Source of the DNA: Candidatus Frackibacter sp. WG13
Lineage (GTDB): Bacteria > Bacillota > Halanaerobiia > Halobacteroidales > Acetohalobiaceae
Assembly (NCBI RefSeq): GCF_900114655.1
Contig: NZ_FOTT01000009.1
Span: 1 to 64,000 of the forward strand
DNA length: 64,000 nucleotides
Direction: 5' to 3'
Positions 1 to 64,000 of this stretch are shown one piece after another (position 1 is the stretch's first letter; each line of letters begins with the position of its first letter). The notes under the pieces are model-generated. The model was not told the DNA's origin. It saw only the letters and a program-made list of their open reading frames with translations, and made no database searches. Both the position numbers and the translations under genes were made by a program.

Positions 1-99
1 AAAAAATGGAAACTAATTTAAGCTAGAGATCCCCTAATGCATATGTATGAAATTTTTAAATAGTTAAAAGCAAGACCAGTAGTTACCAAGATGAACTTA

Positions 100-1338
100 T
101 TAACCTGCTTTATTTAAGACATCGTAGTCTGGAGTTTCAGGCAATTTATAAGCTGTTTTATCTCTCATCATAGCAAAAATAATATCAACTAAGCGACGTT
201 GTAAGCAGACTAAAGCAGATTTGCCAGATTTACCTTCGGCTAATTTTTTTTGGTAGTAGTTATAAGCAACTGGATTTTTGGGTTTACCATTTCTAGTAGT
301 ACTGATTTGTTGTAAGGCCAGCATATAAAAGGCATTGTTAAGATTACGACAACCATACTTTTTACGAGATGTGTGGCTTGATTTACCTGAACTGTGTTCA
401 GTCGGTGCTAAGCCTGAATATCTAGCTAACTGATTGGCTGAATTAAAGCGGCTAATATTACCGATTTCAGCAATGAATTGAGCCGCCAGGTTATAGCTAA
501 TGCCAGGCATGGTAGTAAGTTGATAAGGACTGTTATCAACCGCTTCTTGAAGCTCAGTCTTAATCTTTTCTAGTTGTTGGTTAATTAGCCGAAGTTGTTC
601 AATTAGCATAACAATAAGTTTATTTCTAGCTCTTACAGAAACATCTTGTTCTTGGTCTTTATCAACTAACGAAAGGATTTTACTAGCTTTATCATTGGAT
701 ATGTTTTTGGTCTGTTTTTTAAGGAATTTTTGTAATCTTTTTTCACCGTAATGCTTAAGTTTATTGGGATGAGGGAACTTTTTCCAAAAAGCTAAAGCAG
801 TCTTTACCTTAAAAGGGTTGCTAAAAAACTTCTCATAGTTAGGATATTGTTGATGAATTAAGTTATGTAATTGATTTTTAATCTGAGTTCGTTGCTTAAC
901 TAGCCCACGAAGATGATTATTTAATTGCTTAATAGCTTTATGATTACCGTCTTCATGAATGGTGGGTAACTTATCCCATTGAGCTAGTAATACGTTGGCG
1001 ATGGCTTCGCCATCAACTTGATCAGACTTATCAGGATTAGGACTATGTTGTCTTTCTCGTTTAGTTAAAGCAGGATTAACTTCTTTAACTTGATAATCCC
1101 TTTTAATTAACCATTGAGCTAAAGAGCGGCCTAATCCCTGGGTGTCTTCTAGACCAAAAACTAAAGTTTCCTGATTAGGAGTAAGAGTTTCAAGTTCTTT
1201 AATAAGTTCGTCAAAATTACTAGGGTTATTATGTGTTTCAACTACGCCAAGTTTTTGATGAAAGCAATTGATGACCACAGCAGTATGTTGATTCTTATGA
1301 GTGTCAACACCAACGAAGAGATAGTCTTGATAATTCAT
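100..1338 (-). CDS. IS110-family transposase
   Basis: A protein of about 412 residues that moves an IS110-type insertion sequence. The N-terminal RuvC-like DEDD domain starts with VGVDTHKNQHTAVV (Asp12) and has GLED at residues 62-65. The C-terminal Transposase_20 half carries MPGIS and the SGLAPTEHSSGK segment with the candidate catalytic serine. Length and both halves fit the family, and the frame is intact, so the element may be active. I chose ATG at 1338 because AAAGGAG sits about nine bases upstream; a TTG at 1347 would touch that site. IS110 members lack terminal inverted repeats and carry a guide RNA upstream of the gene, which matches the structured region at 1371-1623. Element ends were not determined. 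Confidence 0.93.
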   Translation of the reverse strand: MNYQDYLFVGVDTHKNQHTAVVINCFHQKLGVVETHNNPSNFDELIKELETLTPNQETLVFGLEDTQGLGRSLAQWLIKRDYQVKEVNPALTKRERQHSPNPDKSDQVDGEAIANVLLAQWDKLPTIHEDGNHKAIKQLNNHLRGLVKQRTQIKNQLHNLIHQQYPNYEKFFSNPFKVKTALAFWKKFPHPNKLKHYGEKRLQKFLKKQTKNISNDKASKILSLVDKDQEQDVSVRARNKLIVMLIEQLRLINQQLEKIKTELQEAVDNSPYQLTTMPGISYNLAAQFIAEIGNISRFNSANQLARYSGLAPTEHSSGKSSHTSRKKYGCRNLNNAFYMLALQQISTTRNGKPKNPVAYNYYQKKLAEGKSGKSALVCLQRRLVDIIFAMMRDKTAYKLPETPDYDVLNKAG

Positions 1339-1370
1339 GAAAATCAACTCCTTTAAAGATTATTTATTAA

Positions 1371-1623
1371 TAATCATCAGGCGAGTCCTGTTGTAGAAGC
1401 GTTGGTTCGCAGCGTCCTATCTATCGTCTCTGATGATTAAAAGGAGTGGGAGCCAGTCTTAATAAAAGCGTTACTTCAAAATCAATTGAAGCCGCAAGGA
1501 GGGATAAAGACTAACCCACTCCCTATTGATTGACTTTTTCAAAAATTAAAAAGCGAGTTGGAGTCCTCAATGGTACGAGCGTTACTCCTTGAAAAAGGAG
1601 TCGCAGAGGTACTCCACCTCGCT
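1371..1623 (-). ncRNA. putative IS110 bridge RNA region
   Basis: Directly upstream of the transposase are three consecutive stem-loops. Each has an outer stem (1371-1379 with 1431-1439; 1443-1450 with 1515-1522; 1552-1557 with 1618-1623), an internal loop, and an inner hairpin. Read on the minus strand, all three share the flanks TGCG and ACGC around the inner hairpin. Two-loop guide RNAs of this architecture and location are known for IS110 elements, where the internal loops pair with target and donor DNA. The assignment is by position and fold only; transcript ends are unknown. Confidence 0.6.
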
Positions 1624-1670
1624 TCAGGGTAATTATAACAAAATTTTAGACAAATGTTAAGGTGGAGTAC
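1609..1670. repeat. 11-bp inverted copy of a bridge-RNA loop segment
   Basis: GTACTCCACCT at 1609-1619, in the internal loop of the outermost bridge-RNA stem, recurs as a perfect inverted copy AGGTGGAGTAC at 1660-1670. The minus-strand RNA could therefore pair with DNA at 1660-1670, as a donor guide would pair with the left end of the element. This suggests the element boundary lies close to 1670. It is an inference from complementarity. Confidence 0.5.
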
Positions 1671-1681
1671 AATTATTTAAC

Positions 1682-1707
1682 TTATTAGTAAGATTTCTTA
1701 CTAATAA
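1682..1707. promoter_or_regulatory. perfect 12-bp palindrome upstream of 1732 gene
   Basis: TTATTAGTAAGA, two bases, then TCTTACTAATAA. The exact dyad lies 24 bases before the next start codon, where an operator for a dimeric repressor would sit. No terminator-like T run beyond the stem. Confidence 0.5.
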
Positions 1708-1731
1708 AATATCACAACAGGAGGGATTCTG

Positions 1732-2139
1732 ATGAAAGCTAAGAATCAAAATATAGGACTTAAAAGTTTCTTAGATAAATTAGAAAAGTATAAAGAGGAT
1801 AATATAATTTTTTTAGAAATTTTAAATACTACTGAACAGTATTTAGGTGAATACTTTAGGGAAGATAAACTGCAGGCCGAAACTTTCTTCGCCGGATTAA
1901 ATATTATCAATTCATGTAAACAAGAATTAAAAGAAATAGAAAGCACCTATATCAATCGACTACTCATTACGAAAGAACAGAATCAAGCTTTAAAAGATGC
2001 AATTAAAAGCTTAATTAATAAATTACATGACAGTACTAAACAAGATTGGGCTAGTCACGATATATACAATAGATTTAAAGAATATGTAGATTTTACACAA
2101 AAATTCTATTTAGATGATAATTATAACTTAAATAATTAA
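1732..2139 (+). CDS. unknown 135-residue helical protein
   Basis: I do not recognise a family. The product is 135 residues, rich in Lys, Glu, Asn and Leu, predicted mostly helical from its composition, with no signal peptide, membrane segment or cysteine cluster. The ATG follows a strong AGGAGG-type site (CAGGAGGGATTCTG). The gene stands between the IS110 element and hsp20 on the same strand as hsp20, with 118 bases before hsp20. The perfect palindrome at 1682-1707 may control it. It could be a small stress-related or accessory protein, but nothing in the sequence says which. Confidence 0.65.
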   Translation: MKAKNQNIGLKSFLDKLEKYKEDNIIFLEILNTTEQYLGEYFREDKLQAETFFAGLNIINSCKQELKEIESTYINRLLITKEQNQALKDAIKSLINKLHDSTKQDWASHDIYNRFKEYVDFTQKFYLDDNYNLNN

Positions 2140-2257
2140 AAATTGCTTAAGACTATGATTAAATTTGTACTCTACAATGACATAACTATCGGATAATTAC
2201 CAATATATTGGGGAATATAATATTAGAAAAAACAACTTAATTAGGAGGTCATACTAT

Positions 2258-2701
2258 ATGTCTTTAATCCCTCACGAGCCATTTAGACATCTTGAGAATA
2301 TTAGGCGTGAATTTGACCGTTTCTTTACAAATGAAAGACCTGGTGTTAAAGCACGTTTTGGACAAAATTTTGGTAATCCAGATATTGATATCTATGAAAA
2401 AGAAGGTGAAATTATAGCTAGATGTGACATCCCAGGCCTTGAAGAGAAGGAAGATGTTAATATTGAAGTTGACAATAACCTTCTAATAATTAGTGGTGCT
2501 GTAAATAAAACTAATGAAATTGAAGAAGAACATCTGCATAGGCAAGAACGCTTTTACGGACGTTTTCAGCGTTCTATAAATTTACCAACTCCAGTTTCAC
2601 CAGAAGGTGTAGAAGCATCATATAAGAACGGTGTTCTAGAAATTCACATGCCTAAATTACAATCTGATACTAGAAAAAGAATTGATGTTGATTTTCATTA
2701 G
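2258..2701 (+). CDS. hsp20: small heat shock protein, Hsp20/alpha-crystallin family
   Basis: A 147-residue ATP-independent chaperone that holds unfolded proteins in the cytoplasm. The alpha-crystallin domain spans about residues 38-140: it begins with NPDIDIYEKEGEIIARCDIPG, and contains the family's C-terminal strand motif GVLEIHMPK. The N-terminal arm has the usual LRREFDRFF-like amphipathic segment (IRREFDRFF). Length is normal for bacterial Hsp20. The start is supported by TTAGGAGGTC eight to nine bases upstream. A terminator follows immediately, so the gene ends its transcript. Confidence 0.95.
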   Translation: MSLIPHEPFRHLENIRREFDRFFTNERPGVKARFGQNFGNPDIDIYEKEGEIIARCDIPGLEEKEDVNIEVDNNLLIISGAVNKTNEIEEEHLHRQERFYGRFQRSINLPTPVSPEGVEASYKNGVLEIHMPKLQSDTRKRIDVDFH

Positions 2702-2742
2702 GTTAATATTTATTAACCTGCCCCTTTTTAAGGGGCTTTTTT
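2701..2742 (+). terminator. terminator after hsp20
   Basis: GCCCC (2720-2724), a seven-base loop, GGGGC (2732-2736) and a T run to 2742. Just before it is a second palindrome, GGTTAATA-TT-TATTAACC at 2701-2718, starting at the last base of the stop codon. Confidence 0.85.
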
Positions 2743-3024
2743 ATTAGCAAACACTTTTAAAACTAATACTGTAATATCACTAACATCAATAAAACACAAA
2801 GTAAAAAAATAATATCATTAGAGAATATTTTAAAAACAATATAGAATTACAAGCAAAAAACTTGATAGATTTATTATGCATTCTAATTTCCATTTCATTA
2901 TTCTAGATTATTATTATTTATAACTTTAAAATCATTTCATCCGATTCCTCAAATTTTAACTTCTCATAAATATCTCCATCTTCTTTTGAAGAAAACAATC
3001 TTATTGTTTATGGTAATATAGAAA
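2743..3024. other. AT-rich gap with no clear gene
   Basis: No gene is supported. On the minus strand a 26-codon frame (2918-2998, ending KLKFEESDEMILKL) has coding-like composition and may be the tail of a decayed gene interrupted near the IS21 relic, but it is too short to call. Confidence 0.4.
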
Positions 3025-3118
3025 TGTACACCCTAAAATGGAAAAAGTCCTTGCCAACATCCCGAAAAAAGTATAAGCTCTAAGTATACAATCAAATACA
3101 CAAAGAGATCATAAAAAG

Positions 3119-3336
3119 ATGCTAGAAATGACTCAAATTAATTATATCAGAAGTACGACTGATTTAAAAGACGAAAGTTACAATAAAATCGCTAGTGTTT
3201 AGGAATTGACCGGAGAACTGTTAGAAAGTATGCTGAAATGGAGGATTTATCTCCAAAAATAACGACTCACAAAAGAAAAGCATCAGTAATAAATCCTGTA
3301 AAACCAATTATTATGGAATACAGTCTTAGGAGATAA
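3119..3336 (+). pseudogene. istA fragment (IS21 transposase N-terminus), frameshifted
   Basis: The frame from ATG 3119 reads MLEMTQINYIRSTTD and stops at a TAG near 3200. A second frame from 3202 continues with GIDRRTVRKYAEMED, the helix-turn-helix typical of IS21 IstA proteins, and runs to TAA at 3336. One base shift therefore broke the gene before or after the larger deletion. Non-functional. Confidence 0.75.
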
Positions 3337-3454
3337 TAAATTAACAACAACCATGGTAGACCGTTTAATCCATCATGCTCAAATATTAGTTTTTAAAGAT
3401 CAAGGTCATAGATTAAAGCATTCTGTACTTAAAAAAGAAGTTGGAATCAAATAA
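3329..3454 (+). pseudogene. istB C-terminal fragment (IS21 helper ATPase)
   Basis: A 41-codon open stretch with the characteristic IstB ending: GDNKLTTTMVDRLIHHAQI, then a RLK motif, ending at TAA 3452-3454. The Walker motifs and all upstream parts are gone. Its junction with the istA fragment at about 3329-3336 marks the deletion. Confidence 0.75.
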
Positions 3455-3530
3455 CTAAACTAGGATTTGGGATGTTAGCGAGTTGTACAATTTTTAATTA
3501 GTAAACACACTAAAATCTCAGTAATAAAAA

Positions 3531-4235
3531 TTATTTTCTAAATTCTTTCAATTTTTCTTCATAAATTCTGGAACCAATCTGATATTTAGTTGACTTTAAA
3601 CTATTTAAATGACTAATAAAATCATTATCTATAACTTCATTTAAGACATTATCATTATAAAAAAGCCCAATAGCCTTAACCATATACTTAATGTCATCAT
3701 AGTTCTCTCTATTATACCATTCAAGTGTAATAGAAAAATGATCTTCTAATGTTTTTTCAACATCCACACCTGTTGATTCTAAAGAATATGTTCTGCGTTC
3801 TGGATTTGCACAATAATCTTTACCCTGTTTAAAATTACATCTACTATTACATCCCATACAAAACCCATTATTTAAAAATACTATATTCTCATGACTATCT
3901 CTTATTTTATAACCAAGATTAGTTAATAAGTTAGACAAAATTACATCTTGAAATCTATAATGAATATAATAATTATTATTATCTTTTACCTTTTGTGATT
4001 TAAATTTAGATTCTAATTTTGCATAGATAATAATTGACTCCTGCATTTCATTAATAACATCTTTGAAGTTGGGTGCTAAAGGGGGACAACCTCCTCCTTT
4101 ATTAAAATTACCACAAGAACGACATAGACTTGTTATTCTTTTATAGTCAAATATAATATCCTGTGATTTCAAGAACTTATAACCAATTTCAATTGGATAG
4201 CTTTTACCTTGCCCTGTTGTATATAAATAGTTCAT
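3531..4235 (-). CDS. DUF2284 cysteine-rich metal-binding protein
   Basis: A 234-residue soluble protein of the DUF2284 family, whose biochemical role is unknown. Two cysteine clusters are visible: CRSCGNFNKGGGCPP near residues 37-51, the family hallmark, and CMGCNSRC...C near residues 127-145, both suited to Fe-S or zinc binding. It starts 12 bases after the stop of the dCTP-deaminase-like gene and ends a probable three-gene operon with it and the small membrane protein at 5078. The context, with a tail-anchored nucleotide-fold protein, differs from the usual metabolic settings I associate with this family, so function is left open. Confidence 0.8.
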   Translation of the reverse strand: MNYLYTTGQGKSYPIEIGYKFLKSQDIIFDYKRITSLCRSCGNFNKGGGCPPLAPNFKDVINEMQESIIIYAKLESKFKSQKVKDNNNYYIHYRFQDVILSNLLTNLGYKIRDSHENIVFLNNGFCMGCNSRCNFKQGKDYCANPERRTYSLESTGVDVEKTLEDHFSITLEWYNRENYDDIKYMVKAIGLFYNDNVLNEVIDNDFISHLNSLKSTKYQIGSRIYEEKLKEFRK

Positions 4236-4247
4236 TAGTCTACTACC

Positions 4248-5066
4248 TTAACCTCCCTGTTGAAAAATTTGTGACATTAAAGTTCCAAATAAAGCAATTA
4301 TAATTCCCACAAGAATTGAACCATACATTTTTAATTTCGATTCCAAATTATCAATCCGGTCATTATTCTTAGATAATGAAACACTAGAACCTTGTATCAT
4401 AGATATAAATTCTATAGGTATATTTTTATATCCTTTTCGCTTAGAAAATATTTCATCCTTATCTTTATCATTAAGAATTTCTCTTAGTCCATCAGGCATC
4501 CAAGAGCCTTCATCTTTTACATCATTATCTAGTTGTTTTAAATTATCTGTTAATGTTAAGAAAAAAATCATAAAAACTGGTTTGCCCTGCTGCATAATTA
4601 TATCGTCTGGTCCTGCATTATATACTGAAAAAATTAGTTTCCCTTTATAACCAGGATCCACATGAAATCCTGAAATATTAACTAATCCCATTTTCTTATA
4701 TTTAAATCTTACAGATATAAAACCCATTAAGTCAGAAGGAAGGTTAATTATTTCTTCGGTTTCTAATAAAGCAAAATCTCCCGGTTCAATTGTTAAGTAT
4801 TCCTCTTTTTTTAACATAATAGGTTTTTTAGAACCAGTTATATACGCCTCCTTTCCCAAATTTAAATCAATCTGCCACCCCTTAAAATTATCACTTTTTA
4901 TCCCTTTGTAACAATTTGGATTACAAGTCTCCTGTTTATATTTTTTATCTTTCCCATCACAATATCCCCATTCTTCACAAGTAATTAAAGGAGCTTCTTT
5001 ACCTTCACCAATTATTCTTTTAATAAATGTTTTCCCCGATATAACTCCTGATTCTTTATTATTCAT
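4248..5066 (-). CDS. dCTP deaminase/dUTPase-fold protein with Cys4 insert and C-terminal membrane anchor
   Basis: 272 residues. Residues 115-152 carry the trimer-fold signature of the Dcd/dUTPase superfamily (GLVNISGFHVDPGYKG, then VYNAG). In catalytic dCTP deaminases a Ser-Ser-x3-Arg follows the conserved Arg and a Glu precedes FYN; here these positions read RFKYKK (120-125) and Ser147, so deamination is unlikely. Residues 30-52 hold four cysteines (30, 36, 48, 52), a possible zinc site absent from ordinary Dcd. A coiled stretch (about 230-246) leads to one membrane helix near 247-268 and a short tail, so the head faces the cytoplasm. It follows the small membrane protein by 11 bases. A nucleotide-sensing or structural role is inference. 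Confidence 0.7.
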   Translation of the reverse strand: MNNKESGVISGKTFIKRIIGEGKEAPLITCEEWGYCDGKDKKYKQETCNPNCYKGIKSDNFKGWQIDLNLGKEAYITGSKKPIMLKKEEYLTIEPGDFALLETEEIINLPSDLMGFISVRFKYKKMGLVNISGFHVDPGYKGKLIFSVYNAGPDDIIMQQGKPVFMIFFLTLTDNLKQLDNDVKDEGSWMPDGLREILNDKDKDEIFSKRKGYKNIPIEFISMIQGSSVSLSKNNDRIDNLESKLKMYGSILVGIIIALFGTLMSQIFQQGG

Positions 5067-5077
5067 TTAAACCACCT

Positions 5078-5293
5078 CTACTTATTAATATAATAAATAT
5101 GAGTCAATTGTGGCAAGATCCAAACACTTGTAGCAAACATAATTAATAATATTCCAATTATAATCACTATCAATAATACTGTTCTTACATAAAAAGTAGT
5201 CAATTCATAATTAACTCTAATATCATCATCATCATTTTCTTCTTTTCTTGCAAAAAAAACCAAGATAATTGCAAATAACACTAGCAATAACAT
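5078..5293 (-). CDS. small two-helix membrane protein
   Basis: 71 residues from ATG 5293: a first hydrophobic segment (residues 1-14), an acidic turn ENDDDD, and a second membrane helix (about 37-59). No family recognised. No ribosome site stands at a good distance from this ATG. An in-frame ATT at 5323 lies nine bases after AAAGGAG (5333-5339) and would add ten residues, completing the first membrane helix; ATT starts are rare, so I keep the ATG coordinates and flag the alternative. It leads the operon with the two genes downstream. Confidence 0.6.
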   Translation of the reverse strand: MLLLVLFAIILVFFARKEENDDDDIRVNYELTTFYVRTVLLIVIIIGILLIMFATSVWILPQLTHIYYINK

Positions 5294-5381
5294 ACTAAAA
5301 AGTAGGCCTTCCGTTGTAGTAATATTAAATCACTCCTTTATACATTATTTACTTAAATTAAATATATTTACATTACATATC

Positions 5382-5408
5382 AAAAAAAGGAACCAGTTTT
5401 CTGGTTCC
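5382..5408 (-). terminator. terminator after radical SAM gene
   Basis: GGAACCAG, four-base loop, CTGGTTCC, then seven T on the minus strand. It separates the radical SAM gene from the three-gene operon that follows. Confidence 0.9.
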
Positions 5409-5411
5409 CGA

Positions 5412-6422
5412 TTAGAGATTAGATAAAATTTGACAGCCTGGTTCAGGCCCAGTAGCGATATCATTATATGTCAGCCATCTTTGCCCAGGACATCCTGCTT
5501 GACAAAGATCTAATTTGTGGCAATTATTACAATTATTTATTTGTTTAAGGTCTAAGTCTCTAAGGGCATTTAATTGTTTATCATTCCACCAAATATGATA
5601 TAAAGTTTGCTCTTTTATGTTACTAACATTCGGATCTGATTTAAATGCCTCACAAGGATGAACATCACCATTAGGACTTATTAATATCTTATTTTCTCCT
5701 GCAGAACAACTACTGGCCTCATTGAGAAAAAGACATTTATATGGTGCCCCTTTTCGAATTCTATTTATGCCACTTGTTTTTTCTACCTTCTTAATACTTT
5801 CTTTCATTTTAATCTCTTGCTGTCTAGTCATTCGAAGTCCATCATTGTCAGAATATCTTCCATGGGGTACAAGCCTCAGCAAAGAAATTTCATTTATTCC
5901 CATGCCTTCGAGTAGTTTGAGCATTGCAGGAATTCTCTTATAATTGATACTCATCGGTACAGTATGAACTTCCGTTTCTAAGTTAAATGATAATGCACTT
6001 TTTATTGATTGCAAAGTAATATTAAAACTACCATTTACGTCAGTAATTCTATCGTGAATATCTGCACTATCAGAAAACAAACTAAAAATAATTTTATCTG
6101 CATATTCTTTAATCATTTTTATTTGATCATTATCTAAAGGCTGTTTATTATTCATTACCCCTGAACTATATATACAAGTCTCATATTGAAGTTCATTAGC
6201 AGTAATTAAAATTTCTTCTATTTGAGGATGAAGTAGTGGCTCTCCTCCTGATAACGAAAGATATTCAGCGTTAAATTCCTTAGCGGTATGCAATATTCTT
6301 TTAATAGTATTTAAATCCAAAAATGTGCTTTTGAATGGGGTCGCTTCAGTAGAGCAGTGTTTGCAAATCAAATTACACCTGTCCGTAAGTTCTATGCCAA
6401 TAGATTTAATTTGATTATACAC
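5412..6422 (-). CDS. radical SAM/SPASM-domain enzyme, substrate unknown
   Basis: About 336 residues. The SAM-cleaving [4Fe-4S] motif is CNLICKHC (Cys16, 20, 23), followed by the SGGEPLLHP strand of the core. The C-terminus is a SPASM domain with auxiliary-cluster cysteines: PNGDVHPC, then CNNCHKLDLCQAGC and a final Cys near the end. SPASM enzymes usually modify peptides or proteins, as in AlbA, PqqE or anaerobic sulfatase maturases. No short precursor gene is visible beside it, and its own terminator isolates it. I chose GTG 6422, after GGGGGTG six bases upstream; an ATG at 6476 lies inside a perfect palindrome and has no ribosome site. Confidence 0.85.
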   Translation of the reverse strand: MYNQIKSIGIELTDRCNLICKHCSTEATPFKSTFLDLNTIKRILHTAKEFNAEYLSLSGGEPLLHPQIEEILITANELQYETCIYSSGVMNNKQPLDNDQIKMIKEYADKIIFSLFSDSADIHDRITDVNGSFNITLQSIKSALSFNLETEVHTVPMSINYKRIPAMLKLLEGMGINEISLLRLVPHGRYSDNDGLRMTRQQEIKMKESIKKVEKTSGINRIRKGAPYKCLFLNEASSCSAGENKILISPNGDVHPCEAFKSDPNVSNIKEQTLYHIWWNDKQLNALRDLDLKQINNCNNCHKLDLCQAGCPGQRWLTYNDIATGPEPGCQILSNL

Positions 6423-6466
6423 TCTTCTCACCCCCAATATAATTTGCAGCCTCACCTTATACTTTT

Positions 6467-6510
6467 TATATAACATATATATATTAAATTTAATATATAT
6501 ATGTTATATA
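6467..6510. repeat. perfect 44-bp AT palindrome
   Basis: A 22-bp arm and its exact complement meet at 6488/6489, with one G-C pair on each arm. It lies in the 318-base gap upstream of the radical SAM gene and could be an operator, cruciform or terminator without T run. The rest of the gap (6511-6740) is AT-rich and I see nothing else in it. Confidence 0.8.
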
Positions 6511-6740
6511 TTTATTATAATTCATGATAAATTAAAATATTCCTTCAAAAAACTAAGCTTTTATGATGATAATTTCATCAAATACTATTATATGCGCTTA
6601 TAATTGTGGATTTTGTAAAAATATTTTCAATAAGAAACTGCAACTAACCTCTCAATTAGCCACGGGTAAAATTAAAATCTTACATTATATTTAGCTGAAT
6701 AATTATCATTCTTGAATTCTATCTCATTAACAATACCTTT

Positions 6741-7475
6741 TTAATTCTTCAGATTTCTATTATATTCTTGATATGTAGGAGGGGTAACCTCTGTCAAATC
6801 TTTACCAACATGAGGACGAAAAATCAAATTTAAGCCTACCCTACCTATTGTCCAATCAGAATCATTTTTATTAGGCGACAACATGTGATATCGTCTAAGT
6901 ATTTTATATTGTTCTTCTCCATACTCAGCACTCGTATATACTCCTTCAATACGAATGAAATGAGAAGTATTTTGTTCTCCACATAAATTTTCTAGATGAA
7001 TTCTAAATGGGTATCGGTACACATGTGGTTCTGAACTAACTTCTAAATTTAAATTTAATTTTGCAAACCAATAATTATCAAATTCTTCTTCAGTCAAATC
7101 CCCAAATTTAGAAATCGCAGTAATACTAGAATAAGAAGCATATTGTTTTCTTTTTTGATCTTCTATTATCATATATGCAGTACCCCTAGTAGCTAATTCT
7201 CCAGTATTCCAAACTTTTAATACTAAATGATTATTTTCATCAAGTTCAATTTTCATATCTATTCTTGGTCGATTTTCTCTATGAACCCATCTTATTTCTT
7301 TATATGCTATTACAGCCAACCATATAGTCCCAATTGCAATTCCTAAATTAATTGGTAAGCTAAGTGCTGACTCCCAATTCAAATTCAATTTATAGTGCAT
7401 TAATATAGGAGAAAATATAAGTATAATGCCCAAAAACCATAATATGACTAATTTCTTTTTAAGTGTTTTCAGCAT
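6741..7475 (-). CDS. unknown membrane protein with cytoplasmic beta-rich domain
   Basis: 244 residues. Two membrane helices near residues 9-27 and 40-58 are followed by a soluble domain of about 180 residues. The first part, with LVLKVWNTGELATRG, resembles the immunoglobulin-like sandwich that follows two-helix anchors in many uncharacterised bacterial proteins, but I cannot name a family. The ATG at 7475 has GGAGA about eight bases upstream. It is flanked by the radical SAM gene and tRNA-Sec, and the accessory character of the region suggests a recently acquired gene. Confidence 0.7.
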   Translation of the reverse strand: MLKTLKKKLVILWFLGIILIFSPILMHYKLNLNWESALSLPINLGIAIGTIWLAVIAYKEIRWVHRENRPRIDMKIELDENNHLVLKVWNTGELATRGTAYMIIEDQKRKQYASYSSITAISKFGDLTEEEFDNYWFAKLNLNLEVSSEPHVYRYPFRIHLENLCGEQNTSHFIRIEGVYTSAEYGEEQYKILRRYHMLSPNKNDSDWTIGRVGLNLIFRPHVGKDLTEVTPPTYQEYNRNLKN

Positions 7476-7602
7476 GTGAAAGTCTCCTTAATATGTAATC
7501 ATCAACGTATTATACTTAATTATCCTATTCTACTTCAATAATCTAAATCCTTTATTCTAAACAAACAAAAAATACCCGTTATAGAATAAATAATCAAAAA
7601 TC

Positions 7603-7630
7603 AAAAAGACAGCACTCATAAAAGTGCTGT
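7603..7630 (-). terminator. terminator after tRNA-Sec
   Basis: ACAGCACT, six-base loop, AGTGCTGT, then CTTTTTGATTTTT on the minus strand. It ends the selA-selB-selC transcript. Confidence 0.85.
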
Positions 7631-7657
7631 AATCCCTATCATGTCAAGGTTTATTAA

Positions 7658-7758
7658 TGGCGGGAATGTGTAGGAATCGAACCTACCGCGGACAGATCAA
7701 GTCTGGCCCGCCAGCGGATTTGAAGTCCGTGGTGCCCACCAGGGGCACAGCCATTCCC
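7658..7758 (-). tRNA. selC: tRNA-Sec (anticodon TCA)
   Basis: A 101-base tRNA with encoded CCA. The anticodon stem-loop GGACTTCAAATCC gives TCA, reading UGA. It has the features of tRNA-Sec: long acceptor branch, long variable arm (GGCGGGCCAGACTTGATCTGTCC region) and the selenocysteine-type D arm. It lies 78 bases after selB on the same strand. Confidence 0.97.
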
Positions 7759-7836
7759 TCTATTAATTATTAAATTGCATCAATAATTATATCCTCTTTA
7801 TTTAAATTTGTCAAGAGAAAAAGATTGGAACTACAG

Positions 7837-9744
7837 TTAATCAATTAAGATACGTTTGTCCTCTACTCTTTTAGTTATTCCTTGTTGGTCAAAGTAATTC
7901 AACAAAGGCAATGTATACTTTCTACTGCTATTCAAACAATTTCTATAATCTCCAATCGTCACTTCATCTCTCTCTTCGAATAATCCCCGCAATCTTCTTT
8001 CTGCTTCATCCAAAGTCTCATAATAGAAATAGATTTCAGAATCTACCCGCTTCAAGATTCCTTCCCTAACTAATAAATTAAATATTTCCTCAATTAATCT
8101 ATCTTCTTTAGCCAGATCATCCTTCAAACTCTTTAAAGTAGGCGGAGTAAACGGCTCTGCTTTAAATTTATCTATTATATCTTCTTTAACTTCTACTTCG
8201 ACTGAGCTTAACTTAATCTGATGCTCTTCTAGCCTTATCTCAGCACCTTCAATTTCAATTAAGTTTTCATTAACTAGATCAGTTAAGAATTGGTCATACT
8301 CTTGTTTATCTAACTCAACCTTTAACTGACTTCTTATCTCTTCTTTTGAACAACCCCAACGTAGATGATACTGCTTATGATAGTCTCTAAGAAGATCGCT
8401 GACCTGCTTTCGAAGCGTTAAATAAACATCCTTATGCAAATAAGCAACATTTTGTGCTTTATTAAACTTAATTGCTTGCTCATTAGTTACTAACTCTTCA
8501 CACTTACTCTCGATTACTTCTTTTATTAATCCACTACCTGGTAATAAATCAACTGGTTTAACTGATTGCCAACTCTCTTTTAAAGCCAATTCTATTCTCT
8601 GTAAAGTGCTACCATTCTCTTCTATACTTAATTTTTCTAATACTGTCTTATCAAAACGTTTATGTCGCTTAGGGTTAGCTGCTAATACACGTCCTCCTCC
8701 AATAGTAATCATTGGTGAATAATGCCTAATTACAAAAGGTTGATTATGATAAGCAACTATTGGTTCCTCTAATCTTAATTGTACATAAGCACTTTCTCCT
8801 GGTTCAATAAATTCCTTATCTAAAATACTAATCCTGCCAAAAACTTCTTTAGCACCAATATGAATTCGTAATCGGTCGTTATACTCTAAACTTAATGGTG
8901 CTGTTGCTAATAAATCTAATTTAACATCCACTAATGTTGTTGGAGCTAAAGAGTCAGGTGTAGCTAAGATATCTCCTCGATTAATTTCATCAACTGTTAC
9001 TCCGTTTAAATTTACTCCAGTCCTCTGCCCAGCGACCGCTTCTGGTGCAGATTGATTATGAACCTGTATATTCTTAACTTCAACTTCTTTCTCCTGTGGA
9101 TAAATAACTGCTTCAGCCTCAGTCACTAACTTCCCTGCCATCAATGTACCAGTAATCACAGTACCAAACCCAGCCACTGAAAAACTACGGTCAATAGGTA
9201 GATAAAGATTATCATTCTGCTCCTTAGTTGCTATTCCTTCTGTCATATTCTCTAAACTTGTTATTAATTTATTAATACCATCTCCTGTTACACCAGAAAC
9301 CGATATTAGTGGTGCTTCTGCTAAGAAAGTATCTTCTAAATTCTCTCTAATATCCTCTTTAACTAGCTCTAACCACTCTTCTTCTACCAAATCAACTTTA
9401 GTAATCGCTACAATACCTTCTTTGACCCCTAATAATTCCAGAATATTAAGGTGTTCTTTTGTTTGAGGCATAACTCCTTCGTCAGCAGCGATTACCAAAA
9501 GGGCCAAATCGACCCCACCAGCGCCAGCCAACATATTCTTAACAAACTTCTCATGTCCTGGTACATCTATAATTCCTAACTCTACGCCATTACTTAACTC
9601 TAAAGAAGCGAAGCCCAAGTCAATAGAGATACCCCGCTCTTGTTCTTCATTCAGTCTATCAGTATTAGCTCCTGTTAACTTCTGAATAAGAGTCGTCTTT
9701 CCGTGGTCAATATGACCTGCTGTTCCTAAAATTAAATGTTTCAT
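7837..9744 (-). CDS. selB: selenocysteine-specific elongation factor SelB
   Basis: 635 residues. A translation GTPase that brings Sec-tRNA to UGA codons followed by a SECIS hairpin. The G1 motif is GHIDHGKTTL near residue 10, followed by DVPGHEKF and TKVD; EF-Tu-like domains II and III follow, and the C-terminal third has the repeated winged-helix domains that bind the SECIS. Length is normal. Its ATG shares one base with the selA stop (TAATG), so the two are translationally coupled. The tRNA-Sec gene lies directly downstream. Confidence 0.97.
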   Translation of the reverse strand: MKHLILGTAGHIDHGKTTLIQKLTGANTDRLNEEQERGISIDLGFASLELSNGVELGIIDVPGHEKFVKNMLAGAGGVDLALLVIAADEGVMPQTKEHLNILELLGVKEGIVAITKVDLVEEEWLELVKEDIRENLEDTFLAEAPLISVSGVTGDGINKLITSLENMTEGIATKEQNDNLYLPIDRSFSVAGFGTVITGTLMAGKLVTEAEAVIYPQEKEVEVKNIQVHNQSAPEAVAGQRTGVNLNGVTVDEINRGDILATPDSLAPTTLVDVKLDLLATAPLSLEYNDRLRIHIGAKEVFGRISILDKEFIEPGESAYVQLRLEEPIVAYHNQPFVIRHYSPMITIGGGRVLAANPKRHKRFDKTVLEKLSIEENGSTLQRIELALKESWQSVKPVDLLPGSGLIKEVIESKCEELVTNEQAIKFNKAQNVAYLHKDVYLTLRKQVSDLLRDYHKQYHLRWGCSKEEIRSQLKVELDKQEYDQFLTDLVNENLIEIEGAEIRLEEHQIKLSSVEVEVKEDIIDKFKAEPFTPPTLKSLKDDLAKEDRLIEEIFNLLVREGILKRVDSEIYFYYETLDEAERRLRGLFEERDEVTIGDYRNCLNSSRKYTLPLLNYFDQQGITKRVEDKRILID

Positions 9745-11147
9745 TAGTCTTCCTCCTCTAACAAAACCTTAAAATGAGAGACTATAAACGAAATTTCCTC
9801 TTCTTTAATAGTCCTAGGATCAATAATAACTTTTTCTGATTGAATCCTTGTGAATAAAGGAGGGTTTAGACCTCTTAGTCTACTACTTATTCTCTCTGCA
9901 GTTAAATTAGTAATCGAAATTTCAACTAAAAAGGTAGCTAAAGCCTCCGTAGGAAAGGCCCCACCTCCTACCTGTGAATACCCTTCTTTAACATCCACTT
10001 CCAAATCATCACCTAACTCTTCTAAATTGGCTGCTAATCTATCTGCTCTATCCTTTAGTACTTTCGAATCTAACGTTAACAATCGCAGAGTAGGTATCTT
10101 CTCTATGGCTGCCTCAAAGTCTAAGTAAAGCCGCAAGGTCTCTTCTAAGGCTGCTAATGTAAACTTATCAACCCGTAAAGCTCTAGTTAAAGGGTTCCTC
10201 TTCATCTGTTGAATATATTCTTTCTTTCCGATAATAATTCCGGCTTGTGGTCCCCCTAATAATTTATCACCACTAAATGTAACTACATCAACACCGGTTT
10301 CTATACTCTCTTGAACCGTTGGTTCTGAGCTGAAACCATACTTGCTAAAATCGATTAAAGTGCCGCTTCCTAAATCATCTAAAACCGGCAATCCATTATC
10401 ATGGCCTAACTCAACTAAATCTTGCAGAAGCACTTCTTTGGAAAAACCAACAATTCGATAATTACTAGTATGTGCTCTTAAGAGCAAGCCAGTCTCATCA
10501 GTCATCGCCGCTTCATAATCACGAAGGTGAGTCTTATTAGTAGCACCTACCTCTACTAAATCTGCGCCACTCTGTTCCATGACTTCTGGAATTCTAAATG
10601 AACCTCCAATCTCTACTAACTGTCCTCGAGAGATAATTACTTCTTTACCTTGTGCTAACGTGTTTAGTGCTAATAAGACTGCGCCAGCATTATTATTGAC
10701 TACTAAACAATCTTCAGCACCAGTTAAATAGACCAATAAATCAGTCACATGCTCATATCTTGAACCTCGTTCACCACTTTCAATATCCATTTCTAAAGTT
10801 GAGTAATTCTCAGCAACTTCAACTAAACGCTTCTGTGCTGATTCAGCTAATAATGAACGTCCTAAATTAGTATGTAATACGACCCCTGTTCCATTAATAA
10901 CTCGTTTAAGATTAGATTGTAGCCAAACTTTAAGCTTTCTATCTACTAATTCAACTACTCTATTTAAAGAAACCTCAAAATCAACTGGAAGTTCTTTATT
11001 ATCTAAAATTCTCTCTCTTAATTTCTGGTTAACATCCCTTATTGCATCTACAACTAATCTTCTAGAATAATCATCTAATATTTTTTTAATAGACTCCTCA
11101 TTCAAAACTCTATCCACAGCAGGAATCTGTCGTAAGTACTTCTCCAT
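9744..11147 (-). CDS. selA: L-seryl-tRNA(Sec) selenium transferase
   Basis: 467 residues. A pyridoxal-phosphate enzyme that converts Ser-tRNA-Sec to Sec-tRNA-Sec using selenophosphate. The PLP lysine is Lys295 in SGDKLLGGPQAG, the same position as in the E. coli enzyme. The N-terminal tRNA-binding region (IPAVDRVL) is present. The start has GGAGG nearby (AGAGGTGGAAGT). It heads the selA-selB-selC cluster. No selD is visible in the window, and no gene here needs Sec, so its clients lie elsewhere. Confidence 0.97.
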   Translation of the reverse strand: MEKYLRQIPAVDRVLNEESIKKILDDYSRRLVVDAIRDVNQKLRERILDNKELPVDFEVSLNRVVELVDRKLKVWLQSNLKRVINGTGVVLHTNLGRSLLAESAQKRLVEVAENYSTLEMDIESGERGSRYEHVTDLLVYLTGAEDCLVVNNNAGAVLLALNTLAQGKEVIISRGQLVEIGGSFRIPEVMEQSGADLVEVGATNKTHLRDYEAAMTDETGLLLRAHTSNYRIVGFSKEVLLQDLVELGHDNGLPVLDDLGSGTLIDFSKYGFSSEPTVQESIETGVDVVTFSGDKLLGGPQAGIIIGKKEYIQQMKRNPLTRALRVDKFTLAALEETLRLYLDFEAAIEKIPTLRLLTLDSKVLKDRADRLAANLEELGDDLEVDVKEGYSQVGGGAFPTEALATFLVEISITNLTAERISSRLRGLNPPLFTRIQSEKVIIDPRTIKEEEISFIVSHFKVLLEEED

Positions 11148-11256
11148 ACTTCCACCTCTAATTTTCTATATTTTAAACTTAATATATTTTCCACTACTTC
11201 CTTGACTAATATTCTTGATTAAAATTAATTTTCCTGCTATACCTATATATTAACAG

Positions 11257-11294
11257 ATAAAAAAATGTTGTGACCAATCTCGGCCACAACATTT
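11257..11294 (-). terminator. terminator after chemoreceptor gene
   Basis: AAATGTTGTG / CACAACATTT, ten pairs with a 12-base loop, followed by seven T on the minus strand. Confidence 0.9.
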
Positions 11295-11313
11295 CAGTAA
11301 AATCTTTAAACTT

Positions 11314-12873
11314 TTATATCTTAAACTGTTCCACCATTTTAGTCAATTCATTTGCTTCCTCAGCTAAGTTACTTGCTGTCTGCTTTATCTCTACCGACAT
11401 ATCTGCTATATTCTCGGTAGAAGTAACAACTTCGTCAGCCCCAGAAGCCATCTGTTCTGTAGCTGCACTTGTATCCTGAATCTGACCAATAGTTTCATTA
11501 ATTTCTTCATTAATCTCTTCAAAAGCTTCTCCAGCCTGCTGAATAATTTCTTCACCAACTGCTACTTCCTCCGCACCTTTTTCTATAGATTTAATAGCCT
11601 CATGAGATTCGTTCTGTGTCTCTCTAATTAAATCTGCTATATTATCAGTAGCCTTAGCAGTTTCTTCAGCTAAGTTTTGGATTTCTTCTGCTACTACTGC
11701 AAAACCACGACCGTGTTCTCCAGCTCTAGCAGCTTCTATAGCAGCATTTAAAGCTAATAAATTAGTCTGCTCAGCTATATCAGTTATTAATTGAATAATC
11801 TCACCAATCTCTTGTGATTTTTCACCTAGATTACGCATCACATTCGAAGTGCCTTCTACGGTTTTTCGAACAGCACTAATCTCTTCAATTGCCTTTTCTA
11901 CTGCTTCTTCTCCAACACCAACTGTACTAGCCATCCCTTCAGCAGAACCTGATACTACCTGAGCATTAGAAGCTATCTCTTGAACACTAGCAGATAATTG
12001 AGTTATACTAGCAGTAGTTGATTCAATATATTGATTCGACTGAGTAGTAGTTGCTGATAACTCTTCACTAGAACTAGTTACTACCTGGGCTGCATCTTTA
12101 ACACTTTTAATCATTTCTGCCTGTTTAGTAACCATATTGTTAAAAGAGGTACCTAAAATCCCTAATTCATCATCACGATCAGCACAACCGACTCTGGATG
12201 TTAAATCTCCGCCTTCTGTCTTTCTCAAAGCATCAACCATCTGGTGGATTGGGTTAGTAATATTATTCGTTACAAAGACTGCCCCAGTCCCCATCAATGC
12301 CATAGCTATAATACAAGTAATAATCATCGTCCAAGCAACATTCGTACTAAAACGTGTCATATTATCAATTCGATCAGCAACGAATATATACCATCCTGAT
12401 TTAGGATTATACTCGTAAGTAGCAAACATATTTTTACCATCAACTTGATACTCTATCTTTCCGGATTCAGTACCTCGAATCTTCTCTGTAAAATCTAAAT
12501 TATCTTTTGCTACTTCACTTATTTCTCCTACTAATAATTCCCCTGATTTATCTATTATAAAAATAGACCCTGTATTTTTACTAAAATATTCTTCTTCACT
12601 CTTATTTACCTTTTGTTGTAATTTCATATTCGAATCAGGACTAGAAAGGTTAATAGTATTAACCTCATCAACAAGTTCAGACGCAATAATCTCTAACTTC
12701 TCAGTCGATAATGCTTTAAAACTATTATTGGCTGACTTATATGTAAAAACACCTAATAACACCAGCCCAATTAATCCTAATATTCCTGAAAAAATTAGCG
12801 TCTTTAATAACAAACGACTCTTAAATGACCTTTCAATATCAAGATCAAACATCTCCTTATCAATTAATCTCAT
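11314..12873 (-). CDS. methyl-accepting chemotaxis protein
   Basis: 519 residues. A membrane chemoreceptor. Membrane helix 1 is near residues 25-47; an extracellular Cache-like sensor (about 50-175, with [13 protein letters not shown] and [10 protein letters not shown]) follows; helix 2 is near 182-204; then HAMP (about 205-258) and a cytoplasmic coiled coil with the conserved hairpin tip [20 protein letters not shown]. The tip recruits CheA and CheW. No ligand can be inferred. No che genes lie nearby. It implies a motile cell. It is monocistronic, with a terminator after it. Confidence 0.95.
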
Positions 12874-13080
12874 AAAAATTCCCTCCTAATCCCCTTTTAG
12901 GTATGTGATCTTTATCACTTACATAAATTAATACTTTACTATTGCCTTATTTCTATAAATTGGTTCACTTCTCCTGCAATTAATCTAAAGTTTCGTCATA
13001 ATTGCAAAAATAATAAGTTTTTATTTGATTATTTAATATTATATCATATAAAACTTAGTAATTAATATGATATTTACCAT

Positions 13081-13130
13081 ATTAAAGATAAAAAAAGCTC
13101 TCTTTAAAGAGAGCTTTTTTTATCTTTAAT
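13081..13130. terminator. 50-bp perfect palindrome, bidirectional terminator overlapping fdhD end
   Basis: A 25-bp arm with its exact complement, centre at 13105/13106, with AAAGCTCTCTTT in the core and T runs on both sides. On the minus strand it ends the formate dehydrogenase transcript. The last codons of fdhD and its stop lie inside the upstream arm. Confidence 0.9.
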
Positions 13131-13913
13131 TCTCCAATTATGAGTGTAAATATTCAATCTTCTACCTCGAGCAAAACCGATCAAAGTGATTCCTAATTCA
13201 TCAGCCAACTCAATAGTTAAAGAAGTTGGAGCCGCTCGTGAAATAAGAATCGGCAACCCTAATTTGGCTACTTTAAGCAAAATCTCCGAAGATACCCGTC
13301 CACTAGTAACTATAAGTTTATTAGTTAAATCTAAATCTTTCATAATTGTCTCGCCTACAATCTTATCAACAGCATTATGACGGCCAATATCTTCATTAAA
13401 GATTATAATTTCTCCAGGAGTACAAAGGGCTGAACTATGTGAACCACCGGTTTCCTTAAACAATCCAGCCCTCTTTTGTAATTCCCTAACTAATTCTAAA
13501 GCCACATCTACCTCTAAATCTAATTCCGTCTCAATTCTGTTACATTGAAGTGAATCAACTACGTTGTAAAAAGTAGTTCCTTTACCGCAGCCTGAAGTAA
13601 TCGTCCTCTTTCCATATAACTCCTTCACTAATGAAGATGTCTTACCGGTAGTGTCTACTCTAACAACTCCCTCATCTTGATCGACTTCAACTTTTGCAAT
13701 ATCAGAACGCTTAGAAATTAAACCTTCTGATTTTAAAAAGCCTAAAGCTAGATAATCTAGTTTATTAGGAGTACAGAGTAAGGTTACTATCTCTTCATCA
13801 TCTAAAATAATTGTTAAAGGAAATTCAGCAACTACTTTATCATTTACCTCTTTAATTTCTCCTCTATTTGCTCGTAATACTGTAACTTCTTCTAATCTTT
13901 TCACTATAGTCAC
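13104..13913 (-). CDS. fdhD: formate dehydrogenase accessory sulfurtransferase FdhD
   Basis: 269 residues. FdhD passes sulfur from a cysteine desulfurase to the molybdenum/tungsten bis-MGD cofactor, a step needed for formate dehydrogenase activity. Motifs seen: TSGCGKG (single active cysteine, as in Firmicute forms), GGSHSSAL, EDIGRHNAVDKI and TSGRVSSEI. The gene starts 28 bases after fdhA. The stop codon is at the centre of the terminator palindrome, so the tail IKDKKSSL is encoded by the hairpin arm. Confidence 0.95.
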   Translation of the reverse strand: MTIVKRLEEVTVLRANRGEIKEVNDKVVAEFPLTIILDDEEIVTLLCTPNKLDYLALGFLKSEGLISKRSDIAKVEVDQDEGVVRVDTTGKTSSLVKELYGKRTITSGCGKGTTFYNVVDSLQCNRIETELDLEVDVALELVRELQKRAGLFKETGGSHSSALCTPGEIIIFNEDIGRHNAVDKIVGETIMKDLDLTNKLIVTSGRVSSEILLKVAKLGLPILISRAAPTSLTIELADELGITLIGFARGRRLNIYTHNWRIKDKKSSL

Positions 13914-13941
13914 CTCAATTGCATACCTTCACTAATTATTC

Positions 13942-16626
13942 TTAACTAACTTTTTCTATATTAATTGCACAGACCTTATACTCAGGAATCTTAGCTACTG
14001 GATCTAACGCTGGATTAGTCAGTACATTAGCAGCAGATTCAGCAAAGTGGAAGGACATAAAGACTAATCCTTCTGGTACTCGTTCACTGATGGTCACTTT
14101 AGATTCTACTGTACCACGACGTGAACTTACTTTTACCTTATCTCCTTCGCCAACCCCTAGCTTTTCAGCATCAGCTATATTCATTTCCATTAACTCTTCT
14201 GGATAATGAGCATCTAACGCCTCAGCATTACGACTCATCGTACCAGTATGGAAATGGAATAGACGTCTACCAGTAGTTAATACATACGGGTAATCTTTAT
14301 CTGGTTCTTCTTGTGGTGGCATATACTCTGCTGGATTAAACTGTCCCAATCCTCTAGCGAATTCACCCTCATGTAAGTACATAGTTCCTGAATGATCATA
14401 GTCTAAGCATGGCCACTGTAAGCCATCTTCTTCTATTCTATCATATCTAATTCCACCATAAATAGGGCTTACGCTTGCGATTTCATCTGTAATCTCACTT
14501 GGATGATTATAATCCCAATCATATCCCATCCTATTGGCTAATTCAGTAAAGATTTCCCAATCAGCCTTAGTCTCACCTACTGGATCAATTGCTTTTCTTA
14601 CTCTCTGAACCTTTCTTTCTGAATTAGTAAATGTTCCATCTTTTTCAGCAAAACTAGCAGCCGGAAGAATTACATCTGCATACTCAGCAGTCTCACTCAT
14701 AAAGATATCCTGAACTACTACAAACTCTGCATCTTCTAAAGCTTCTCTAATATGATTCGAGTCAGGGTCACTTAGAACAGGATTTTCTCCCATGACATAT
14801 AATGCTTTGACCTTATCTTCTTCGATAGCATCAAAGATTTCAGTAACAGTATATCCTACTTCATCCGATAACTCTACACCCCAAGCTTCTTCAAACTTCT
14901 TATTAATTTCTGGATCATCTACAGCCTGATAACCAGGATATACATTAGGTAAAGCTCCTAAGTCACAAGCCCCCTGTACGTTATTCTGTCCACGTAATGG
15001 ATTAACTCCAGTACTCTCCTTACCTACATTCCCTGTTAGCATGGCTAAACAGGCTATTGATAATACATTATCGGTTCCAGAAGTATGTTGCGTAATGCCC
15101 ATAGCGTAAAGAATGCTAGCCCTTTCAGCTTCGCCATACATATGAGCAGCCTTAACGATATCCTCAGCCGGAACAGTCGTAATTTCTGATACATATTCTG
15201 GAGTATACTTCTCAACTATATCTTCTACAGCAGAGAAGTTTTCAGTTCTATTTTCAATATACTCTTCATCTAATAAGCCATCTCTAATAATTACATGCAT
15301 CAACCCGTTTAATAACGCTACATCAGTACCTGGTTTATGCTGTAACCAAAGGTCGGCATACTTCACTAAATCTATCTTTCTTGGGTCAGCTACTACTAAT
15401 TTACCGCCATTCTTTTGTGCCTTCTTAACTCGCAAGGCAATTACAGGATGAGCCTCGGTAGTATTAGACCCAGTTACAAATATTGTATCCGCATTTTCAA
15501 TCTCGTTAATAGAATTTGTCATTGCTCCACTACCAAAACTTTTGGCCAGACCGGCCACAGTAGAGGAGTGGCACAAACGAGCACAATGATCTACAGTATT
15601 AGTGCCCATCACCGCCCGCATAAATTTCTGCATTAGATAATTCTCTTCATTAGTACACTTAGCCGAACTCAAGCCAGCAGCAGCTTCTCCACCATACTCT
15701 TCTTTAATCTTGCCAAATCTTTTAGCTACTGTATCAAAGGCTTCGTCCCAACTTACTTCTTTGAATTCACCATCTACCTTCATTAATGGTTTAGTTAATC
15801 TATCTTCATTAGTTACAAAATCCAGTCCAAACTTTCCTTTAACACATGTTTGACCACGGTTAACATTATCTCGATTAGTAGTTACTTTAACTATTTCATT
15901 ATCTTTTACGTTTAACTCCAATTGACAACCAACACCACAATAAGGACAAGTAGTTTCGACCTTATCTAGCTCCCAATTTCTTGCCTTACCCATTGCATCC
16001 TTTTCCATCAAAGCTCCAGTTGGACAAGCATTGAGACACATACCACAGAATTGACAGTTTACTTCTTCCAATGGTCTATCGAAGGCAGTAGTAACAGTCG
16101 TTTCAAACCCTCTATCTTCAAAACCAATAGCCGCTTCTCTTTGTACTTGGTCACAAATATTCACACATTTTCTACATAGAATACACTTTTCATTATCTCG
16201 AATAAAGAATGGATTATCAGAAACTATTCCTTCATACTTTCTCATTCTACCTTTAAACCTACTATCTTCAAGGTCATATTTATAAGCATAATCTTGCAAG
16301 TTACAAGCCCCCGCTTTATCACAAGTTAAACATTCTTGTTCGTGGTTAGCAAGTAATAATTCTAGTAACAATTTTCGCATTCTAACTACTTTTTCTGATT
16401 CAGTATTTACTACTAAATCTTCACTAACTTCCGTAGTACAAGCCGTTACTAATTGTCCAGAATCCTCAACTTCCACCACACACATCCTACAAGCACCTTC
16501 TGGCTTTAACTCTGGATCATAACATAAGTTAGGAATTTCAATTCCATTCTCTTGAGCAACTTGTAAAATTGTTTGCCCACCTGCTGCTTCTAACTCTTGT
16601 CCATTAATCTTAACAATTACGCTCAC
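13942..16626 (-). CDS. fdhA: NAD(P)-linked formate dehydrogenase catalytic subunit (Cys form)
   Basis: 894 residues. Oxidises formate to CO2 or the reverse at a molybdopterin centre. Domains in order: [2Fe-2S] ferredoxin (Cys35, 46, 49), His-Cys3 cluster region, two [4Fe-4S] motifs (CILCRKCVNIC; CQFCGMCLNAC), CPYCGVGC binding the proximal cluster, then the molybdopterin domains. The residue that binds the metal is Cys352 (CARLCHSS), encoded TGC at 15571-15573, where many acetogens use selenocysteine. The GTG start overlaps the previous stop by four bases. The domain set matches the FdhF/HylA type that works with flavin and Fe-S subunits. Confidence 0.93.
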   Translation of the reverse strand: MSVIVKINGQELEAAGGQTILQVAQENGIEIPNLCYDPELKPEGACRMCVVEVEDSGQLVTACTTEVSEDLVVNTESEKVVRMRKLLLELLLANHEQECLTCDKAGACNLQDYAYKYDLEDSRFKGRMRKYEGIVSDNPFFIRDNEKCILCRKCVNICDQVQREAAIGFEDRGFETTVTTAFDRPLEEVNCQFCGMCLNACPTGALMEKDAMGKARNWELDKVETTCPYCGVGCQLELNVKDNEIVKVTTNRDNVNRGQTCVKGKFGLDFVTNEDRLTKPLMKVDGEFKEVSWDEAFDTVAKRFGKIKEEYGGEAAAGLSSAKCTNEENYLMQKFMRAVMGTNTVDHCARLCHSSTVAGLAKSFGSGAMTNSINEIENADTIFVTGSNTTEAHPVIALRVKKAQKNGGKLVVADPRKIDLVKYADLWLQHKPGTDVALLNGLMHVIIRDGLLDEEYIENRTENFSAVEDIVEKYTPEYVSEITTVPAEDIVKAAHMYGEAERASILYAMGITQHTSGTDNVLSIACLAMLTGNVGKESTGVNPLRGQNNVQGACDLGALPNVYPGYQAVDDPEINKKFEEAWGVELSDEVGYTVTEIFDAIEEDKVKALYVMGENPVLSDPDSNHIREALEDAEFVVVQDIFMSETAEYADVILPAASFAEKDGTFTNSERKVQRVRKAIDPVGETKADWEIFTELANRMGYDWDYNHPSEITDEIASVSPIYGGIRYDRIEEDGLQWPCLDYDHSGTMYLHEGEFARGLGQFNPAEYMPPQEEPDKDYPYVLTTGRRLFHFHTGTMSRNAEALDAHYPEELMEMNIADAEKLGVGEGDKVKVSSRRGTVESKVTISERVPEGLVFMSFHFAESAANVLTNPALDPVAKIPEYKVCAINIEKVS

Positions 16627-18284
16627 GCTGTCTCACTCCTTTCATACTCTTCTTCATCATCTACAACTAAAGCCTGACAAGTATCAGTAGCACAAACCTT
16701 AGCCGTAATATGTGCTAAATATTCATCTTTAAAATGATCTAACGTACTATAAATTGAAGTCGGCGCTGCTTGACCTAAACCACAAAGTGCTGTATTAGAC
16801 ATAACATCAGCTAAATCTTGTAGCTTATCTAAGTCTTCTAAAACGCCTTCTCCTTTCGATATCCTATCTAATATCTCATATATTCTAGTGTTCCCTTCAC
16901 GACATGGTAAACACTTACCACAGGATTCATGCTCAAAGAAATGCATGAAGCATTTTGCAATATCAACAATACAATGAGTATCATCCATAACTAATAAGGC
17001 TCCTGAGCCTAATGCAGTTCCTACTTCTGCTAAAGCATCATAGTCCATAGGTGTGTCTAATAAATCTTTTGGAATACATCCTCCAGAAGTTCCTCCAGTT
17101 TGAGCCATCTTAAACTCTCTACCGTTAACAATTCCACCACCAAAGCCTTCAACAATCTCCCTTAAAGTAGTACCCATCGGCACTTCAATTAGACCTTCAT
17201 TCTCTACATCACCACTAAGAGTAAAGACTTTTGTACCTGTACAACTTTCAGTTCCAATCTCACTATACCACTTAGCACCTTTTTCAAGAATAACCGGAAT
17301 ATTAGCCAGTGTCTCCACATTATTAATTAAAGTCGGCTTGCCCCACAGACCTTCACTCGGTGGGTAAGGAGGCTTAACCTGCGGTTCTCCTCTTTCTCCT
17401 TCAATAGATTGAAGTAAAGCAGTCTCTTCACCACAAACATAAGCTCCTGCTCCTTCTCTAATCTTAATTTTAAAATCAAAACCAGAATCAAAGATATTTT
17501 CACCTAATAAACCTAACTCTTCTGCTTGCTCAATAGCAGTTTCTAATCTATTAACAGCTAACTGGTATTCACCTCTAATATAGATATAACCGGTATTAGC
17601 TCCAACAGCATAACCAGCAATCGCCATCGCTTCTAATAAACTATGTGGATCACCTTCCATAATCAATCTATCCTTAGAAGTGCCTGGTTCTCCTTCATCA
17701 GCGTTAGCAACTACATACTTCTCATCAGCATCGGCTTGATTAGTAAACTTCCACTTCAATCCGGTTGGAAAACCAGCACCACCTCGTCCTCTAAGCCCAG
17801 ATTCTTCTACCATCTCAATTACTTCTTCTTGGGTTAATTCAGTTAATGCCTTTCCTAACGACTGATATCCATCCTGAGCAATATACTCTTTAATATTCTC
17901 CGGGTTAATAATACCGCAATTTCTCAATACAACCCTCATTTCACCAGGAAAGACATCCTCCTGTTGATATGGGGCAATCACCTCAGCATCATCCCCAATT
18001 TCATACAATAATCTATTAACGCGACGTCCCTTTAATAAGTGTTCTTCAACAATCTCAGAAACATCCTCTACCTGTACATTTCCATAATAGACCCCTTCTG
18101 GATAGATAACCATTAATGGACCTGCTTCACAAGGGCCTAAACAACCTGTATCAACAACTTTAATTTCATTATCTAAATTAAACTTCTTTAACTCTTTAAC
18201 TAAAGTACGTTCTACCTCTTTAGCACCTTTCTCTACACATTCTTGGTCTGTACAAACTAAAATATGACTTCTATAGAAAGCCAT
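16623..18284 (-). CDS. hylB: NuoF-like flavin subunit of the formate dehydrogenase complex
   Basis: 553 residues. Binds FMN and NAD(P)H and carries electrons between them and the iron-sulfur chain. N-terminal thioredoxin-like [2Fe-2S] domain (CTDQEC... CLGPC, residues 11-55), then the NuoF core with GRGGAGFPTG and ANADEGEPGTSKDR, an SLBB domain, and the four-cysteine motif CGKCLPCREG near residue 455. It ends without the two-ferredoxin tail often found in HydB. Symbol by analogy with HylB/HydB; fdhB would serve equally. Confidence 0.9.
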   Translation of the reverse strand: MAFYRSHILVCTDQECVEKGAKEVERTLVKELKKFNLDNEIKVVDTGCLGPCEAGPLMVIYPEGVYYGNVQVEDVSEIVEEHLLKGRRVNRLLYEIGDDAEVIAPYQQEDVFPGEMRVVLRNCGIINPENIKEYIAQDGYQSLGKALTELTQEEVIEMVEESGLRGRGGAGFPTGLKWKFTNQADADEKYVVANADEGEPGTSKDRLIMEGDPHSLLEAMAIAGYAVGANTGYIYIRGEYQLAVNRLETAIEQAEELGLLGENIFDSGFDFKIKIREGAGAYVCGEETALLQSIEGERGEPQVKPPYPPSEGLWGKPTLINNVETLANIPVILEKGAKWYSEIGTESCTGTKVFTLSGDVENEGLIEVPMGTTLREIVEGFGGGIVNGREFKMAQTGGTSGGCIPKDLLDTPMDYDALAEVGTALGSGALLVMDDTHCIVDIAKCFMHFFEHESCGKCLPCREGNTRIYEILDRISKGEGVLEDLDKLQDLADVMSNTALCGLGQAAPTSIYSTLDHFKDEYLAHITAKVCATDTCQALVVDDEEEYERSETA

Positions 18285-18302
18285 TATATCCCTCCTTTCT
18301 GC

Positions 18303-18758
18303 TTAATACTTTTTTAAAACAGTCTCTAATTTATTGGCGGTTAAATTTCCATAAACTCTATCATTAATCATAATTGCTGGTGCAACTCCACAAACACCTA
18401 AACAACTTGTCAATTCTAAACTAAATTTATTATCTTCTGTTGTTTCACCAATATCAATACCTAACCTTTCTTTAACTTCCGTTAAAACATTCGTAGATCC
18501 TTTAACATGACACGGAGCACTTTCACAAACCCTGATTATATTCTCACCTTTTTCCTCAGTATCTAACAAGGTATAAAAAGTTGCTACACCATAAACCTTG
18601 CTTAAAGGTAGATCTAAGTATTTAGCTACTAACTCTAATACCTCTTCACTTAAATAACCTAATTTAGCTTGTACCTTATGCAAGACAGAAATTAAAGGGG
18701 TTGTCTCGGATTCAAAATTTTCTGTAATTTCTTTTATGCTCGCTTCCAACATTTCCAC
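18303..18758 (-). CDS. hylC: NuoE-like [2Fe-2S] subunit
   Basis: 151 residues. Thioredoxin-fold electron-transfer subunit. Binding cysteines are CESAPCH and CLGVCGVAP, with the helical N-terminus LISVLHKVQAKLGYLSEE typical of NuoE/HydC. It precedes the flavin subunit by 18 bases and completes the A-B-C trio of bifurcating-type hydrogenases and formate dehydrogenases. Confidence 0.94.
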   Translation of the reverse strand: MEMLEASIKEITENFESETTPLISVLHKVQAKLGYLSEEVLELVAKYLDLPLSKVYGVATFYTLLDTEEKGENIIRVCESAPCHVKGSTNVLTEVKERLGIDIGETTEDNKFSLELTSCLGVCGVAPAIMINDRVYGNLTANKLETVLKKY

Positions 18759-18766
18759 CTCCTAAC

Positions 18767-19126
18767 TTATTTATTATTAATTGACCATTCGCTTACAACT
18801 TGATTATTAACTATATGCTGCGCTACAACTTTGCGTGCTGATTCTGCATTTAAATTGCCATAAAGAACAACTGGTTGTTCAGCAGCTTTTACTTTGACTA
18901 AGGGTTCTTGCTGACAAAGACCTATACAGCCTGTATAAGTAACAGTCACATCATCTAATCCACGTGCCTCTAGTTCATCTAAAATAGCATCTGAAACATC
19001 TCTAGCCCCAGCAGCAATACCACAAGTACCCATTGCAATAGTAATCTTTACATTACTTTCCGCTGCTTCTGCTTCTTTAGACCTTATCTCTTCACGGAGC
19101 TTATTTAACTCCTCTAAAGACTTCAT
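18767..19126 (-). CDS. stand-alone [2Fe-2S] thioredoxin-like ferredoxin
   Basis: 119 residues. A short N-terminal helix and then a [2Fe-2S] thioredoxin-like domain with MGTCGIAAGA and YTGCIGLCQQEP supplying four cysteines. It is similar in fold to the N-terminal domain of the flavin subunit. First gene of the operon, eight bases before the NuoE-like gene, with GAGGAGGTG as ribosome site. Small ferredoxins of this type accompany HydABC-like clusters and probably move electrons within or to the complex. Confidence 0.9.
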   Translation of the reverse strand: MKSLEELNKLREEIRSKEAEAAESNVKITIAMGTCGIAAGARDVSDAILDELEARGLDDVTVTYTGCIGLCQQEPLVKVKAAEQPVVLYGNLNAESARKVVAQHIVNNQVVSEWSINNK

Positions 19127-19481
19127 TAAGTTACACCTCCTCTTTTACTCAAAATTAGATTCCTCCATTAAATAATTATGCCTTGAATATATTTAGTTAT
19201 GCAAGATAGAGTTAAAAACCAATTCAAATCCTCTCTAATTATGATTGTATTTTTTAATCACAATTGTATTTTCTCAATTATTATTATATATATAATTTTC
19301 TGAATTTATTTGTAGTTTTTAGTCTGAATTTGAATATAAAGGCAAACATAAATAAAATAATATACCAAGATTCACTTGGTATATTATTTTATTTAGCTAT
19401 TTTTCTAAAAATTCCTCTTTTATTGAATAAATAAATGAGTTTCAATCATTATACTGCATTCATTGTAAAATTAGATTAAAT
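19127..19481. other. intergenic between rex and formate dehydrogenase operon
   Basis: Contains a 20-bp AT-rich hairpin with loop ATTCA at 19350-19394, a likely terminator for rex. At about 19244-19262 an imperfect dyad (TTGTATTTTTTAATCACAA) resembles a Rex site and would suit control of the downstream redox operon, but it is a weak match. No gene seen. Confidence 0.45.
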
Positions 19482-20108
19482 CTATTTTCTTGATAAATGA
19501 TAGGCTAAACTAATCAAACCTATTGACAGATCCTCATTCCTTAATTCAATTTCATGAGGCACTTTAATATGAGTAGGCGCAAAGTTCCAAATAGCCTTTA
19601 CTCCGGCTTCAATTAATTCGTCAGCAATCCCTTGTGCATATTCAGCTGGCGCAGCAATAATTCCCATCTCTGCTCCGCTTTCTTTAACTACTTCAGTTAG
19701 ATTCTCTACATTACTAATCTCTACATCACCAAATTCTTCCCCAATCTTTTTAGAGTCGGCATCTAATACATAATTAATATTTAAACCTAACTTTCTAAAA
19801 CCACCGTAATTAACTAAAGCATGCCCTAAATGTCCAGCACCAACTAAGACTATTTCCCAATCCTGATTAAGTCCTAAAATCTTTCTAAGGTGTTTTAATA
19901 AGACTGGTACTTCATAGCCAACGCCTCGCCGACCAAATTCACCATAATAAGATAAATCTTTTCTTACTTGAGTAGATGGAATGCCAATTCGTTCACCTAG
20001 TTCTTTAGAAGAAATTACTTCTACATTCTTCTTATCTAATTTTTGCAAAGAACGATAATAAATAGGTAATCTTTCAATTGTTGTTGAAGGTGTTATTGCA
20101 TCTTTCAA
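19482..20108 (-). CDS. rex: redox-sensing transcriptional repressor Rex
   Basis: 208 residues. Rex represses fermentation and respiration genes when NADH/NAD+ is low and releases DNA when NADH binds. The winged helix (residues 1-80) has ISSKELGERIGIPSTQVRKDL and the YYGEFGRRGVGY wing; the Rossmann NADH domain begins with VGAGHLGHAL. Length is standard. It lies directly upstream of the formate dehydrogenase operon, and a Rex-like operator is also found in the nqr promoter at 30879, both plausible targets. Confidence 0.97.
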   Translation of the reverse strand: MKDAITPSTTIERLPIYYRSLQKLDKKNVEVISSKELGERIGIPSTQVRKDLSYYGEFGRRGVGYEVPVLLKHLRKILGLNQDWEIVLVGAGHLGHALVNYGGFRKLGLNINYVLDADSKKIGEEFGDVEISNVENLTEVVKESGAEMGIIAAPAEYAQGIADELIEAGVKAIWNFAPTHIKVPHEIELRNEDLSIGLISLAYHLSRK

Positions 20109-20363
20109 TTCTTTTCCCCCTTTCGTTTATTATATTTCTCACTAGCCCTAAATAGATAGAAAATTCAAATTACACATTTTCTATATATCAATAAAATCCT
20201 TGTCATGGCAATTCCTATTATATATATTACTACAAATATTTAAAAAATCCTTTTTTTCACAAATAAATTTATTCTTTAAGTCCTATTTTACTATTTATAA
20301 ATCACTTCTACAATACTAAACTTTATCTTTACATATACTATAATGTATATTATGATATTAATG

Positions 20364-20379
20364 AATGATAATTATCATT
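20364..20379. promoter_or_regulatory. Fur/PerR-like palindrome upstream of lgt
   Basis: AATGATAATTATCATT, a perfect dyad resembling the Fur-family box core TGATAAT-ATTATCA, five bases before the AGGGAGG ribosome site of lgt and after a TATAAT at 20339-20344. Could also be a small hairpin near the start. Confidence 0.45.
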
Positions 20380-20395
20380 TAGGGAGGTTTATCAA

Positions 20396-21142
20396 ATGTT
20401 AAAACCAGATTACATAGACCCTATTGCTTTCGAAATTGGTCCAATTTCTGTCCACTGGTATGGTATAATTATGGCTTCAGCTATCTTTTTAGGATTAATT
20501 ATTGCCTTAAGAGAGAGCGAGCACAAAAATTTAGATCCTGATCTCTTTCTAGACCTTATTATATTTGCTATTCCCATAGCCATTATCAGCGCTAGAGCTT
20601 ATTATGTCATCTTCCAATGGGATTATTATAGTCAGAATTTAAAAGATATAATCGCTGTATGGGAAGGTGGTCTAGCAATCCATGGCGCTCTAATTGGTGC
20701 CACCTTAACTACAATCATCTTCACTAAAGTTAAACAGATTAACTTTTGGAAGATCACAGATATAGCTGCTCCTAGCCTGATTTTAGGTCAAGCTATTGGA
20801 CGATGGGGTAACTTTATCAACCAAGAAGCTTATGGCTACAAGACTGACTTGCCATGGGCAATGTATATTGACGGTGCTTATCGCCACCCTACTTTTTTAT
20901 ATGAATCTATCTGGGATTTTTCAGTCTTTATATTCTTAATTTGGTTAAGAAAGCAGAAGTTTATTAAAAATGGTGAAGTCTTCTTAAGCTATATAATTGC
21001 CTATTCTTTTGGGCGTTTCTTCGTTGAAGCCTTTAGGACTGATAGCCTAATGTTAGGCCCCTTAAGAATGGCACAAGTGATTAGTATTGTATTAATCATT
21101 GCCGCTGGTAGTTTAATTTATTGGCGAAGAAAGCAGTATTAA
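20396..21142 (+). CDS. lgt: prolipoprotein diacylglyceryl transferase
   Basis: 248 residues. Integral membrane enzyme that attaches diacylglycerol from phosphatidylglycerol to the lipobox cysteine of prolipoproteins. About seven membrane helices; signature motifs WEGGLAIHGALIGA and GQAIGRWGNFINQEAYG, containing the catalytic His and Arg. Strong AGGGAGG site before the ATG. Transcribed alone on the plus strand and followed by a terminator. Confidence 0.97.
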   Translation: MLKPDYIDPIAFEIGPISVHWYGIIMASAIFLGLIIALRESEHKNLDPDLFLDLIIFAIPIAIISARAYYVIFQWDYYSQNLKDIIAVWEGGLAIHGALIGATLTTIIFTKVKQINFWKITDIAAPSLILGQAIGRWGNFINQEAYGYKTDLPWAMYIDGAYRHPTFLYESIWDFSVFIFLIWLRKQKFIKNGEVFLSYIIAYSFGRFFVEAFRTDSLMLGPLRMAQVISIVLIIAAGSLIYWRRKQY

Positions 21143-21164
21143 AATAACATCTTTAGAAATATAT

Positions 21165-21204
21165 AAAAAGCTGACTAGTCTAAATTTAGACTAGCCAGCT
21201 TTTT
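21165..21204 (+). terminator. terminator after lgt
   Basis: A 20-bp stem with one mismatch (AAAAAGCTGACTAG / CTAGCCAGCTTTTT ends) and flanking A and T runs; it can also serve the tRNA transcript coming from the other strand. Confidence 0.85.
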
Positions 21205-21257
21205 ATACTTAATCTTTTATATAAAGATAGATTTACATAATTTAAGGTAATTAAAAA

Positions 21258-21333
21258 TGGTGGCAAGACCCGGATTTGAACCGGGGACACGAGGATTTTC
21301 AATCCTCTGCTCTACCAACTGAGCTATCTCGCC
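21258..21333 (-). tRNA. tRNA-Phe (anticodon GAA)
   Basis: 76 bases with encoded CCA; anticodon stem-loop AGGATTGAAAATCCT. Acceptor GGCGAGA pairs TCTTGCC. Last of three tandem tRNAs. Confidence 0.97.
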
Positions 21334-21362
21334 ACATTCATTAATTATTTATTAGTTTTTAA

Positions 21363-21440
21363 TGGCGGGGATGACGGGATTTGAACCCGCGACCTCCGGC
21401 GTGACAGGCCGGTGTTGTGGACCAGCTCTACTACATCCCC
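21363..21440 (-). tRNA. tRNA-Asp (anticodon GTC)
   Basis: 78 bases with encoded CCA; anticodon stem-loop CCGGCCTGTCACGCCGG. Acceptor GGGGATG pairs CATCCCC. Middle of the tRNA cluster. Confidence 0.96.
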
Positions 21441-21460
21441 GAAATTCAACTATTATAAAA

Positions 21461-21536
21461 TGGTGGGCGAAACAGGACTTGAACCTGTGACCCCCTGCTT
21501 GTAAGGCAGGTGCTCTCCCAACTGAGCTATTCGCCC
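21461..21536 (-). tRNA. tRNA-Val (anticodon TAC)
   Basis: 76 bases with encoded CCA; anticodon stem-loop CCTGCCTTACAAGCAGG. Acceptor GGGCGAA pairs TTCGCCC (with one wobble). First of the cluster in transcription order. Confidence 0.97.
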
Positions 21537-21631
21537 ACATCATTCATCACTTACAGTTATATATAATACTATAATTATTTAAGTTTGTCAATAGTTTTTA
21601 GAGTTTTTATTTACCCTAATATATGGAAAAT

Positions 21632-21668
21632 AAAAAGGCCACCGTTGCTAATAAAAGGCGACCTTTTT
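21632..21668 (-). terminator. terminator after pabC
   Basis: On the minus strand AAAAAGGTCGCC pairs with GGTGGCCTTTTT (two G-U pairs) around a 13-base loop, followed by TTTTTATTTT. Confidence 0.8.
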
Positions 21669-21697
21669 AAGTTAAGCTACTTTTTAAGTTAAGCTAT
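21664..21697. repeat. 17-bp tandem duplication
   Basis: TTTTTAAGTTAAGCTAC (21664-21680) is repeated at 21681-21697 with one change in the last base. It overlaps the terminator arm and probably arose by slippage. Confidence 0.85.
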
Positions 21698-21713
21698 ATT
21701 TTTATTTAAGCTC

Positions 21714-22565
21714 TTATTGCGGTCGAGGGAACTTATCAAAAAGTTTTTCTGTAATAGAACCTGGCTTCCCTTCTCCTATCATTCTATTATCCACCTTAAC
21801 TATCGGTATAATCTCCACTGAAGTCACCGTGGCAAATACCTCATCGGCTGTATAAAGATCATATCGAGTCAAGTTATCTTCTTGTACCTCAAAGTTTAAA
21901 TCTCTGGCTAAGTCGATTACCGTCTGCCTAGTTACTCCTGCCAATAAACCGGCTGAAGTAGGAGGAGTTCTTAGATAGCCGTCTTTAACCATAAAGATAT
22001 TACTCACTGTACCCTCAGTTATAAACCCTTGTTGATTTAACATAATTCCATCATCAGCATTTGACATCTTAGCTTCAGCTTTAGCCAGAATATTATTTAG
22101 AAAATTACATGACTTTATTCTTGGACTTACTGTCTCACTATGATTCCTTCGAGTTGGAACAGTAATTACTTCCCAACCTTCAGAATGTAGTTTAGGGTCA
22201 GGGGGAGTTAGTGGTTTAGTAATAATCATTAAAGTAGGATTATTAGCTCCCATAGGACTAATCCCTACTTCTGATTCTCCTCGCGAAATACTTAACCTAA
22301 TATATGCGCTGTCTTTCTGTAAATCGTTTGCTACTAAAGTTCTATTAATTTCATTCTTTAATTCTTCTTTTGACCAAGGTATCTCTAACAAAATCGCTTT
22401 AGCAGAAGCAAATAGTCTTTCTAAATGCTCACTTAATTTGAAGATTTTATCTCCATAGGAACGCATCGTCTCAAAGATACCATCACCATATAAATATCCC
22501 CGGTCTAATGGAGAGATTCTCGCCTCTTCCACTGAAGAGATTTCACCATTGATATTAACCAGCAT
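21714..22565 (-). CDS. pabC: class IV aminotransferase, probable aminodeoxychorismate lyase
   Basis: 283 residues, fold-type IV PLP enzyme. PabC splits 4-amino-4-deoxychorismate to 4-aminobenzoate and pyruvate for folate. The catalytic lysine is in [12 protein letters not shown], and [18 protein letters not shown] and [14 protein letters not shown] are family motifs. The fold is shared with branched-chain and D-amino acid aminotransferases, so sequence alone is not decisive; its position, overlapping pabA by 11 bases at the end of pabB-pabA, favours PabC. Confidence 0.8.
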
Positions 22566-23154
22566 AATCGATCATACTTTGGTCTAATTTTGGAAGTTCT
22601 AAAAAGTTCGCTAATAAATCATGCCCCGCTTTTGTTAAGATTGATTCTGGATGGAACTGCAAGCCTACAATATCATACTCTTTATGTTTGATTCCCATAA
22701 TCTCACCAGCTTCAGTTTCAGCAGTAATCTCGAAACAATCTGGGATGGTCTCACGTTTAATAATTAAAGAATGATACCTTGTAGCAATAAATGGTGACTC
22801 AATCTCTTCAAATATCCCTTCACCATTATGATAAACCTCCGAAGTCTTCCCATGCATTAAATTTTCAGCTCTAATAATATCACCGCCAAATACATGACCA
22901 ATGCATTGATGACCTAAACATATTCCCAAGATAGGAACTTTACCTTTGAAGTGTTTGACCACATCATTCGATATTCCTGCTTCTAAAGGCGTGCACGGAC
23001 CAGGAGAGATAATTATCTTCTCTGGAGCTAACTCTTCTATTTCTTCAATTGTAATCTTATCATTACGATGAACAACCATATCTGCACCCAACTGACCACA
23101 ATACTGAACTAAATTATAAGTAAACGAATCATAATTATCTATCATCAGAATCAT
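22555..23154 (-). CDS. pabA: aminodeoxychorismate/anthranilate synthase glutamine amidotransferase
   Basis: 199 residues. Class I glutaminase that supplies ammonia to PabB. Catalytic Cys in [15 protein letters not shown] and the His-Glu pair in [10 protein letters not shown]; the N-terminus [14 protein letters not shown] is typical. I chose ATG 23154, which has GAAGG eight bases upstream; GTG 23163 and ATG 23145 are in frame too. It overlaps the end of pabB. The subunit may also serve tryptophan synthesis, but no trp genes are near. Confidence 0.9.
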
Positions 23155-24652
23155 TAAAATCACCTTCTTCTACAATAGTAATCGTCTTTAATAGTGCTTC
23201 TGCTTTCTTTAACGATTCTTCATACTCATTCTCCGGGATAGAATCATCAACTATTCCCGCTCCTGCTTGTACATATGCTCTACCATTCTTAATAACCATC
23301 GTTCTAATTACTATATTTAACTCCATCTCTTCACCAAAACCTAAGAAGCCAATAGCTCCAGTATAAGGACCTCGTCTAACCGGCTCTAACTCCTCAATAA
23401 TCTCCATAGTTCTAACTTTTGGTGCCCCAGTAATAGTTCCTCCCGGAAAGACTCCTCTTAAAATATCAAAGCGGTCTTTATCTTGATGCAACTTTCCCTT
23501 TACATTAGAGACTATATGAATAACATGTGAGTATTCCTCAATTACCATCAATTCATCAACTTCTACTGTTCCATAATCAGCAACTCGTCCTAAATCATTT
23601 CGTTCTAGATCGACTAGCATAATGTGCTCTGCTCTCTCTTTAGGATGATTAATTAATTCATCAGCTAACGCCTGGGTCTCTTCTGGGGTTTTCCCTCGTG
23701 GCCTAGTTCCAGCAATCGGCCTTGTTTCAACTTCCCCATTGAATGACCGAACTAATAGTTCTGGCGAAGAACTAACGATTTGTAATTCACCAAAATTCAA
23801 ATATGCCATATATGGCGAAGGATTTAACTTTCGTAAGACTTTATAGATAGTAAATGGCTCTTCAGTAACCGGTGCATCAACTCGAACTGATAAGTTAACC
23901 TGAAATATATCCCCAGCTTTAATATACTCTTTAGCCTGTCTTACTGCATCCGCAAAACCATCACGTGTAAAACTAGCGTTATAGTCTAAGTCATCTTCAT
24001 TAAACGTCAAATCCTTGAACTCTCTGATCTCATCTTGATATTCATTCTCTTCAATCTGCTTAATAATTAAGTCTATACTTTCTATAGCCCTTGTATATAG
24101 CTTTTCTACATCTTCTTGACCATCACCTAACATTAAATTAGAAACTACTATTAGTTCCTCAGCAAAATGATCAAATACAATTACTGTATCAGTAAATACA
24201 AAAAAGATTTCAGGGATTTCCAGGTCATCATCTGCATCGACCGGTAGTTCTTCAAAAAATCTTCCTACATCATAACTATAGTAACCTATTCCTCCACCAT
24301 GAAATTTAGGTAAACCATCTATCTTAACAGGATTATACTTATCTACAATCTCTTTTAATACTTCTAACGGCTTTTCATCATTAAATTCTAAAGTCTCATC
24401 TTCCTTCTTTATTCTAACTTCATTCCCCTTACTCCTGAAAGTCATAAATGGTTGATAGCCTAAGAAAGAATATCTGGCAATATTTTCTGGACCTTTACCA
24501 CTTTCTAATAAGAAAAAATCATCATCATCTCCATCTAATTTTTCAATAACTGAGATCGGTGTCTCATCACCTAGTGATACTTTACGATAAACCGGAATTA
24601 TATTTCCTTTCGCTTTCAATACCTCAACTTCTTTTTTAGTTGGAAAGTGCAA
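23135..24652 (-). CDS. pabB: aminodeoxychorismate synthase component I
   Basis: 505 residues. Converts chorismate and ammonia to 4-amino-4-deoxychorismate. Chorismate-enzyme core motifs: [22 protein letters not shown], and [17 protein letters not shown]. The N-terminal domain includes FLLESGKG, a segment shared with TrpE. Because TrpE and PabB look alike, the pabC neighbour decides in favour of folate. Start is TTG with AAGGGTGG seven bases upstream. Confidence 0.85.
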
Positions 24653-24704
24653 GGATTTACCACCCTTTCTTGTTTTTTAAATTTTCTAACAATTATAAAT
24701 AAAT

Positions 24705-24935
24705 CTATAACCCCTCTTTAGCCCTAGCTATTTCTGTAGAACTATTAACTTTAAAGTCAGTTATTATTCTCTTGCCCCCTTCTACCTTAAATTTAGCTGT
24801 TATATACTGTCCCAATGCTTTTTTTAAGTCTACCTCACTTATATATTCTTCTACATTGCCGTCTATCCCTTTAATTTTAGCCTTATATTTCTTAACTGCC
24901 ATTGCTTTACCAAAGACATTACCTCTATCCACCAT
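24705..24935 (-). CDS. conserved small protein of unknown function
   Basis: 76 residues, basic, with no recognised family. The pattern KKYKAKIKGIDGNVEEYIS suggests a small beta-rich fold. I chose ATG 24935 with AGAAGG eight bases upstream; an in-frame ATG 30 bases further in is possible. It has a strong promoter (24970-24998) and is the first gene before pabB, 52 bases away, so it probably shares the pab transcript. Confidence 0.6.
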   Translation of the reverse strand: MVDRGNVFGKAMAVKKYKAKIKGIDGNVEEYISEVDLKKALGQYITAKFKVEGGKRIITDFKVNSSTEIARAKEGL

Positions 24936-24969
24936 TCCTACCACCTTCTTGTAAAATATTATATTTTTT

Positions 24970-24998
24970 ATTATACACTAACTTGAGTCATTTTGCAA
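24970..24998 (-). promoter_or_regulatory. sigma-A type promoter for the pab operon
   Basis: TTGCAA, 17 bases, TATAAT on the minus strand, about 35 bases before the first gene. Confidence 0.8.
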
Positions 24999-25038
24999 AC
25001 AAATGTTCCCAGATTCACAAGGTCTAATAAAAGTAAAA

Positions 25039-25074
25039 AACCATCGAAAGTGTAAGTTTACACTTTCGATGGTT
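25039..25074 (-). terminator. terminator after nqrF
   Basis: AACCATCGAAAGTGTAA, two-base loop, and the exact complement; followed on the minus strand by TTTTTTACTTTT. Confidence 0.92.
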
Positions 25075-25087
25075 AGAGATTGTTATT

Positions 25088-26182
25088 CTAGAACTTATCA
25101 AACATTACCTTTTCTGCTGGCATTCCGTGATCAACTAAGATGCGCTCTGCTGCATCGAGCATGACCGGTGGTCCACAGAGATATGATTCTGCATTCTCCA
25201 GTGACCCTTCCCTTTCATCTAATACATCAGTAACAAATCCGAAAGGCCCATCCCAGTTCTCTTTATCATCAGGAGTAGGGTCAGAAAGTGCAGGTATATA
25301 CTCAAAGTTATCATACTTCTCTTCAAGTTCTGCAAATCTATCTTCATAGTAAAGCTCATCTGAATTTCTGGCACCAAAGTAATATCTTGTCGGTCGAGGC
25401 ATTCCTAATTCATCTAAACGTTCAAGGATCCCTCTCATCGGTGCCATTCCAGCACCTCCTCCGATCAAGATAATCTCTCTATCGGATTCTTCATCGAGAT
25501 AGAAGTGACCGTAAGGCCCAGTGAACTTAACAGTATCCCCTTCCTCTAGAGCAAAGTGAATCCAACTAGTACAAAGGCCACCAGGTACTAATTTGATTGT
25601 AAACTGTAAAGCATTCTCGTCTCTAGCCATACTTGGTGGTGAAGCTATAGAGTAAGCTCGGAATACTTCAAAACCAGGAATCAGAAGCTGTGCATACTGC
25701 CCAGCTTTAAATTCAATTTCTGTTGGTTCTATCATTTTTAATCTAACATGCTTAACTGTAGGAGTTACATCCTTTAATACCTCTACTTCAGCAGTATATT
25801 CCTGTACGTCAAGTAATTCTTGAGCAACTTCAATCTTCATATCCTCACTAACTTTAACCTGACAAGCTAGCCTTACTCCTCTTTCTTCTTCTTCTGGACT
25901 GATGAAAGCCTCTTCGGTAGGAAGCATCTCGCCTCCACCTTCCTTCACTTCAACCTTACAGTGACCACAAGCTGCTTTTCCACCACAAGCGGCTGGAATA
26001 TGAATCTCATTATCTGATAAGATATTTAAGAGATTACCAGAACCAGCAACTGGAATATATTCTTCATCATTAACAGTAATCATCATCTGTTCCTGACTAG
26101 TAAGAAGATAATCAGCAATAGCCAGTACAGCTGCAACTCCAACGAAAATCGATGCTAATACATAAATTGGTTGTAGATTCAT
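25088..26182 (-). CDS. nqrF: Na+-translocating NADH:quinone reductase subunit F
   Basis: 364 residues. NADH entry subunit of Na+-NQR. N-terminal membrane helix (about 5-25), [2Fe-2S] ferredoxin with CGGKAACGHC and a fourth Cys in LACQV, then the ferredoxin-NADP-reductase module: FAD site FRAYSIASPP, NADH site GGGAGMAPMRGIL, C-terminal FDKF. Its presence, in place of an RnfB, marks the operon as Nqr. The gene starts directly after the nqrE stop. Confidence 0.95.
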   Translation of the reverse strand: MNLQPIYVLASIFVGVAAVLAIADYLLTSQEQMMITVNDEEYIPVAGSGNLLNILSDNEIHIPAACGGKAACGHCKVEVKEGGGEMLPTEEAFISPEEEERGVRLACQVKVSEDMKIEVAQELLDVQEYTAEVEVLKDVTPTVKHVRLKMIEPTEIEFKAGQYAQLLIPGFEVFRAYSIASPPSMARDENALQFTIKLVPGGLCTSWIHFALEEGDTVKFTGPYGHFYLDEESDREIILIGGGAGMAPMRGILERLDELGMPRPTRYYFGARNSDELYYEDRFAELEEKYDNFEYIPALSDPTPDDKENWDGPFGFVTDVLDEREGSLENAESYLCGPPVMLDAAERILVDHGMPAEKVMFDKF

Positions 26183-26767
26183 TTAGACATTCACCATCCC
26201 CCCGAAGCCCATAAAACCAAGGGCTAAAATACCAAGAATCACCATTACAATACCAGGTCCTTTCAGACCTTTTGGTATATCTCCAACTAATTCAAGCTTC
26301 TCTCTTATAGCAGCAACAATAGCAATTGCTACTAACCAACCCATTGATGAACCAAATGCAAAAACAAGTGTTGTTCCAAATGTATAGTTACGTAAAACCA
26401 TAAATAAGGATACAGAAAGTACAACACAGTTTACCGTAATAAGCGGTAAGAAGATTCCAAAAGCTCTATATAGAGCTGGAAGGAACTTCTCTAAAATCAT
26501 CTCTAAAAGCTGTACACTTGCTCCTATTGTTACAATAAATATAACATACGTTAAAATTGTACTATTCGTAGGTATCAAAATCAGATTATATATCGGCCAG
26601 TTAATTATAGCAGTCAGCATTACAACGAACGTTACTGACATTCCCATACCAACAGCCGTATTAAGGTTCTTTGATACCCCAATCATCGGACACATCCCAA
26701 GAATATAAGTCAATGCAATATTATGAGATGTAATCGTTGCTATAAAAATACTCAGAGATTCAGGCAT
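26183..26767 (-). CDS. nqrE: Na+-translocating NADH:quinone reductase subunit E
   Basis: 194 residues, six membrane helices. NqrE and NqrD form an inverted pseudo-symmetric pair that binds an intramembrane iron-sulfur centre through conserved cysteines, here YILGMCPMIG and ITVNCVVLS. RnfA is the homologue in Rnf complexes. Starts 66 bases after nqrD with AGGAGAAG as ribosome site. Confidence 0.94.
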   Translation of the reverse strand: MPESLSIFIATITSHNIALTYILGMCPMIGVSKNLNTAVGMGMSVTFVVMLTAIINWPIYNLILIPTNSTILTYVIFIVTIGASVQLLEMILEKFLPALYRAFGIFLPLITVNCVVLSVSLFMVLRNYTFGTTLVFAFGSSMGWLVAIAIVAAIREKLELVGDIPKGLKGPGIVMVILGILALGFMGFGGMVNV

Positions 26768-26833
26768 ATTACTTCTCCTCCATATATTTTAGTAATTTGA
26801 CCATTAATTTTAAAACCATCCAAAGAAACTACT

Positions 26834-27529
26834 TTATGCTGCTTCTGATAATAAATCCTCAGAAGTCTCAAGAGTAGCTCGACTATTCTTTGTATCGCCT
26901 TCCTCTTCTTCAAATATCTGACGTTCACGAACAGCCCAGGTTAATACTGCTAACAAGAAGAAACCACCTGGTGCCATAGCCATTACTACCCATTTTGTAA
27001 ATCCTTCTCCAACAACACTAACGCCCATTAACGTTCCAAAGGCAAGTACCTCTCTTATTACAGAGATTATAATTAAAACGATAGTATAACCCATACCATG
27101 AGCAAAACCATCCATTATCGAAAACTTAGCTGGATTCTTAGTAGCAAAGGCTTCCGCTCGTCCCATGATTAAACAGTTAGTTATAATCAAGGCAACGTAA
27201 GGACCTAAAGCCCGACTGATACTTGGATAAAAAGCTTTAAAGAACTGGTCTACTACAACTACAAATGCTGAAATCAAAATTACATAGGTAACTATTCTGA
27301 CACGATTTGGAATATACTTTTTAATCAATGAGGTAAGAACTGATGAAACCATTACAACAAAAGTAACCGCTAACCCCATAGCAATTCCATTTACTACTCT
27401 ATTAGTTACCGCTAACGCAGAGCAGATACCTAGTGCTGATAAAAGAACCGGGTTTTCAGACCAAATTCCGTCATACATAAGCGCAAATGGCTTAGTATAT
27501 TTAAACTTATAGTATAGCTTCTTTAACAT
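26834..27529 (-). CDS. nqrD: Na+-translocating NADH:quinone reductase subunit D
   Basis: 231 residues, six membrane helices, homologue of RnfE. Conserved cysteines in SALGICSALAVTN and IITNCLIMGRAEAFA. A hydrophilic acidic tail (EEEEGDTKNS) of about 25 residues extends past the usual end. One base separates it from nqrC. Confidence 0.94.
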   Translation of the reverse strand: MLKKLYYKFKYTKPFALMYDGIWSENPVLLSALGICSALAVTNRVVNGIAMGLAVTFVVMVSSVLTSLIKKYIPNRVRIVTYVILISAFVVVVDQFFKAFYPSISRALGPYVALIITNCLIMGRAEAFATKNPAKFSIMDGFAHGMGYTIVLIIISVIREVLAFGTLMGVSVVGEGFTKWVVMAMAPGGFFLLAVLTWAVRERQIFEEEEGDTKNSRATLETSEDLLSEAA

Positions 27530-27530
27530 C

Positions 27531-28160
27531 TTACTTCACCTCCAATTGCTTCAGGGCTTCATCAATATTGTTATTTAATATTTTCTGGAGAGCTTTCCCA
27601 GATAAAGTTGCCCCAGCAATTCCATCTACTTCATTAGGTTTATCAGGAGACTTACTTGCTTTAAGAACTACAAGTTTTGGTTTATAATCTAAGTTCTTAA
27701 ATTGATTAAGGAACCATGCTTCTTTAATTCTTCCACCAAGTCCAGGCGTCTCTCCCTGTGACATGATAGAAACTCCTTTTAAAGTCTTCATATCAGAATT
27801 AAATGCTATAAACCCAGTAATAGGTGCCCATAACCCTTTCCCTTCAAACATAAAGGCAATATCTCCATTACTAGTCTTATAAAATTTCTGTCCACCTTTT
27901 TCTACAACTTTAATCTTTTCCTTATAAACCTGTGCCATATTATCCTTTGTATAACTGATAGCAAAGGAATCGAGAACCTTTTGCATCTTTCTAAGTTTCT
28001 GATTCTTCTGTACAATAGGCTTCGTATAAGTACTCAGCCCTACTAACATACCCGATACAACTAAACCAATAATTAACATAAAGATTACCATCTTCGCCTT
28101 ATCCAACAGAATATCCTTAGTTGTAATCTCCGGTTGTTCTAAATTAGTATTAGTTTTCAT
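27531..28160 (-). CDS. nqrC: Na+-translocating NADH:quinone reductase subunit C
   Basis: 209 residues. One N-terminal membrane helix (about 28-48) and an extracytoplasmic flavin domain. The flavinylation motif is DGIAGATLSG with Thr185 as the residue that takes FMN, attached by ApbE (no apbE in this window). RnfG homologue. Overlaps nqrB by 11 bases. Confidence 0.94.
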   Translation of the reverse strand: MKTNTNLEQPEITTKDILLDKAKMVIFMLIIGLVVSGMLVGLSTYTKPIVQKNQKLRKMQKVLDSFAISYTKDNMAQVYKEKIKVVEKGGQKFYKTSNGDIAFMFEGKGLWAPITGFIAFNSDMKTLKGVSIMSQGETPGLGGRIKEAWFLNQFKNLDYKPKLVVLKASKSPDKPNEVDGIAGATLSGKALQKILNNNIDEALKQLEVK

Positions 28161-29250
28161 TGTAAACTACCCCATCATTTCTTGGTTTGAATTTTGCGTT
28201 TAGAATAACGCTATCAATTAAAGGTGTGATTGAGTTAGCTAATAATATACTGAACATTACACCCTCAACATAACCACCAAACGTTCTAAATAGCAGGGTC
28301 AAGAGACCAGCAAAGATACCAAATATCCACATTCCACTCTTTGTGAAAGGAGAAGTTACCGGGTCAGTCGCCATAAAGAAGGCCCCAAATAATAAACCTC
28401 CTGTAAGAATCTGATACATTGGCGGTGCAACCTGCGGTAAAAACTGATTTCCAATAGCAGATAAAACAAATACCGAACCTATATAAGCCACTGGAATTCT
28501 CCAGTTTATTATCTTAGTAATAATTAAGAATATACCTCCAAGAATTATTCCAATACGGAATGTTTCTCCCATAGAACCTCCGACAGCACCAAATAAAAGT
28601 TCAGAATAGGAAGTGCTTTTAGTAAGAGCTTCTACACCTCCGGTCTTAAGAACAGCTAATGGAGTTGCTGACGTAATTGCATCCGCTGGGATTGCATAGT
28701 TAAATAATCTTCCTAATCCTTCAGTCACTGGTTTTGCCCATTTTGTACTCATAGTGACTGGAAAAGCAATCGAAAGGAATACACGACCTACGATGGCCGG
28801 GTTAAATACATTTCGCCCTGTCCCTCCAAAAACTTCCTTACCAAAGAAAACACCAAAAAACGATCCTACTGCTACCATCCAAAGTGGAATTGTTGGTGGC
28901 AAAACTAGTGGAAAAATAAGTCCAGTAACTAGAAAACCTTCATGAATATCATGTTTTCTAATCATAGCAAATAATACTTCTGTTATTACACCAGCCATAT
29001 AAGAAACTAAAATAATAGATAAAGCACGCCAACCATAAAAATAAATCGCTGCAAAAGTACTCGGTAATAAAGCTAAAATTACCATAGTCATATATCTCTT
29101 AGTGTCATTCTTGTCTACAATATGTGGTGCAGACGTAGTAACCTCTTCAGGCCCGAAAAAGATATTATCTACTGCTTCAATTGCGGGCTTGAAGGCGCTT
29201 AATGATTCATTATTCTTTAAATTATCAAAAAGACCACGAAGTCCGTTCAT
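28150..29250 (-). CDS. nqrB: Na+-translocating NADH:quinone reductase subunit B
   Basis: 366 residues, about ten membrane helices; forms much of the Na+ path. FMN-accepting threonine is Thr196 in AITSATPLAVL. GRNVFNPAIVGRVFLS and FFMATDPVTSPFT are family motifs. Homologue of RnfD; slightly shorter than the Vibrio protein. Follows nqrA by 54 bases. Confidence 0.93.
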   Translation of the reverse strand: MNGLRGLFDNLKNNESLSAFKPAIEAVDNIFFGPEEVTTSAPHIVDKNDTKRYMTMVILALLPSTFAAIYFYGWRALSIILVSYMAGVITEVLFAMIRKHDIHEGFLVTGLIFPLVLPPTIPLWMVAVGSFFGVFFGKEVFGGTGRNVFNPAIVGRVFLSIAFPVTMSTKWAKPVTEGLGRLFNYAIPADAITSATPLAVLKTGGVEALTKSTSYSELLFGAVGGSMGETFRIGIILGGIFLIITKIINWRIPVAYIGSVFVLSAIGNQFLPQVAPPMYQILTGGLLFGAFFMATDPVTSPFTKSGMWIFGIFAGLLTLLFRTFGGYVEGVMFSILLANSITPLIDSVILNAKFKPRNDGVVYNEN

Positions 29251-29304
29251 TCTTTATTCACCCTCCTAATTCTATCCAACTCCAAATCAGCAAGTACTAT
29301 AGAT

Positions 29305-30708
29305 TTACTTAACTGCATAACCTTTGTTCATTAAGAACTGCTTTCCTTGCTTGATGTGCTTTCCTAAAGGTCTTTTGGACGGACATACAAAAGTACATAA
29401 ATTACATTCTACACAATCAAAAATACCATATCTAATTAATTCATCATCTACATTGCTCTTTGCTGTATACTGTTCAACAAGATGTGGGAATATATCGACT
29501 GGACAAGCCTGTTCACAATAGCCACAAGAAATACAAGGTCTTTCTTCTCCGTGAACATTAGTGTCACAATTACTACTTAAATTAGAGAACAGAGCTGAAA
29601 GAAAAGCATTTGAATAAGAAGCCCTCTTTGCTCCTGGACGTACGAATGCGAATACTTCACGCCCCTCACCTTCCGGTACTGCACTTAAATTATCAAATTC
29701 ACGAGTGACCGGATACTTATAACTTGTAACTGCTTGGTCCGCTAATATATTACCAGAAACAATTCTGTAGTTACCATTATTTAAACATTTATTTGTAATA
29801 GCCTCTACAGGAGTCCCCACTCTCACTTTAACATGAAGGTTTTCTTTCCAACCTTCTCCAGATAATGATACTAGACGTTCTATTAATGGTTTCCCTTCTA
29901 CTACAGCATCATAAGCATGCAGAATAGTCTGCATTTTAAATACAATTACACCCAGCTTTGTTGCTGAACCTCCAACTGTATATTCTTTGCCAAGAATAGT
30001 CGGAATTAATACTTTATCGCTACCCTGAGGATACTTAGGCTCAACGCTATATAACTGAACCCAGTTATTACTCCCAACTAAATTACTCAATTCTTTAATT
30101 AAATTCTGACGGTTCTTATTAATAGCTACATGCACTTTAGCTTGTGGTAATATCTTATGCAGAATTTTTAAACCATCAGCAAATTGAGATAACTTACCAT
30201 CTTGTAAAAGAGCTGATAATGATAAGTTATAAGGATCAGACTCTACTCCCTTAATAATTACATGTTTTACATCATCTGTAGAGATCGACGAGCTTTGATA
30301 TCTGGTCGGTATTCCTTGATTATCTAAGGAAGTAACTCCAGAATTGTAAAGCAATTCTTCAATCTTTTCGGCTGACATACTAGTCCAATCTGAACCATGC
30401 CCTTCTACTGGCTGCCAATCAGATGTGCCATCAGCTTCTATAATAATTGCTTTACTAGTAACCTCTTTTACTGTCCCATTAACACTTGCCTGTACTGGAG
30501 TAGATTCAGAGTTATCACTTTTACCAATAATCTGACCAGCCTTTACTTCTTCACCTGGCTCGACCGTTGGTTCTACTACCTGACCAAAACCCTGTTTTAA
30601 TGGGATGCAAACTTGTGAAGGGATTTCTAGCTCAACGACTTTATCCTGAGGTTTACCTTCAAGATTAAATACATAGCCTCCAGAAAATGAATTATTTTTA
30701 ACTTTCAT
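29305..30708 (-). CDS. nqrA: NqrA-like subunit retaining two RnfC-type [4Fe-4S] motifs
   Basis: 467 residues. The N-terminal barrel-sandwich domain (IPLKQGFGQVVEPTVEPG) and middle region follow the NqrA/RnfC pattern. The NADH/FMN glycine motif of RnfC (GxGGAGFPT) is degenerate (SGVTSLDNQGIPT), as in NqrA. Unlike Vibrio NqrA, two full cluster motifs remain: Cys392, 395, 398, 402 and Cys432, 435, 438, 442 with RnfC-like SKRPLGKH. With NqrF at the operon end this looks like an intermediate between Rnf and Nqr. First gene of nqrABCDEF. Confidence 0.85.
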   Translation of the reverse strand: MKVKNNSFSGGYVFNLEGKPQDKVVELEIPSQVCIPLKQGFGQVVEPTVEPGEEVKAGQIIGKSDNSESTPVQASVNGTVKEVTSKAIIIEADGTSDWQPVEGHGSDWTSMSAEKIEELLYNSGVTSLDNQGIPTRYQSSSISTDDVKHVIIKGVESDPYNLSLSALLQDGKLSQFADGLKILHKILPQAKVHVAINKNRQNLIKELSNLVGSNNWVQLYSVEPKYPQGSDKVLIPTILGKEYTVGGSATKLGVIVFKMQTILHAYDAVVEGKPLIERLVSLSGEGWKENLHVKVRVGTPVEAITNKCLNNGNYRIVSGNILADQAVTSYKYPVTREFDNLSAVPEGEGREVFAFVRPGAKRASYSNAFLSALFSNLSSNCDTNVHGEERPCISCGYCEQACPVDIFPHLVEQYTAKSNVDDELIRYGIFDCVECNLCTFVCPSKRPLGKHIKQGKQFLMNKGYAVK

Positions 30709-30870
30709 GCCTATTTCACCTTATCCTTTATAATTATTTGGTCTACTCCGTTACTCTGACATTAAAAATTAACAAATGACTAACCTTCCCAACTTCCCCT
30801 TCGTTCCTAACATAAGTCTCTCTTAAGCCCCTCCTTTTATCTACCACCTCCTAAATAATAATCTGTCATT

Positions 30871-30900
30871 TTAATACTTTGTTCAGTTAAGAACAATCAA
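30871..30900 (-). promoter_or_regulatory. nqr promoter
   Basis: On the minus strand TTGATT (30895-30900), 18 bases, TATTAA (30871-30876). The spacer is filled by the Rex-like operator. Confidence 0.6.
30879..30896. promoter_or_regulatory. Rex-like operator in the nqr promoter
   Basis: TTGTTC-AGTTAA-GAACAA, an 18-bp dyad with the ends and spacing of Firmicute Rex boxes (TTGTNAN6TNACAA-like). Bound Rex would cover the spacer and block transcription until NADH rises. The regulator is encoded at 19482-20108. Confidence 0.6.
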
Positions 30901-31367
30901 TGACATCCTTAAGCTACTAAATATTTTTTACATTTCCACCATGTTAATATTTATACATAAATGATAAAACTCCTTCTTAATTTCATAAATTCACAACTTT
31001 TTTTCACAATTATTGATTTATCTGCCATAAGCATCCAAGTGTACGGCTGATATTTGTTCAAAAACAATCAATAATCTGATACCTATATTTACATAAACTA
31101 ATAACTCAAATATCCTTTGTCTATATTTTATTACTTTTAAGGCCAGATGACAAGTGGTTATTTGAATCTCTTCTACCTTAATATGGTATTGAATTCTTAT
31201 TTATTATATTACTATTTGATTACAAAAAGATCATCTTTGCAAAAATGTCAACTTCCCCCACCTAATCCAAAACAAGATTTAGATGGAGTTTCCTTGCTAC
31301 ATTTTAGATGAATTTCTAGAAAGATTTAAAATTAATATCATTATAAACCCAAAGAGTCTATAATAAA

Positions 31368-32936
31368 TTAATGTTTAAAATGTCTTCTTCCTGTAAAGAC
31401 CATAGCTATATCATGTTTATTTGCAGCAGCAATTACCTCTTCATCTCTAATTGAACCACCCGGTTGAATGATAGCCTTAATTCCAGTTTCAGCAGCTCTT
31501 TTAATAGCATCCTTAAACGGGAAGAATGCATCAGAAGCCACTACTGCCCCTTCTTTTCTCTCGCCAGCCTTACGACCAGCAATAATCATAGCATCAACAC
31601 GACTCATCTGTCCCGCGCCAACACCTACAATCTGTTCATCTTTAGCCATTACGATCGCATTAGATTTAACATGCTTTACTACTTTCCAGCTAAATAAGAG
31701 ATCCGCCATTTCTTCTTCTGTTGGTTCTCTTTCAGTTACTACCTCTAATTCCGATTCATCTAATTGAACTATATCTCTATCCTGGACTAATAGACCTCCA
31801 ACTACTTTCTTCATATCTTTTTCTTTAGTATTCTGGTCTATAAATAACTCACCAGTCTTTAGCAATCGAACATCTTCCCAACGTTCTTTTAGAATTTCTA
31901 GAGCCCCTTCACTAAAATCAGGAGCAATAACTACCTCTACAAACTTTTCTGGTCCAGCTATTTCCTGGGCAGTTTCTATATCTACTTTACGATTTAAAGC
32001 AACAATACTACCAAAAGCAGAAGTGGGATCTCCAGCATAAGCCTTCTTATAGGCCTCTGCTAAACTATCTGCCCTAGCCATTCCACAAGGATTAGCATGT
32101 TTAATTACCGCTACTGCTGGTTTATCTGAAAACTCTTTAACCAATTCTAGAGCACCATTAGTATCATTAATATTATTAAAAGATAAGTCCTTGCCATGTA
32201 ATTGTTCAGCCGTAGTAATTGACGGTTCTGTAGTCTCTGCCTCTTCATAAAAAGCAGCATTTTGATGGGGGTTTTCTCCATATCTTAAGTCACTTACCTT
32301 TTCATAGCGGTCTCTAACTACTGCTGGTAATTCTGAGCTTCCATTCACAAATTTAGATAAATAATTTTGGATTAAATGATCATATTCAGCAGTATGCTTA
32401 AATGCTTTATAAGCTAATTCTAATTTTGTTTTTACTTCCAGATTTAATTCATTCTCTTTTAATTCATTTAAAATCCTATTATAATCTTTAGGATTAACTA
32501 TTACTCCTACATCATTATGATTCTTAGCTGCTGACCTAATCATAGTTGGGCCACCAATATCTATATTCTCAATAGCATCTCCAAAGGTTGCATCTTCTTG
32601 AGCAATCGTTTCAGCAAATGGATAAAGATTGACTACAATTAAATCTATCGGCTTAATTCCCTGCTCTTTAATCTCCTCCATATGCTCATCATTCTCTCTA
32701 ACTGCCAAAATCCCACCATGAACCGCTGGGTGAAGAGTCTTTACTCTCCCATCCATCATTTCTGGATAGTCTGTAACTTGAGAAATATTGATTACTTCAA
32801 TACCTGCTTCTCTTAACTTTCTCCCTGTTCCACCAGTAGAAATGATTTTAACTCCTAACTCACTTAATCCTTGAGCAAATTCTACAACCCCTGTTTTATC
32901 AGAAACACTGATTAGTGCATATCTTACCTTCGACAT
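31368..32936 (-). CDS. purH: bifunctional AICAR formyltransferase/IMP cyclohydrolase
   Basis: 522 residues. Carries out the last two steps to IMP. N-terminal MGS-like cyclohydrolase domain (ISVSDKTGVVEFA, STGGTGRKLREAG), C-terminal formyltransferase with SDLRYGENPHQNAAFY and IKHANPCGMA. Length is standard. Last gene of the purine operon, 21 bases after purN. Confidence 0.97.
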   Translation of the reverse strand: MSKVRYALISVSDKTGVVEFAQGLSELGVKIISTGGTGRKLREAGIEVINISQVTDYPEMMDGRVKTLHPAVHGGILAVRENDEHMEEIKEQGIKPIDLIVVNLYPFAETIAQEDATFGDAIENIDIGGPTMIRSAAKNHNDVGVIVNPKDYNRILNELKENELNLEVKTKLELAYKAFKHTAEYDHLIQNYLSKFVNGSSELPAVVRDRYEKVSDLRYGENPHQNAAFYEEAETTEPSITTAEQLHGKDLSFNNINDTNGALELVKEFSDKPAVAVIKHANPCGMARADSLAEAYKKAYAGDPTSAFGSIVALNRKVDIETAQEIAGPEKFVEVVIAPDFSEGALEILKERWEDVRLLKTGELFIDQNTKEKDMKKVVGGLLVQDRDIVQLDESELEVVTEREPTEEEMADLLFSWKVVKHVKSNAIVMAKDEQIVGVGAGQMSRVDAMIIAGRKAGERKEGAVVASDAFFPFKDAIKRAAETGIKAIIQPGGSIRDEEVIAAANKHDIAMVFTGRRHFKH

Positions 32937-32957
32937 CTTATCACTCCTTCGCTACTT

Positions 32958-33584
32958 TTATAAAATCTCCACTTTTCTTCCTTCTACCTTTAGTCTTTCA
33001 TCTGCAAAAAGCTGAATAGCCTTTGGATAAATCCGATGTTCTACTGCCAAAATTCGTTTAGAAAGACTAGTTACTGTATCATCTTCTAAAACTGGTACTG
33101 CTTCCTGTAAAATAATCGGTCCAGTATCCATACCTTCATAAGCAAAGTGAACCGTACAACCAGTTACTTTGACACCATATTTAAAAGCTTGGCGCTGAGC
33201 ATCTACCCCTGGAAAAGCTGGTAATAAAGAAGGATGAATATTCATTAACCGATTGCGATAATAATCAACGAAATATGAACTTAAAATCGTCATAAAACCA
33301 GCCATAACTACTAGTTCTACTCCATTTTCTTCTAATACCTTTATCATTTCTTCCTCATATTCTTGTTTGATGTTAAAATTATCTTCTTCTATGCAGATAC
33401 TTTTTATTCCATGATTTTCTGCTCTATCCAAAGCTTTAGCTTCAGGATTATCACTAATTATAATCCCAATCTCTGCTTTCAATCTGCCATCTTCAATACT
33501 ATTAATGATAGACTGTAGGTTAGTTCCCCTTCCTGATACTAAAACCCCAATAGTTAATCTCTTACCAACATTATTGCACCTCAT
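32958..33584 (-). CDS. purN: phosphoribosylglycinamide formyltransferase
   Basis: 208 residues. Transfers formyl from 10-formyl-THF to GAR. Signature LVSGRGTNLQSII, catalytic Asn-His-Asp group in MNIHPSLLPAFPG and HFAYEGMDTGPII. Five bases after purM; ribosome site before ATG 33584 is weak, and the N-terminus has about eight residues more than the conserved start, so the true start may be a little further in. Confidence 0.96.
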   Translation of the reverse strand: MRCNNVGKRLTIGVLVSGRGTNLQSIINSIEDGRLKAEIGIIISDNPEAKALDRAENHGIKSICIEEDNFNIKQEYEEEMIKVLEENGVELVVMAGFMTILSSYFVDYYRNRLMNIHPSLLPAFPGVDAQRQAFKYGVKVTGCTVHFAYEGMDTGPIILQEAVPVLEDDTVTSLSKRILAVEHRIYPKAIQLFADERLKVEGRKVEIL

Positions 33585-33589
33585 TTCTC

Positions 33590-34627
33590 TTATGTATCTA
33601 AATTCAAAGTAACCGATTGATCTCCCTTTTTAATCTCACCGATTATATAGGCTTCTTCGCCTATTGCTTTTAATTTGTCCAAAATTCCTTCTACATCAGA
33701 TTCATCAACTACAACAGCCATACCGATCCCCATATTAAAGGTTCTATACATCTCTTTAAGTGGTATTTCTCCTTCATTCTGAATTAAATCAAAGATTACT
33801 GGTGTAGGCCAAACTTGTGAATCAATCATTGCTTCCATTTTATTTGGTAAGATTCGAGGTACGTTCTCTATTAAACCTCCACCTGTAATATGGGCAACAC
33901 CTTTCAGTTGAAAATCTTTCATTAGCTCTAATATAGGTTTAACATAAATTTTAGTTGGTTTCAATAATTCATTACCTAAGGTTCCATCTAATTCTTCTAT
34001 CTCACTTTCTACATTATAGCCTGCAATATCGAATAGTACCTTTCGTGCTAACGAATAACCATTGCTATGAATTCCATTAGAAGTTAAACCAATTATCTTA
34101 TCTCCAGGGGAGATTTCTTTACCAGTAATTAAATCTCCTTTATCAACTATCCCCACAGCAAAACCAGCTAAATCATATTCATCCTGATTATAAAAACCAG
34201 GCATTTCTGCCATTTCACCACCAATTAAAGCAGCACCGGCCTCTTTGCAACCTTGGCTAATACCATGTACTATTTCTTCTGCCTTCTCTGGAATCAAATT
34301 ATCAATAGCCAAATAATCTAAGAAGAACAAAGGACGAGCTCCCTGTACTACAATATCATTAACCGACATCGCCACTAAATCTATGCCAATAGTATAGTGT
34401 TTATCCATCATAAAAGCAACTTTTAATTTAGTTCCTACCCCATCTGTTCCAGCGACTAAGATAGGTTCTTCATAATCATCAAAGTTTGGAGCAAATAAGG
34501 CACCAAAACTGCCTAAACCAGTCAAAACTTCAGGTCCAAAAGTAGATTTAACATCATCATTAATCTTATCTACAGCTGCTTCTCCAGCATCAATATCAAC
34601 ACCAGCATCTTTATATGATAGTCCCAT
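33590..34627 (-). CDS. purM: phosphoribosylformylglycinamidine cyclo-ligase
   Basis: 345 residues. AIR synthetase of the PurM/PurL fold, closing the imidazole ring with ATP. Motifs: GVGTKLKVAF, IGGEMAEMPGFY and HITGGGLIENVPRILP. AGGAGG before the ATG; 14 bases after purF. Confidence 0.97.
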   Translation of the reverse strand: MGLSYKDAGVDIDAGEAAVDKINDDVKSTFGPEVLTGLGSFGALFAPNFDDYEEPILVAGTDGVGTKLKVAFMMDKHYTIGIDLVAMSVNDIVVQGARPLFFLDYLAIDNLIPEKAEEIVHGISQGCKEAGAALIGGEMAEMPGFYNQDEYDLAGFAVGIVDKGDLITGKEISPGDKIIGLTSNGIHSNGYSLARKVLFDIAGYNVESEIEELDGTLGNELLKPTKIYVKPILELMKDFQLKGVAHITGGGLIENVPRILPNKMEAMIDSQVWPTPVIFDLIQNEGEIPLKEMYRTFNMGIGMAVVVDESDVEGILDKLKAIGEEAYIIGEIKKGDQSVTLNLDT

Positions 34628-34641
34628 TTTGCTACCTCCTT

Positions 34642-36021
34642 TTACTCCAATGCAAACTTTCCAGTACCAACTTGCACATGGTAGTTCCCATCAAAACATG
34701 ATGTGCAAAAACCATAATTATCAGCATTAATTGAGTTCAATAGCCCTTCTTGTGTCAAGTAATGCAATGAATCAGCACCAATATGCTCACAGATTTCATC
34801 AATACTCTTTTGAGCAGCTATTAGCTCTTGTCGTCTAGAAGTATCTAGCCCATAATAACATGGATCAGTTACTGGGGGAGAGGAGATAGCCATATGCACT
34901 TCTTTAGCTCCTACCTCTTTGACCATTCTAATAATCTGTTTGCTAGTAGTCCCTCTAACGATCGAATCATCAATTAACAGTACTTTCTTCCCTTCGATAA
35001 TCTCTTTAACCGGATTTAACTTGATTCTAACTTTCAAATCTCTAATCTCTTGTGTAGGCTGAATAAAAGTACGACCTACATATCTATTCCTTAAAATCCC
35101 TTTTTCGTACGGAACTCCTGACTCTTCAGCATAACCAAGGGCTGCCGAAATCCCCGAACTAGGCACTGGCACTACTAAATCAACCTCTTGATCTATCTCC
35201 CTTGCTAACTGTCTACCCATAGCCCTTCTGGCTAAATGTACATTCTGACCACCAATTATACTATCTGGACGAGCAAAATATATAAATTCAAAGACACAGA
35301 AAGTATGAGGCTTCGGCTCACTATAATTTAAGCTTCTAATTCCGTCTTCATTAATAACTATTATTTCTCCTGGCTCTACATCTCTTATCAGTTCAGCACC
35401 TATAATATCAAAAGCACAAGTTTCCGAAGCAACAACGTACTTCTCACCTAATTTTCCAATCGATAACGGTCTAAAGCCATGAGGATCTCTAGCAGCTATT
35501 AGACTCTCTTCTGTCATAGCTACTATACTAAAAGCCCCTTTTAATTGCTGCAAACTATGAATGAAGGCTTCAATAATATCATCCTTAAATGAACGAGCAA
35601 CTAAATGAGCAATTACTTCCGTATCAAGAGTAGAATGGAATATGGAACCTTGATTTTCTAAATTCACCTTCATCTCTGCACTGTTAACAAGATTACCATT
35701 ATGAGCTAAAGCTAAATCTCCTTTACTACAGTTAACTAATATTGGTTGAGCATTGGCTAATAGGCTTGAGCCTGTTGTTGAATAACGAACATGACCGATA
35801 GCCATCTCACCTGTCAACTCTAATAACTTCTCTTCATCAAATACATTAGTAACCAATCCCATATCCTTATGAAGCTTAAACTCACCTTGTTGGTTAACAC
35901 AGATCCCAGCACTTTCCTGACCTCTATGCTGAAGAGCATGAAGCCCTAGATAAGCTAGATTGCTGACTTCACACCCTCCTTTTGGAGAATAAATACCTAA
36001 AACTCCACACTCTTCTTCCAT
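34642..36021 (-). CDS. purF: amidophosphoribosyltransferase
   Basis: About 459 residues. First committed step: PRPP plus glutamine to phosphoribosylamine. N-terminal Ntn glutaminase with catalytic Cys in MEEECGVLG, exposed after a short propeptide as in Bacillus PurF; PRPP loop VLLIDDSIVRGTTSKQI. C-terminal cysteines suit the [4Fe-4S] cluster of the Bacillus type. I chose ATG 36021, eight bases after the purL stop; an upstream ATG at 36066 would add 15 unusual residues. Confidence 0.95.
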   Translation of the reverse strand: MEEECGVLGIYSPKGGCEVSNLAYLGLHALQHRGQESAGICVNQQGEFKLHKDMGLVTNVFDEEKLLELTGEMAIGHVRYSTTGSSLLANAQPILVNCSKGDLALAHNGNLVNSAEMKVNLENQGSIFHSTLDTEVIAHLVARSFKDDIIEAFIHSLQQLKGAFSIVAMTEESLIAARDPHGFRPLSIGKLGEKYVVASETCAFDIIGAELIRDVEPGEIIVINEDGIRSLNYSEPKPHTFCVFEFIYFARPDSIIGGQNVHLARRAMGRQLAREIDQEVDLVVPVPSSGISAALGYAEESGVPYEKGILRNRYVGRTFIQPTQEIRDLKVRIKLNPVKEIIEGKKVLLIDDSIVRGTTSKQIIRMVKEVGAKEVHMAISSPPVTDPCYYGLDTSRRQELIAAQKSIDEICEHIGADSLHYLTQEGLLNSINADNYGFCTSCFDGNYHVQVGTGKFALE

Positions 36022-36029
36022 CTTATCAT

Positions 36030-38219
36030 TTATCCTTCTATTTTGGAGCGAATACTCTCTTTCCATCTCTTTTTCATCTCCCCAATCTTCATGTTAACCA
36101 AATCATTAATGATCAACTTATCTCCATTAACTCTTCCTAACTTAGTAACAGAAACTTCATTTTCTGTTGCTTGATTTTTTACCTTTTCTACATCTTCCTT
36201 AGCAACAGAAATAACGATTCTACTTTGGGATTCAGAGAATAATAAACTACTAGGAGCCATATCACTATTGATTTCAACTTCAGCACCTAAACCTCCTGCA
36301 ATAGAACTTTCTGCTAAAGTTACTGCTAAACCACCATCCGCACAATCATGAGCTGATTTAACTATTCCTTCTTTAATTACTGTTAAACAAGTGTCTTGAA
36401 CCCGCTTTTCTAGATCTAAATCTAACTCCGGAACTTTACCAGTCTCTAAATCATGTACAGTATTTAAATACTCACTACCACCAAGTTCATCTTTCGTTTC
36501 ACCAAGTAATAAGATTACGTCTCCTTCATCTTTAAAATCAGACGTAGTTGCTTGATTAATATCTTCTAACAGGCCAACCATCCCAATTATCGGCGTAGGA
36601 TAGATAGCTCCTGATGGACTTTCATTATAGAAGCTTACGTTTCCACCTGTTACCGGAGTACCTAAACTCAAACAAGCTTCACTAATACCGTCAATACACT
36701 TTTCAAACTGCCAGAAGATCTCTGGTTTCATCGGATTACCAAAGTTTAAACCATCAGTAATTGCTACCGGTTCAGCACCCGAACAGACAATATTACGAGC
36801 AGCTTCTGCTACAGCAATAGCCCCACCTGTTTCTGGGTCAAGATAACAGTAACGACCGTTACAATCCGTTGTCATAGCTAATCCTTTTTCTTTTCCTTTA
36901 ACTCGTAATACTGCAGCATCAGATCCAGGTAATACTACTGTATTTGTTCTTACCATATGATCATACTGTTCATAAACCCATTCTTTACTAGCAATATTAG
37001 GAGACTGTAACACTTCTAACAATGCTTCATTATAATCTTCTGGCTCTGAAAGACTACTTAAATCATAGCTCTGTACTTCATCTAAATAACTTGGACGTTC
37101 TGATTCTCGATCATACTCTGGAGCATCATCGGCTAATGAACGAGCCGGCACTTCGGCAGCTACCTCTCCTTCATCTAAGATTCTAAGCATTCCATCATCG
37201 GTTACTTTACCAACAACCGCTGCGTTTAACCCCCACTTTTCAAAGATTTCTTCTACTAATTCCTCTTTCCCTTTCTTGGGCACAACTAACATTCTCTCTT
37301 GCGACTCTGATAACATTACTTCATAAGAGTTCATTCCTGTTTCTCGCTTAGGAACTAAATCAATATCTAACTCAATACCTGCTCCACCACGGCTGGCCAT
37401 CTCACAAGAGGAACCGGTTAAGCCAGCAGCTCCCATATCCTGAATACCTACTAAAGCACCAGTCTTAATTAATTCTAAACATGCTTCTAATAATAATTTC
37501 TCCATAAATGGATCTCCGACCTGTACCGCTGGACGATCTTCTTCTGAATCCTCTGTTAATTCATCAGAAGCAAAACTAGCTCCTTGAATCCCATCTCGTC
37601 CAGTAGTGGCGCCTACTACCATTACCGGATTACCTACTCCTTTAGCAGTTCCGGTCGAAATATCTTCATGATCCATAATTCCTACACACATCGCATTAAC
37701 TAATGGATTCTCTTGATAGCTTTCAGAAAAATAGACCTCTCCACCGACAGTTGGGATTCCAATACAGTTACCGTAACCTGAAATACCTTCTACTACACCC
37801 TCAAGTAAGAATTGTACTCGCTCATTATTTAAGTCACCAAACCGTAAAGAATCTAAACATGCTATCGGTCTAGCACCCATAGTAAAGATATCACGAATAA
37901 TTCCTCCAACACCAGTAGCTGCACCCTGATATGGTTCAATAGCCGAAGGATGATTATGACTTTCTATTTTAAAAGAAACCGCTTGTTCATCACCTATATC
38001 AATAATACCTGCATTTTCACCAGGTCCTTGTAACACTCTTGCCCCTTCTGTTGGCAAATTTCTTAAAACCTTCTTAGAATTTTTATAACTACAATGTTCT
38101 GACCACATAACTCCATACATTCCTAATTCTGTTTTATTAGGCTTTCTACCTAAAATATCAACAATCATTTTGTATTCTGCTTCTGTTAGCCCTTCATTCT
38201 CCCAAGGTTTATTAGCCAC
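36030..38219 (-). CDS. purL: phosphoribosylformylglycinamidine synthase subunit PurL
   Basis: About 729 residues, the small PurL form that needs PurS and PurQ. Motifs: [42 protein letters not shown] and [12 protein letters not shown]. Start chosen at GTG 38219 because GGGAG lies eight bases upstream, overlapping the purQ stop by eight bases; GTG 38228 touches the ribosome site. Confidence 0.96.
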
Positions 38220-38913
38220 ACTGCTCACTCCCTTTAGTTACATACTCTAGAATTGAAGCGAAAATTTTATATCCATCCTCAGTTCCATTTCCTAAAATCG
38301 ATTCAGAACATCTCTCTGGGTGAGGCATTAGTCCAAATACATTCTTCTCTTTATTGCAAATCCCAGCAATATTCATAACAGAACCGTTAGGATTCTCTGC
38401 TTCATCTTCATACCTAACTACGATCTGATCGTTAGCAATTAAATCTTCTAAGCCATCTTCATCAATATGATAATTACCTTCTCCATGAGCAACCGGCACT
38501 TGAAGAATTTCTCCTTTATTACACTGATTAGTAAAAGGCGTTTCAGCATTAACAACTTCTAAATTAACATACTTACAAACAAACTTTAGATTATCATTAA
38601 TCTTCATTGCCCCTGGTAAGAGACCTGCTTCTAACAAAATTTGAAATCCATTACAGATTCCGATTACTAAACCACCATTCTTAGCAAAATCTATCACTGA
38701 ATTCATAATTGGCGAAAACCTAGCGATTGCTCCTGTTCGCAGATAGTCTCCATAAGAGAAACCACCCGGTAAGATTACACAATCATATTCTGATAAATCT
38801 TGTGCGTCTTTATGCCATAACATATCAGTAGGTTGTCCTAATACTTCCTGAGCTACATGATAACAATCCTGGTCACAGTTAGAGCCAGGGAAAGTTATAA
38901 CTGCAAACTTCAT
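38212..38913 (-). CDS. purQ: phosphoribosylformylglycinamidine synthase glutaminase PurQ
   Basis: About 233 residues. Class I glutaminase: PGSNCDQDC start, nucleophile in [13 protein letters not shown], and His-Glu in [12 protein letters not shown] 38913 is chosen: GGAGGGATAGT precedes it and it begins [10 protein letters not shown], the normal N-terminus. It lies one base after the purS stop. Confidence 0.97.
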
Positions 38914-38914
38914 A

Positions 38915-39175
38915 CTATCCCTCCATCTCTTCAACTTGAAAAGTATAGTCCTCAATTACCGGGTTAGCTAGTAGTCTTTCACACATTTCCTCAATCTGTG
39001 ATTCTACCTCTGCTTTTGATTCTACATCTTCAACTACTAACTCCATATGCTTACCTACATTAACATCTGATACGTTTTTATAACCTAGAGCATCTAACCC
39101 ACTCTCCACTGCTTGTCCCTGCGGGTCTAAAATACTCTTCTTCAACATTGTTTTAATTTCCACTTTCCAATTCAT
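38915..39175 (-). CDS. purS: phosphoribosylformylglycinamidine synthase subunit PurS
   Basis: 86 residues. Small dimeric bridge between PurL and PurQ. Typical sequence with [21 protein letters not shown] and a C-terminal [22 protein letters not shown] ribosome site. Preceded by a 150-base gap that carries decayed repeats. Confidence 0.95.
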
Positions 39176-39220
39176 TTTATCCCTTCCTCCGTTTTATCAA
39201 TTTTGATATGCGAAACCACA

Positions 39221-39325
39221 CACTAAAAGATCATCTTTTGCAAATTTGTAATGTGCTCGATACGAATTTTTACTTCTAATAATATTCATTACTCCTTAAC
39301 CTCAACCTTAGCCTCAACCTTAATC
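39221..39325. repeat. repeat-bearing gap between purC and purS
   Basis: 39221-39244 carries AAAAGATCATCTTTTGCAAA, nearly the same as 31225-31243 and similar to one end of the element at 45599-45802. At about 39300-39325 CCTCAACCTTA occurs twice in tandem-like order. No gene seen. Confidence 0.5.
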
Positions 39326-40033
39326 CTACGACTTCAACCTATTTAATATCTCTTTGTAAGCTCCTTCTACTTCACCTAAATCTCTTCTAAATCTGTCTTT
39401 ATCCAACTTCTTCTTAGTCTCACTATCCCAGAACCGACAAGTATCAGGCGATATTTCATCTCCTAGATATACTTTACCATCTACACCTTTTCCAAACTCT
39501 AATTTGAAATCAACTAAATCAATCCCTTTATCAGCTAAGAAGTCTACTAATATTTCATTGATCTTAAAAGCTAACTCTTTAATAGTCTCTAATTCATCAG
39601 CGGTAGCTAATTCTTCAGCATAGATATGATACTCATTAATCATCGGATCTCCTAAATCATCATCTTTATAATAAAACTCTAAAACCGGCTTCTTTAATTC
39701 AGTTCCTTCTTCTAATCCTAATCTTTTAGCCAAACTACCAGCGGCTATATTTCTCATTACAACCTCTACTAAAATAATATCTAACTTCTTAACTAATATA
39801 TCTATCTCATTTAACTGTTCTATAAAATGAGTAGGGATGTCATTCTCCTCTAATAATTCGAAAAAGATAGTAGATATTTCAGCATTAAACTTGCCTTTTT
39901 CAGCAATCTGACCTTTCTTTTCACCATTGAAAGCTGTTGCATCATCCTTATACTCTACAATAACCTTGTCATCTTCCTCAGTTTCATAGATTCTTTTCGC
40001 TTTACCTTCATAAAGTTCCTCTAACTTCTCCAT
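39326..40033 (-). CDS. purC: SAICAR synthase
   Basis: 235 residues. Joins aspartate to CAIR with ATP. Motifs: [36 protein letters not shown] and the [12 protein letters not shown] segment. Length is standard for bacterial PurC. 18 bases after the adenylosuccinate lyase that performs the next step. Confidence 0.97.
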
Positions 40034-40051
40034 TATTATACCTCCAAATTT

Positions 40052-41443
40052 CTAAATTTCTAACTCATTCTTCCAATAGTTAACTACTTTTTCTGTCTTC
40101 TCTACGGCAATTCCAATATATTCTTCAGGGTTAATCAATAGCTTCTCCTGTTTCTGATTTAATTTATCCCAATAAAGTTTTAACTCATCTTTTTCTTGAA
40201 TTAATTCCCGTAAGGTTTGTCCTGACTCTTGGGACTCTAAAGTTAATCTCCTTACTGCTTCGTGAGCATCAGGATGTCCTAAAGAAGCTAATAAAATATA
40301 TAGAGGTTCAGCTACTATCATCTCTTTACTTTGGTCAAAGTTACTTTTCATATTTTCTTGATCTACAACTAACTTCTTACAAGTCCTAATCAGACGGTTA
40401 ACTGCTGATAAAAAACCAACAATTATTTCCGGAATGAATCTGCTTGAGGCTGAATTAGTTAGATCTCGTTGATGTTCAGATAATTGATCTTGATAGATAG
40501 TAACCATCCGTGGCATAAATTCTTTCCACATACTCTTGACATTTTCATAGTTGATAGGATTTCTTTTGTGAGGCATTGTTGAAGAACCAACTTGATCTTT
40601 ATCGAAGTACTCACCTACTTCACCAATCTCTGATCTCTGTAAGTGACGCATATCATCACTAAAGCTAGCAATCACCCCAAAACAAGAGACTAAAGAATGT
40701 ACAAAGTCAGTTAGGTATTCTGGCTCTACTATTTGAGTAGAGTAATTTCCTGCTTTCAAATCTAATTCGGCTAATACATTAGCTTCAAACTCTTCTGGGT
40801 CATCAAAAAATAAATGACTAGCATTATAAGCACCTACTGCCCCAGAAATCTTGCCTTTTAGCTGCTGTGTAGTCTCATCTATAGCTTTAATTCGATTCCC
40901 TAAGCGATCAACATATTCAGCAACTGCAAATCCAAAAGTAACCGGTACTGCATGTTGCCCATGGGTTCTACCAGTCTGAATCGTTTCTTTCTCTCTCAAT
41001 GCAATCTCCATTAATACTTTCTCTAATTCTTTTAATGTAGGTAAGATCAATTCCTCTGAACACTTTTTGTAACGTAATGAATTAGCAGTGTCTACTATAT
41101 CAAAGGATGTAGTAGTAAAATGTACATAAGGCTTAGCCTCCTCACTCACCTTCCTTTGAATGCAGTTTACCAATGCACGAATATTATGTTTTGTCTTTCT
41201 TTCTTCTTTATAAACTTCTTCAGGATTTATTCCTTCGGCAGCTTTTTTTACTTCTTGAGCTACTTCCATTGAACAGATACCTGCTTTGGCTAATGCCTTA
41301 ACTAATGCTACTTCTACTTCTGCTTGGCATTTAACCTTTGCCTCTTCTGATAAGTACTGAGAATATTTTTGGAATTCATCTTCACGTAAAGAATAACGAT
41401 GATCCAAAGGACTAATATTTGCAAAAATATTACGAGTCACCAT
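40052..41443 (-). CDS. purB2: adenylosuccinate lyase, second type
   Basis: 463 residues of the fumarase/aspartase superfamily. In this operon it should cleave SAICAR to AICAR and fumarate. Motifs: TTTSFDIVDTANSLRY, QTGRTHGQHAVPVTFG with the catalytic His, and the mobile signature loop VGSSTMPHKRNPINYE. It differs clearly from the 431-residue PurB at 47622, being longer with a different N-terminus (NIFANISPLDHRY). Starts five bases after the patatin gene. Confidence 0.92.
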   Translation of the reverse strand: MVTRNIFANISPLDHRYSLREDEFQKYSQYLSEEAKVKCQAEVEVALVKALAKAGICSMEVAQEVKKAAEGINPEEVYKEERKTKHNIRALVNCIQRKVSEEAKPYVHFTTTSFDIVDTANSLRYKKCSEELILPTLKELEKVLMEIALREKETIQTGRTHGQHAVPVTFGFAVAEYVDRLGNRIKAIDETTQQLKGKISGAVGAYNASHLFFDDPEEFEANVLAELDLKAGNYSTQIVEPEYLTDFVHSLVSCFGVIASFSDDMRHLQRSEIGEVGEYFDKDQVGSSTMPHKRNPINYENVKSMWKEFMPRMVTIYQDQLSEHQRDLTNSASSRFIPEIIVGFLSAVNRLIRTCKKLVVDQENMKSNFDQSKEMIVAEPLYILLASLGHPDAHEAVRRLTLESQESGQTLRELIQEKDELKLYWDKLNQKQEKLLINPEEYIGIAVEKTEKVVNYWKNELEI

Positions 41444-41448
41444 TCATC

Positions 41449-42375
41449 TTATCCTCCTCTAATTAATCTCTTTACCTCAGGAACTAACTGATAACCGATC
41501 TCTCTACCTTTTTTTAAAAGGTAAGGAATCTTATCAGTATCAGTCAAACTAATATGCGACACCTGCGGCTTAATTACTAAATCAGCGTAACTCTCTGTCT
41601 TTAAGTTTGAAATTTCTTGTCCCATAATATCAAAAGATTGCAACACCATATCTATAGGGTTCATAATTGAATTATCGTCTTGAAGCGAAAAACCTAAATC
41701 AATCGCAATCTTTATATCTACACCTAATTCATCTAGAATATCTGCTGGGACATTATCCTTTACTCCTCCATCTACTAATAATCTTTCATTAATTTCACAA
41801 GGTTCAAATAGACCAGGGATTGAAATAGTTGCTCTAATTGCTTTAGCCACCTGCTTATCAGTAACAAAAATATAATCTTTTAAGTTCTGCAAAGCAGGCA
41901 CTAATCTTTCATTAACAAATACTATTAACTCTCCAGTCTCAACATCAGTAGCAGTAATAGCTACTGGAATTTCTGTTTGATTAAAAAATTTACCTTCTGT
42001 ATCTTCTACTAAAAACTCTTCAATATCATTGCCAGAAATCAAACCTCTCGGCATCCTCTTAGAAGTAGCACCTAATTTTGAAAGTAAAAGGCTGATCAAA
42101 ATCCTTATTATTCTATTGAACTCTATACTTAAATCAAAATATTTACCTTCTTTAAAATTCAAGGCCAACCTCTCTAACTCTCGGGGGTCATGCCCAACAC
42201 TATATAATCCAGCAATCAATCCTCCTATACTACTTCCAGCAATAACATCAATTGGAACCCTATGGCGATGAAAAACATCTAAAATACCAATATGAATAAC
42301 CCCGGTTAATCCACCACCGCCAAGAGCTATACCAACTAATGCCTGAGTTGATTCTTCTCTTTCTAACATCGGCAT
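41449..42375 (-). CDS. patatin-like phospholipase (RssA/NTE type)
   Basis: 308 residues. Serine lipid hydrolase with Ser-Asp dyad: oxyanion loop GIALGGGGLTG, nucleophile GSSIGGLIAG, and DGGVKDNVP containing the aspartate. No signal peptide, so a cytoplasmic or membrane-surface enzyme. It sits inside the purine operon between purE and purB2, with AAAGGAG before its ATG and its stop overlapping the next ribosome site. A role in nucleotide metabolism is unknown; co-transcription is the striking point. Confidence 0.9.
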   Translation of the reverse strand: MPMLEREESTQALVGIALGGGGLTGVIHIGILDVFHRHRVPIDVIAGSSIGGLIAGLYSVGHDPRELERLALNFKEGKYFDLSIEFNRIIRILISLLLSKLGATSKRMPRGLISGNDIEEFLVEDTEGKFFNQTEIPVAITATDVETGELIVFVNERLVPALQNLKDYIFVTDKQVAKAIRATISIPGLFEPCEINERLLVDGGVKDNVPADILDELGVDIKIAIDLGFSLQDDNSIMNPIDMVLQSFDIMGQEISNLKTESYADLVIKPQVSHISLTDTDKIPYLLKKGREIGYQLVPEVKRLIRGG

Positions 42376-42438
42376 TCACGCTCCTTTAACACATTATACT
42401 TTCATAATATTAACCGATCCTAGAAAGAGTGAAAAAAG

Positions 42439-42957
42439 TTATGATTGGTTTTCTAAATAATCTTTATAACCTAGTTCCTCTAATTCTGATGCTGTTTCCT
42501 TAACTGTTTCTGCCATATCTATTTTATACTCTTTAAAACTTTCTCTAATCTTTGCATCTGCTACTCCTAAAATCTGTATAGCCAATAATCCTGCATTCTT
42601 AGCCCCATTAATACCAACTGTAGCCACTGGAACTCCTCCTGGCATCTGAACAATAGAATATAATGAGTCTACTCCACTTAACTTCGAAGTCTTAATCGGC
42701 ACCCCAATAACCGGTAGTGAAGTATGAGAAGCTGTCATCCCTGGTAGGTGAGCTGCTCCTCCTGCACCAGCAATAATTACTTCAATCCCTCTTTCTTCTG
42801 CTTTTTCTGCATATGCAGAAACTCGATCAGGTGTTCTATGAGCAGAAACGACCGTAATTTCATAAGGAATACCAAATTCCTCTAAAATTTTAGCTGCATC
42901 CTTCATAACTGGTAAATCAGAATCACTACCCATAATAATTCCAATTTTAGGTTTCAT
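42439..42957 (-). CDS. purE: N5-CAIR mutase
   Basis: 172 residues. Moves the carboxylate of N5-CAIR to give CAIR. Motifs: [25 protein letters not shown] and [17 protein letters not shown], diagnostic of class I PurE that works with PurK. Slight C-terminal extension. 154 bases separate it from purK. Confidence 0.97.
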
Positions 42958-43111
42958 AAATTAAATCCCCCCACTTTTTATTAGTTTACAGTTGACAGTG
43001 AAGCCCAGAAAAAAGTTTCCGAACTAAAAGCAGAGTCTATCGTAAACCTTGACCTGAACCTAAGATAAACTTTTGACTTTAAACTTGGTTTTAACTATCA
43101 ACTGTCAACTA
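42958..43111. repeat. gap between purK and purE with inverted TTGACAGT-like repeats
   Basis: AGTTGACAGT near 42987 and its inverted copy ACTGTCAAC near 43100 flank a 100-base AT-rich stretch. The words TTGACAGT/ACTGTCAA resemble the AATTGTCAATT tandem at 62933. It could fold as a long hairpin in the operon mRNA. No gene seen. Confidence 0.5.
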
Positions 43112-44266
43112 TTATCTCCCTGTTACTTTAACTAAGCTACTTGCTTCTAATGCCATTTGAGTTGCTTCCTCTACTGTATCTGCTGTGACTGTTAAATGTC
43201 CCATCTTTCTGCCGGGCTTTGATACTTTCTTTCCATAAACATGCAGTTTAAGATTAGGAAATTGTAATACTTCTTTTGTTCCAACTACACATGCTTCACC
43301 TTTATTTTCTTCTTGCCCAAGAATATTTCTCATTACCGCTGGATTTACTAAATCTGCACTTCCTAAAGGAAGCTCTGCAATAGCTCGGATATGATTTTCA
43401 AATTGAGAAGTGACACAGCCTTCTATAGAATAATGGCCTGAGTTATGAGGCCGTGGAGCTATTTCATTAATTAACACTTTACCATCTTTCGTTACAAACA
43501 TTTCAATACAGAAAATACCAACACCTGCAAAAACGTTCATAACCTTTTGTCCTAGTTCCAAAGCTTTATCTTTAATAGTAGTAGAAATATCAGCCGGCAC
43601 CTTAGTCTCAATTAGAATACTTTCTTCGTGATTATTCTCACCTATAGGATAAGTAATTATTTCTCCTTCAGTGCTTCGACACGCTAAAACTGAAATTTCT
43701 TTAGTGAAAGGCACGAATTCTTCTACCATTAATAAATTATCTCCTGCTCCTAAGGCTTGATAAGATTCTCCAATCTGATCTTCATCTTTTATTAGTGCAT
43801 TACCTTTACCGTCATAACCACCTGTGCAGCTTTTTAACATTATAGGATAATTAAATTTAGCCGCTGCTTCTTTAATATCTTCTATTGTAGATACTCTTAT
43901 AAAATCTGGAACAGGAATACCCTCTGCCTTTAATAATTGTTTCTGATTATATTTATTTTGAATTATTTCTAAACTTTTAGGAGTTGGATATATACTATAA
44001 CCTTCTGTCTCTAACTCTTTTAAGATATCTACTCTAATATGCTCAAACTCATAAGTTACAACATCTGATTTTTCGGCTAACTCTCTGATAGCATCTCGAT
44101 CATCAAATTCAGCCACAATATGTTCATCAGTAATACTATCTGCTGGACAATGGACAGTAGGGTCTAGAATAACAACCTCAAAATCCATCTTCTTAGCTTC
44201 TAAGATCATCATCTTACCTAATTGACCACCGCCGATGATACCTATTCTTTGATCGGTATAATCCAC
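43112..44266 (-). CDS. purK: N5-carboxyaminoimidazole ribonucleotide synthase
   Basis: 384 residues, ATP-grasp. Uses ATP and bicarbonate to make N5-CAIR from AIR. GIIGGGQLGKMM at the start, KSCTGGYDGKGN nucleotide loop, INEIAPRPHNSGHYS near the active site. 22 bases after purD. Confidence 0.97.
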   Translation of the reverse strand: MDYTDQRIGIIGGGQLGKMMILEAKKMDFEVVILDPTVHCPADSITDEHIVAEFDDRDAIRELAEKSDVVTYEFEHIRVDILKELETEGYSIYPTPKSLEIIQNKYNQKQLLKAEGIPVPDFIRVSTIEDIKEAAAKFNYPIMLKSCTGGYDGKGNALIKDEDQIGESYQALGAGDNLLMVEEFVPFTKEISVLACRSTEGEIITYPIGENNHEESILIETKVPADISTTIKDKALELGQKVMNVFAGVGIFCIEMFVTKDGKVLINEIAPRPHNSGHYSIEGCVTSQFENHIRAIAELPLGSADLVNPAVMRNILGQEENKGEACVVGTKEVLQFPNLKLHVYGKKVSKPGRKMGHLTVTADTVEEATQMALEASSLVKVTGR

Positions 44267-44288
44267 TGATCCTCCTCCTTCATAATCA

Positions 44289-45563
44289 TTATTTATAATT
44301 CAGCGCTTTATCCCCAATATCACTACGATAATGGACATCAGCAAAATCTATCTTTTCTACAGCTTGATAAGCTCTTTTAATTGTGTCTTTGTATCCCTTT
44401 CCTAAAGCTGTGACACCTAAAACCCTACCCCCAGCAGTTACTAATTTATTATCTTTATACTCAGTTCCAGCTTGGAAGACAACAGTATCCTTATTATCAT
44501 TTGCTTCATTGATTCCCTTAATTTCTTTACCAGTTTCATAATCTATTGGATATCCTCCTGAGGCCATAACTACACATACTGCTGTTTTGTCTGACCATTC
44601 TATATTGAATTCTGCTAATTCCTCTTCGATGATCGCTTCAGCTATTTCTACTAAATCAGTCTCTAAAAGTGGTAAGACAACCTGAGCCTCTGGATCTCCG
44701 AAACGCACGTTATACTCTAAGACTTTAGCTTCTCCATCTTCAATCATCAAGCCACTATATAAAATGCCTTTAAACTTAATCCCTTCCTCTTTTAACGCCT
44801 CAATAGTTGGAACTAATATCTCCTCGTATGCTTTATGTAAAATTTCATCAGTAGCTACTGGTGCTGGCGCATAAGCACCCATTCCTCCAGTATTTGGCCC
44901 TTCATCATTATCATAAACTTGTTTATGATCTTGGGATGGCAACATTGGGATAATTGTTTCTCCATCAGTAAAAGCTAACAAAGTTGCTTCTTCTCCGGTT
45001 AAGTATTCTTCAATAACTACTCGCTCTCCAGCTTCCCCAAACTTCTGATTAACCATAATAGTCTTTATAGCCTCAATTGCTTCCTCTTCGGTTTCAGCAA
45101 CAACTACCCCTTTCCCAGCTGCTAAACCTTCTGCTTTAACTACAATAGGCGCTCCTTCTTCTTTAACATAACCAATTGCTTCATCTTCATCAGTAAAAAC
45201 TTCATACTTAGCAGTGGGAATATTGTATTTTTTCATTAAATTCTTAGAAAAGACCTTACTACCTTCCAGCTGTGCAGCATCTTGATTAGGACCGAAGACC
45301 TTCAATCCAGCCTCTTCAAAAGAATCTACAATTCCAGCCACTAAAGGAGCCTCAGGACCAACAAATGTTAAATCAATCCCTTCTTTTTGAGCAAATTGGA
45401 GTAACTCTTCTAAATTAGTGTCTGATATATCTACATTTTCAGCAACTTCTGCTGTTCCTGCATTACCAGGTGCTACAAAAATTTCATCTACCTTTGTACT
45501 CTGACTTAATTTCCAGGCTAAAGTATCTTCACGACCACCACTGCCAATTACTAATACCTTCAT
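44289..45563 (-). CDS. purD: phosphoribosylamine-glycine ligase
   Basis: 424 residues, ATP-grasp. Joins glycine to phosphoribosylamine. Starts MKVLVIGSGGREDTLAWKL; AEGLAAGKGVVVA and NTGGMGAYAP are family motifs. First coding gene of the purine operon, about 260 bases downstream of the riboswitch terminator, with GGGGAGAGA as ribosome site. Confidence 0.97.
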   Translation of the reverse strand: MKVLVIGSGGREDTLAWKLSQSTKVDEIFVAPGNAGTAEVAENVDISDTNLEELLQFAQKEGIDLTFVGPEAPLVAGIVDSFEEAGLKVFGPNQDAAQLEGSKVFSKNLMKKYNIPTAKYEVFTDEDEAIGYVKEEGAPIVVKAEGLAAGKGVVVAETEEEAIEAIKTIMVNQKFGEAGERVVIEEYLTGEEATLLAFTDGETIIPMLPSQDHKQVYDNDEGPNTGGMGAYAPAPVATDEILHKAYEEILVPTIEALKEEGIKFKGILYSGLMIEDGEAKVLEYNVRFGDPEAQVVLPLLETDLVEIAEAIIEEELAEFNIEWSDKTAVCVVMASGGYPIDYETGKEIKGINEANDNKDTVVFQAGTEYKDNKLVTAGGRVLGVTALGKGYKDTIKRAYQAVEKIDFADVHYRSDIGDKALNYK

Positions 45564-45598
45564 TAAATCTCTCCCCTTAAACTTATTTATGATTAGAA

Positions 45599-45802
45599 CA
45601 CAAAAAGGTTATATTGAGCAAATCATAAATTTTTCGTTCACCATCTTGGTGAATAGGAGGTAAAAATGAGGCCGAACCACAGGAAGTGGTGAGCTAATCA
45701 CAGCACAGGACGTGCTATTGATTAGGAAGCCTTATTTTTACCGGATATGAACCTTAGATGGTTCGAAAAATTTATTCTATCGCGAAAGATGACCTTTTTG
45801 TG
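45599..45802 (+). ncRNA. 204-base multi-branched structured element, class unknown
   Basis: Nested pairings: 45599-45612 with 45789-45802 (14 bp); 45626-45636 with 45764-45774 (11 bp); 45659-45672 with 45729-45742 (14 bp). Branch hairpins: 45637-45653, 45676-45690 (loop AGGAA), 45694-45725 (loop AGGAC) and 45749-45764. The two non-Watson-Crick positions in the long stems (45610/45791 and 45668/45733) are G-U on the plus strand but A-C on the minus strand, so the plus strand is the better RNA. GGA also occurs at 45656, 45725 and 45743. It lies between the riboswitch terminator and purD. A mobile MITE-like element is the main alternative. Confidence 0.55.
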
Positions 45803-45825
45803 GTTAAACCATTTATTTAAAATAT

Positions 45826-45886
45826 AAAAAAACCCAGGCAGGCAGATTCCACTGTCAACTAAGAGCAGAACCTCCCCGCCTGGGCT
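45826..45886 (-). terminator. riboswitch-controlled terminator of the purine operon
   Basis: On the minus strand CCCAGGCGGG and GCCTGCCTGGG ends form a stem of about 17 pairs with one mismatch, followed by seven T. The 5' arm overlaps the last conserved strand of the PRPP aptamer (AAAAGCCCAGG), so ligand binding and termination exclude each other. Confidence 0.9.
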
Positions 45887-45963
45887 TTTATCCCTTCGGT
45901 GTCATCAACTGTACCGCTCGGACCAAACCATTGTCATCTAACAACGTGGAACCCTAGGTACAC
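45871..45963 (-). promoter_or_regulatory. PRPP riboswitch aptamer (ykkC subtype 2)
   Basis: Minus-strand conserved words in order: CCTAGGGTTCC, TTTGGTCCGAGCGGTACAG, GACACCGAAGGGATAAAAGCCC. These are the ykkC-class core. Placement just after a guanine aptamer and before purine synthesis genes indicates the PRPP subtype rather than guanidine or ppGpp. PRPP binding is expected to prevent termination and switch the operon on. Confidence 0.88.
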
Positions 45964-45966
45964 TTC

Positions 45967-46035
45967 CCCCATAGTCAGGTAGTTTACGGCCACCTGGTAG
46001 AAACTTGTGAGCCTTATTCTCACGATTATATGAGG
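45967..46035 (-). promoter_or_regulatory. guanine riboswitch aptamer
   Basis: Very close to the Bacillus xpt aptamer. P1 pairs CCTCATA with TATGGGG; P2 and P3 carry GTTTCTACC and CCGTAAAC. The specificity base is C in CTGACTATG, which selects guanine; adenine aptamers have T there. It is the first aptamer of the tandem. Confidence 0.95.
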
Positions 46036-46041
46036 TTATTA

Positions 46042-46119
46042 TTCGGATATAATTCTTCTACACGTTTATAATAACAAAAAAATCTTTTTTCGTCAATATA
46101 TATCTAGAATATATCCGAA
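46042..46119. promoter_or_regulatory. inverted PurBox-like motifs flanking the purine promoter
   Basis: TTCGGATATAATTC at 46042-46055 and its inverted match GAATATATCCGAA at 46107-46119. The second extends to ATATCCGAACTTT, which fits the Firmicute PurBox AWWWCCGAACWWT; the first fits with one change. Spacing is about 50 bases, not the 16-17 of Bacillus PurR, and they bracket the -35 and -10 boxes. Confidence 0.55.
46068..46096 (-). promoter_or_regulatory. sigma-A type promoter of the purine operon
   Basis: TTGACG (46091-46096), 17 bases, TATTAT (46068-46073) on the minus strand, placing the start near 46061, about 25 bases before the guanine aptamer. Confidence 0.85.
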
Positions 46120-46196
46120 CTTTTTTTAATAAAATAAATTTAATATTCACTTTTATATGAATATTATTAGAAAAATTTTAATTATAATAAAATAAG

Positions 46197-46234
46197 ACCG
46201 CTTAAGTATTAAAAAACTACAATACCTAAACGGT
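46197..46234 (-). terminator. terminator after purA
   Basis: GACCGTTTAGGTATT pairs with AATACTTAAGCGGTC (some wobble pairs), followed by TTATTTTATT on the minus strand. Confidence 0.75.
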
Positions 46235-46259
46235 CAAATTATTACTATCTATCACATAT

Positions 46260-47570
<1,311 letters not shown>

Positions 47571-47621
47571 TTAGATTTATTACTTGCTCAATATTAATCT
47601 TTTTATATTTTAAGCACTTAT

Positions 47622-48917
47622 CTATTCTAAACCTAGTCTAGTAAAGACTTGGTCAATATTTCTTAGGTGATAATCATAGTCAAATATTCTTCCAATCTCT
47701 TCCTTGCTTAAATACTTTAAAATATCCTCATCAGCCAAAAGATAATCTTTAAATGGCCTATCATCCTGCCAAGCCTTTAAGGCATTACGCTGTACTAATT
47801 CATAAGCATCGTCTCTTAATAGCCCTTTATCAACTAACCTTAACATAGCTTTCTGCGAAAAGATTAATCCATTAGTCTTCTCTAAATTTCTGAGCATATT
47901 TCCTTCTAACACACTTAATTTCTCAACAACATCTTTAAATTTAGTTAACATATAATCTATTAAGATACTACTATCCGGAAAGATAATTCGCTCAACAGAA
48001 GAATGAGTTAAATCACGCTCATGCCATAGAGGTTGATTCTCTAAGGCAGCAACATTATTAGACCTAACTACTCGCGCTAAACCTGAAATACGCTCACAAG
48101 TAATTGGATTCTTCTTATGTGGCATAGCCGAAGAACCTTTTTGGCCTTTTTTAAATGCCTCTTCCACTTCCAAAATATCTGTCCGCTGTAAATTCCTAAT
48201 TTCAGTCGCAAATCTATCTAATGAACCAGCAATAATTGCTAAAGTAGATATGTATTCTGCATGACGATCTCTCTGTAAAATTTGCGAAGAAATCGGTGCT
48301 GGTTTTAAGTTAAGTAACTGACAGGTCTTTGCTTCTACTTCTGGACTAATATTAGCAAAAGTTCCAACAGCACCAGAAATTTTGCCATAACTGATATCCT
48401 CTTTAGCTTCTTTAAATCTCTTAATATTCCTCTGCATTTCTGCATACCAATTGGCCAATTTAAAACCAAACGTAACTGGTTCAGCATGAATACCATGAGT
48501 CCTTCCAATCATTACTTGATTTTTATATTTAATGGCTTTTTTACCTATTGCCTCGGTTACTTCTTCTAAATCTTCTAAGATTATTTCGGCTGCTTCTTTT
48601 AATTGTAAGGACCTAGCTGTATCTTTAATATCAGATGAAGTCAATCCTAAATGAATATACTTTGATTCTTCACCTAAACTTTCAGCTACTGCTGTTAAAA
48701 AAGCTAAAATATCATGTCTAGTCTCTTTCTCAATCTCTTTAATCCTATCAACAGTAAAAGTAGCATTAGCTTTAATCTCCGCTACTGCTTCCTTAGGAAT
48801 CTCATCTAACTCTGCTAGGGATTCACAGACAGCTACTTCTATCTTCAACCAGTTATCAAATTTATTCTCTTCACTCCAAATCTGCTGCATCTTAGGTAAT
48901 GTATACCTTTCAATCAT
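47622..48917 (-). CDS. purB: adenylosuccinate lyase, canonical PurB
   Basis: 431 residues. Cleaves adenylosuccinate to AMP and fumarate, and can act on SAICAR. Starts MIERYTLPKMQQIWSEENKF as in Bacillus; GLTSSDIKDTA, MIGRTHGIHAEPVTFG and KGSSAMPHKKNPITCE carry the catalytic residues. Own promoter, paired with purA, outside riboswitch control. Confidence 0.97.
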   Translation of the reverse strand: MIERYTLPKMQQIWSEENKFDNWLKIEVAVCESLAELDEIPKEAVAEIKANATFTVDRIKEIEKETRHDILAFLTAVAESLGEESKYIHLGLTSSDIKDTARSLQLKEAAEIILEDLEEVTEAIGKKAIKYKNQVMIGRTHGIHAEPVTFGFKLANWYAEMQRNIKRFKEAKEDISYGKISGAVGTFANISPEVEAKTCQLLNLKPAPISSQILQRDRHAEYISTLAIIAGSLDRFATEIRNLQRTDILEVEEAFKKGQKGSSAMPHKKNPITCERISGLARVVRSNNVAALENQPLWHERDLTHSSVERIIFPDSSILIDYMLTKFKDVVEKLSVLEGNMLRNLEKTNGLIFSQKAMLRLVDKGLLRDDAYELVQRNALKAWQDDRPFKDYLLADEDILKYLSKEEIGRIFDYDYHLRNIDQVFTRLGLE

Positions 48918-48975
48918 TAAAGTTAGCCTCCTATGTAAAAGTTAATCACAATCATTCAACCAAAACACACTAATA

Positions 48976-49004
48976 ATAATAGCAAAATAACTACCTAATG
49001 TCAA
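48976..49004 (-). promoter_or_regulatory. sigma-A type promoter of purB-purA
   Basis: TTGACA (48999-49004), 17 bases, TATTAT (48976-48981) on the minus strand. No PurBox or riboswitch is visible in this short leader. Confidence 0.85.
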
Positions 49005-49087
49005 GATATAGTCGAATTTAATTGAGGTATAATAAAATAATATTCGTTTATTTTATTAATTTAGCATATTAAAGTAATAAAACAAAT

Positions 49088-49150
49088 AAATATAATTTAG
49101 CCCTAGCCTTAAGTAATCTTAATTACTTAGACTCTGACTAAATTATATTT
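49088..49150 (-). terminator. long two-part hairpin after dnaB, likely terminator
   Basis: Outer stem AAATATAATTTAG / CTAAATTATATTT (13 bp) encloses an inner hairpin TAAGTAAT / ATTACTTA with a four-base loop; an AT-rich tail with T runs follows on the minus strand. Confidence 0.55.
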
Positions 49151-49176
49151 TAACCAATTCATATATTACTTATAAT

Positions 49177-50517
49177 TTATTGAGCTTCTCTTCTCGCTAA
49201 ATCTACAAACTTTGTATACTCTTTCTGGAAAGCAAGTTCTACTTTACCTACCGGTCCATTTCTTTGCTTACCAATAATAATTTCAGTAATTCCTGCTTTT
49301 TCTGAGTCTGGATTATAATAATCATCACGATAAATAAATGCTACCACGTCAGCATCCTGTTCAATACTACCACTCGATCTTAAATCACTTAATTGAGGAC
49401 GCTTATCATTTCGCTGTTCTACAGCTCGACTCAGCTGTGATAAAGAAACTACAGGAACATCTAATTCTCTAGCTAAACCTTTAAGAGAACGAGAAATTTT
49501 CGAAACTTCTTGTTGTCTACTCTCACTATTACTACTACCTTGCATTAACTGTAAGTAATCGATTAAGATCAGATCTAGTCCGTGTTCCGCCTTAATTCTT
49601 CTTGCTTTAGCCCGCATCTCCATTACTGTAATCCCAGGAGTATCATCGATAAAGACTTTGGATTCACTCAATTTTCCAGCAGCATCAGTTAACTTATTCC
49701 AATCTCTCTCATTTAAGTAACCTGTTCGTAAACGATGGTTATCTACCTGAGCCTCACAACATAACATCCGCTGAACTAATTGCTGCTTTGACATCTCCAA
49801 TGAAAAGATAGCTACTGATACATCTTTTTCAACAGCAGCATATTGGGCTATATTTAAGGCCAAAGCAGTCTTTCCCATACTAGGACGAGCAGCAATAATT
49901 ATCAAATCAGAATCCTGAAAACCAGAAGTCATCTTATCTAAATCTGTAAATCCAGTCGGAACTCCTGTAACCCCACCTTTATTATCGTAAAGTTTTTCTA
50001 AATCATCAAAGGTATCCATTAATACATCTCGTATACCAGAAAAATCCTGTATAGCTCGTTTTTGTGAAATATTAAAGATGGACCTTTCAGCTTCATCTAA
50101 AATCTCATCTAGCTCTTTATCCGCTGAATAGCCTAATTTAGAAATTTCCGCCGATGATCTAATTAACTTTCTTAGAATAGACTTTTCTTCTACTATCTTC
50201 GCATAATAAGTGACATTTGCCGATGTTGGCACACTATTAGCTAATGATGTAAGGTAGGCTATACCTCCTATATCATCTAAAGCATCACGATCCCGCAATT
50301 CTTCACTAACAGTTACTAAATCTACTGGCTCTCCTTTATCGAATAAAACATTAATTACTTGAAAGATAGTAGAGTGAGCTTCACGATAAAAATCATCTGG
50401 TTTTAAGATTTCTATTACTTTAGCTATTGCGTCGCGATCTATTAACATTGAACCCAAAGTAGATCGTTCAGCATCTATACTTTGAGGTGGGACCTTATCA
50501 GTTAAATTATTTTTCAT
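49177..50517 (-). CDS. dnaB: replicative DNA helicase
   Basis: 446 residues. Hexameric 5'-3' helicase of the replication fork. N-terminal domain begins PPQSIDAERSTLGSML; RecA-like domain has Walker A ARPSMGKTALALNIA and LILIDYLQLM as Walker B. Start ATG 50517 has AGGGGGGAT seven bases upstream; the longer frame to 50544 overlaps lonC. Ten bases after lonC. Confidence 0.97.
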   Translation of the reverse strand: MKNNLTDKVPPQSIDAERSTLGSMLIDRDAIAKVIEILKPDDFYREAHSTIFQVINVLFDKGEPVDLVTVSEELRDRDALDDIGGIAYLTSLANSVPTSANVTYYAKIVEEKSILRKLIRSSAEISKLGYSADKELDEILDEAERSIFNISQKRAIQDFSGIRDVLMDTFDDLEKLYDNKGGVTGVPTGFTDLDKMTSGFQDSDLIIIAARPSMGKTALALNIAQYAAVEKDVSVAIFSLEMSKQQLVQRMLCCEAQVDNHRLRTGYLNERDWNKLTDAAGKLSESKVFIDDTPGITVMEMRAKARRIKAEHGLDLILIDYLQLMQGSSNSESRQQEVSKISRSLKGLARELDVPVVSLSQLSRAVEQRNDKRPQLSDLRSSGSIEQDADVVAFIYRDDYYNPDSEKAGITEIIIGKQRNGPVGKVELAFQKEYTKFVDLARREAQ

Positions 50518-50527
50518 TCTATCCCCC

Positions 50528-52471
50528 CTAACAAGCCTGTTCATTCTCAGTGACTAATATTCTCTTTAATATATCATTAATATCTTTGACTAGGTTAATC
50601 TTTACTTCTGTTTCATTTTCTGGAACCTCTTTACGATTAGCATACGGAAGAAAGACTTCTTTAATACCTGCTTGTTTTGCTCCATAAATCTTTTCTATAA
50701 TTCCTCCTACAGCTTTAACACGCCCTCGAATAGAAACTTCACCAGTAATAGCTACATCCTGCCTAATCGGCTTCTCTTGAATAGCACTAATAATAGCTAC
50801 AACAATTGCTAAGCCTGCCGAAGGACCATCAATCTGTCCTCCACCAATAACATTAACATGTAAATCATAATCATTAATATCCTCACCGGTTATCTTTCGC
50901 ACAACTGATGCTGCATTAAAGACCGCATCCTTAGCCATACTACCAGCTGTCTCATTAAACCTAATCTTTCCTTGCTTCTTCTTCGTAGCCGGAAAAGCAA
51001 TTGCTTCTATTTCTAGTACACTTCCTAGAAAACCCCTCACTCCTAAACCAAGTACTTTACCTACTTCTGGAGTAGAGCTAGCTTTATTCTTCTGATAAGG
51101 AGTTAATCTACTTGTTTGCACAACTTCATAAATAACTTCTTCGTTAATTCTAATTTCTTCTTGCTGACGATAACCAACCTCAGTCTCATAAAGAGTTAAA
51201 CCGTAAGCATCTGCTAGCATATTTACTGCTTTACGTCCCTCTATAGTATATTGACTAATTAATTCTGGAACTTTAATATCCATCTCTACTTCTAATTTTT
51301 CACTAGCATTCTTAACTATCTCCTCAATGTCTCTCTTCTGTAAAGGTTCAAAAAAGACTTCTACAGCTCGCGAACGTAAAGCAGGATTAATATCTTCTGG
51401 TGAACGGGTAGTAGCTCCAATTAATACAAAGTCAGCTGGAGCACCCTCGTCAAATAACTTCTTTATATATTGAGGTACATTATCATCATTTGGATCATAA
51501 TAAGAAGAATCAAATTGAACCCTTTTATCCTCTAACACTTTCAATAATTTATTCTGTAACATCGGATCAAGTTCACCAATCTCATCAATAAAAAGCACAC
51601 CGCCATGGGCATCTGTTACTAATCCAGTCTTAGGCTCTGGTACTCCCCCGTCAGCTAATTTCTTACTAGCTCCTTGATAAATAGGGTCGTGAACTGAACC
51701 TAATAATGGGTTAGTAACTTCTCTTGGATCCCAACGCAAAGTAGTACCATCTACCTCCACAAAATCTGCCGTTTCATTAAAAGGAGTGTGAGCCATCTCC
51801 TTAGCCTTATTCAATGCTAATCTGGCCGCTGTCGTCTTACCTACTCCCGGTGGTCCGTAGATGATAATATGTTGAGGAAAAGGAGAAGCTAACTTAGATA
51901 ATAAAGCCTTGACTGCTTTCTCTTGTCCTACAATCTCTTTTAAATTAGTAGGTCGTAAGATTTCCATTGCCGAACGAGTTAAGCCTTGTGTCTCTAATTT
52001 TTCTAACTCACCATATTTCTTTAAAGTAGCTGGATTATCAGCTGTATTTTTGCTTTCTTCAGCAATAATCTCTTTCTTAATCTCTTTTAAGTACTCCTCA
52101 TGCCGTTCCTGCATCTTATCTGCTATCTTCTTCTCTAATTCATCATTAATCGATTTCTGAACGAATAATTCTGAAATCTCTTCTTCTAAAACCGATAATA
52201 ATTCTCTAGGAGTACCTTTTAACTCTTCCATTGTAGGATCTTCATAAACAATTCTCTGTAAAGCAACCAATTGATTATCAATTGCTTCAGATTCCATCAA
52301 ATCTAAAGCATCTAACTTACCTGCTTTTAGAACTAATTTATCCATCCCATAAAACTCAGCTAAAAGCTCAAAGAGAGCAGTTACCTGATATTGTAACTGC
52401 TCTTCTTTTTCGTCTTCACAAGCAACCCCTTTTTGCCCCTCTTTAAGTAGCTTTTCTATATTATCTTTCAT
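50528..52471 (-). CDS. lonC: Lon-family ATP-dependent protease LonC
   Basis: 647 residues. AAA+ ATPase (Walker A IYGPPGVGKTTAAR, Walker B GGVLFIDEIGEL, about residue 208 onward) and C-terminal Lon protease domain with Ser551 (GQIDGPSAG) and Lys594 (GGIIEKIYGAK), spaced 43 residues as in Lon. There is no Lon N-terminal substrate domain; the N-terminal 170 residues are helical. This LonB/LonC type is typical of spore-forming Firmicutes. It stands between rplI and dnaB. Confidence 0.93.
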   Translation of the reverse strand: MKDNIEKLLKEGQKGVACEDEKEEQLQYQVTALFELLAEFYGMDKLVLKAGKLDALDLMESEAIDNQLVALQRIVYEDPTMEELKGTPRELLSVLEEEISELFVQKSINDELEKKIADKMQERHEEYLKEIKKEIIAEESKNTADNPATLKKYGELEKLETQGLTRSAMEILRPTNLKEIVGQEKAVKALLSKLASPFPQHIIIYGPPGVGKTTAARLALNKAKEMAHTPFNETADFVEVDGTTLRWDPREVTNPLLGSVHDPIYQGASKKLADGGVPEPKTGLVTDAHGGVLFIDEIGELDPMLQNKLLKVLEDKRVQFDSSYYDPNDDNVPQYIKKLFDEGAPADFVLIGATTRSPEDINPALRSRAVEVFFEPLQKRDIEEIVKNASEKLEVEMDIKVPELISQYTIEGRKAVNMLADAYGLTLYETEVGYRQQEEIRINEEVIYEVVQTSRLTPYQKNKASSTPEVGKVLGLGVRGFLGSVLEIEAIAFPATKKKQGKIRFNETAGSMAKDAVFNAASVVRKITGEDINDYDLHVNVIGGGQIDGPSAGLAIVVAIISAIQEKPIRQDVAITGEVSIRGRVKAVGGIIEKIYGAKQAGIKEVFLPYANRKEVPENETEVKINLVKDINDILKRILVTENEQAC

Positions 52472-52483
52472 CTTAACTCCTTT

Positions 52484-52930
52484 CTAAGCTTCAGTAACTT
52501 TAACCTTTACTGTAGCAGACACATCTTTATGTAGGTTTATTTCAACCTTTTTTGTGCCTAATGTCTTAATATTATCATCTAATTCTACTTTTCGTTTATC
52601 AATCTTAATTCCTATTTCATCATAAATTGCATCAGCAATATCATTAGTAGTTACTGAACCAAATAACTTACCCATTTCCCCAGCCTTTACCGGGATTTCT
52701 AAAATTAAATCTTCTATCTTATTAGCCTTTTCTTTTGCTTCTTCTAACTCTTTCTTCTTTTGTCGTTTCTTAGCTTTCTTCTTTGCTTTCAATTTGGATA
52801 ACTGAGCATCATTAGCTTCAACAGCTAACCCCTTTGGTAACAAATAGTTACGGGCATGTCCATCAGCTACCTCAACTACCTCTCCTTTATTCCCAATATT
52901 ATTAACATCTTCTTTTAAAATAACCTTCAT
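52484..52930 (-). CDS. rplI: 50S ribosomal protein L9
   Basis: 148 residues. N-terminal globular domain MKVILKEDVNNIGNKGEVVEV and DGHARNYLLPKGLA, a long connecting helix rich in Lys and Glu (about 45-72), and a C-terminal domain with GKLFGSVTTNDIADAI. Length is typical. 12 bases before lonC. Confidence 0.98.
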   Translation of the reverse strand: MKVILKEDVNNIGNKGEVVEVADGHARNYLLPKGLAVEANDAQLSKLKAKKKAKKRQKKKELEEAKEKANKIEDLILEIPVKAGEMGKLFGSVTTNDIADAIYDEIGIKIDKRKVELDDNIKTLGTKKVEINLHKDVSATVKVKVTEA

Positions 52931-53027
52931 ATCTACTTCCTCCTTTAAATTATATAATAGATTAAAGCTATTAACAACACCATCTAACTAGTAAATACTC
53001 CTAAGGTTAGGAGCATTAACCCATCCT

Positions 53028-53906
53028 TCAATCATCTAACTTCCTATAGTCAAACCAAGTGTCTAAAATACCTAAAAAGGATAAAATTTGGTTTACAGGA
53101 AGAATAACTAAAATAGCTAAAATTATCTTTTGCAATGTATTAGAAATATTAAACCTCTTTAAATAGTAAGCTGCTATTGCTAACCCTTGAATAAAGAAGA
53201 TAAAGTTAAAGACCATGTATATATTCTTACCTATATTAGTATTAATTAAAAGAATACCCAATATAAAACCAACGGTTAAATATTTAGGAAACCTCCATTC
53301 TACTAAAGGAGGAGGCTCTTCATACTCATAACCTAATCTATTTAAAGCATTTATTGCTATGTAATAATTAACTAAGCCATTTATGGCACTAGCTGTTAGT
53401 ATCAGAGCCGGGGCAATAGTAACGAACATATCTATTAATTCTTGCTGGGTAGCCTGATCAATTCCTAAGCTTTTGTACTGTTGCAAAACTGTATTAATAA
53501 TAGGCTCAATACTAAAATCAAGTAAGTAAAAATTCACTCCAAGAATTAATAAGGTAGAAATAGTAGAAACTATAATAGCAATCATTATTATCTTTGTCGA
53601 TGAGAATTCTTCTTCAAAAGCAGCACCTAAAACTACTCCAATTAGCCCAAAACCAAATAGAACCATTAAAGACATTAGAAAGTTAATCAACATACCTAAT
53701 AAAATAGCACTCAATATCGTCGTCAAAATACCAATCTTAGTCCCCTGCCGCACCCCAACAACTATAATTGGTAACGGTAAAACCAATATCATAACAATCC
53801 CAAATAGCGGTAGATACGAGCCAATTAATGCTAATAATACTGTTATAGCACTAAATAAAGCTCCTTCAACTAAACCTTTCGTTTCTAATGATGCCAAAAC
53901 TGTCAC
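53028..53906 (-). CDS. DUF2232 (YybS-like) membrane protein
   Basis: 292 residues, about eight membrane helices, of the DUF2232 family whose role is unknown; the fold resembles substrate-binding S components of ECF transporters. It occupies the conserved position beside rplI, as yybS does in Bacillus. ATG 53906 has GAGGTGA upstream. Confidence 0.85.
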   Translation of the reverse strand: MTVLASLETKGLVEGALFSAITVLLALIGSYLPLFGIVMILVLPLPIIVVGVRQGTKIGILTTILSAILLGMLINFLMSLMVLFGFGLIGVVLGAAFEEEFSSTKIIMIAIIVSTISTLLILGVNFYLLDFSIEPIINTVLQQYKSLGIDQATQQELIDMFVTIAPALILTASAINGLVNYYIAINALNRLGYEYEEPPPLVEWRFPKYLTVGFILGILLINTNIGKNIYMVFNFIFFIQGLAIAAYYLKRFNISNTLQKIILAILVILPVNQILSFLGILDTWFDYRKLDD

Positions 53907-53913
53907 CTCTCAT

Positions 53914-54237
53914 TTATCTTTTTTTAATCAAATGCTTTAATAATAGACTCAAGTCACCATACCACTCTTCAATTTTGTGTTGCTGATCTATATTTTCTCG
54001 TAAATTATCCTGTATCTTTCTTTCCAATCTATTAGGAGAAACACCTAATCTCTTTGCTAATAAATAAGCCGCAATTATCAAATTAGCTAATGCATCAGTT
54101 ATCTTCTCTTGATTATCTTTGAGCATCACTTTAAAAAGGTGAGAAATGCTACCTAAGAGTTCACTCTTTAACCATTCTATTACTTTTAAGTTCTTAGTAA
54201 TATTATTCTTTTGATCTTTATGATTATATTTTCTCAT
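53914..54237 (-). CDS. MazG-like protein
   Basis: 107 residues, all helical. MazG-type proteins hydrolyse or bind NTPs. The sequence has the helix with ITDALANLIIAAYLLAKRLG resembling MazG-like short forms found near rpsR in Clostridia, but the EExxE metal-binding set of active MazG is not evident, so catalysis is doubtful. GGAGG before the ATG. Confidence 0.65.
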   Translation of the reverse strand: MRKYNHKDQKNNITKNLKVIEWLKSELLGSISHLFKVMLKDNQEKITDALANLIIAAYLLAKRLGVSPNRLERKIQDNLRENIDQQHKIEEWYGDLSLLLKHLIKKR

Positions 54238-54372
54238 TTAATCCCTCCTAATTCCAATTAACTAAATTATATAAGTAAATTTTATAATTAATTGATGTAA
54301 TCAACTTAAATCAAAATAAACTGTATTAAGATAAATTCTTGAGAAAAATATTTTTTCCTGCTTAAGATAAGA

Positions 54373-54400
54373 AAAACAGAGAGGGCACCCTCTCTGTTTT
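54373..54400 (-). terminator. terminator after rpsR
   Basis: AAAACAGAGAGGG and its exact complement with a two-base loop; T-rich sequence follows on the minus strand. It separates the ribosomal genes from the mazG-like gene. Confidence 0.85.
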
Positions 54401-54405
54401 AAACC

Positions 54406-54621
54406 TTAATCAATTGTAAACGGTAGTAAAGCAATATTTCTTGCTCTTTTAATAGCTTTGGTTAATTGTCTTTGATGTAAAGCACAATTTCCTGAAATTC
54501 TTCTTGGTATAATTTTACCACGATCAGTAATATACTTTTCTAACTTATTAGCATCTTTATAATCTATATGATCTACTTTATTAGCACAGAATTCACATGA
54601 TTTATTTCTTCCGCGTCCCAT
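54406..54621 (-). CDS. rpsR: 30S ribosomal protein S18
   Basis: 71 residues. Basic small-subunit protein that pairs with S6. Typical [15 protein letters not shown] start, with cysteines as in zinc-type S18, and [20 protein letters not shown]. Only 75 bases after rpsF; the ssb gene usually found between them is absent. Confidence 0.97.
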
Positions 54622-54696
54622 CTAGTCTACCTCCTTCTATTCAAATTCTAAAATGGAACATATCTATCGATAAATATATCTTATTAATCTACACTA

Positions 54697-54984
54697 TTAT
54701 TCTTCGTCTTTTAAAATTAAGAACTTAAGAATAGTATCAGTAATTCGATAAACTCTTTCTAATTCATCTACAGTTTCAGCTTCACCTTTGAAATTAACCA
54801 CTGTATAGTATCCAGCTTTATAGTCTTGAACTTCATAAGCTAATTTCTTAGTCCCCCATTTATCTGCCTTAACAACTTCACCTTTAGTATTATTGATAGT
54901 ATCAAGAATCTTTTCTACTACTGCTTCTGTTGCTTCGTCATCTAAATCAGGATTTACAATAAAGACTGTTTCATATTTACGCAT
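54697..54984 (-). CDS. rpsF: 30S ribosomal protein S6
   Basis: 95 residues. MRKYETVFIVNPDLD start and a ferredoxin-like fold; AYEVQDYKAGYYTVVNF and a C-terminal RITDTILKFLILK. AGGAGG before the ATG. First gene of the rpsF-rpsR pair. Confidence 0.98.
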   Translation of the reverse strand: MRKYETVFIVNPDLDDEATEAVVEKILDTINNTKGEVVKADKWGTKKLAYEVQDYKAGYYTVVNFKGEAETVDELERVYRITDTILKFLILKDEE

Positions 54985-55081
54985 TATTGATTCACCTCCT
55001 CCATATGGGCTAAGACCCTATCTTCTCAATAGAGCATGGATTCTAAATTATTATAACACTTTTCTGTTCAAATTGCAAACA

Positions 55082-56179
55082 CTAAACATTAAATCTAAAG
55101 TAGCATACATCGCCATCTTTAACGATATAATCTTTACCTTCTAATCTTAATAGCCCTTCATCTCTTGCTTGAGCAAATGAACCAACCTCTATTAGGTCAT
55201 CATAACTAATAACTTCGGCTCTAATAAACCCTTTTTGCATATCAGTATGTATCTTACCGGCGGCTTCTGGAGCAGTAGACCCTTCTTTTACTGTCCAAGC
55301 TCTAACTTCTTTCTCACCTGCGGTAAAGAAAGTAATTAACCCTAATAATTTATAGCCAGCTCTAATTAATTTATCTAAGCCAGACTCTTCAATACCTAAT
55401 TCTTCTAAGAAAAGCTCCTTTTCATCATCATCCAACTCTGCTATTTCAGACTCTACCTTAGCACTAACAGTAATTACTTCAGCATTCTCTCCGGAAGCAT
55501 AATCCTTTACAGCTTGTACATATTCATTATCCACTGCATTAACTTCATCTTCACTTACATTTGCTACATAAAGGATCGGTTTAATAGTTAATAGATGACA
55601 ATCTTTAATGACTGTTTTTTCTTCAGTTGAAAGGTCTACACTTCTTATTGGTTCCCCTTCTTCTAAAGCAGCAATAACTTTTTCTAAGACTTCCATTTCC
55701 TCTTTATATTTTTTCTCTCCTGTCTTTAACATACGTTCCGTCTTCTCTATTCTATTTTCAATTGTCTCTAAATCAGCCAGTACAAGTTCAGTATTGATAG
55801 TCTCAATATCACGGATCGGATCTATACTACCTTCAACATGGGTAATATTTGTATCGTCAAAGCAACGAACTACATGAGCAATAGCATCGACTTCTCTAAT
55901 ATGGGATAAAAATTTATTCCCTAAACCTTCTCCTTCACTAGCTCCTTTAACTAAACCCGCTATATCAACAAATTCAATTGCGGTTGGAATCGTCTCCTTT
56001 GGTTCAATAACCTCAGTTAACCTATTTAAACGTTGATCTGGAACGTCAACTATCCCCACATTAGGGTCTATAGTACAGAAAGGATAATTCTCTGCTCCAG
56101 CACCTACCTCAGTAATCGCATTAAATAATGTAGACTTACCTACGTTTGGTAAACCTACTATTCCACATGTCATTCCCAT
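55082..56179 (-). CDS. ychF: redox-regulated ATPase/GTPase YchF
   Basis: 365 residues. Obg-family P-loop protein that prefers ATP and binds ribosomes. GLPNVGKSTLFNAIT (Walker A), VDIAGLVKGASEGEGLGN (switch), NVSEDE in the NxxE position of YchF, and a C-terminal TGS domain ending with YIVKDGDVCYFRFNV. Standard length and standard neighbour of rpsF. Confidence 0.97.
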   Translation of the reverse strand: MGMTCGIVGLPNVGKSTLFNAITEVGAGAENYPFCTIDPNVGIVDVPDQRLNRLTEVIEPKETIPTAIEFVDIAGLVKGASEGEGLGNKFLSHIREVDAIAHVVRCFDDTNITHVEGSIDPIRDIETINTELVLADLETIENRIEKTERMLKTGEKKYKEEMEVLEKVIAALEEGEPIRSVDLSTEEKTVIKDCHLLTIKPILYVANVSEDEVNAVDNEYVQAVKDYASGENAEVITVSAKVESEIAELDDDEKELFLEELGIEESGLDKLIRAGYKLLGLITFFTAGEKEVRAWTVKEGSTAPEAAGKIHTDMQKGFIRAEVISYDDLIEVGSFAQARDEGLLRLEGKDYIVKDGDVCYFRFNV

Positions 56180-56269
56180 TAGTAATTAGCATCTCCCTCG
56201 TTAATTTTAAATTTAAGCACAACAATGATTATAACTTATATTGGATTTATCTTCAAGTTAAACTTAAAA

Positions 56270-56449
56270 TCAATCCATAACTTTTTCTTTAACGCTCTTT
56301 TCAAATTTCTTTCTTGGCAACATAATTATTCTTTCACAACCTAAGCATTTGACCCTAAAGTCCATTCCTGTCCGCAATATCTCCCATCTATCTTCCCCAC
56401 AAGGGTGTTCTTTTCTAAACTTCACTACCTCTCCTACTTCAAATTTCAT
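56270..56449 (-). CDS. DUF951 small protein (YyzM-like)
   Basis: 59 residues: MKFEVGEVVKFRKEHPCGED start, then FRVKCLGCERIIMLPRKKFE. Cys17, Cys36 and Cys39 suggest a small zinc-binding beta barrel. The family is found next to ychF and mscS genes in many Firmicutes, as here. Its start overlaps the mscS stop by 11 bases; 90 bases to ychF. Function unknown. Confidence 0.9.
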   Translation of the reverse strand: MKFEVGEVVKFRKEHPCGEDRWEILRTGMDFRVKCLGCERIIMLPRKKFEKSVKEKVMD

Positions 56450-57317
56450 CTACATCACACTCCTTACTTTCAGTAATAAGCACTCGTTTAGGATAAGGAA
56501 TCTCAATATCCTCAGCATCTAGCTTCTCTTTAAACCTCTGTCTTAACTTTCGTTCGACAGCCCATTTCTCCATTGGTGTTACCCACGCTAAGGTTCTTAA
56601 AGTTACACTTGAATCTCCTAATTCTTCTACTCCTACAACCTCCGGGCCTTTCTTAATATCCTGCATCTCTTCTGCTAATTCTTTAGAATAATTTTTAAGA
56701 ATTTCAATTACCCTTGCTATATCTTCATCATAACCAATTCCTATATCAACCACTATTCTACTATCTGCTGCAGTAAAGTTCGTCACCTGTTTTATTTCAC
56801 CATTAGGCACTATATGTACATCACCATCAAAATTCTTAATCTTAGTAATTCGTAAGCTTATCTCTTCGACAATCCCCGAAACACCTGCAGTTTCAATATA
56901 ATCACCAATGCTAAATTGATCTTCAAAAAGAATGAAAAAACCAGTAATTACATCTTCTACTAAGCTACGGGCACCAAAACCAAAAGCCAATCCAGCTATT
57001 CCAGCACCAGCTAAAATAGAAGTAGTTGGAATCCCTAAAACTTCTAATGCCATAGTCGCACCTATAAAGTATACTATATAACGAGTTACACTCTTTAACA
57101 AAGGGTTTAAAGTCCTAGCTCGCCTACTTTTAACCAATCTATCATTCTCTTTAAAGACTTGATCAATCAACATATAAGTTAATCGCTTTAATAAATTTCC
57201 TAAAATTATAATCCCTACTAGTTGTAAAATTGCTACTCCAATCAATATTAAATTATTTGGTGCAACTACTTTTGTAAGCATCTTAATTAATTTTTGATAT
57301 AAGTCTGTTAATTCCAT
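56439..57317 (-). CDS. mscS: small-conductance mechanosensitive channel
   Basis: 292 residues. Opens under membrane tension to release solutes, relevant to a halophile. Three membrane helices (about 22-44, 68-88, 95-115), with pore helix GAGIAGLAFGFGARSLVEDVITG, then the beta and C-terminal cytoplasmic domains (VSGIVEEISLRITKI, VPNGEI). 15 bases after alr. Confidence 0.95.
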   Translation of the reverse strand: MELTDLYQKLIKMLTKVVAPNNLILIGVAILQLVGIIILGNLLKRLTYMLIDQVFKENDRLVKSRRARTLNPLLKSVTRYIVYFIGATMALEVLGIPTTSILAGAGIAGLAFGFGARSLVEDVITGFFILFEDQFSIGDYIETAGVSGIVEEISLRITKIKNFDGDVHIVPNGEIKQVTNFTAADSRIVVDIGIGYDEDIARVIEILKNYSKELAEEMQDIKKGPEVVGVEELGDSSVTLRTLAWVTPMEKWAVERKLRQRFKEKLDAEDIEIPYPKRVLITESKECDVDEI

Positions 57318-57332
57318 TCTAACACCTCCTAC

Positions 57333-58502
57333 TTATTCCTTCACCTTTATTATTTCACCATCTTTAAGATAAATCCTGGTAACTCTAGAACTAATCTGTG
57401 ACACAACTTCATAATTAATAGTGCCTATCTTACTAGCTAATTCTGTTACTGTTATCTCATCTGAACCACTTTTTCCAATTAACACTACTTCTGACTCTAA
57501 ATCTAAATCAGAAATTCCAGTTACCTCTATCATTAGTTGGTCCATACATACCCTACCTAATATCTTTCTTCTCCTTCCTTTAATTAATACATCACCTTGA
57601 TTCGATAATAACCGTGGATAACCATCGCTATACCCTAAAGGTATAGTTCCAACCTTAGTAAAATCAGTTGTAGTATAAGTACAACCATAACTAATACTAT
57701 ATTCCGGTGGTAACTCTTTAACATAAGCTAGTTTAGCCTTCCATTCTAATGCAGACTGTAGGTTTAATTCAGTAGTAATCTCTGGTGAAGGTGGTAATCC
57801 ATAAAGAGAAATTCCGGTCCGTACCATATCAAATCTGCTTTTAGGATATTCAAATGTAGCCGCGCTATTGGCTAAATGTCTGATTGGGACCTCTATACCT
57901 TCCTTCTTTATCTCCTTAATTAAATCACTGAATCTATTTATCTGCTGATGAGTATACTCCTGCCCTTCTAATTCATCAGCAATAGCCAAATGACTGAAAA
58001 CTCCCTCAATATTAATATAAGGCAGTTTATTAACTTCTTTAATTAATTTAAAAGCATCATTTGTTAAGACACCTATCCTCCCCATGCCCGTATCTACTTT
58101 TATATGTATATCTATTTCTTCTTCTATCTGACTTCCATACTTAGAAATAGCCTTTGCCATTTCTAAAGTAAAGATAGTAGGAGTTAAATTATACTCGACT
58201 AACTCTTGGATTTGGGATGAATAAATAGGACTTAAAATTAAAATTGGCACCTTAATTCCTGCTAATCTCAATTCCTTTCCCTCTTTTAATAATGCTACCG
58301 CTAGTCTATCTGCACCATTATTCAAGGCAGTCTTTGCTACCTCAACTGCTCCATGACCATAAGCATTGGCTTTTACTACTGCCATCAATTCTACTTCTGA
58401 GCCTATATAATTCTTAATTTCTCTTGCATTTTGAGCAATAGCATCTAAATCTATCTCTAACCAAGCCGGTCTCAATCCGTCTAATACTTCTCTACTACTC
58501 AT
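57333..58502 (-). CDS. alr: alanine racemase
   Basis: 389 residues. PLP enzyme making D-alanine for peptidoglycan. PLP-binding Lys44 in AVVKANAYGHG, the second catalytic Tyr in YSISYGCTYTT, and VCMDQLMIEVT. Length is normal. Followed by mscS on the same transcript. Confidence 0.97.
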   Translation of the reverse strand: MSSREVLDGLRPAWLEIDLDAIAQNAREIKNYIGSEVELMAVVKANAYGHGAVEVAKTALNNGADRLAVALLKEGKELRLAGIKVPILILSPIYSSQIQELVEYNLTPTIFTLEMAKAISKYGSQIEEEIDIHIKVDTGMGRIGVLTNDAFKLIKEVNKLPYINIEGVFSHLAIADELEGQEYTHQQINRFSDLIKEIKKEGIEVPIRHLANSAATFEYPKSRFDMVRTGISLYGLPPSPEITTELNLQSALEWKAKLAYVKELPPEYSISYGCTYTTTDFTKVGTIPLGYSDGYPRLLSNQGDVLIKGRRRKILGRVCMDQLMIEVTGISDLDLESEVVLIGKSGSDEITVTELASKIGTINYEVVSQISSRVTRIYLKDGEIIKVKE

Positions 58503-58604
58503 GTTTTGCCTCCTAAAAAGATTACTTCAAACTTATCTAAAGTTCTTTAACATATTTATAATTTCAGCTATAAATATCAAACTCCTTCTTCAATGACCTT
58601 TTCT

Positions 58605-59657
58605 TTATAATATAATCTTACTCTTCAAGTAATTTAAAAATAAGAATATTAGAATCAACCCTCCAATATATCCTAAGAAAGGATAGACTACTGCTACTAA
58701 TGAATCAAAACGAAATTTAGATAATAAGAAACTAAATATAACTAAGAAGGTCAACATCTTATTCTCTTGAAGAGAAAAACGCTCTTTACTCCTAATTACT
58801 AGCCCATATAAACTACTAGTAGCCGTAGTTATCATTGCTGACCAAAGAACTACTGAATAAAGAATATATAAGCCTTTATTATGATAATTTAGAATTTTTA
58901 AAATAGGGATTTGACTCTCTGTAATTAAACTCAAATTTTGTACTAACAAAATGTTAATGACCAAAGCTAATACTACTAATAGCCCCCCTGCTAATATACT
59001 TCCTTTCTTTAGAAGATTTAAGTCATTAATCTGAGTAGGTATCGCAATTAAAACCGGTAATGCTAAAAAGTAATTATAAATAACATAAATAATAGAATAG
59101 AGAAGCCAATTATTAAATACTATATTATTATAACCTTGTCCTTGTAGATTAAAACTGAGATTAGATTCTACATTAAACCAAAATGTTATAAATACAATTA
59201 ATATTAAAACTGGAATCAAGAATAAGTTTAAGTTCATAACACCTTCTATTCCAAACTTAATTGCAGATATGACAATAATAATAGTTAATAATATACCTAA
59301 ATTTTTGTCCACTCGAAAGTAATTATTAAATATTTCCCCGCTCCCAGACAACATAACTACAAAACTACCAAGTAAGAAGAGTAAAATAACTGAATCAGCT
59401 AGAGAACCTAGCCTTCTGCCCCCTAGTTGGTAGAATAATTGACTATAATTATTTAAATTAGAATTAATACTTATTTTAAAAGTAATATATCCTAAACTTG
59501 CGAGTAAGAGACCGCAGGTTATAATACCTAGATACCCCCAGAATCCATGCACAGTAAAAAATCTAAAGATTTCTTGCCCAGAAGCAAAACCAGCACCAAT
59601 TATAGCACCTATATAGGTCGCTGCAATACGAAAGATATATCTATAATCTTTTTTCAA
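58605..59657 (-). CDS. YkvI-like membrane protein, LeuT-type fold
   Basis: 350 residues, about ten membrane helices. N-terminal YIGAIIGAGFASGQEIFRFF is the unwound first helix signature of this branch of the amino-acid/polyamine/LeuT superfamily. Close relatives such as Bacillus YkvI are annotated as membrane proteins of unknown substrate. Start ATG 59657 with GGGGGGGAGAG upstream. Monocistronic. Confidence 0.85.
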   Translation of the reverse strand: MKKDYRYIFRIAATYIGAIIGAGFASGQEIFRFFTVHGFWGYLGIITCGLLLASLGYITFKISINSNLNNYSQLFYQLGGRRLGSLADSVILLFLLGSFVVMLSGSGEIFNNYFRVDKNLGILLTIIIVISAIKFGIEGVMNLNLFLIPVLILIVFITFWFNVESNLSFNLQGQGYNNIVFNNWLLYSIIYVIYNYFLALPVLIAIPTQINDLNLLKKGSILAGGLLVVLALVINILLVQNLSLITESQIPILKILNYHNKGLYILYSVVLWSAMITTATSSLYGLVIRSKERFSLQENKMLTFLVIFSFLLSKFRFDSLVAVVYPFLGYIGGLILIFLFLNYLKSKIIL

Positions 59658-59814
59658 ACTCTTCTCTCCCCCCCAAAAGTTTTAGTTACAACTAATTATA
59701 TTCCTTCGAATAAATCTTTATTATTAAACTATACCAAGATTTAACAGGTTATTTAAGTTAGATTTTACATATATTAAATTAAAGCTTTATGTTTTAATGG
59801 GAGGTATTAAATTA

Positions 59815-60522
59815 ATGGGTAATTTTGAAGCCATCACTTGTAAAAATTGCGGGCGTCAAATTATGGATCTTAACTTCTTTGCTAATACTCAAACTGTCTG
59901 TAACAATTGTGCTAAAAAGAATAATAGGATAGATAAAGTAGTAGGAAAACTTCAAAAGCAGAAATTCTTAGAGGAAAGACGAGTACATATTGACGATAGA
60001 TTAGCAGCTAATAAGTTAAAGAAGTTAATCAATAAATCTTTAAGTGAATTATACAACAACTCTTATAGTCAACTTATTATCTTATGTATAGGAACCGACC
60101 GTTCTACTGGTGATGCCTTAGGGCCTTTAGTCGGTAGTAGATTAAATCGAATTATTGCTCCTCAAATACCTGTCTTCGGTACTTTAGAAAATCCAGTTCA
60201 TGCTACTAATTTAGAAAAAAATAGAGAATTCATTGCGCAGGAGTATTTTAAACCCTTTATCCTAGCTATAGATGCCGGTTTGGGTAAGAATAAAAGTGTA
60301 GGTTCAATTAGCGTCAATCACGGTGCCCTTAAGCCTGGCTCAGGAGTGAATAAGAATTTATCTCCTATAGGAAATATGCATATTACTGGCTTAGTCAATA
60401 TTGGTGGTTATATGGAGTATTTTGTATTACAAAGTACCAGATTAAGTCTAGTAGTTAAAATGGCTAAACTAATCTCACGAGGAATAAGTTGGGGATTAAG
60501 AAGCAAAGGTTTCTTAAACTAA
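59815..60522 (+). CDS. yyaC: YyaC-like spore protease homologue with N-terminal zinc ribbon
   Basis: 235 residues. The C-terminal 180 residues match YyaC/DUF1256, a relative of germination protease GPR: CIGTDRSTGDALGPLVGSRL and a second motif AIDAGLG. Ahead of it are CKNCGRQ and CNNCAKK (residues about 9-34), a four-cysteine zinc ribbon that the Bacillus protein lacks, and a basic linker. Start ATG 59815 follows GGGAGG by ten bases; the ATG at 59797 precedes that site. Single plus-strand gene in a minus-strand region; it points to a sporulating lineage. Confidence 0.85.
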   Translation: MGNFEAITCKNCGRQIMDLNFFANTQTVCNNCAKKNNRIDKVVGKLQKQKFLEERRVHIDDRLAANKLKKLINKSLSELYNNSYSQLIILCIGTDRSTGDALGPLVGSRLNRIIAPQIPVFGTLENPVHATNLEKNREFIAQEYFKPFILAIDAGLGKNKSVGSISVNHGALKPGSGVNKNLSPIGNMHITGLVNIGGYMEYFVLQSTRLSLVVKMAKLISRGISWGLRSKGFLN

Positions 60523-60572
60523 TTATCTTCATCTTAATTCCCCTAATAATCTCTTGTTATCCTATGTGAAAT

Positions 60573-61016
60573 TTATTTATCCTTCTTGCCTTCATCTTTT
60601 TTCTGCTTATCCTTCTTTTCTTTATTATTAAACCTTTTAGTAATTGCTGCTTTTGATTCACTCTTGCCTTTAAAAGTAGCACCATCTTCTATAATCAAAT
60701 TAGCCATCTTAATATCACCAATTAATGTTCCTGTAGAAACAATTACTAACTTCTCATTAGCAGTTACATTACCTGTTATACTACCAGCCACCGTTATATT
60801 CCTAGCTTCTATATCTGCTTCTAAAACTCCATTCTCTCCAATTACTATATCTTCTTTTACATTCAGTTCTCCCTTCAATTTTCCATCAATCCTTAAAGAA
60901 GTGTCTGCATTGATAGTACCTTTAATCTCTGTACCTTCACCAATAATAGTTTCCATGCCTTTAGAATTTCTCTTTTGTTTATTCGTCTTCTTCTTATCCT
61001 TTCCACCAAATAACAT
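60573..61016 (-). CDS. bactofilin (polymer-forming cytoskeletal protein)
   Basis: 147 residues. Right-handed beta-helix repeats (about 22-115: TIIGEGTEIKGTI, SLRIDGKLKGEL, ITVAGSITGNVTA and so on) that polymerise into filaments shaping the cell wall. The C-terminal tail is very lysine-rich. Directly follows the M23 peptidase gene by 30 bases; bactofilin-M23 pairs guide local wall cutting in other bacteria. Confidence 0.95.
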   Translation of the reverse strand: MLFGGKDKKKTNKQKRNSKGMETIIGEGTEIKGTINADTSLRIDGKLKGELNVKEDIVIGENGVLEADIEARNITVAGSITGNVTANEKLVIVSTGTLIGDIKMANLIIEDGATFKGKSESKAAITKRFNNKEKKDKQKKDEGKKDK

Positions 61017-61046
61017 ATGTGATCCTCCTTAAGATTAATCAAATAT

Positions 61047-62012
61047 TTATTTTAAATAAGGCAGTGGGTCTACAGGTTTACCATTGACTAAAATTTCATA
61101 ATGCAAATGTGGCCCAGTACTACGTCCAGAGTTACCTGTATAAGCAACTACATCTCCTCTTTCAACTCGTTCCCCAATTTCAACATTTAAGCGTTGGTTA
61201 TGTGCATAAATCGTACGAAAACCATAACCATGATCAATAACAACCGCCCTACCATAGCCACCTTTCCACCCAGCATAGATAACCTTCCCTGCACCTGTAG
61301 CATAAACCTTTGTTCCATACCAAACACCTATATCTAATCCTTCATGTATTGTCCTTTCACCAGTAACAGGATGGGTTCGATAACCAAAATATGAAGTTAT
61401 CCTTTTTTCTTCAGTTTTAAGAGGCCATCCAGTTGGTTTAGAAGCTAAATAATCATTATATTCAATTACCGAACTCTTTAATTCTTTTAATTCCAATTTC
61501 TCTTTTGGAAAGAGAGTCTCTAATTTCGAAAAATTATTTGCAGTATTATTAACCAAATTAATTATATGATTATTATCCGAACTAGAACTTAGTTCATATC
61601 TATTATTTAAACTAACTTGTTGAGCATCAGAATATGTATTTTTACCTTCTTTTTTACTAATTTTTTGCTTAGAAGTATCAAAGTTAATTAATTGTTTTAT
61701 TTCTTTATTTGTCTTTTGAATTTCCTTAAATTTAGTATTCAATATCTTAGCTTCTTGTGATAAAGTATGTAGTCTACTTTTTAATCGTTTATTTTGTTTT
61801 TTAACTGATTCTAAATGTGCAATAGTAGATAAAGCTTCATTGCTCTGCTGATAATAAAAGAAAAAACCAAAACTACTTCCTATCAAACATATTAAGATAA
61901 GACTAATTAATAGTTTAGGAATAATTCTTGGGATTTGAAATGTAATCATATCGCCATCGGAGTGAGGAACTACTTTAATTGTAATTCTTTTCTTTTGCTT
62001 ATCATAAGACAC
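61047..62012 (-). CDS. M23-family (LytM) peptidoglycan endopeptidase
   Basis: 321 residues. One membrane helix near residues 32-52, a coiled-coil stem (about 60-115) and an extracellular M23 domain at the C-terminus. Zinc ligands: His and Asp in TIHEGLDIG and the HLHYE motif. Both sites are complete, so it should be active on peptide crosslinks. GTG 62012 was chosen because AAAGGAGG lies seven bases upstream; GTG 62030 has no such site. Partner of the bactofilin. Confidence 0.93.
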   Translation of the reverse strand: MSYDKQKKRITIKVVPHSDGDMITFQIPRIIPKLLISLILICLIGSSFGFFFYYQQSNEALSTIAHLESVKKQNKRLKSRLHTLSQEAKILNTKFKEIQKTNKEIKQLINFDTSKQKISKKEGKNTYSDAQQVSLNNRYELSSSSDNNHIINLVNNTANNFSKLETLFPKEKLELKELKSSVIEYNDYLASKPTGWPLKTEEKRITSYFGYRTHPVTGERTIHEGLDIGVWYGTKVYATGAGKVIYAGWKGGYGRAVVIDHGYGFRTIYAHNQRLNVEIGERVERGDVVAYTGNSGRSTGPHLHYEILVNGKPVDPLPYLK

Positions 62013-62125
62013 TATTGCTCCTCCTTTCACAAATACATTTTTCCTTAAAAAAACTGTCTAATATTCTTTATTCGATAAAAAAAACAATTTTCCTCTTTAT
62101 CTTTATAATACTAAAATAAAATTAT

Positions 62126-62168
62126 TAAAAAAGCCTTATTCTCTGTCATCTGACGAAGAATAAGGCTT
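62126..62168 (-). terminator. terminator after DUF554 gene
   Basis: AAGCCTTATTC / GAATAAGGCTT, 11 pairs with a 16-base loop, followed by TTTTTTAATAATTTT on the minus strand. Confidence 0.9.
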
Positions 62169-62173
62169 GTTTT

Positions 62174-62863
62174 CTAAATAACTATTAAATAACTTAACCC
62201 AATTGCCACAAAAATACTAGGTAGCAAGTTACCTACTTTAATCTCTGCTATTTCTAAGATATTAATGGATATACCAATAATTAATAATCCTCCAGTAGCA
62301 GTCATTTCAGCTATAATTTCTGGAGTCAAAATTGCTTGCACACTACTAGCTAATAAAGTTATAAGACCCTGATATAATAAGACAGGTAATGAAGAAAAGA
62401 TAACTCCAATCCCCATAGTAGAAGCAAAGGCTATTGCTGAAAAACCATCTAGCATAGATTTAGCATATAATGTTGAAGGGTCGCCGGTTAAACCATCCTG
62501 AATTGCCCCCATAATTGCCATTGCTCCTACACAGTATATTAAAGTAGTCCTCACAAAAGCTTTAGCTACACTTCCTCCTTCAGAACTGAATTTACTCTCT
62601 ATCCATTCCCCAAATTTATTTAGTCTAGTTTCAATCTTTAATAGTTCACCGATAACCGCACCAATTAAGAGACTAAAGATGACCACTGGTGGATTATTAG
62701 TCTCTAAAGCCATCTGCCCTCCAATTAATAAAACCGCCAAACTTAATCCCTGCATTACTGTTGTCTTTAAACCATCTGAAAGTCTATGCCCTAAAATAAC
62801 TCCTAAACTACCACCTGCTATAATAGATACCGTATTTACAATCGTGCCCTTCACAAATTTCAT
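62174..62863 (-). CDS. DUF554 membrane protein
   Basis: 229 residues, about seven membrane helices, of the DUF554/YdfK family (putative transporters of unknown substrate). Typical N-terminus GTIVNTVSIIAGGSLGVILG and GAMAIMGAIQDGLTGDPSTLY. Length is standard. AAGAAGGGATG ribosome site. Single gene with own terminator. Confidence 0.92.
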   Translation of the reverse strand: MKFVKGTIVNTVSIIAGGSLGVILGHRLSDGLKTTVMQGLSLAVLLIGGQMALETNNPPVVIFSLLIGAVIGELLKIETRLNKFGEWIESKFSSEGGSVAKAFVRTTLIYCVGAMAIMGAIQDGLTGDPSTLYAKSMLDGFSAIAFASTMGIGVIFSSLPVLLYQGLITLLASSVQAILTPEIIAEMTATGGLLIIGISINILEIAEIKVGNLLPSIFVAIGLSYLIVI

Positions 62864-62932
62864 CCCTTCTTTTTTATAGGTCTTATCCTTTTTTAAATTT
62901 GGACCTAATTATTCAAACTCTTAAATCCTTTT

Positions 62933-62964
62933 AATTGTCAATTGTCAATCGTAAATTGTCAATT
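62933..62964. repeat. short AATTGTC tandem repeat
   Basis: AATTGTC-AATTGTC-AATCGTA-AATTGTC-AATT, four degenerate 7-bp units directly after the stop of the aminotransferase gene. Similar words occur at 42985 and 43100. Confidence 0.8.
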
Positions 62965-62968
62965 ATTT

Positions 62969-64000
62969 TTAACCCTGTACTTCTTTCGCAATCCCTCTAA
63001 TTGCAGTCAATAACTCTTCACAATCATCTTTAGTATTAAAAATACCTGGACTGATTCTAACCGTTCCTTGCTCATCAGTACCTAAAGTTTGATGAGCTAA
63101 CGGTGAACAATGTAGTCCAGTTCGCACTCCAATATTAAAAGCTCTATCTAAAATAAAGCCTACTTCTGAAGCAGCTTCTCTACCAATATTTATTGATATT
63201 ACTGCTGCTTGCTTATCTATATCTTGTGGTCCATAAATCTTAACTTCTGGAATCTTAATTAGTTCTTCTAATAAGTATTCTGTTAATTCTAATTCATGTT
63301 TCCTTAAGTTATCAATCCCTTTATCCAAAATATAATTAATTCCTGCTCCTAACCCTACAATCCCTGGGCCATTTGGCGTGCCACTTTCATATCTATCAGG
63401 AATAGTTTCAGGTTGATAAATAGCTTCTGAATTACTACCTGTCCCCCCTTGACGAAGACTTTTTAAACTTAATTTCTTATTAATATACAACCCACCAACA
63501 CCCTGTGGGCCTAATAAACCTTTGTGACCAGGAAATGCCATCAAATCTATATTCAATTTTTGAACATCTATTTCGTATACACCTGCTGTTTGAGCTACAT
63601 CAACCATAAAGTTAATATCTTTCTTATTAGCTAATTGACCTATCTCTTTAATAGGCATCAAAGTTCCGGTTACATTAGAAGCATGGGTTGTAATTATTAA
63701 CTCAGTATTATCTTTAATTGAACTTTCAATATCCGCAATTAATAATTCTCCTGTTTCATAATCACAATCTACTACACTTATTTCTATTAATCCTTCTCTT
63801 TCTAGATGCTTTAGAGGTCTAATAACCGAATTATGTTCCATACTGCTAATAATCACATGGTCACCTTTAGTTAAAATCCCCCTTATTCCTAAATTAAGAG
63901 CGTCTGTTGTATTTAACGCAAATACTACCTCAGCCGAATCCTCAATATTAAAAAAATCTGCTATTAACTCTCTAACAGCAAATATTTCTCTACTAGCAGC
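62969..64000 (-). CDS. class V aminotransferase, cysteine desulfurase family (5' end outside window)
   Basis: 344 residues visible; the start lies beyond 64000, with roughly 35-40 residues missing. PLP enzyme of the NifS/CsdA-like branch. The PLP lysine is in AFPGHKGLLGPQG; SSMEHNSVIRPL carries the His stacking on the cofactor; SGTPNGPGIVGLGAG and RTGLHCSPLAH with the catalytic Cys in the mobile loop follow. The frame stays open from the ATG-like codon at 63856 to the window edge, so the protein must not be started there. Probable use: sulfur or selenium mobilisation from cysteine or selenocysteine. Confidence 0.9.
   Translation of the reverse strand, partial: AASREIFAVRELIADFFNIEDSAEVVFALNTTDALNLGIRGILTKGDHVIISSMEHNSVIRPLKHLEREGLIEISVVDCDYETGELLIADIESSIKDNTELIITTHASNVTGTLMPIKEIGQLANKKDINFMVDVAQTAGVYEIDVQKLNIDLMAFPGHKGLLGPQGVGGLYINKKLSLKSLRQGGTGSNSEAIYQPETIPDRYESGTPNGPGIVGLGAGINYILDKGIDNLRKHELELTEYLLEELIKIPEVKIYGPQDIDKQAAVISINIGREAASEVGFILDRAFNIGVRTGLHCSPLAHQTLGTDEQGTVRISPGIFNTKDDCEELLTAIRGIAKEVQG

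Follow-up and report, generated by a model that had tools for sequence, protein, structure and literature searches.

The locus described here raises the question of whether its six genes encode an RNF complex, an Na+-NQR or something between the two, and by which route electrons entering it would leave. In the known NQRs, NqrA has neither a cofactor nor an assigned function, according to the relevant part of a 2025 review (PMC12174285). The part of a 2014 study concerned with their origin derives NQR from a duplication of rnf in Chlorobi/Bacteroidetes, in a scenario in which rnfB was lost, RnfC lost its NAD, FMN and cluster sites and nqrF was recruited next; the same part states that the Firmicutes named there do not harbour nqr (PMC4014512). 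In the available portions of the open-licence PMC literature we came across no description of an NqrA that bears clusters, nor of an nqr operon in the hosts considered here.

The window, a stretch of 64,000 nucleotides on contig 29 of the 2.77-Mb genome of Candidatus Frackibacter sp. WG13, contains a gene for which an initial annotation, made from the letters alone, proposed a Rnf–Nqr intermediate. The operon to which this gene belongs is, on evidence that supports the identification well, an early-diverging variant of NQR, termed FeS-NQR here, and not an RNF. Its NqrA still has both iron-sulfur sites of the presumed Rnf ancestor, and with it the origin of the Nqr pump becomes testable.

Organization of the operon and its host genome

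The NqrA/RnfC homologue, of 467 aa, is the ORF at 29305-30708 on the minus strand of the window, and opens a tightly packed operon of six genes, nqrA-B-C-D-E-F, on that strand:

29305..30708, minus strand: nqrA (FeS type), 467 aa, homologous to RnfC and NqrA, both [4Fe-4S] motifs complete
28150..29250, minus strand: nqrB, 366 aa, with an NqrB-like N-terminal arm and a flavin-threonine motif (DAITSAT)
27531..28160, minus strand: nqrC, 209 aa, with an FMN-binding domain (DGIAGAT)
26834..27529, minus strand: nqrD, 231 aa, carrying intramembrane [2Fe-2S] cysteines
26183..26767, minus strand: nqrE, 194 aa, carrying intramembrane [2Fe-2S] cysteines
25088..26182, minus strand: nqrF, 364 aa, with an N-terminal hydrophobic segment, [2Fe-2S], FAD and NADH domains
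25039..25074, minus strand: terminator-like hairpin closing the operon, a 16-pair stem and then a T-run (terminator-like sites: 5 found, 3.4 expected)

All six products match RNF/NQR families in Pfam and NCBIfam, and these matches, with the gene order, bear out the earlier statement that the operon ends with nqrF and has no rnfB. The window NqrA passes the NCBIfam rnfC model (TIGR01945; 257.6, cut-off 245.95) and lies far below the cut-off for nqrA (150 bits against 321), its match to the nqrA model being one continuous stretch from residue 11 to residue 460. The other subunits are also under the cut-offs of the NCBIfam nqr equivalog models (nqrF 281.7 vs 295, nqrB 301.5 vs 349.9, nqrC 95 vs 144, nqrD 207 vs 245 and nqrE 189 vs 248), and a cut-off-based annotation pipeline would probably call the window NqrA an RnfC.

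An rnfB of the host genome sits in a separate rnf operon, which is complete and canonical (rnfCDGEAB) and whose rnfC scores 557 bits; an rnfC of their own is likewise found in genomes G002 and G004, the latter, which also carries the FeS-NQR operon, being taken as Acetohalobium arabaticum. The canonical rnf operon of the host is followed immediately by HdrB/HdrC-like genes, recognized by eye (L038:3333-4774).

Relatives and distribution

Profile searches found FeS-type NqrA in three of the 59 genomes of the host's class, in four of 398 genomes drawn from the phylum (those three included) and, in the class to which the fourth member belongs, in four of 97 genomes (the fourth included), giving a total of seven genomes with FeS-NQR in two classes and four families. 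All seven loci have the six genes nqrABCDEF in order. The cysteines of NqrF and of NqrDE and the FMN-threonine motif of NqrB are present in 7/7, and the NqrC motif and the nucleotide motif of NqrF take their usual form in 5/7, so that NADH should feed the usual core. Scans of genome contigs with the window protein and A1 gave no match and are uninformative on distribution, the patterns of one scan being N-terminal.

The operon is absent from two of the five genomes of the host family (G001 and G003), one of them of the same genus as Acetohalobium, which points to patchy loss or transfer. In G396 (L116:1767-4104 and 9859-11222) NuoE/NuoF-like (HydB-type) genes follow the operon, and ahead of it stand two small ORFs, of which one is NqrC/RnfG-like; in G515 (L122:2630-3640 and 10849-12764) a multihaem cytochrome-like gene with several CxxCH and apparent two-component genes, both recognized by eye, flank it. 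Elsewhere, in G006 (L041:5387-7726), rnfC has beside it a pair of neighbouring rnfD-like ORFs that are equally long.

Scans of viral contigs returned only RnfC-like stretches, on two contigs. RnfC-like genes also occur in 14 phage-labelled records (H115-H119), 12 of which are named only 'Bacteriophage', and may represent bacterial contamination; the first such record is from human faeces.

Conservation of the cluster motifs

The translated ORF has cysteines at positions 392, 395, 398 and 402 and at 432, 435, 438 and 442, which make up two CxxCxxCxxxCP motifs, both complete, as first described:

29500..29535, minus strand: cluster motif 1, residues 392-403 (CISCGYCEQACP), its four cysteines present in 7/7 homologues
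29380..29415, minus strand: cluster motif 2, residues 432-443 (CVECNLCTFVCP), its four cysteines present in 7/7 homologues

The cysteines are conserved in close relatives, all 56 motif positions being kept in the seven FeS-NqrAs, as against 11 of 56 in seven canonical NqrAs. The latter, which come from two phyla, have no cysteine in motif 1 and retain C438 in 6/7 and C442 in 5/7, in agreement with the earlier remark that Vibrio-type NqrA keeps a relic of the second motif only. Pairwise identity among the FeS-NqrAs is 47-71%, and 106 alignment columns are invariant in the seven homologues (the window protein having 467 residues); as the eight motif cysteines, and a ninth cysteine, C381, are all among these columns, chance is not an explanation. 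The remaining cysteines of the window protein, at 34 and 308, are missing from its two nearest homologues. The best-conserved stretch in three family members is the region of cluster 2 (residues 426-467, 90-93% identity), and a stretch of the type LIRYGIFxCxECNLC around cluster 2 is conserved in the FeS-NqrAs. An AlphaFold2 prediction of the window NqrA from a three-row alignment had a mean pLDDT of 49 and left the C-terminal cluster domain unmodelled.

The flavin loop and the NqrB-docking segment

We take the GxGGAxFPT/AECEPY region of RnfC to be that which binds FMN and NAD, from its motifs; the flavin region matches the FMN domain of the 51-kDa subunit of complex I (Pfam PF01512), consistent with an FMN site. 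Conservation was scored over columns at which 39 or more of the 41 RnfCs agree, with proteins longer than 600 aa cut to their first 470 residues and a Pdu-type RnfC relative of Ilyobacter left out; in this scoring the cysteines are present in 40/41 RnfCs, as against 41/41 in another alignment, the cutting being the likely reason. In the flavin/NAD region (RnfC residues 133-178), 15 columns are invariant or nearly so in the 41 RnfCs, and of the 105 corresponding cells 35 are kept in the FeS-NqrAs and 21 in canonical NqrAs. At the other scored columns FeS-NqrA keeps 151/231 cells and canonical NqrA 123/231. The loop itself (GxGGAxFPT and the AECEPY region) is not intact in the window NqrA, and the degenerate glycine motif noted at the outset is borne out. 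In its place stands a different loop, mostly conserved in 6/7 FeS-NqrAs, with the sequence GVTSLDNQGIPTR in the window protein:

30295..30339, minus strand: loop in remodelled form, residues 124-138 (GVTSLDNQGIPTRYQ), where RnfC has GxGGAxFPT

As judged by these motifs, the cluster sites of FeS-NqrA are wholly kept and its flavin site is largely gone. Residues Phe131-Lys138 of Vibrio cholerae NqrA align with the flavin loop of RnfC, and hence with window residues 124-138; in the V. cholerae enzyme the quinone head labels NqrA at Leu32-Met39 and Phe131-Lys138, as reported in the relevant part of a study of that enzyme (PMC9325719).

A second feature of NqrA type lies immediately before the first cluster motif:

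29536..29676, minus strand: segment of NqrA type, residues 345-391, for the most part lacking in RnfC, with C381

This segment has 47 residues in five of the seven FeS-NqrAs and 34 and 37 in the other two; elsewhere it has 46-48 residues in seven NqrAs and 12-13 in the three RnfCs examined. In V. cholerae, Arg330-Asn379 of NqrA intertwines with the N-terminus of NqrB, and its hydrophobic part would enter the membrane, according to the same part of that study (PMC9325719). The window NqrB has an N-terminal arm of the NqrB type, the counterpart of this docking segment.

Phylogenetic position

In a tree of the core subunits (B, D and E; 30 rows), FeS-NQR forms a single clade (100/99), and FeS-NQR, canonical NQR and an operon from Ilyobacter are joined at 100/100, apart from 15 RNFs (100/100). 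Smaller core trees of 25 and 26 rows agree. Rows lacking B, D or E were excluded, as were short-locus RNF rows of the class from the 26- and 30-row trees; Vibrio campbellii, from whose stretch only NqrB was recovered, is absent, and over-long D and E reading frames were trimmed at the N-terminus. The sample of canonical NQR covers seven genera from two phyla, Bacteroidota and Proteobacteria; a sister group of these sampled NQRs is placed in Bacillota.

The tree of the A subunit has NqrA (100/100) and RnfC (100/99) on either side and FeS-NqrA between them, the seven FeS-NqrAs forming one weakly supported clade (88/79) with long branches flagged; a first quick tree of 51 rows agrees with the later, more careful ones. 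The later A trees used 16 of the 41 RnfCs; in the A trees generally, proteins longer than 600 aa were cut to the first 470 residues and the Pdu-type Ilyobacter relative was absent. The G496 protein was trimmed of 45 N-terminal residues ahead of its likely start. Long-branch warnings were given for several trees.

Rooting the D/E tree on the paralogue left the nesting ambiguous, NQR with FeS-NQR lying inside RNF in the D half and as its sister in the E half. In the D half, the RnfE of Gemmatirosa (L059) attaches on the NQR side (100/97), yet the Gemmatirosa core, taken whole, falls with RNF. In a tree of NqrF with monooxygenase reductases, from which an FNR-like row of Persicobacter was dropped, the outgroups are very long and the tree does not fix the sequence in which FeS-NQR, Ilyobacter and canonical NqrF branch.

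With canonical Na+-NQR (V. cholerae, Bacteroidota, Proteobacteria), FeS-NQR shares the six-gene order, the NqrF input module, the NqrB arm, the NqrA docking segment and a core in one clade; it differs in the two [4Fe-4S] motifs of NqrA, intact by sequence, in its shorter NqrF, NqrC and NqrB, the two insertions of canonical NqrF having no counterpart in the window NqrF, and in its hosts, which are related to A. arabaticum (Firmicutes/Bacillota). With RNF (rnfCDGEAB; Clostridium tetanomorphum, Acetobacterium woodii) it shares an RnfC-like A subunit with both [4Fe-4S] motifs and a homologous core, but it has nqrF in place of rnfB, the FMN/NAD loop of RnfC is largely lost and the core branches with NQR. 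The nqrBCDEF-like operon on a plasmid of Ilyobacter polytropus has a core between FeS-NQR and canonical NQR and an NqrF of the same short type, 41% identical to that of the window, whereas it contains no RnfC/NqrA gene and its B subunit lacks the N-terminal arm. This operon (pILYOP01, L105:5141-8996) may be an NqrA-free NQR; only the plasmid was examined.

The trees, the shared insertions and the conservation of the cysteines together support the initial description: at the molecular level, FeS-NqrA is intermediate between RnfC and NqrA. In the strict sense FeS-NQR is a living, early-diverging relative of NQR and not its ancestor.

Quinone genes in the host family

The host genome has menaquinone-type genes in an mqn-type cluster (L098:4618-13170) encoding a menaquinone-type UbiD decarboxylase, an MqnP-like prenyltransferase, MqnE, MqnA (PF02621) and MqnC, together with a deaminase-like gene and UbiX. 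Genes for ubiA, mqnA and apbE, the last also among the genes of interest at the outset, are present in all five genomes of the family. We did not find mqnD in these five genomes, each having a single PF02621 gene (mqnA), and by sequence mqnD appears to be missing or replaced. MenD was above its cut-off in none of the five, an NrfD-type quinone enzyme was found in none, and for the flavoprotein of fumarate reductase there were only relatives below the cut-off. Two of the genomes (G001 and G003) have the quinone genes without FeS-NQR, and the distributions of the two are thus not coupled. For A. arabaticum, the relevant part of a 2021 review lists Rnf, uncharacterized quinone genes and no cytochromes (PMC8578096).

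Proposed electron path and alternatives

We give slightly better than an even chance to the reading that FeS-NQR is an intact redox pump of the Na+-NQR type, in which the clusters of NqrA serve as a wire, a quinone is the most likely acceptor and canonical NqrA represents a later state. NqrF, with FAD and [2Fe-2S], would oxidize NADH, and electrons would then cross the [2Fe-2S] of NqrDE, the FMNs covalently bound to NqrC and NqrB and, in NqrB, riboflavin, as in NQR and RNF. The output subunit would differ, in that the two [4Fe-4S] clusters of NqrA, kept from RnfC and predicted from their motifs to be assembled and redox-active, would wire riboflavin into NqrA. In RnfC, electrons pass from riboflavin to cluster 2 (11.7 Å), cluster 1, FMN and NAD+, according to the pertinent part of one paper (PMC9588780), and part of a second gives a similar order for RNF (PMC11889175). 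The FMN/NAD+ site of RnfC would have been rebuilt, the old pocket becoming a quinone pocket while the clusters still led there, and the acceptor would most likely be a menaquinone-type quinone, its head lodged in the rebuilt pocket or close to it. In the later state represented by canonical NqrA, quinone would be reduced straight from NqrB and the clusters would have decayed. The presence of nqrF with a largely lost flavin loop and clusters retained under strong constraint suggests that nqrF recruitment and loss of the flavin site came before loss of the clusters. For acetogens such as A. arabaticum, FeS-NQR, with Na+ pumping predicted, is a candidate NADH-to-quinone pump, and it is an enzyme in which the role of NqrA becomes assayable, by metal content and point mutation.

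Alternatively, the clusters might feed a soluble, docked carrier (ferredoxin, flavodoxin or a different protein) in place of quinone, making FeS-NQR an enzyme that passes electrons from NADH to a low-potential carrier, driven by or coupled to the Na+ gradient. The hosts are strict anaerobes with ferredoxin metabolism, the clusters are conserved where the FMN/NAD site is largely gone, and the conserved LIRYGIFxCxECNLC-type stretch could be read in the same way. Yet a complete rnf for the NADH/ferredoxin couple is already present in the same genome, no dedicated acceptor gene is conserved beside the operon among the loci read, and NqrB keeps its N-terminal arm; we consider a soluble acceptor unlikely, and the early suggestion that it might be ferredoxin found no support.

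It is rather improbable, in our estimate, that the clusters are assembled but lie off the main path, in a structural or redox-sensing role, with quinone reduced at NqrB in the V. cholerae manner. Canonical NQR does function with a cofactor-free NqrA (the part cited of PMC12174285), and the conserved NqrB arm is compatible with this arrangement, but a structural role fits poorly with 56/56 canonically spaced cysteines where two-thirds of the flavin-loop columns are lost. Equally doubtful is the reading of FeS-NQR as a Na+ pump of a class of its own, with a second acceptor served by the two NqrA clusters: quinone, at NqrB, and a low-potential protein, at NqrA, would both receive, or share, the electrons of NADH. 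Canonical NQR would on this reading be a simplified descendant, and NQR would then have its origin, or a very early foothold, in Bacillota, in place of a first origin in Bacteroidota.

That the protein is an RnfC of a diverged RNF, in which nqrF took the place of rnfB once the host's rnf had recently been duplicated, is very improbable. The window NqrA is indeed above the rnfC cut-off, and most of its segments are closer to RnfC than to NqrA in raw identity; however, the core sides with NQR, the NqrA-type segment is present and the flavin loop is largely lost. A recent duplication is rejected under the model used, grouping of the window NqrA with the host RnfCs having an AU p of 7e-5 and with those of the class a p of 8e-5. 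A mosaic formed by recombination between nqrA and rnfC genes, to which the position of the NqrA-like segment 345-391 between RnfC-like stretches might point, is just as improbable and was rejected, since the core subunits tell the same story as the A subunit and no block stands out by its closeness to NqrA or RnfC, mean identities per block being 14-28% to NqrA (nine blocks) and 19-38% to RnfC (the eight blocks that RnfC has).

Follow-up and report, generated by a model that had tools for sequence, protein, structure and literature searches.

The structured segment downstream of the purine riboswitches in the 64,000-nucleotide stretch of DNA analyzed here (the window, from Candidatus Frackibacter sp. 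WG13) was found to be part of a mobile palindrome whose interior resembles an RNA family in the clan of CsrB. Under the reading that we favor, and hold with about even confidence, this is a MITE-like element with an interior of the TwoAYGGAY or reverse Bacillaceae-1 type, carried on several backbones, and its dispersed copies serve as a diffuse CsrA sponge or as a CsrA site in a host transcript. A non-autonomous palindrome of 220 bp, with AT-rich target duplications of 6-7 bp, has inserted between the terminator and purD and brought with it a long outer stem around two hairpins with CsrB-type GGA loops. The AGGA strand of a copy would be transcribed, usually by read-through, and the paired GGA loops may bind a CsrA dimer; the copies would then jointly titrate CsrA or place its site on the host transcript. 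An earlier note on this DNA, made from the letters alone, had offered a MITE and a CsrA-sequestering RNA as alternatives. From the sequences, both are judged to hold, as a MITE with a CsrB-like interior for which CsrA binding is predicted.

The features of the locus are collected in Table 1. The segment at 45599-45802, previously described as a 204-base branched RNA-like element, folds far beyond chance on either strand, with -84.2 kcal/mol (z -11.75) for the plus strand and -75.9 kcal/mol (z -10.74) for the minus strand; 0 of 200 dinucleotide shuffles reached the native value in either case. The true unit is the somewhat longer element of Table 1 (fold z -10.3), which is non-coding and an imperfect palindrome from end to end, with inverted ends. 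The terminal inverted repeats contain ACAAAAAGG, and the 14-base core of the terminal repeat occurs 28 times in the genome versus 0 times in a reversed control. The minimum-energy fold is one long interrupted stem with two branch hairpins. Two of the four branch hairpins reported before are thus retained, and the remaining two are short palindromes, near 45640 and near 45760, that form pairs with one another within the long palindrome. The AGGAA and AGGAC pentaloops, each closed by CAC/GTG, were both located.

Table 1. Features of the purine leader and of the inserted element (window coordinates; a period denotes no strand)
Feature	Coordinates	Strand	Basis
purD, host gene (not part of the element)	44289..45563	-	ORF; relatives at 70-79% identity
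Left target duplication, 6 bp, ATTTAT	45585..45590	.	Direct repeat at both ends; other full copies of the type mostly have 6-8 bp
MITE-like palindromic element, 220 bp	45591..45810	+ (AGGA-loop strand)	Genome-wide copies, alignment, boundaries, target duplications, fold
Left terminal inverted repeat GATTAGAACACAAAAAGGTTATATTG	45591..45616	+	Nine-copy alignment; pattern search
Core module, 77 bases, two hairpins	45663..45739	+	Covariance model R1, 95 bits, E 2.8e-20; covariation
Hairpin 1, ACCAC-AGGAA-GTGGT, pentaloop 45681-45685	45676..45690	+	Fold; compensatory changes in 5/5 pairs across families
Stem CTAATCA/TGATTAG bearing hairpin 2	45694..45725	+	Fold; 7/7 pairs covary
Hairpin 2, AGCAC-AGGAC-GTGCT, pentaloop 45707-45711	45702..45716	+	Fold; 4/5 pairs covary
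Right terminal inverted repeat GGTTTAACCACAAAAAGGTCATCTTT	45785..45810	-	Nine-copy alignment; pattern search
Right target duplication ATTTAT	45811..45816	.	Direct repeat at element ends
ykkC-type aptamer (45875-45968) running into transcription terminator; upstream of insertion	45829..45968	-	RF00442, 57.1 bits (threshold 63); element-free leader in L254, L256
Guanine-type purine riboswitch, host leader	45952..46053	-	RF00167, 89 bits

The window genome contains 27 matches to the element, nine of which are near full length at 87-100% identity, together with deletion derivatives. The nine aligned copies share sharp common ends, and most of the other full copies are flanked by AT-rich target duplications of 6-8 bp; a few have none. 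Internal-deletion copies reduced to the two ends also exist, and L021 consists of terminal repeats only, with matching ATTAAT flanks. In two genomes of the same family (G002 and G003), the guanine riboswitch, the ykkC-type aptamer, and the terminator run straight into purD without the element, and thus the element most likely reached the window leader after those lineages split. The window genome was searched for an autonomous partner, and no pair of these terminal repeats was found around an open reading frame; plasmids contained no DNA similar to the element. The dispersed copies, target duplications, and empty sites in relatives demonstrate, as far as sequence can, a non-autonomous MITE-like palindrome, as one of the two earlier alternatives had it. 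Homologues at many loci with target duplications had been named as an outcome that would speak against the RNA reading. Such homologues are what we see, and the MITE holds; the interior is nonetheless CsrB-like.

Three copies in the window genome (L011, L012, and L023) and one in Halanaerobium MA284 (L049) carry an insert of 50-61 bp in one arm, with a short hairpin and a common motif (AGTGCTTGTA...). L011 has a second insert, similar to sequence near the G053 element L155, by which hairpin 1 is lengthened. Judging by these inserts in arms and hairpins, the elements appear to be modular.

The insertion site lies between the riboswitch terminator and purD. In this leader, the guanine riboswitch is followed directly by the ykkC-type aptamer, one terminator, and purD (45875-46053 region, minus strand), and the same layout is present in L254 and L256. 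It is the layout of the guanine-PRPP tandem riboswitch (PMC5912903); PRPP specificity is putative here. Of the promoter-like sites around the window copy, that of the purine operon itself (minus strand, 46096-46068) ranks best. The purine mRNA consequently carries the UCCU strand of the window copy, and with UCCU loops in that mRNA the window copy probably has no specific purine function. A consensus scan of the plus strand gave no promoter-like site between 45300 and 46000, nor any terminator-like site between 45300 and 46400. The 39 copies examined in genome G014 are all intergenic, with 14 oriented along both neighbors, 14 against both, and 11 mixed; an orientation bias toward host genes was considered and rejected on the equality of the two counts. 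The proposal of a plus-strand small RNA specific to this locus and antisense to the leader is not supported, given the lack of a plus-strand promoter in the scanned region and the random orientation to genes in G014. Nor is the element a feature of the purine leader as such, since the riboswitch-terminator-purD arrangement of G002 and G003 is identical without it. Elsewhere in the window, at 7662-7758 on the minus strand, there is a selenocysteine tRNA gene (RF01852, 68.4 bits), and thus the organism probably makes selenoproteins.

A covariance model (R1) was built from 21 cores. With this model, the 77-base core was detected in 16 of 59 Halanaerobiia genomes, and the covariance search that had been suggested therefore does yield homologues outside the locus. 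The cores number at least 81 in G014, 54 in G013, 19 in G044, and 11 in the window genome, and they ride on at least three unrelated mobile backbones. The element of G013 (Halanaerobium MA284) is 263 bp in length, has the ends CTGGACTTTCCCC and GGGGAAACTCCT, and is flanked by duplications of 8-12 bp in 23 of the 23 copies examined. The G014 element ends in CTGCAAAAAGC, the arms of the G016 element are unrelated, and G004 has a further version of the core with yet other arms. Mobility, a discrete module, and its spread over several backbones are evident from these genome comparisons.

Several observations concern the history of these elements. In L107 and L111 of Halanaerobium MA284, core-less sequences with GGGGAAACT-like ends are located near 263-bp elements, which suggests that the core joined a pre-existing small element. 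At one common site in Halanaerobium (L136, L160, L162, L239, and L248), the flanks are alike across species and the core and arms come from two subfamilies, a pattern that looks like the replacement of one element by another or a conversion between them. A separate dispersed repeat in G004 (L134, L138, L141, and L143) has a Bacillaceae-1-like core of 24-31 bits with different arms, mostly AGGAC loops, and longer stems. A tandem cluster in G014 with a spacing of about 2 kb was considered as a special array and set aside, as it was found to consist of rhs-type gene cassettes that had been duplicated together with the element. These cassettes (L132 and L133; G014:C1:1942500-1980000) comprise rhs/YD-repeat C-terminal sequences, repeated small genes, and element copies that are all in the same orientation, and an IS110-like transposase gene lies inside the array (L132 10617-12044).

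Neither the window copy nor the rest of its genome matched TwoAYGGAY (RF01731) at the threshold of 43 bits. The two 6-base AYGGAY loops of this family are not those of the window copy (AGGAA and AGGAC); some sister families do have ANGGAN loops. A sister copy from G014 with a 6-base second loop scored 51.7 bits over the whole 168-position model, arms included, and the G053 copy L240 scored 43.0 bits, which is at the threshold. The minus strand of the window copy aligned across the whole Bacillaceae-1 model (RF01690, positions 1-67) with 24.1 bits, and eight copies of the window genome gave 24-29.4 bits on the reverse strand; the best value in the class was 31.3 bits, in G004, and all of these are below the threshold of 35. 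The minus-strand loops are GUCCU and UUCCU, both closed by C-G, and relative to the RF01690 consensus RUCCU the second loop has U for R. E. coli CsrB (RF00018) shares clan CL00106 with TwoAYGGAY, and the heptamer CAGGANG was counted 9 times in CsrB; the window loops are this heptamer, as CAGGAAG and CAGGACG, two per element. The scores of its sister copies place the module in a family of the CsrB clan. The earlier label of unassigned is only partly right, since sister copies reach the threshold of RF01731 and the reverse strand resembles RF01690 at scores below its cut-off. CsrA binding was proposed by Gardner and Eldai (RMfam) as a prediction for both TwoAYGGAY and the reverse complement of Bacillaceae-1 (PMC4333381). 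According to the same report, the discoverers of Bacillaceae-1 were unsure of its strand, validation was under way at the time, and CsrA-sequestering RNAs had until then been identified only in Gammaproteobacteria (PMC4333381). No account of RF01731 as a mobile repeat came to light in the literature examined.

In the 21-core alignment, compensatory changes were observed in 18 of 27 pairs, with a covariation of 0.404 versus 0.143 for shuffled cores, and sliding the partners destroyed the pairing. Among 59 distinct cores, whose alignment was made to the model and hence leans toward it, compensatory changes occur in 26 of 27 pairs and the covariation is 0.576 versus 0.173 shuffled, falling to 0.10 or below once the 3' partners are slid. 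Template switching can produce covariation in palindromic DNA stems, and RNA function is not required for this. In the Halanaerobium cores, the stem below hairpin 2 contains tandem G-A pairs. Across the 59 cores, both hairpin loops are for the most part C[AGGAN]G or C[ANGGAN]G, with loop letters that are constant while the stems get replaced, and in the cores that were read the two loops share a strand. About 90% of cores have AGGAN as the loop of hairpin 2. In hairpin 1, all 6-base loops are ANGGAN; in about one-third of the sample this hairpin has ACGAN or ATGAN without GGA, which argues against the CsrA reading because a strict CsrA site would not tolerate such loops. At least one GGA is kept in 54 of 56 modules and two are kept in 32 of 56. 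Shine-Dalgarno mimicry by the AGGA loops is not favored, since the loops leave their fifth base free and include ACGA.

Between species of Halanaerobium, four pairs of orthologous insertions were compared. Of 312 core sites, 7 differ (2.2%) versus 4-5% for the flanks within 60 bp and 8-12.5% at 61-200 bp (120/1120); these pairs were also gathered with the core model, and by our estimate a core that had diverged like the flanks would still far exceed the cut-off. Of the seven differences, four fall at variable loop positions and one at a junction base; the other two are an AGGA-to-ACGA change and a C-to-U change that leaves a G-U pair, and none of the seven breaks a stem pair. The copies within G014 gave another picture. 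In 76 copies, the core had seemed four times better conserved than the arms, and wobble pairs on the AGGA strand had prevailed by 43 to 15 on terminal branches. Both signals were gone in copies picked by the arm, and we have withdrawn them because the 76 copies had been picked largely by a model score that favors intact cores and G-U over A-C. Among copies selected solely by their 3' arm, the core pairs differed by 5.95% versus 3.9% for the paired part of the 5' arm, and parts of the core were deleted in 8 of 27 copies that retained the arm. Most individual copies thus drift and look like unselected debris, and conservation sits at the level of the source lineage. The earlier argument that G-U on one strand and A-C on the other marks a plus-strand RNA finds no general support, with counts of 12 versus 10 in 21 cores, 38 versus 22 in 58 model-aligned cores, and 20 versus 15 in the G014 copies picked without the core.

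In the window genome, csrA lies between fliW and a flagellin gene, and the search for csrA that had been proposed was thus successful. Among the 59 Halanaerobiia genomes, csrA was found in 41, namely 15 of the 16 with cores versus 26 of the 43 others (Fisher p 0.023, an association that is confounded by kinship). G043 has cores, and csrA was not found in its fragmented assembly. The suggestion of a CsrA-sequestering RNA survives as a resemblance (the CAGGANG loops and, through a sister copy, the CsrB clan) in a genome that has csrA; its form as an independent antisense small RNA does not. We infer that the module functions as RNA, that it binds CsrA, and that its copies act as a sponge.

It may instead be that the element is purely a DNA parasite, whose double hairpin serves transposition or is a replication-corrected palindrome, with no RNA or CsrA function and a likeness to CsrB that is coincidental or inherited. 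We consider this unlikely, but by no means negligible. The neutral decay of the arm-picked copies, with core parts lost from 8 of 27 and the arm kept, is what a parasite would leave behind, as are the core-less derivatives, the wobble pairs without strand bias, and the randomly oriented, wholly intergenic copies of G014. However, the same core with the same loop polarity is found on backbones with other ends and other target-duplication lengths, and thus the core is not something that one transposase requires. The fixed loop letters on replaced stems, the retention of the core in orthologous Halanaerobium insertions, and the membership of sister copies in an RNA family of the CsrB clan likewise argue for more than a parasite. 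These same loops could belong to a structured RNA module for a protein or ligand other than CsrA, with A-N-G-A-N rather than GGA as the rule. Several families do share ACGAN and ATGAN loops in hairpin 1, and at times in hairpin 2 as well, and G043 combines cores with no detected csrA. At least one GGA loop in 54 of 56 modules, exact ANGGAN in all 6-base loops of hairpin 1, and csrA nearly throughout the class where the module occurs make this explanation rather improbable.

Two further readings are tied to the window locus, and both conflict with the distribution of the element. That an independent plus-strand small RNA is made here, antisense to the purD leader, would agree with the slightly better fold of the plus strand and with the GGA loops that it bears, but this idea is very improbable with no promoter-like or terminator-like site in the plus-strand regions scanned, with the insertion absent from the same leader in two relatives, and with the element being one of many dispersed copies. 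We give hardly any credence to a minus-strand cis element of the purine operon, such as a hairpin for mRNA stabilization or processing that would correspond to Bacillaceae-1 on its deposited strand. The element does sit in the transcribed leader 3' of the terminator, and its minus strand matches RF01690, at a score below the threshold; its position, however, is not conserved, and the related G014 copies adjoin unrelated genes in both orientations.

The CsrA reading can be extended to a more general proposal, which we advance tentatively as falling short of an even prospect: selfish palindromes of several unrelated lineages may have independently taken up a CsrB-like double-GGA hairpin and multiplied it to dozens of copies as mobile CsrA sponges. 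If this is true, then a scattered pool of transposon RNA, dependent on copy number, would tune CsrA activity in these Firmicutes-like bacteria, and TwoAYGGAY and Bacillaceae-1, both orphan families of Rfam, would be different views of a single mobile RNA module. The present comparisons link the two families predicted to bind CsrA to one module borne by transposable elements in a class of salt-loving bacteria that has a fliW-csrA system. The copies of the module offer concrete, multicopy, naturally mutated substrates for the prediction of CsrA binding. They also serve as a warning that, on covariation alone, a mobile element of palindromic form can be mistaken for an RNA gene.

Among known systems, TwoAYGGAY (RF01731, clan CL00106) has the same long multipart outer stem around two hairpins with GGA loops; its loops are of 6 bases (AYGGAY), whereas those of the window copy are of 5 (AGGAN). 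The reverse complement of Bacillaceae-1 has the same order of a hairpin, a short linker, and a stem with a second hairpin, and its loops, C-RUCCU-G on the deposited strand, would read C-AGGAY-G in the orientation of the element's plus strand; in contrast, scores are below the threshold throughout the class and the model is without the mobile long-arm palindrome. The CsrB/RsmB RNAs (RF00018) share with the element the CAGGANG hairpin loops and share their clan with TwoAYGGAY. They differ in that they have many sites and are each one regulated gene, whereas the element has two sites per copy on dispersed mobile copies, no promoter or terminator of its own was seen, and its CsrA binding is predicted by likeness. 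The element also resembles the palindromic bacterial MITEs, which are short and non-coding, with inverted ends, target duplications, many intergenic copies, and internal-deletion derivatives. The element described here differs from these in that no autonomous partner was found in the genome and in that its interior module is kept across backbones and genera.
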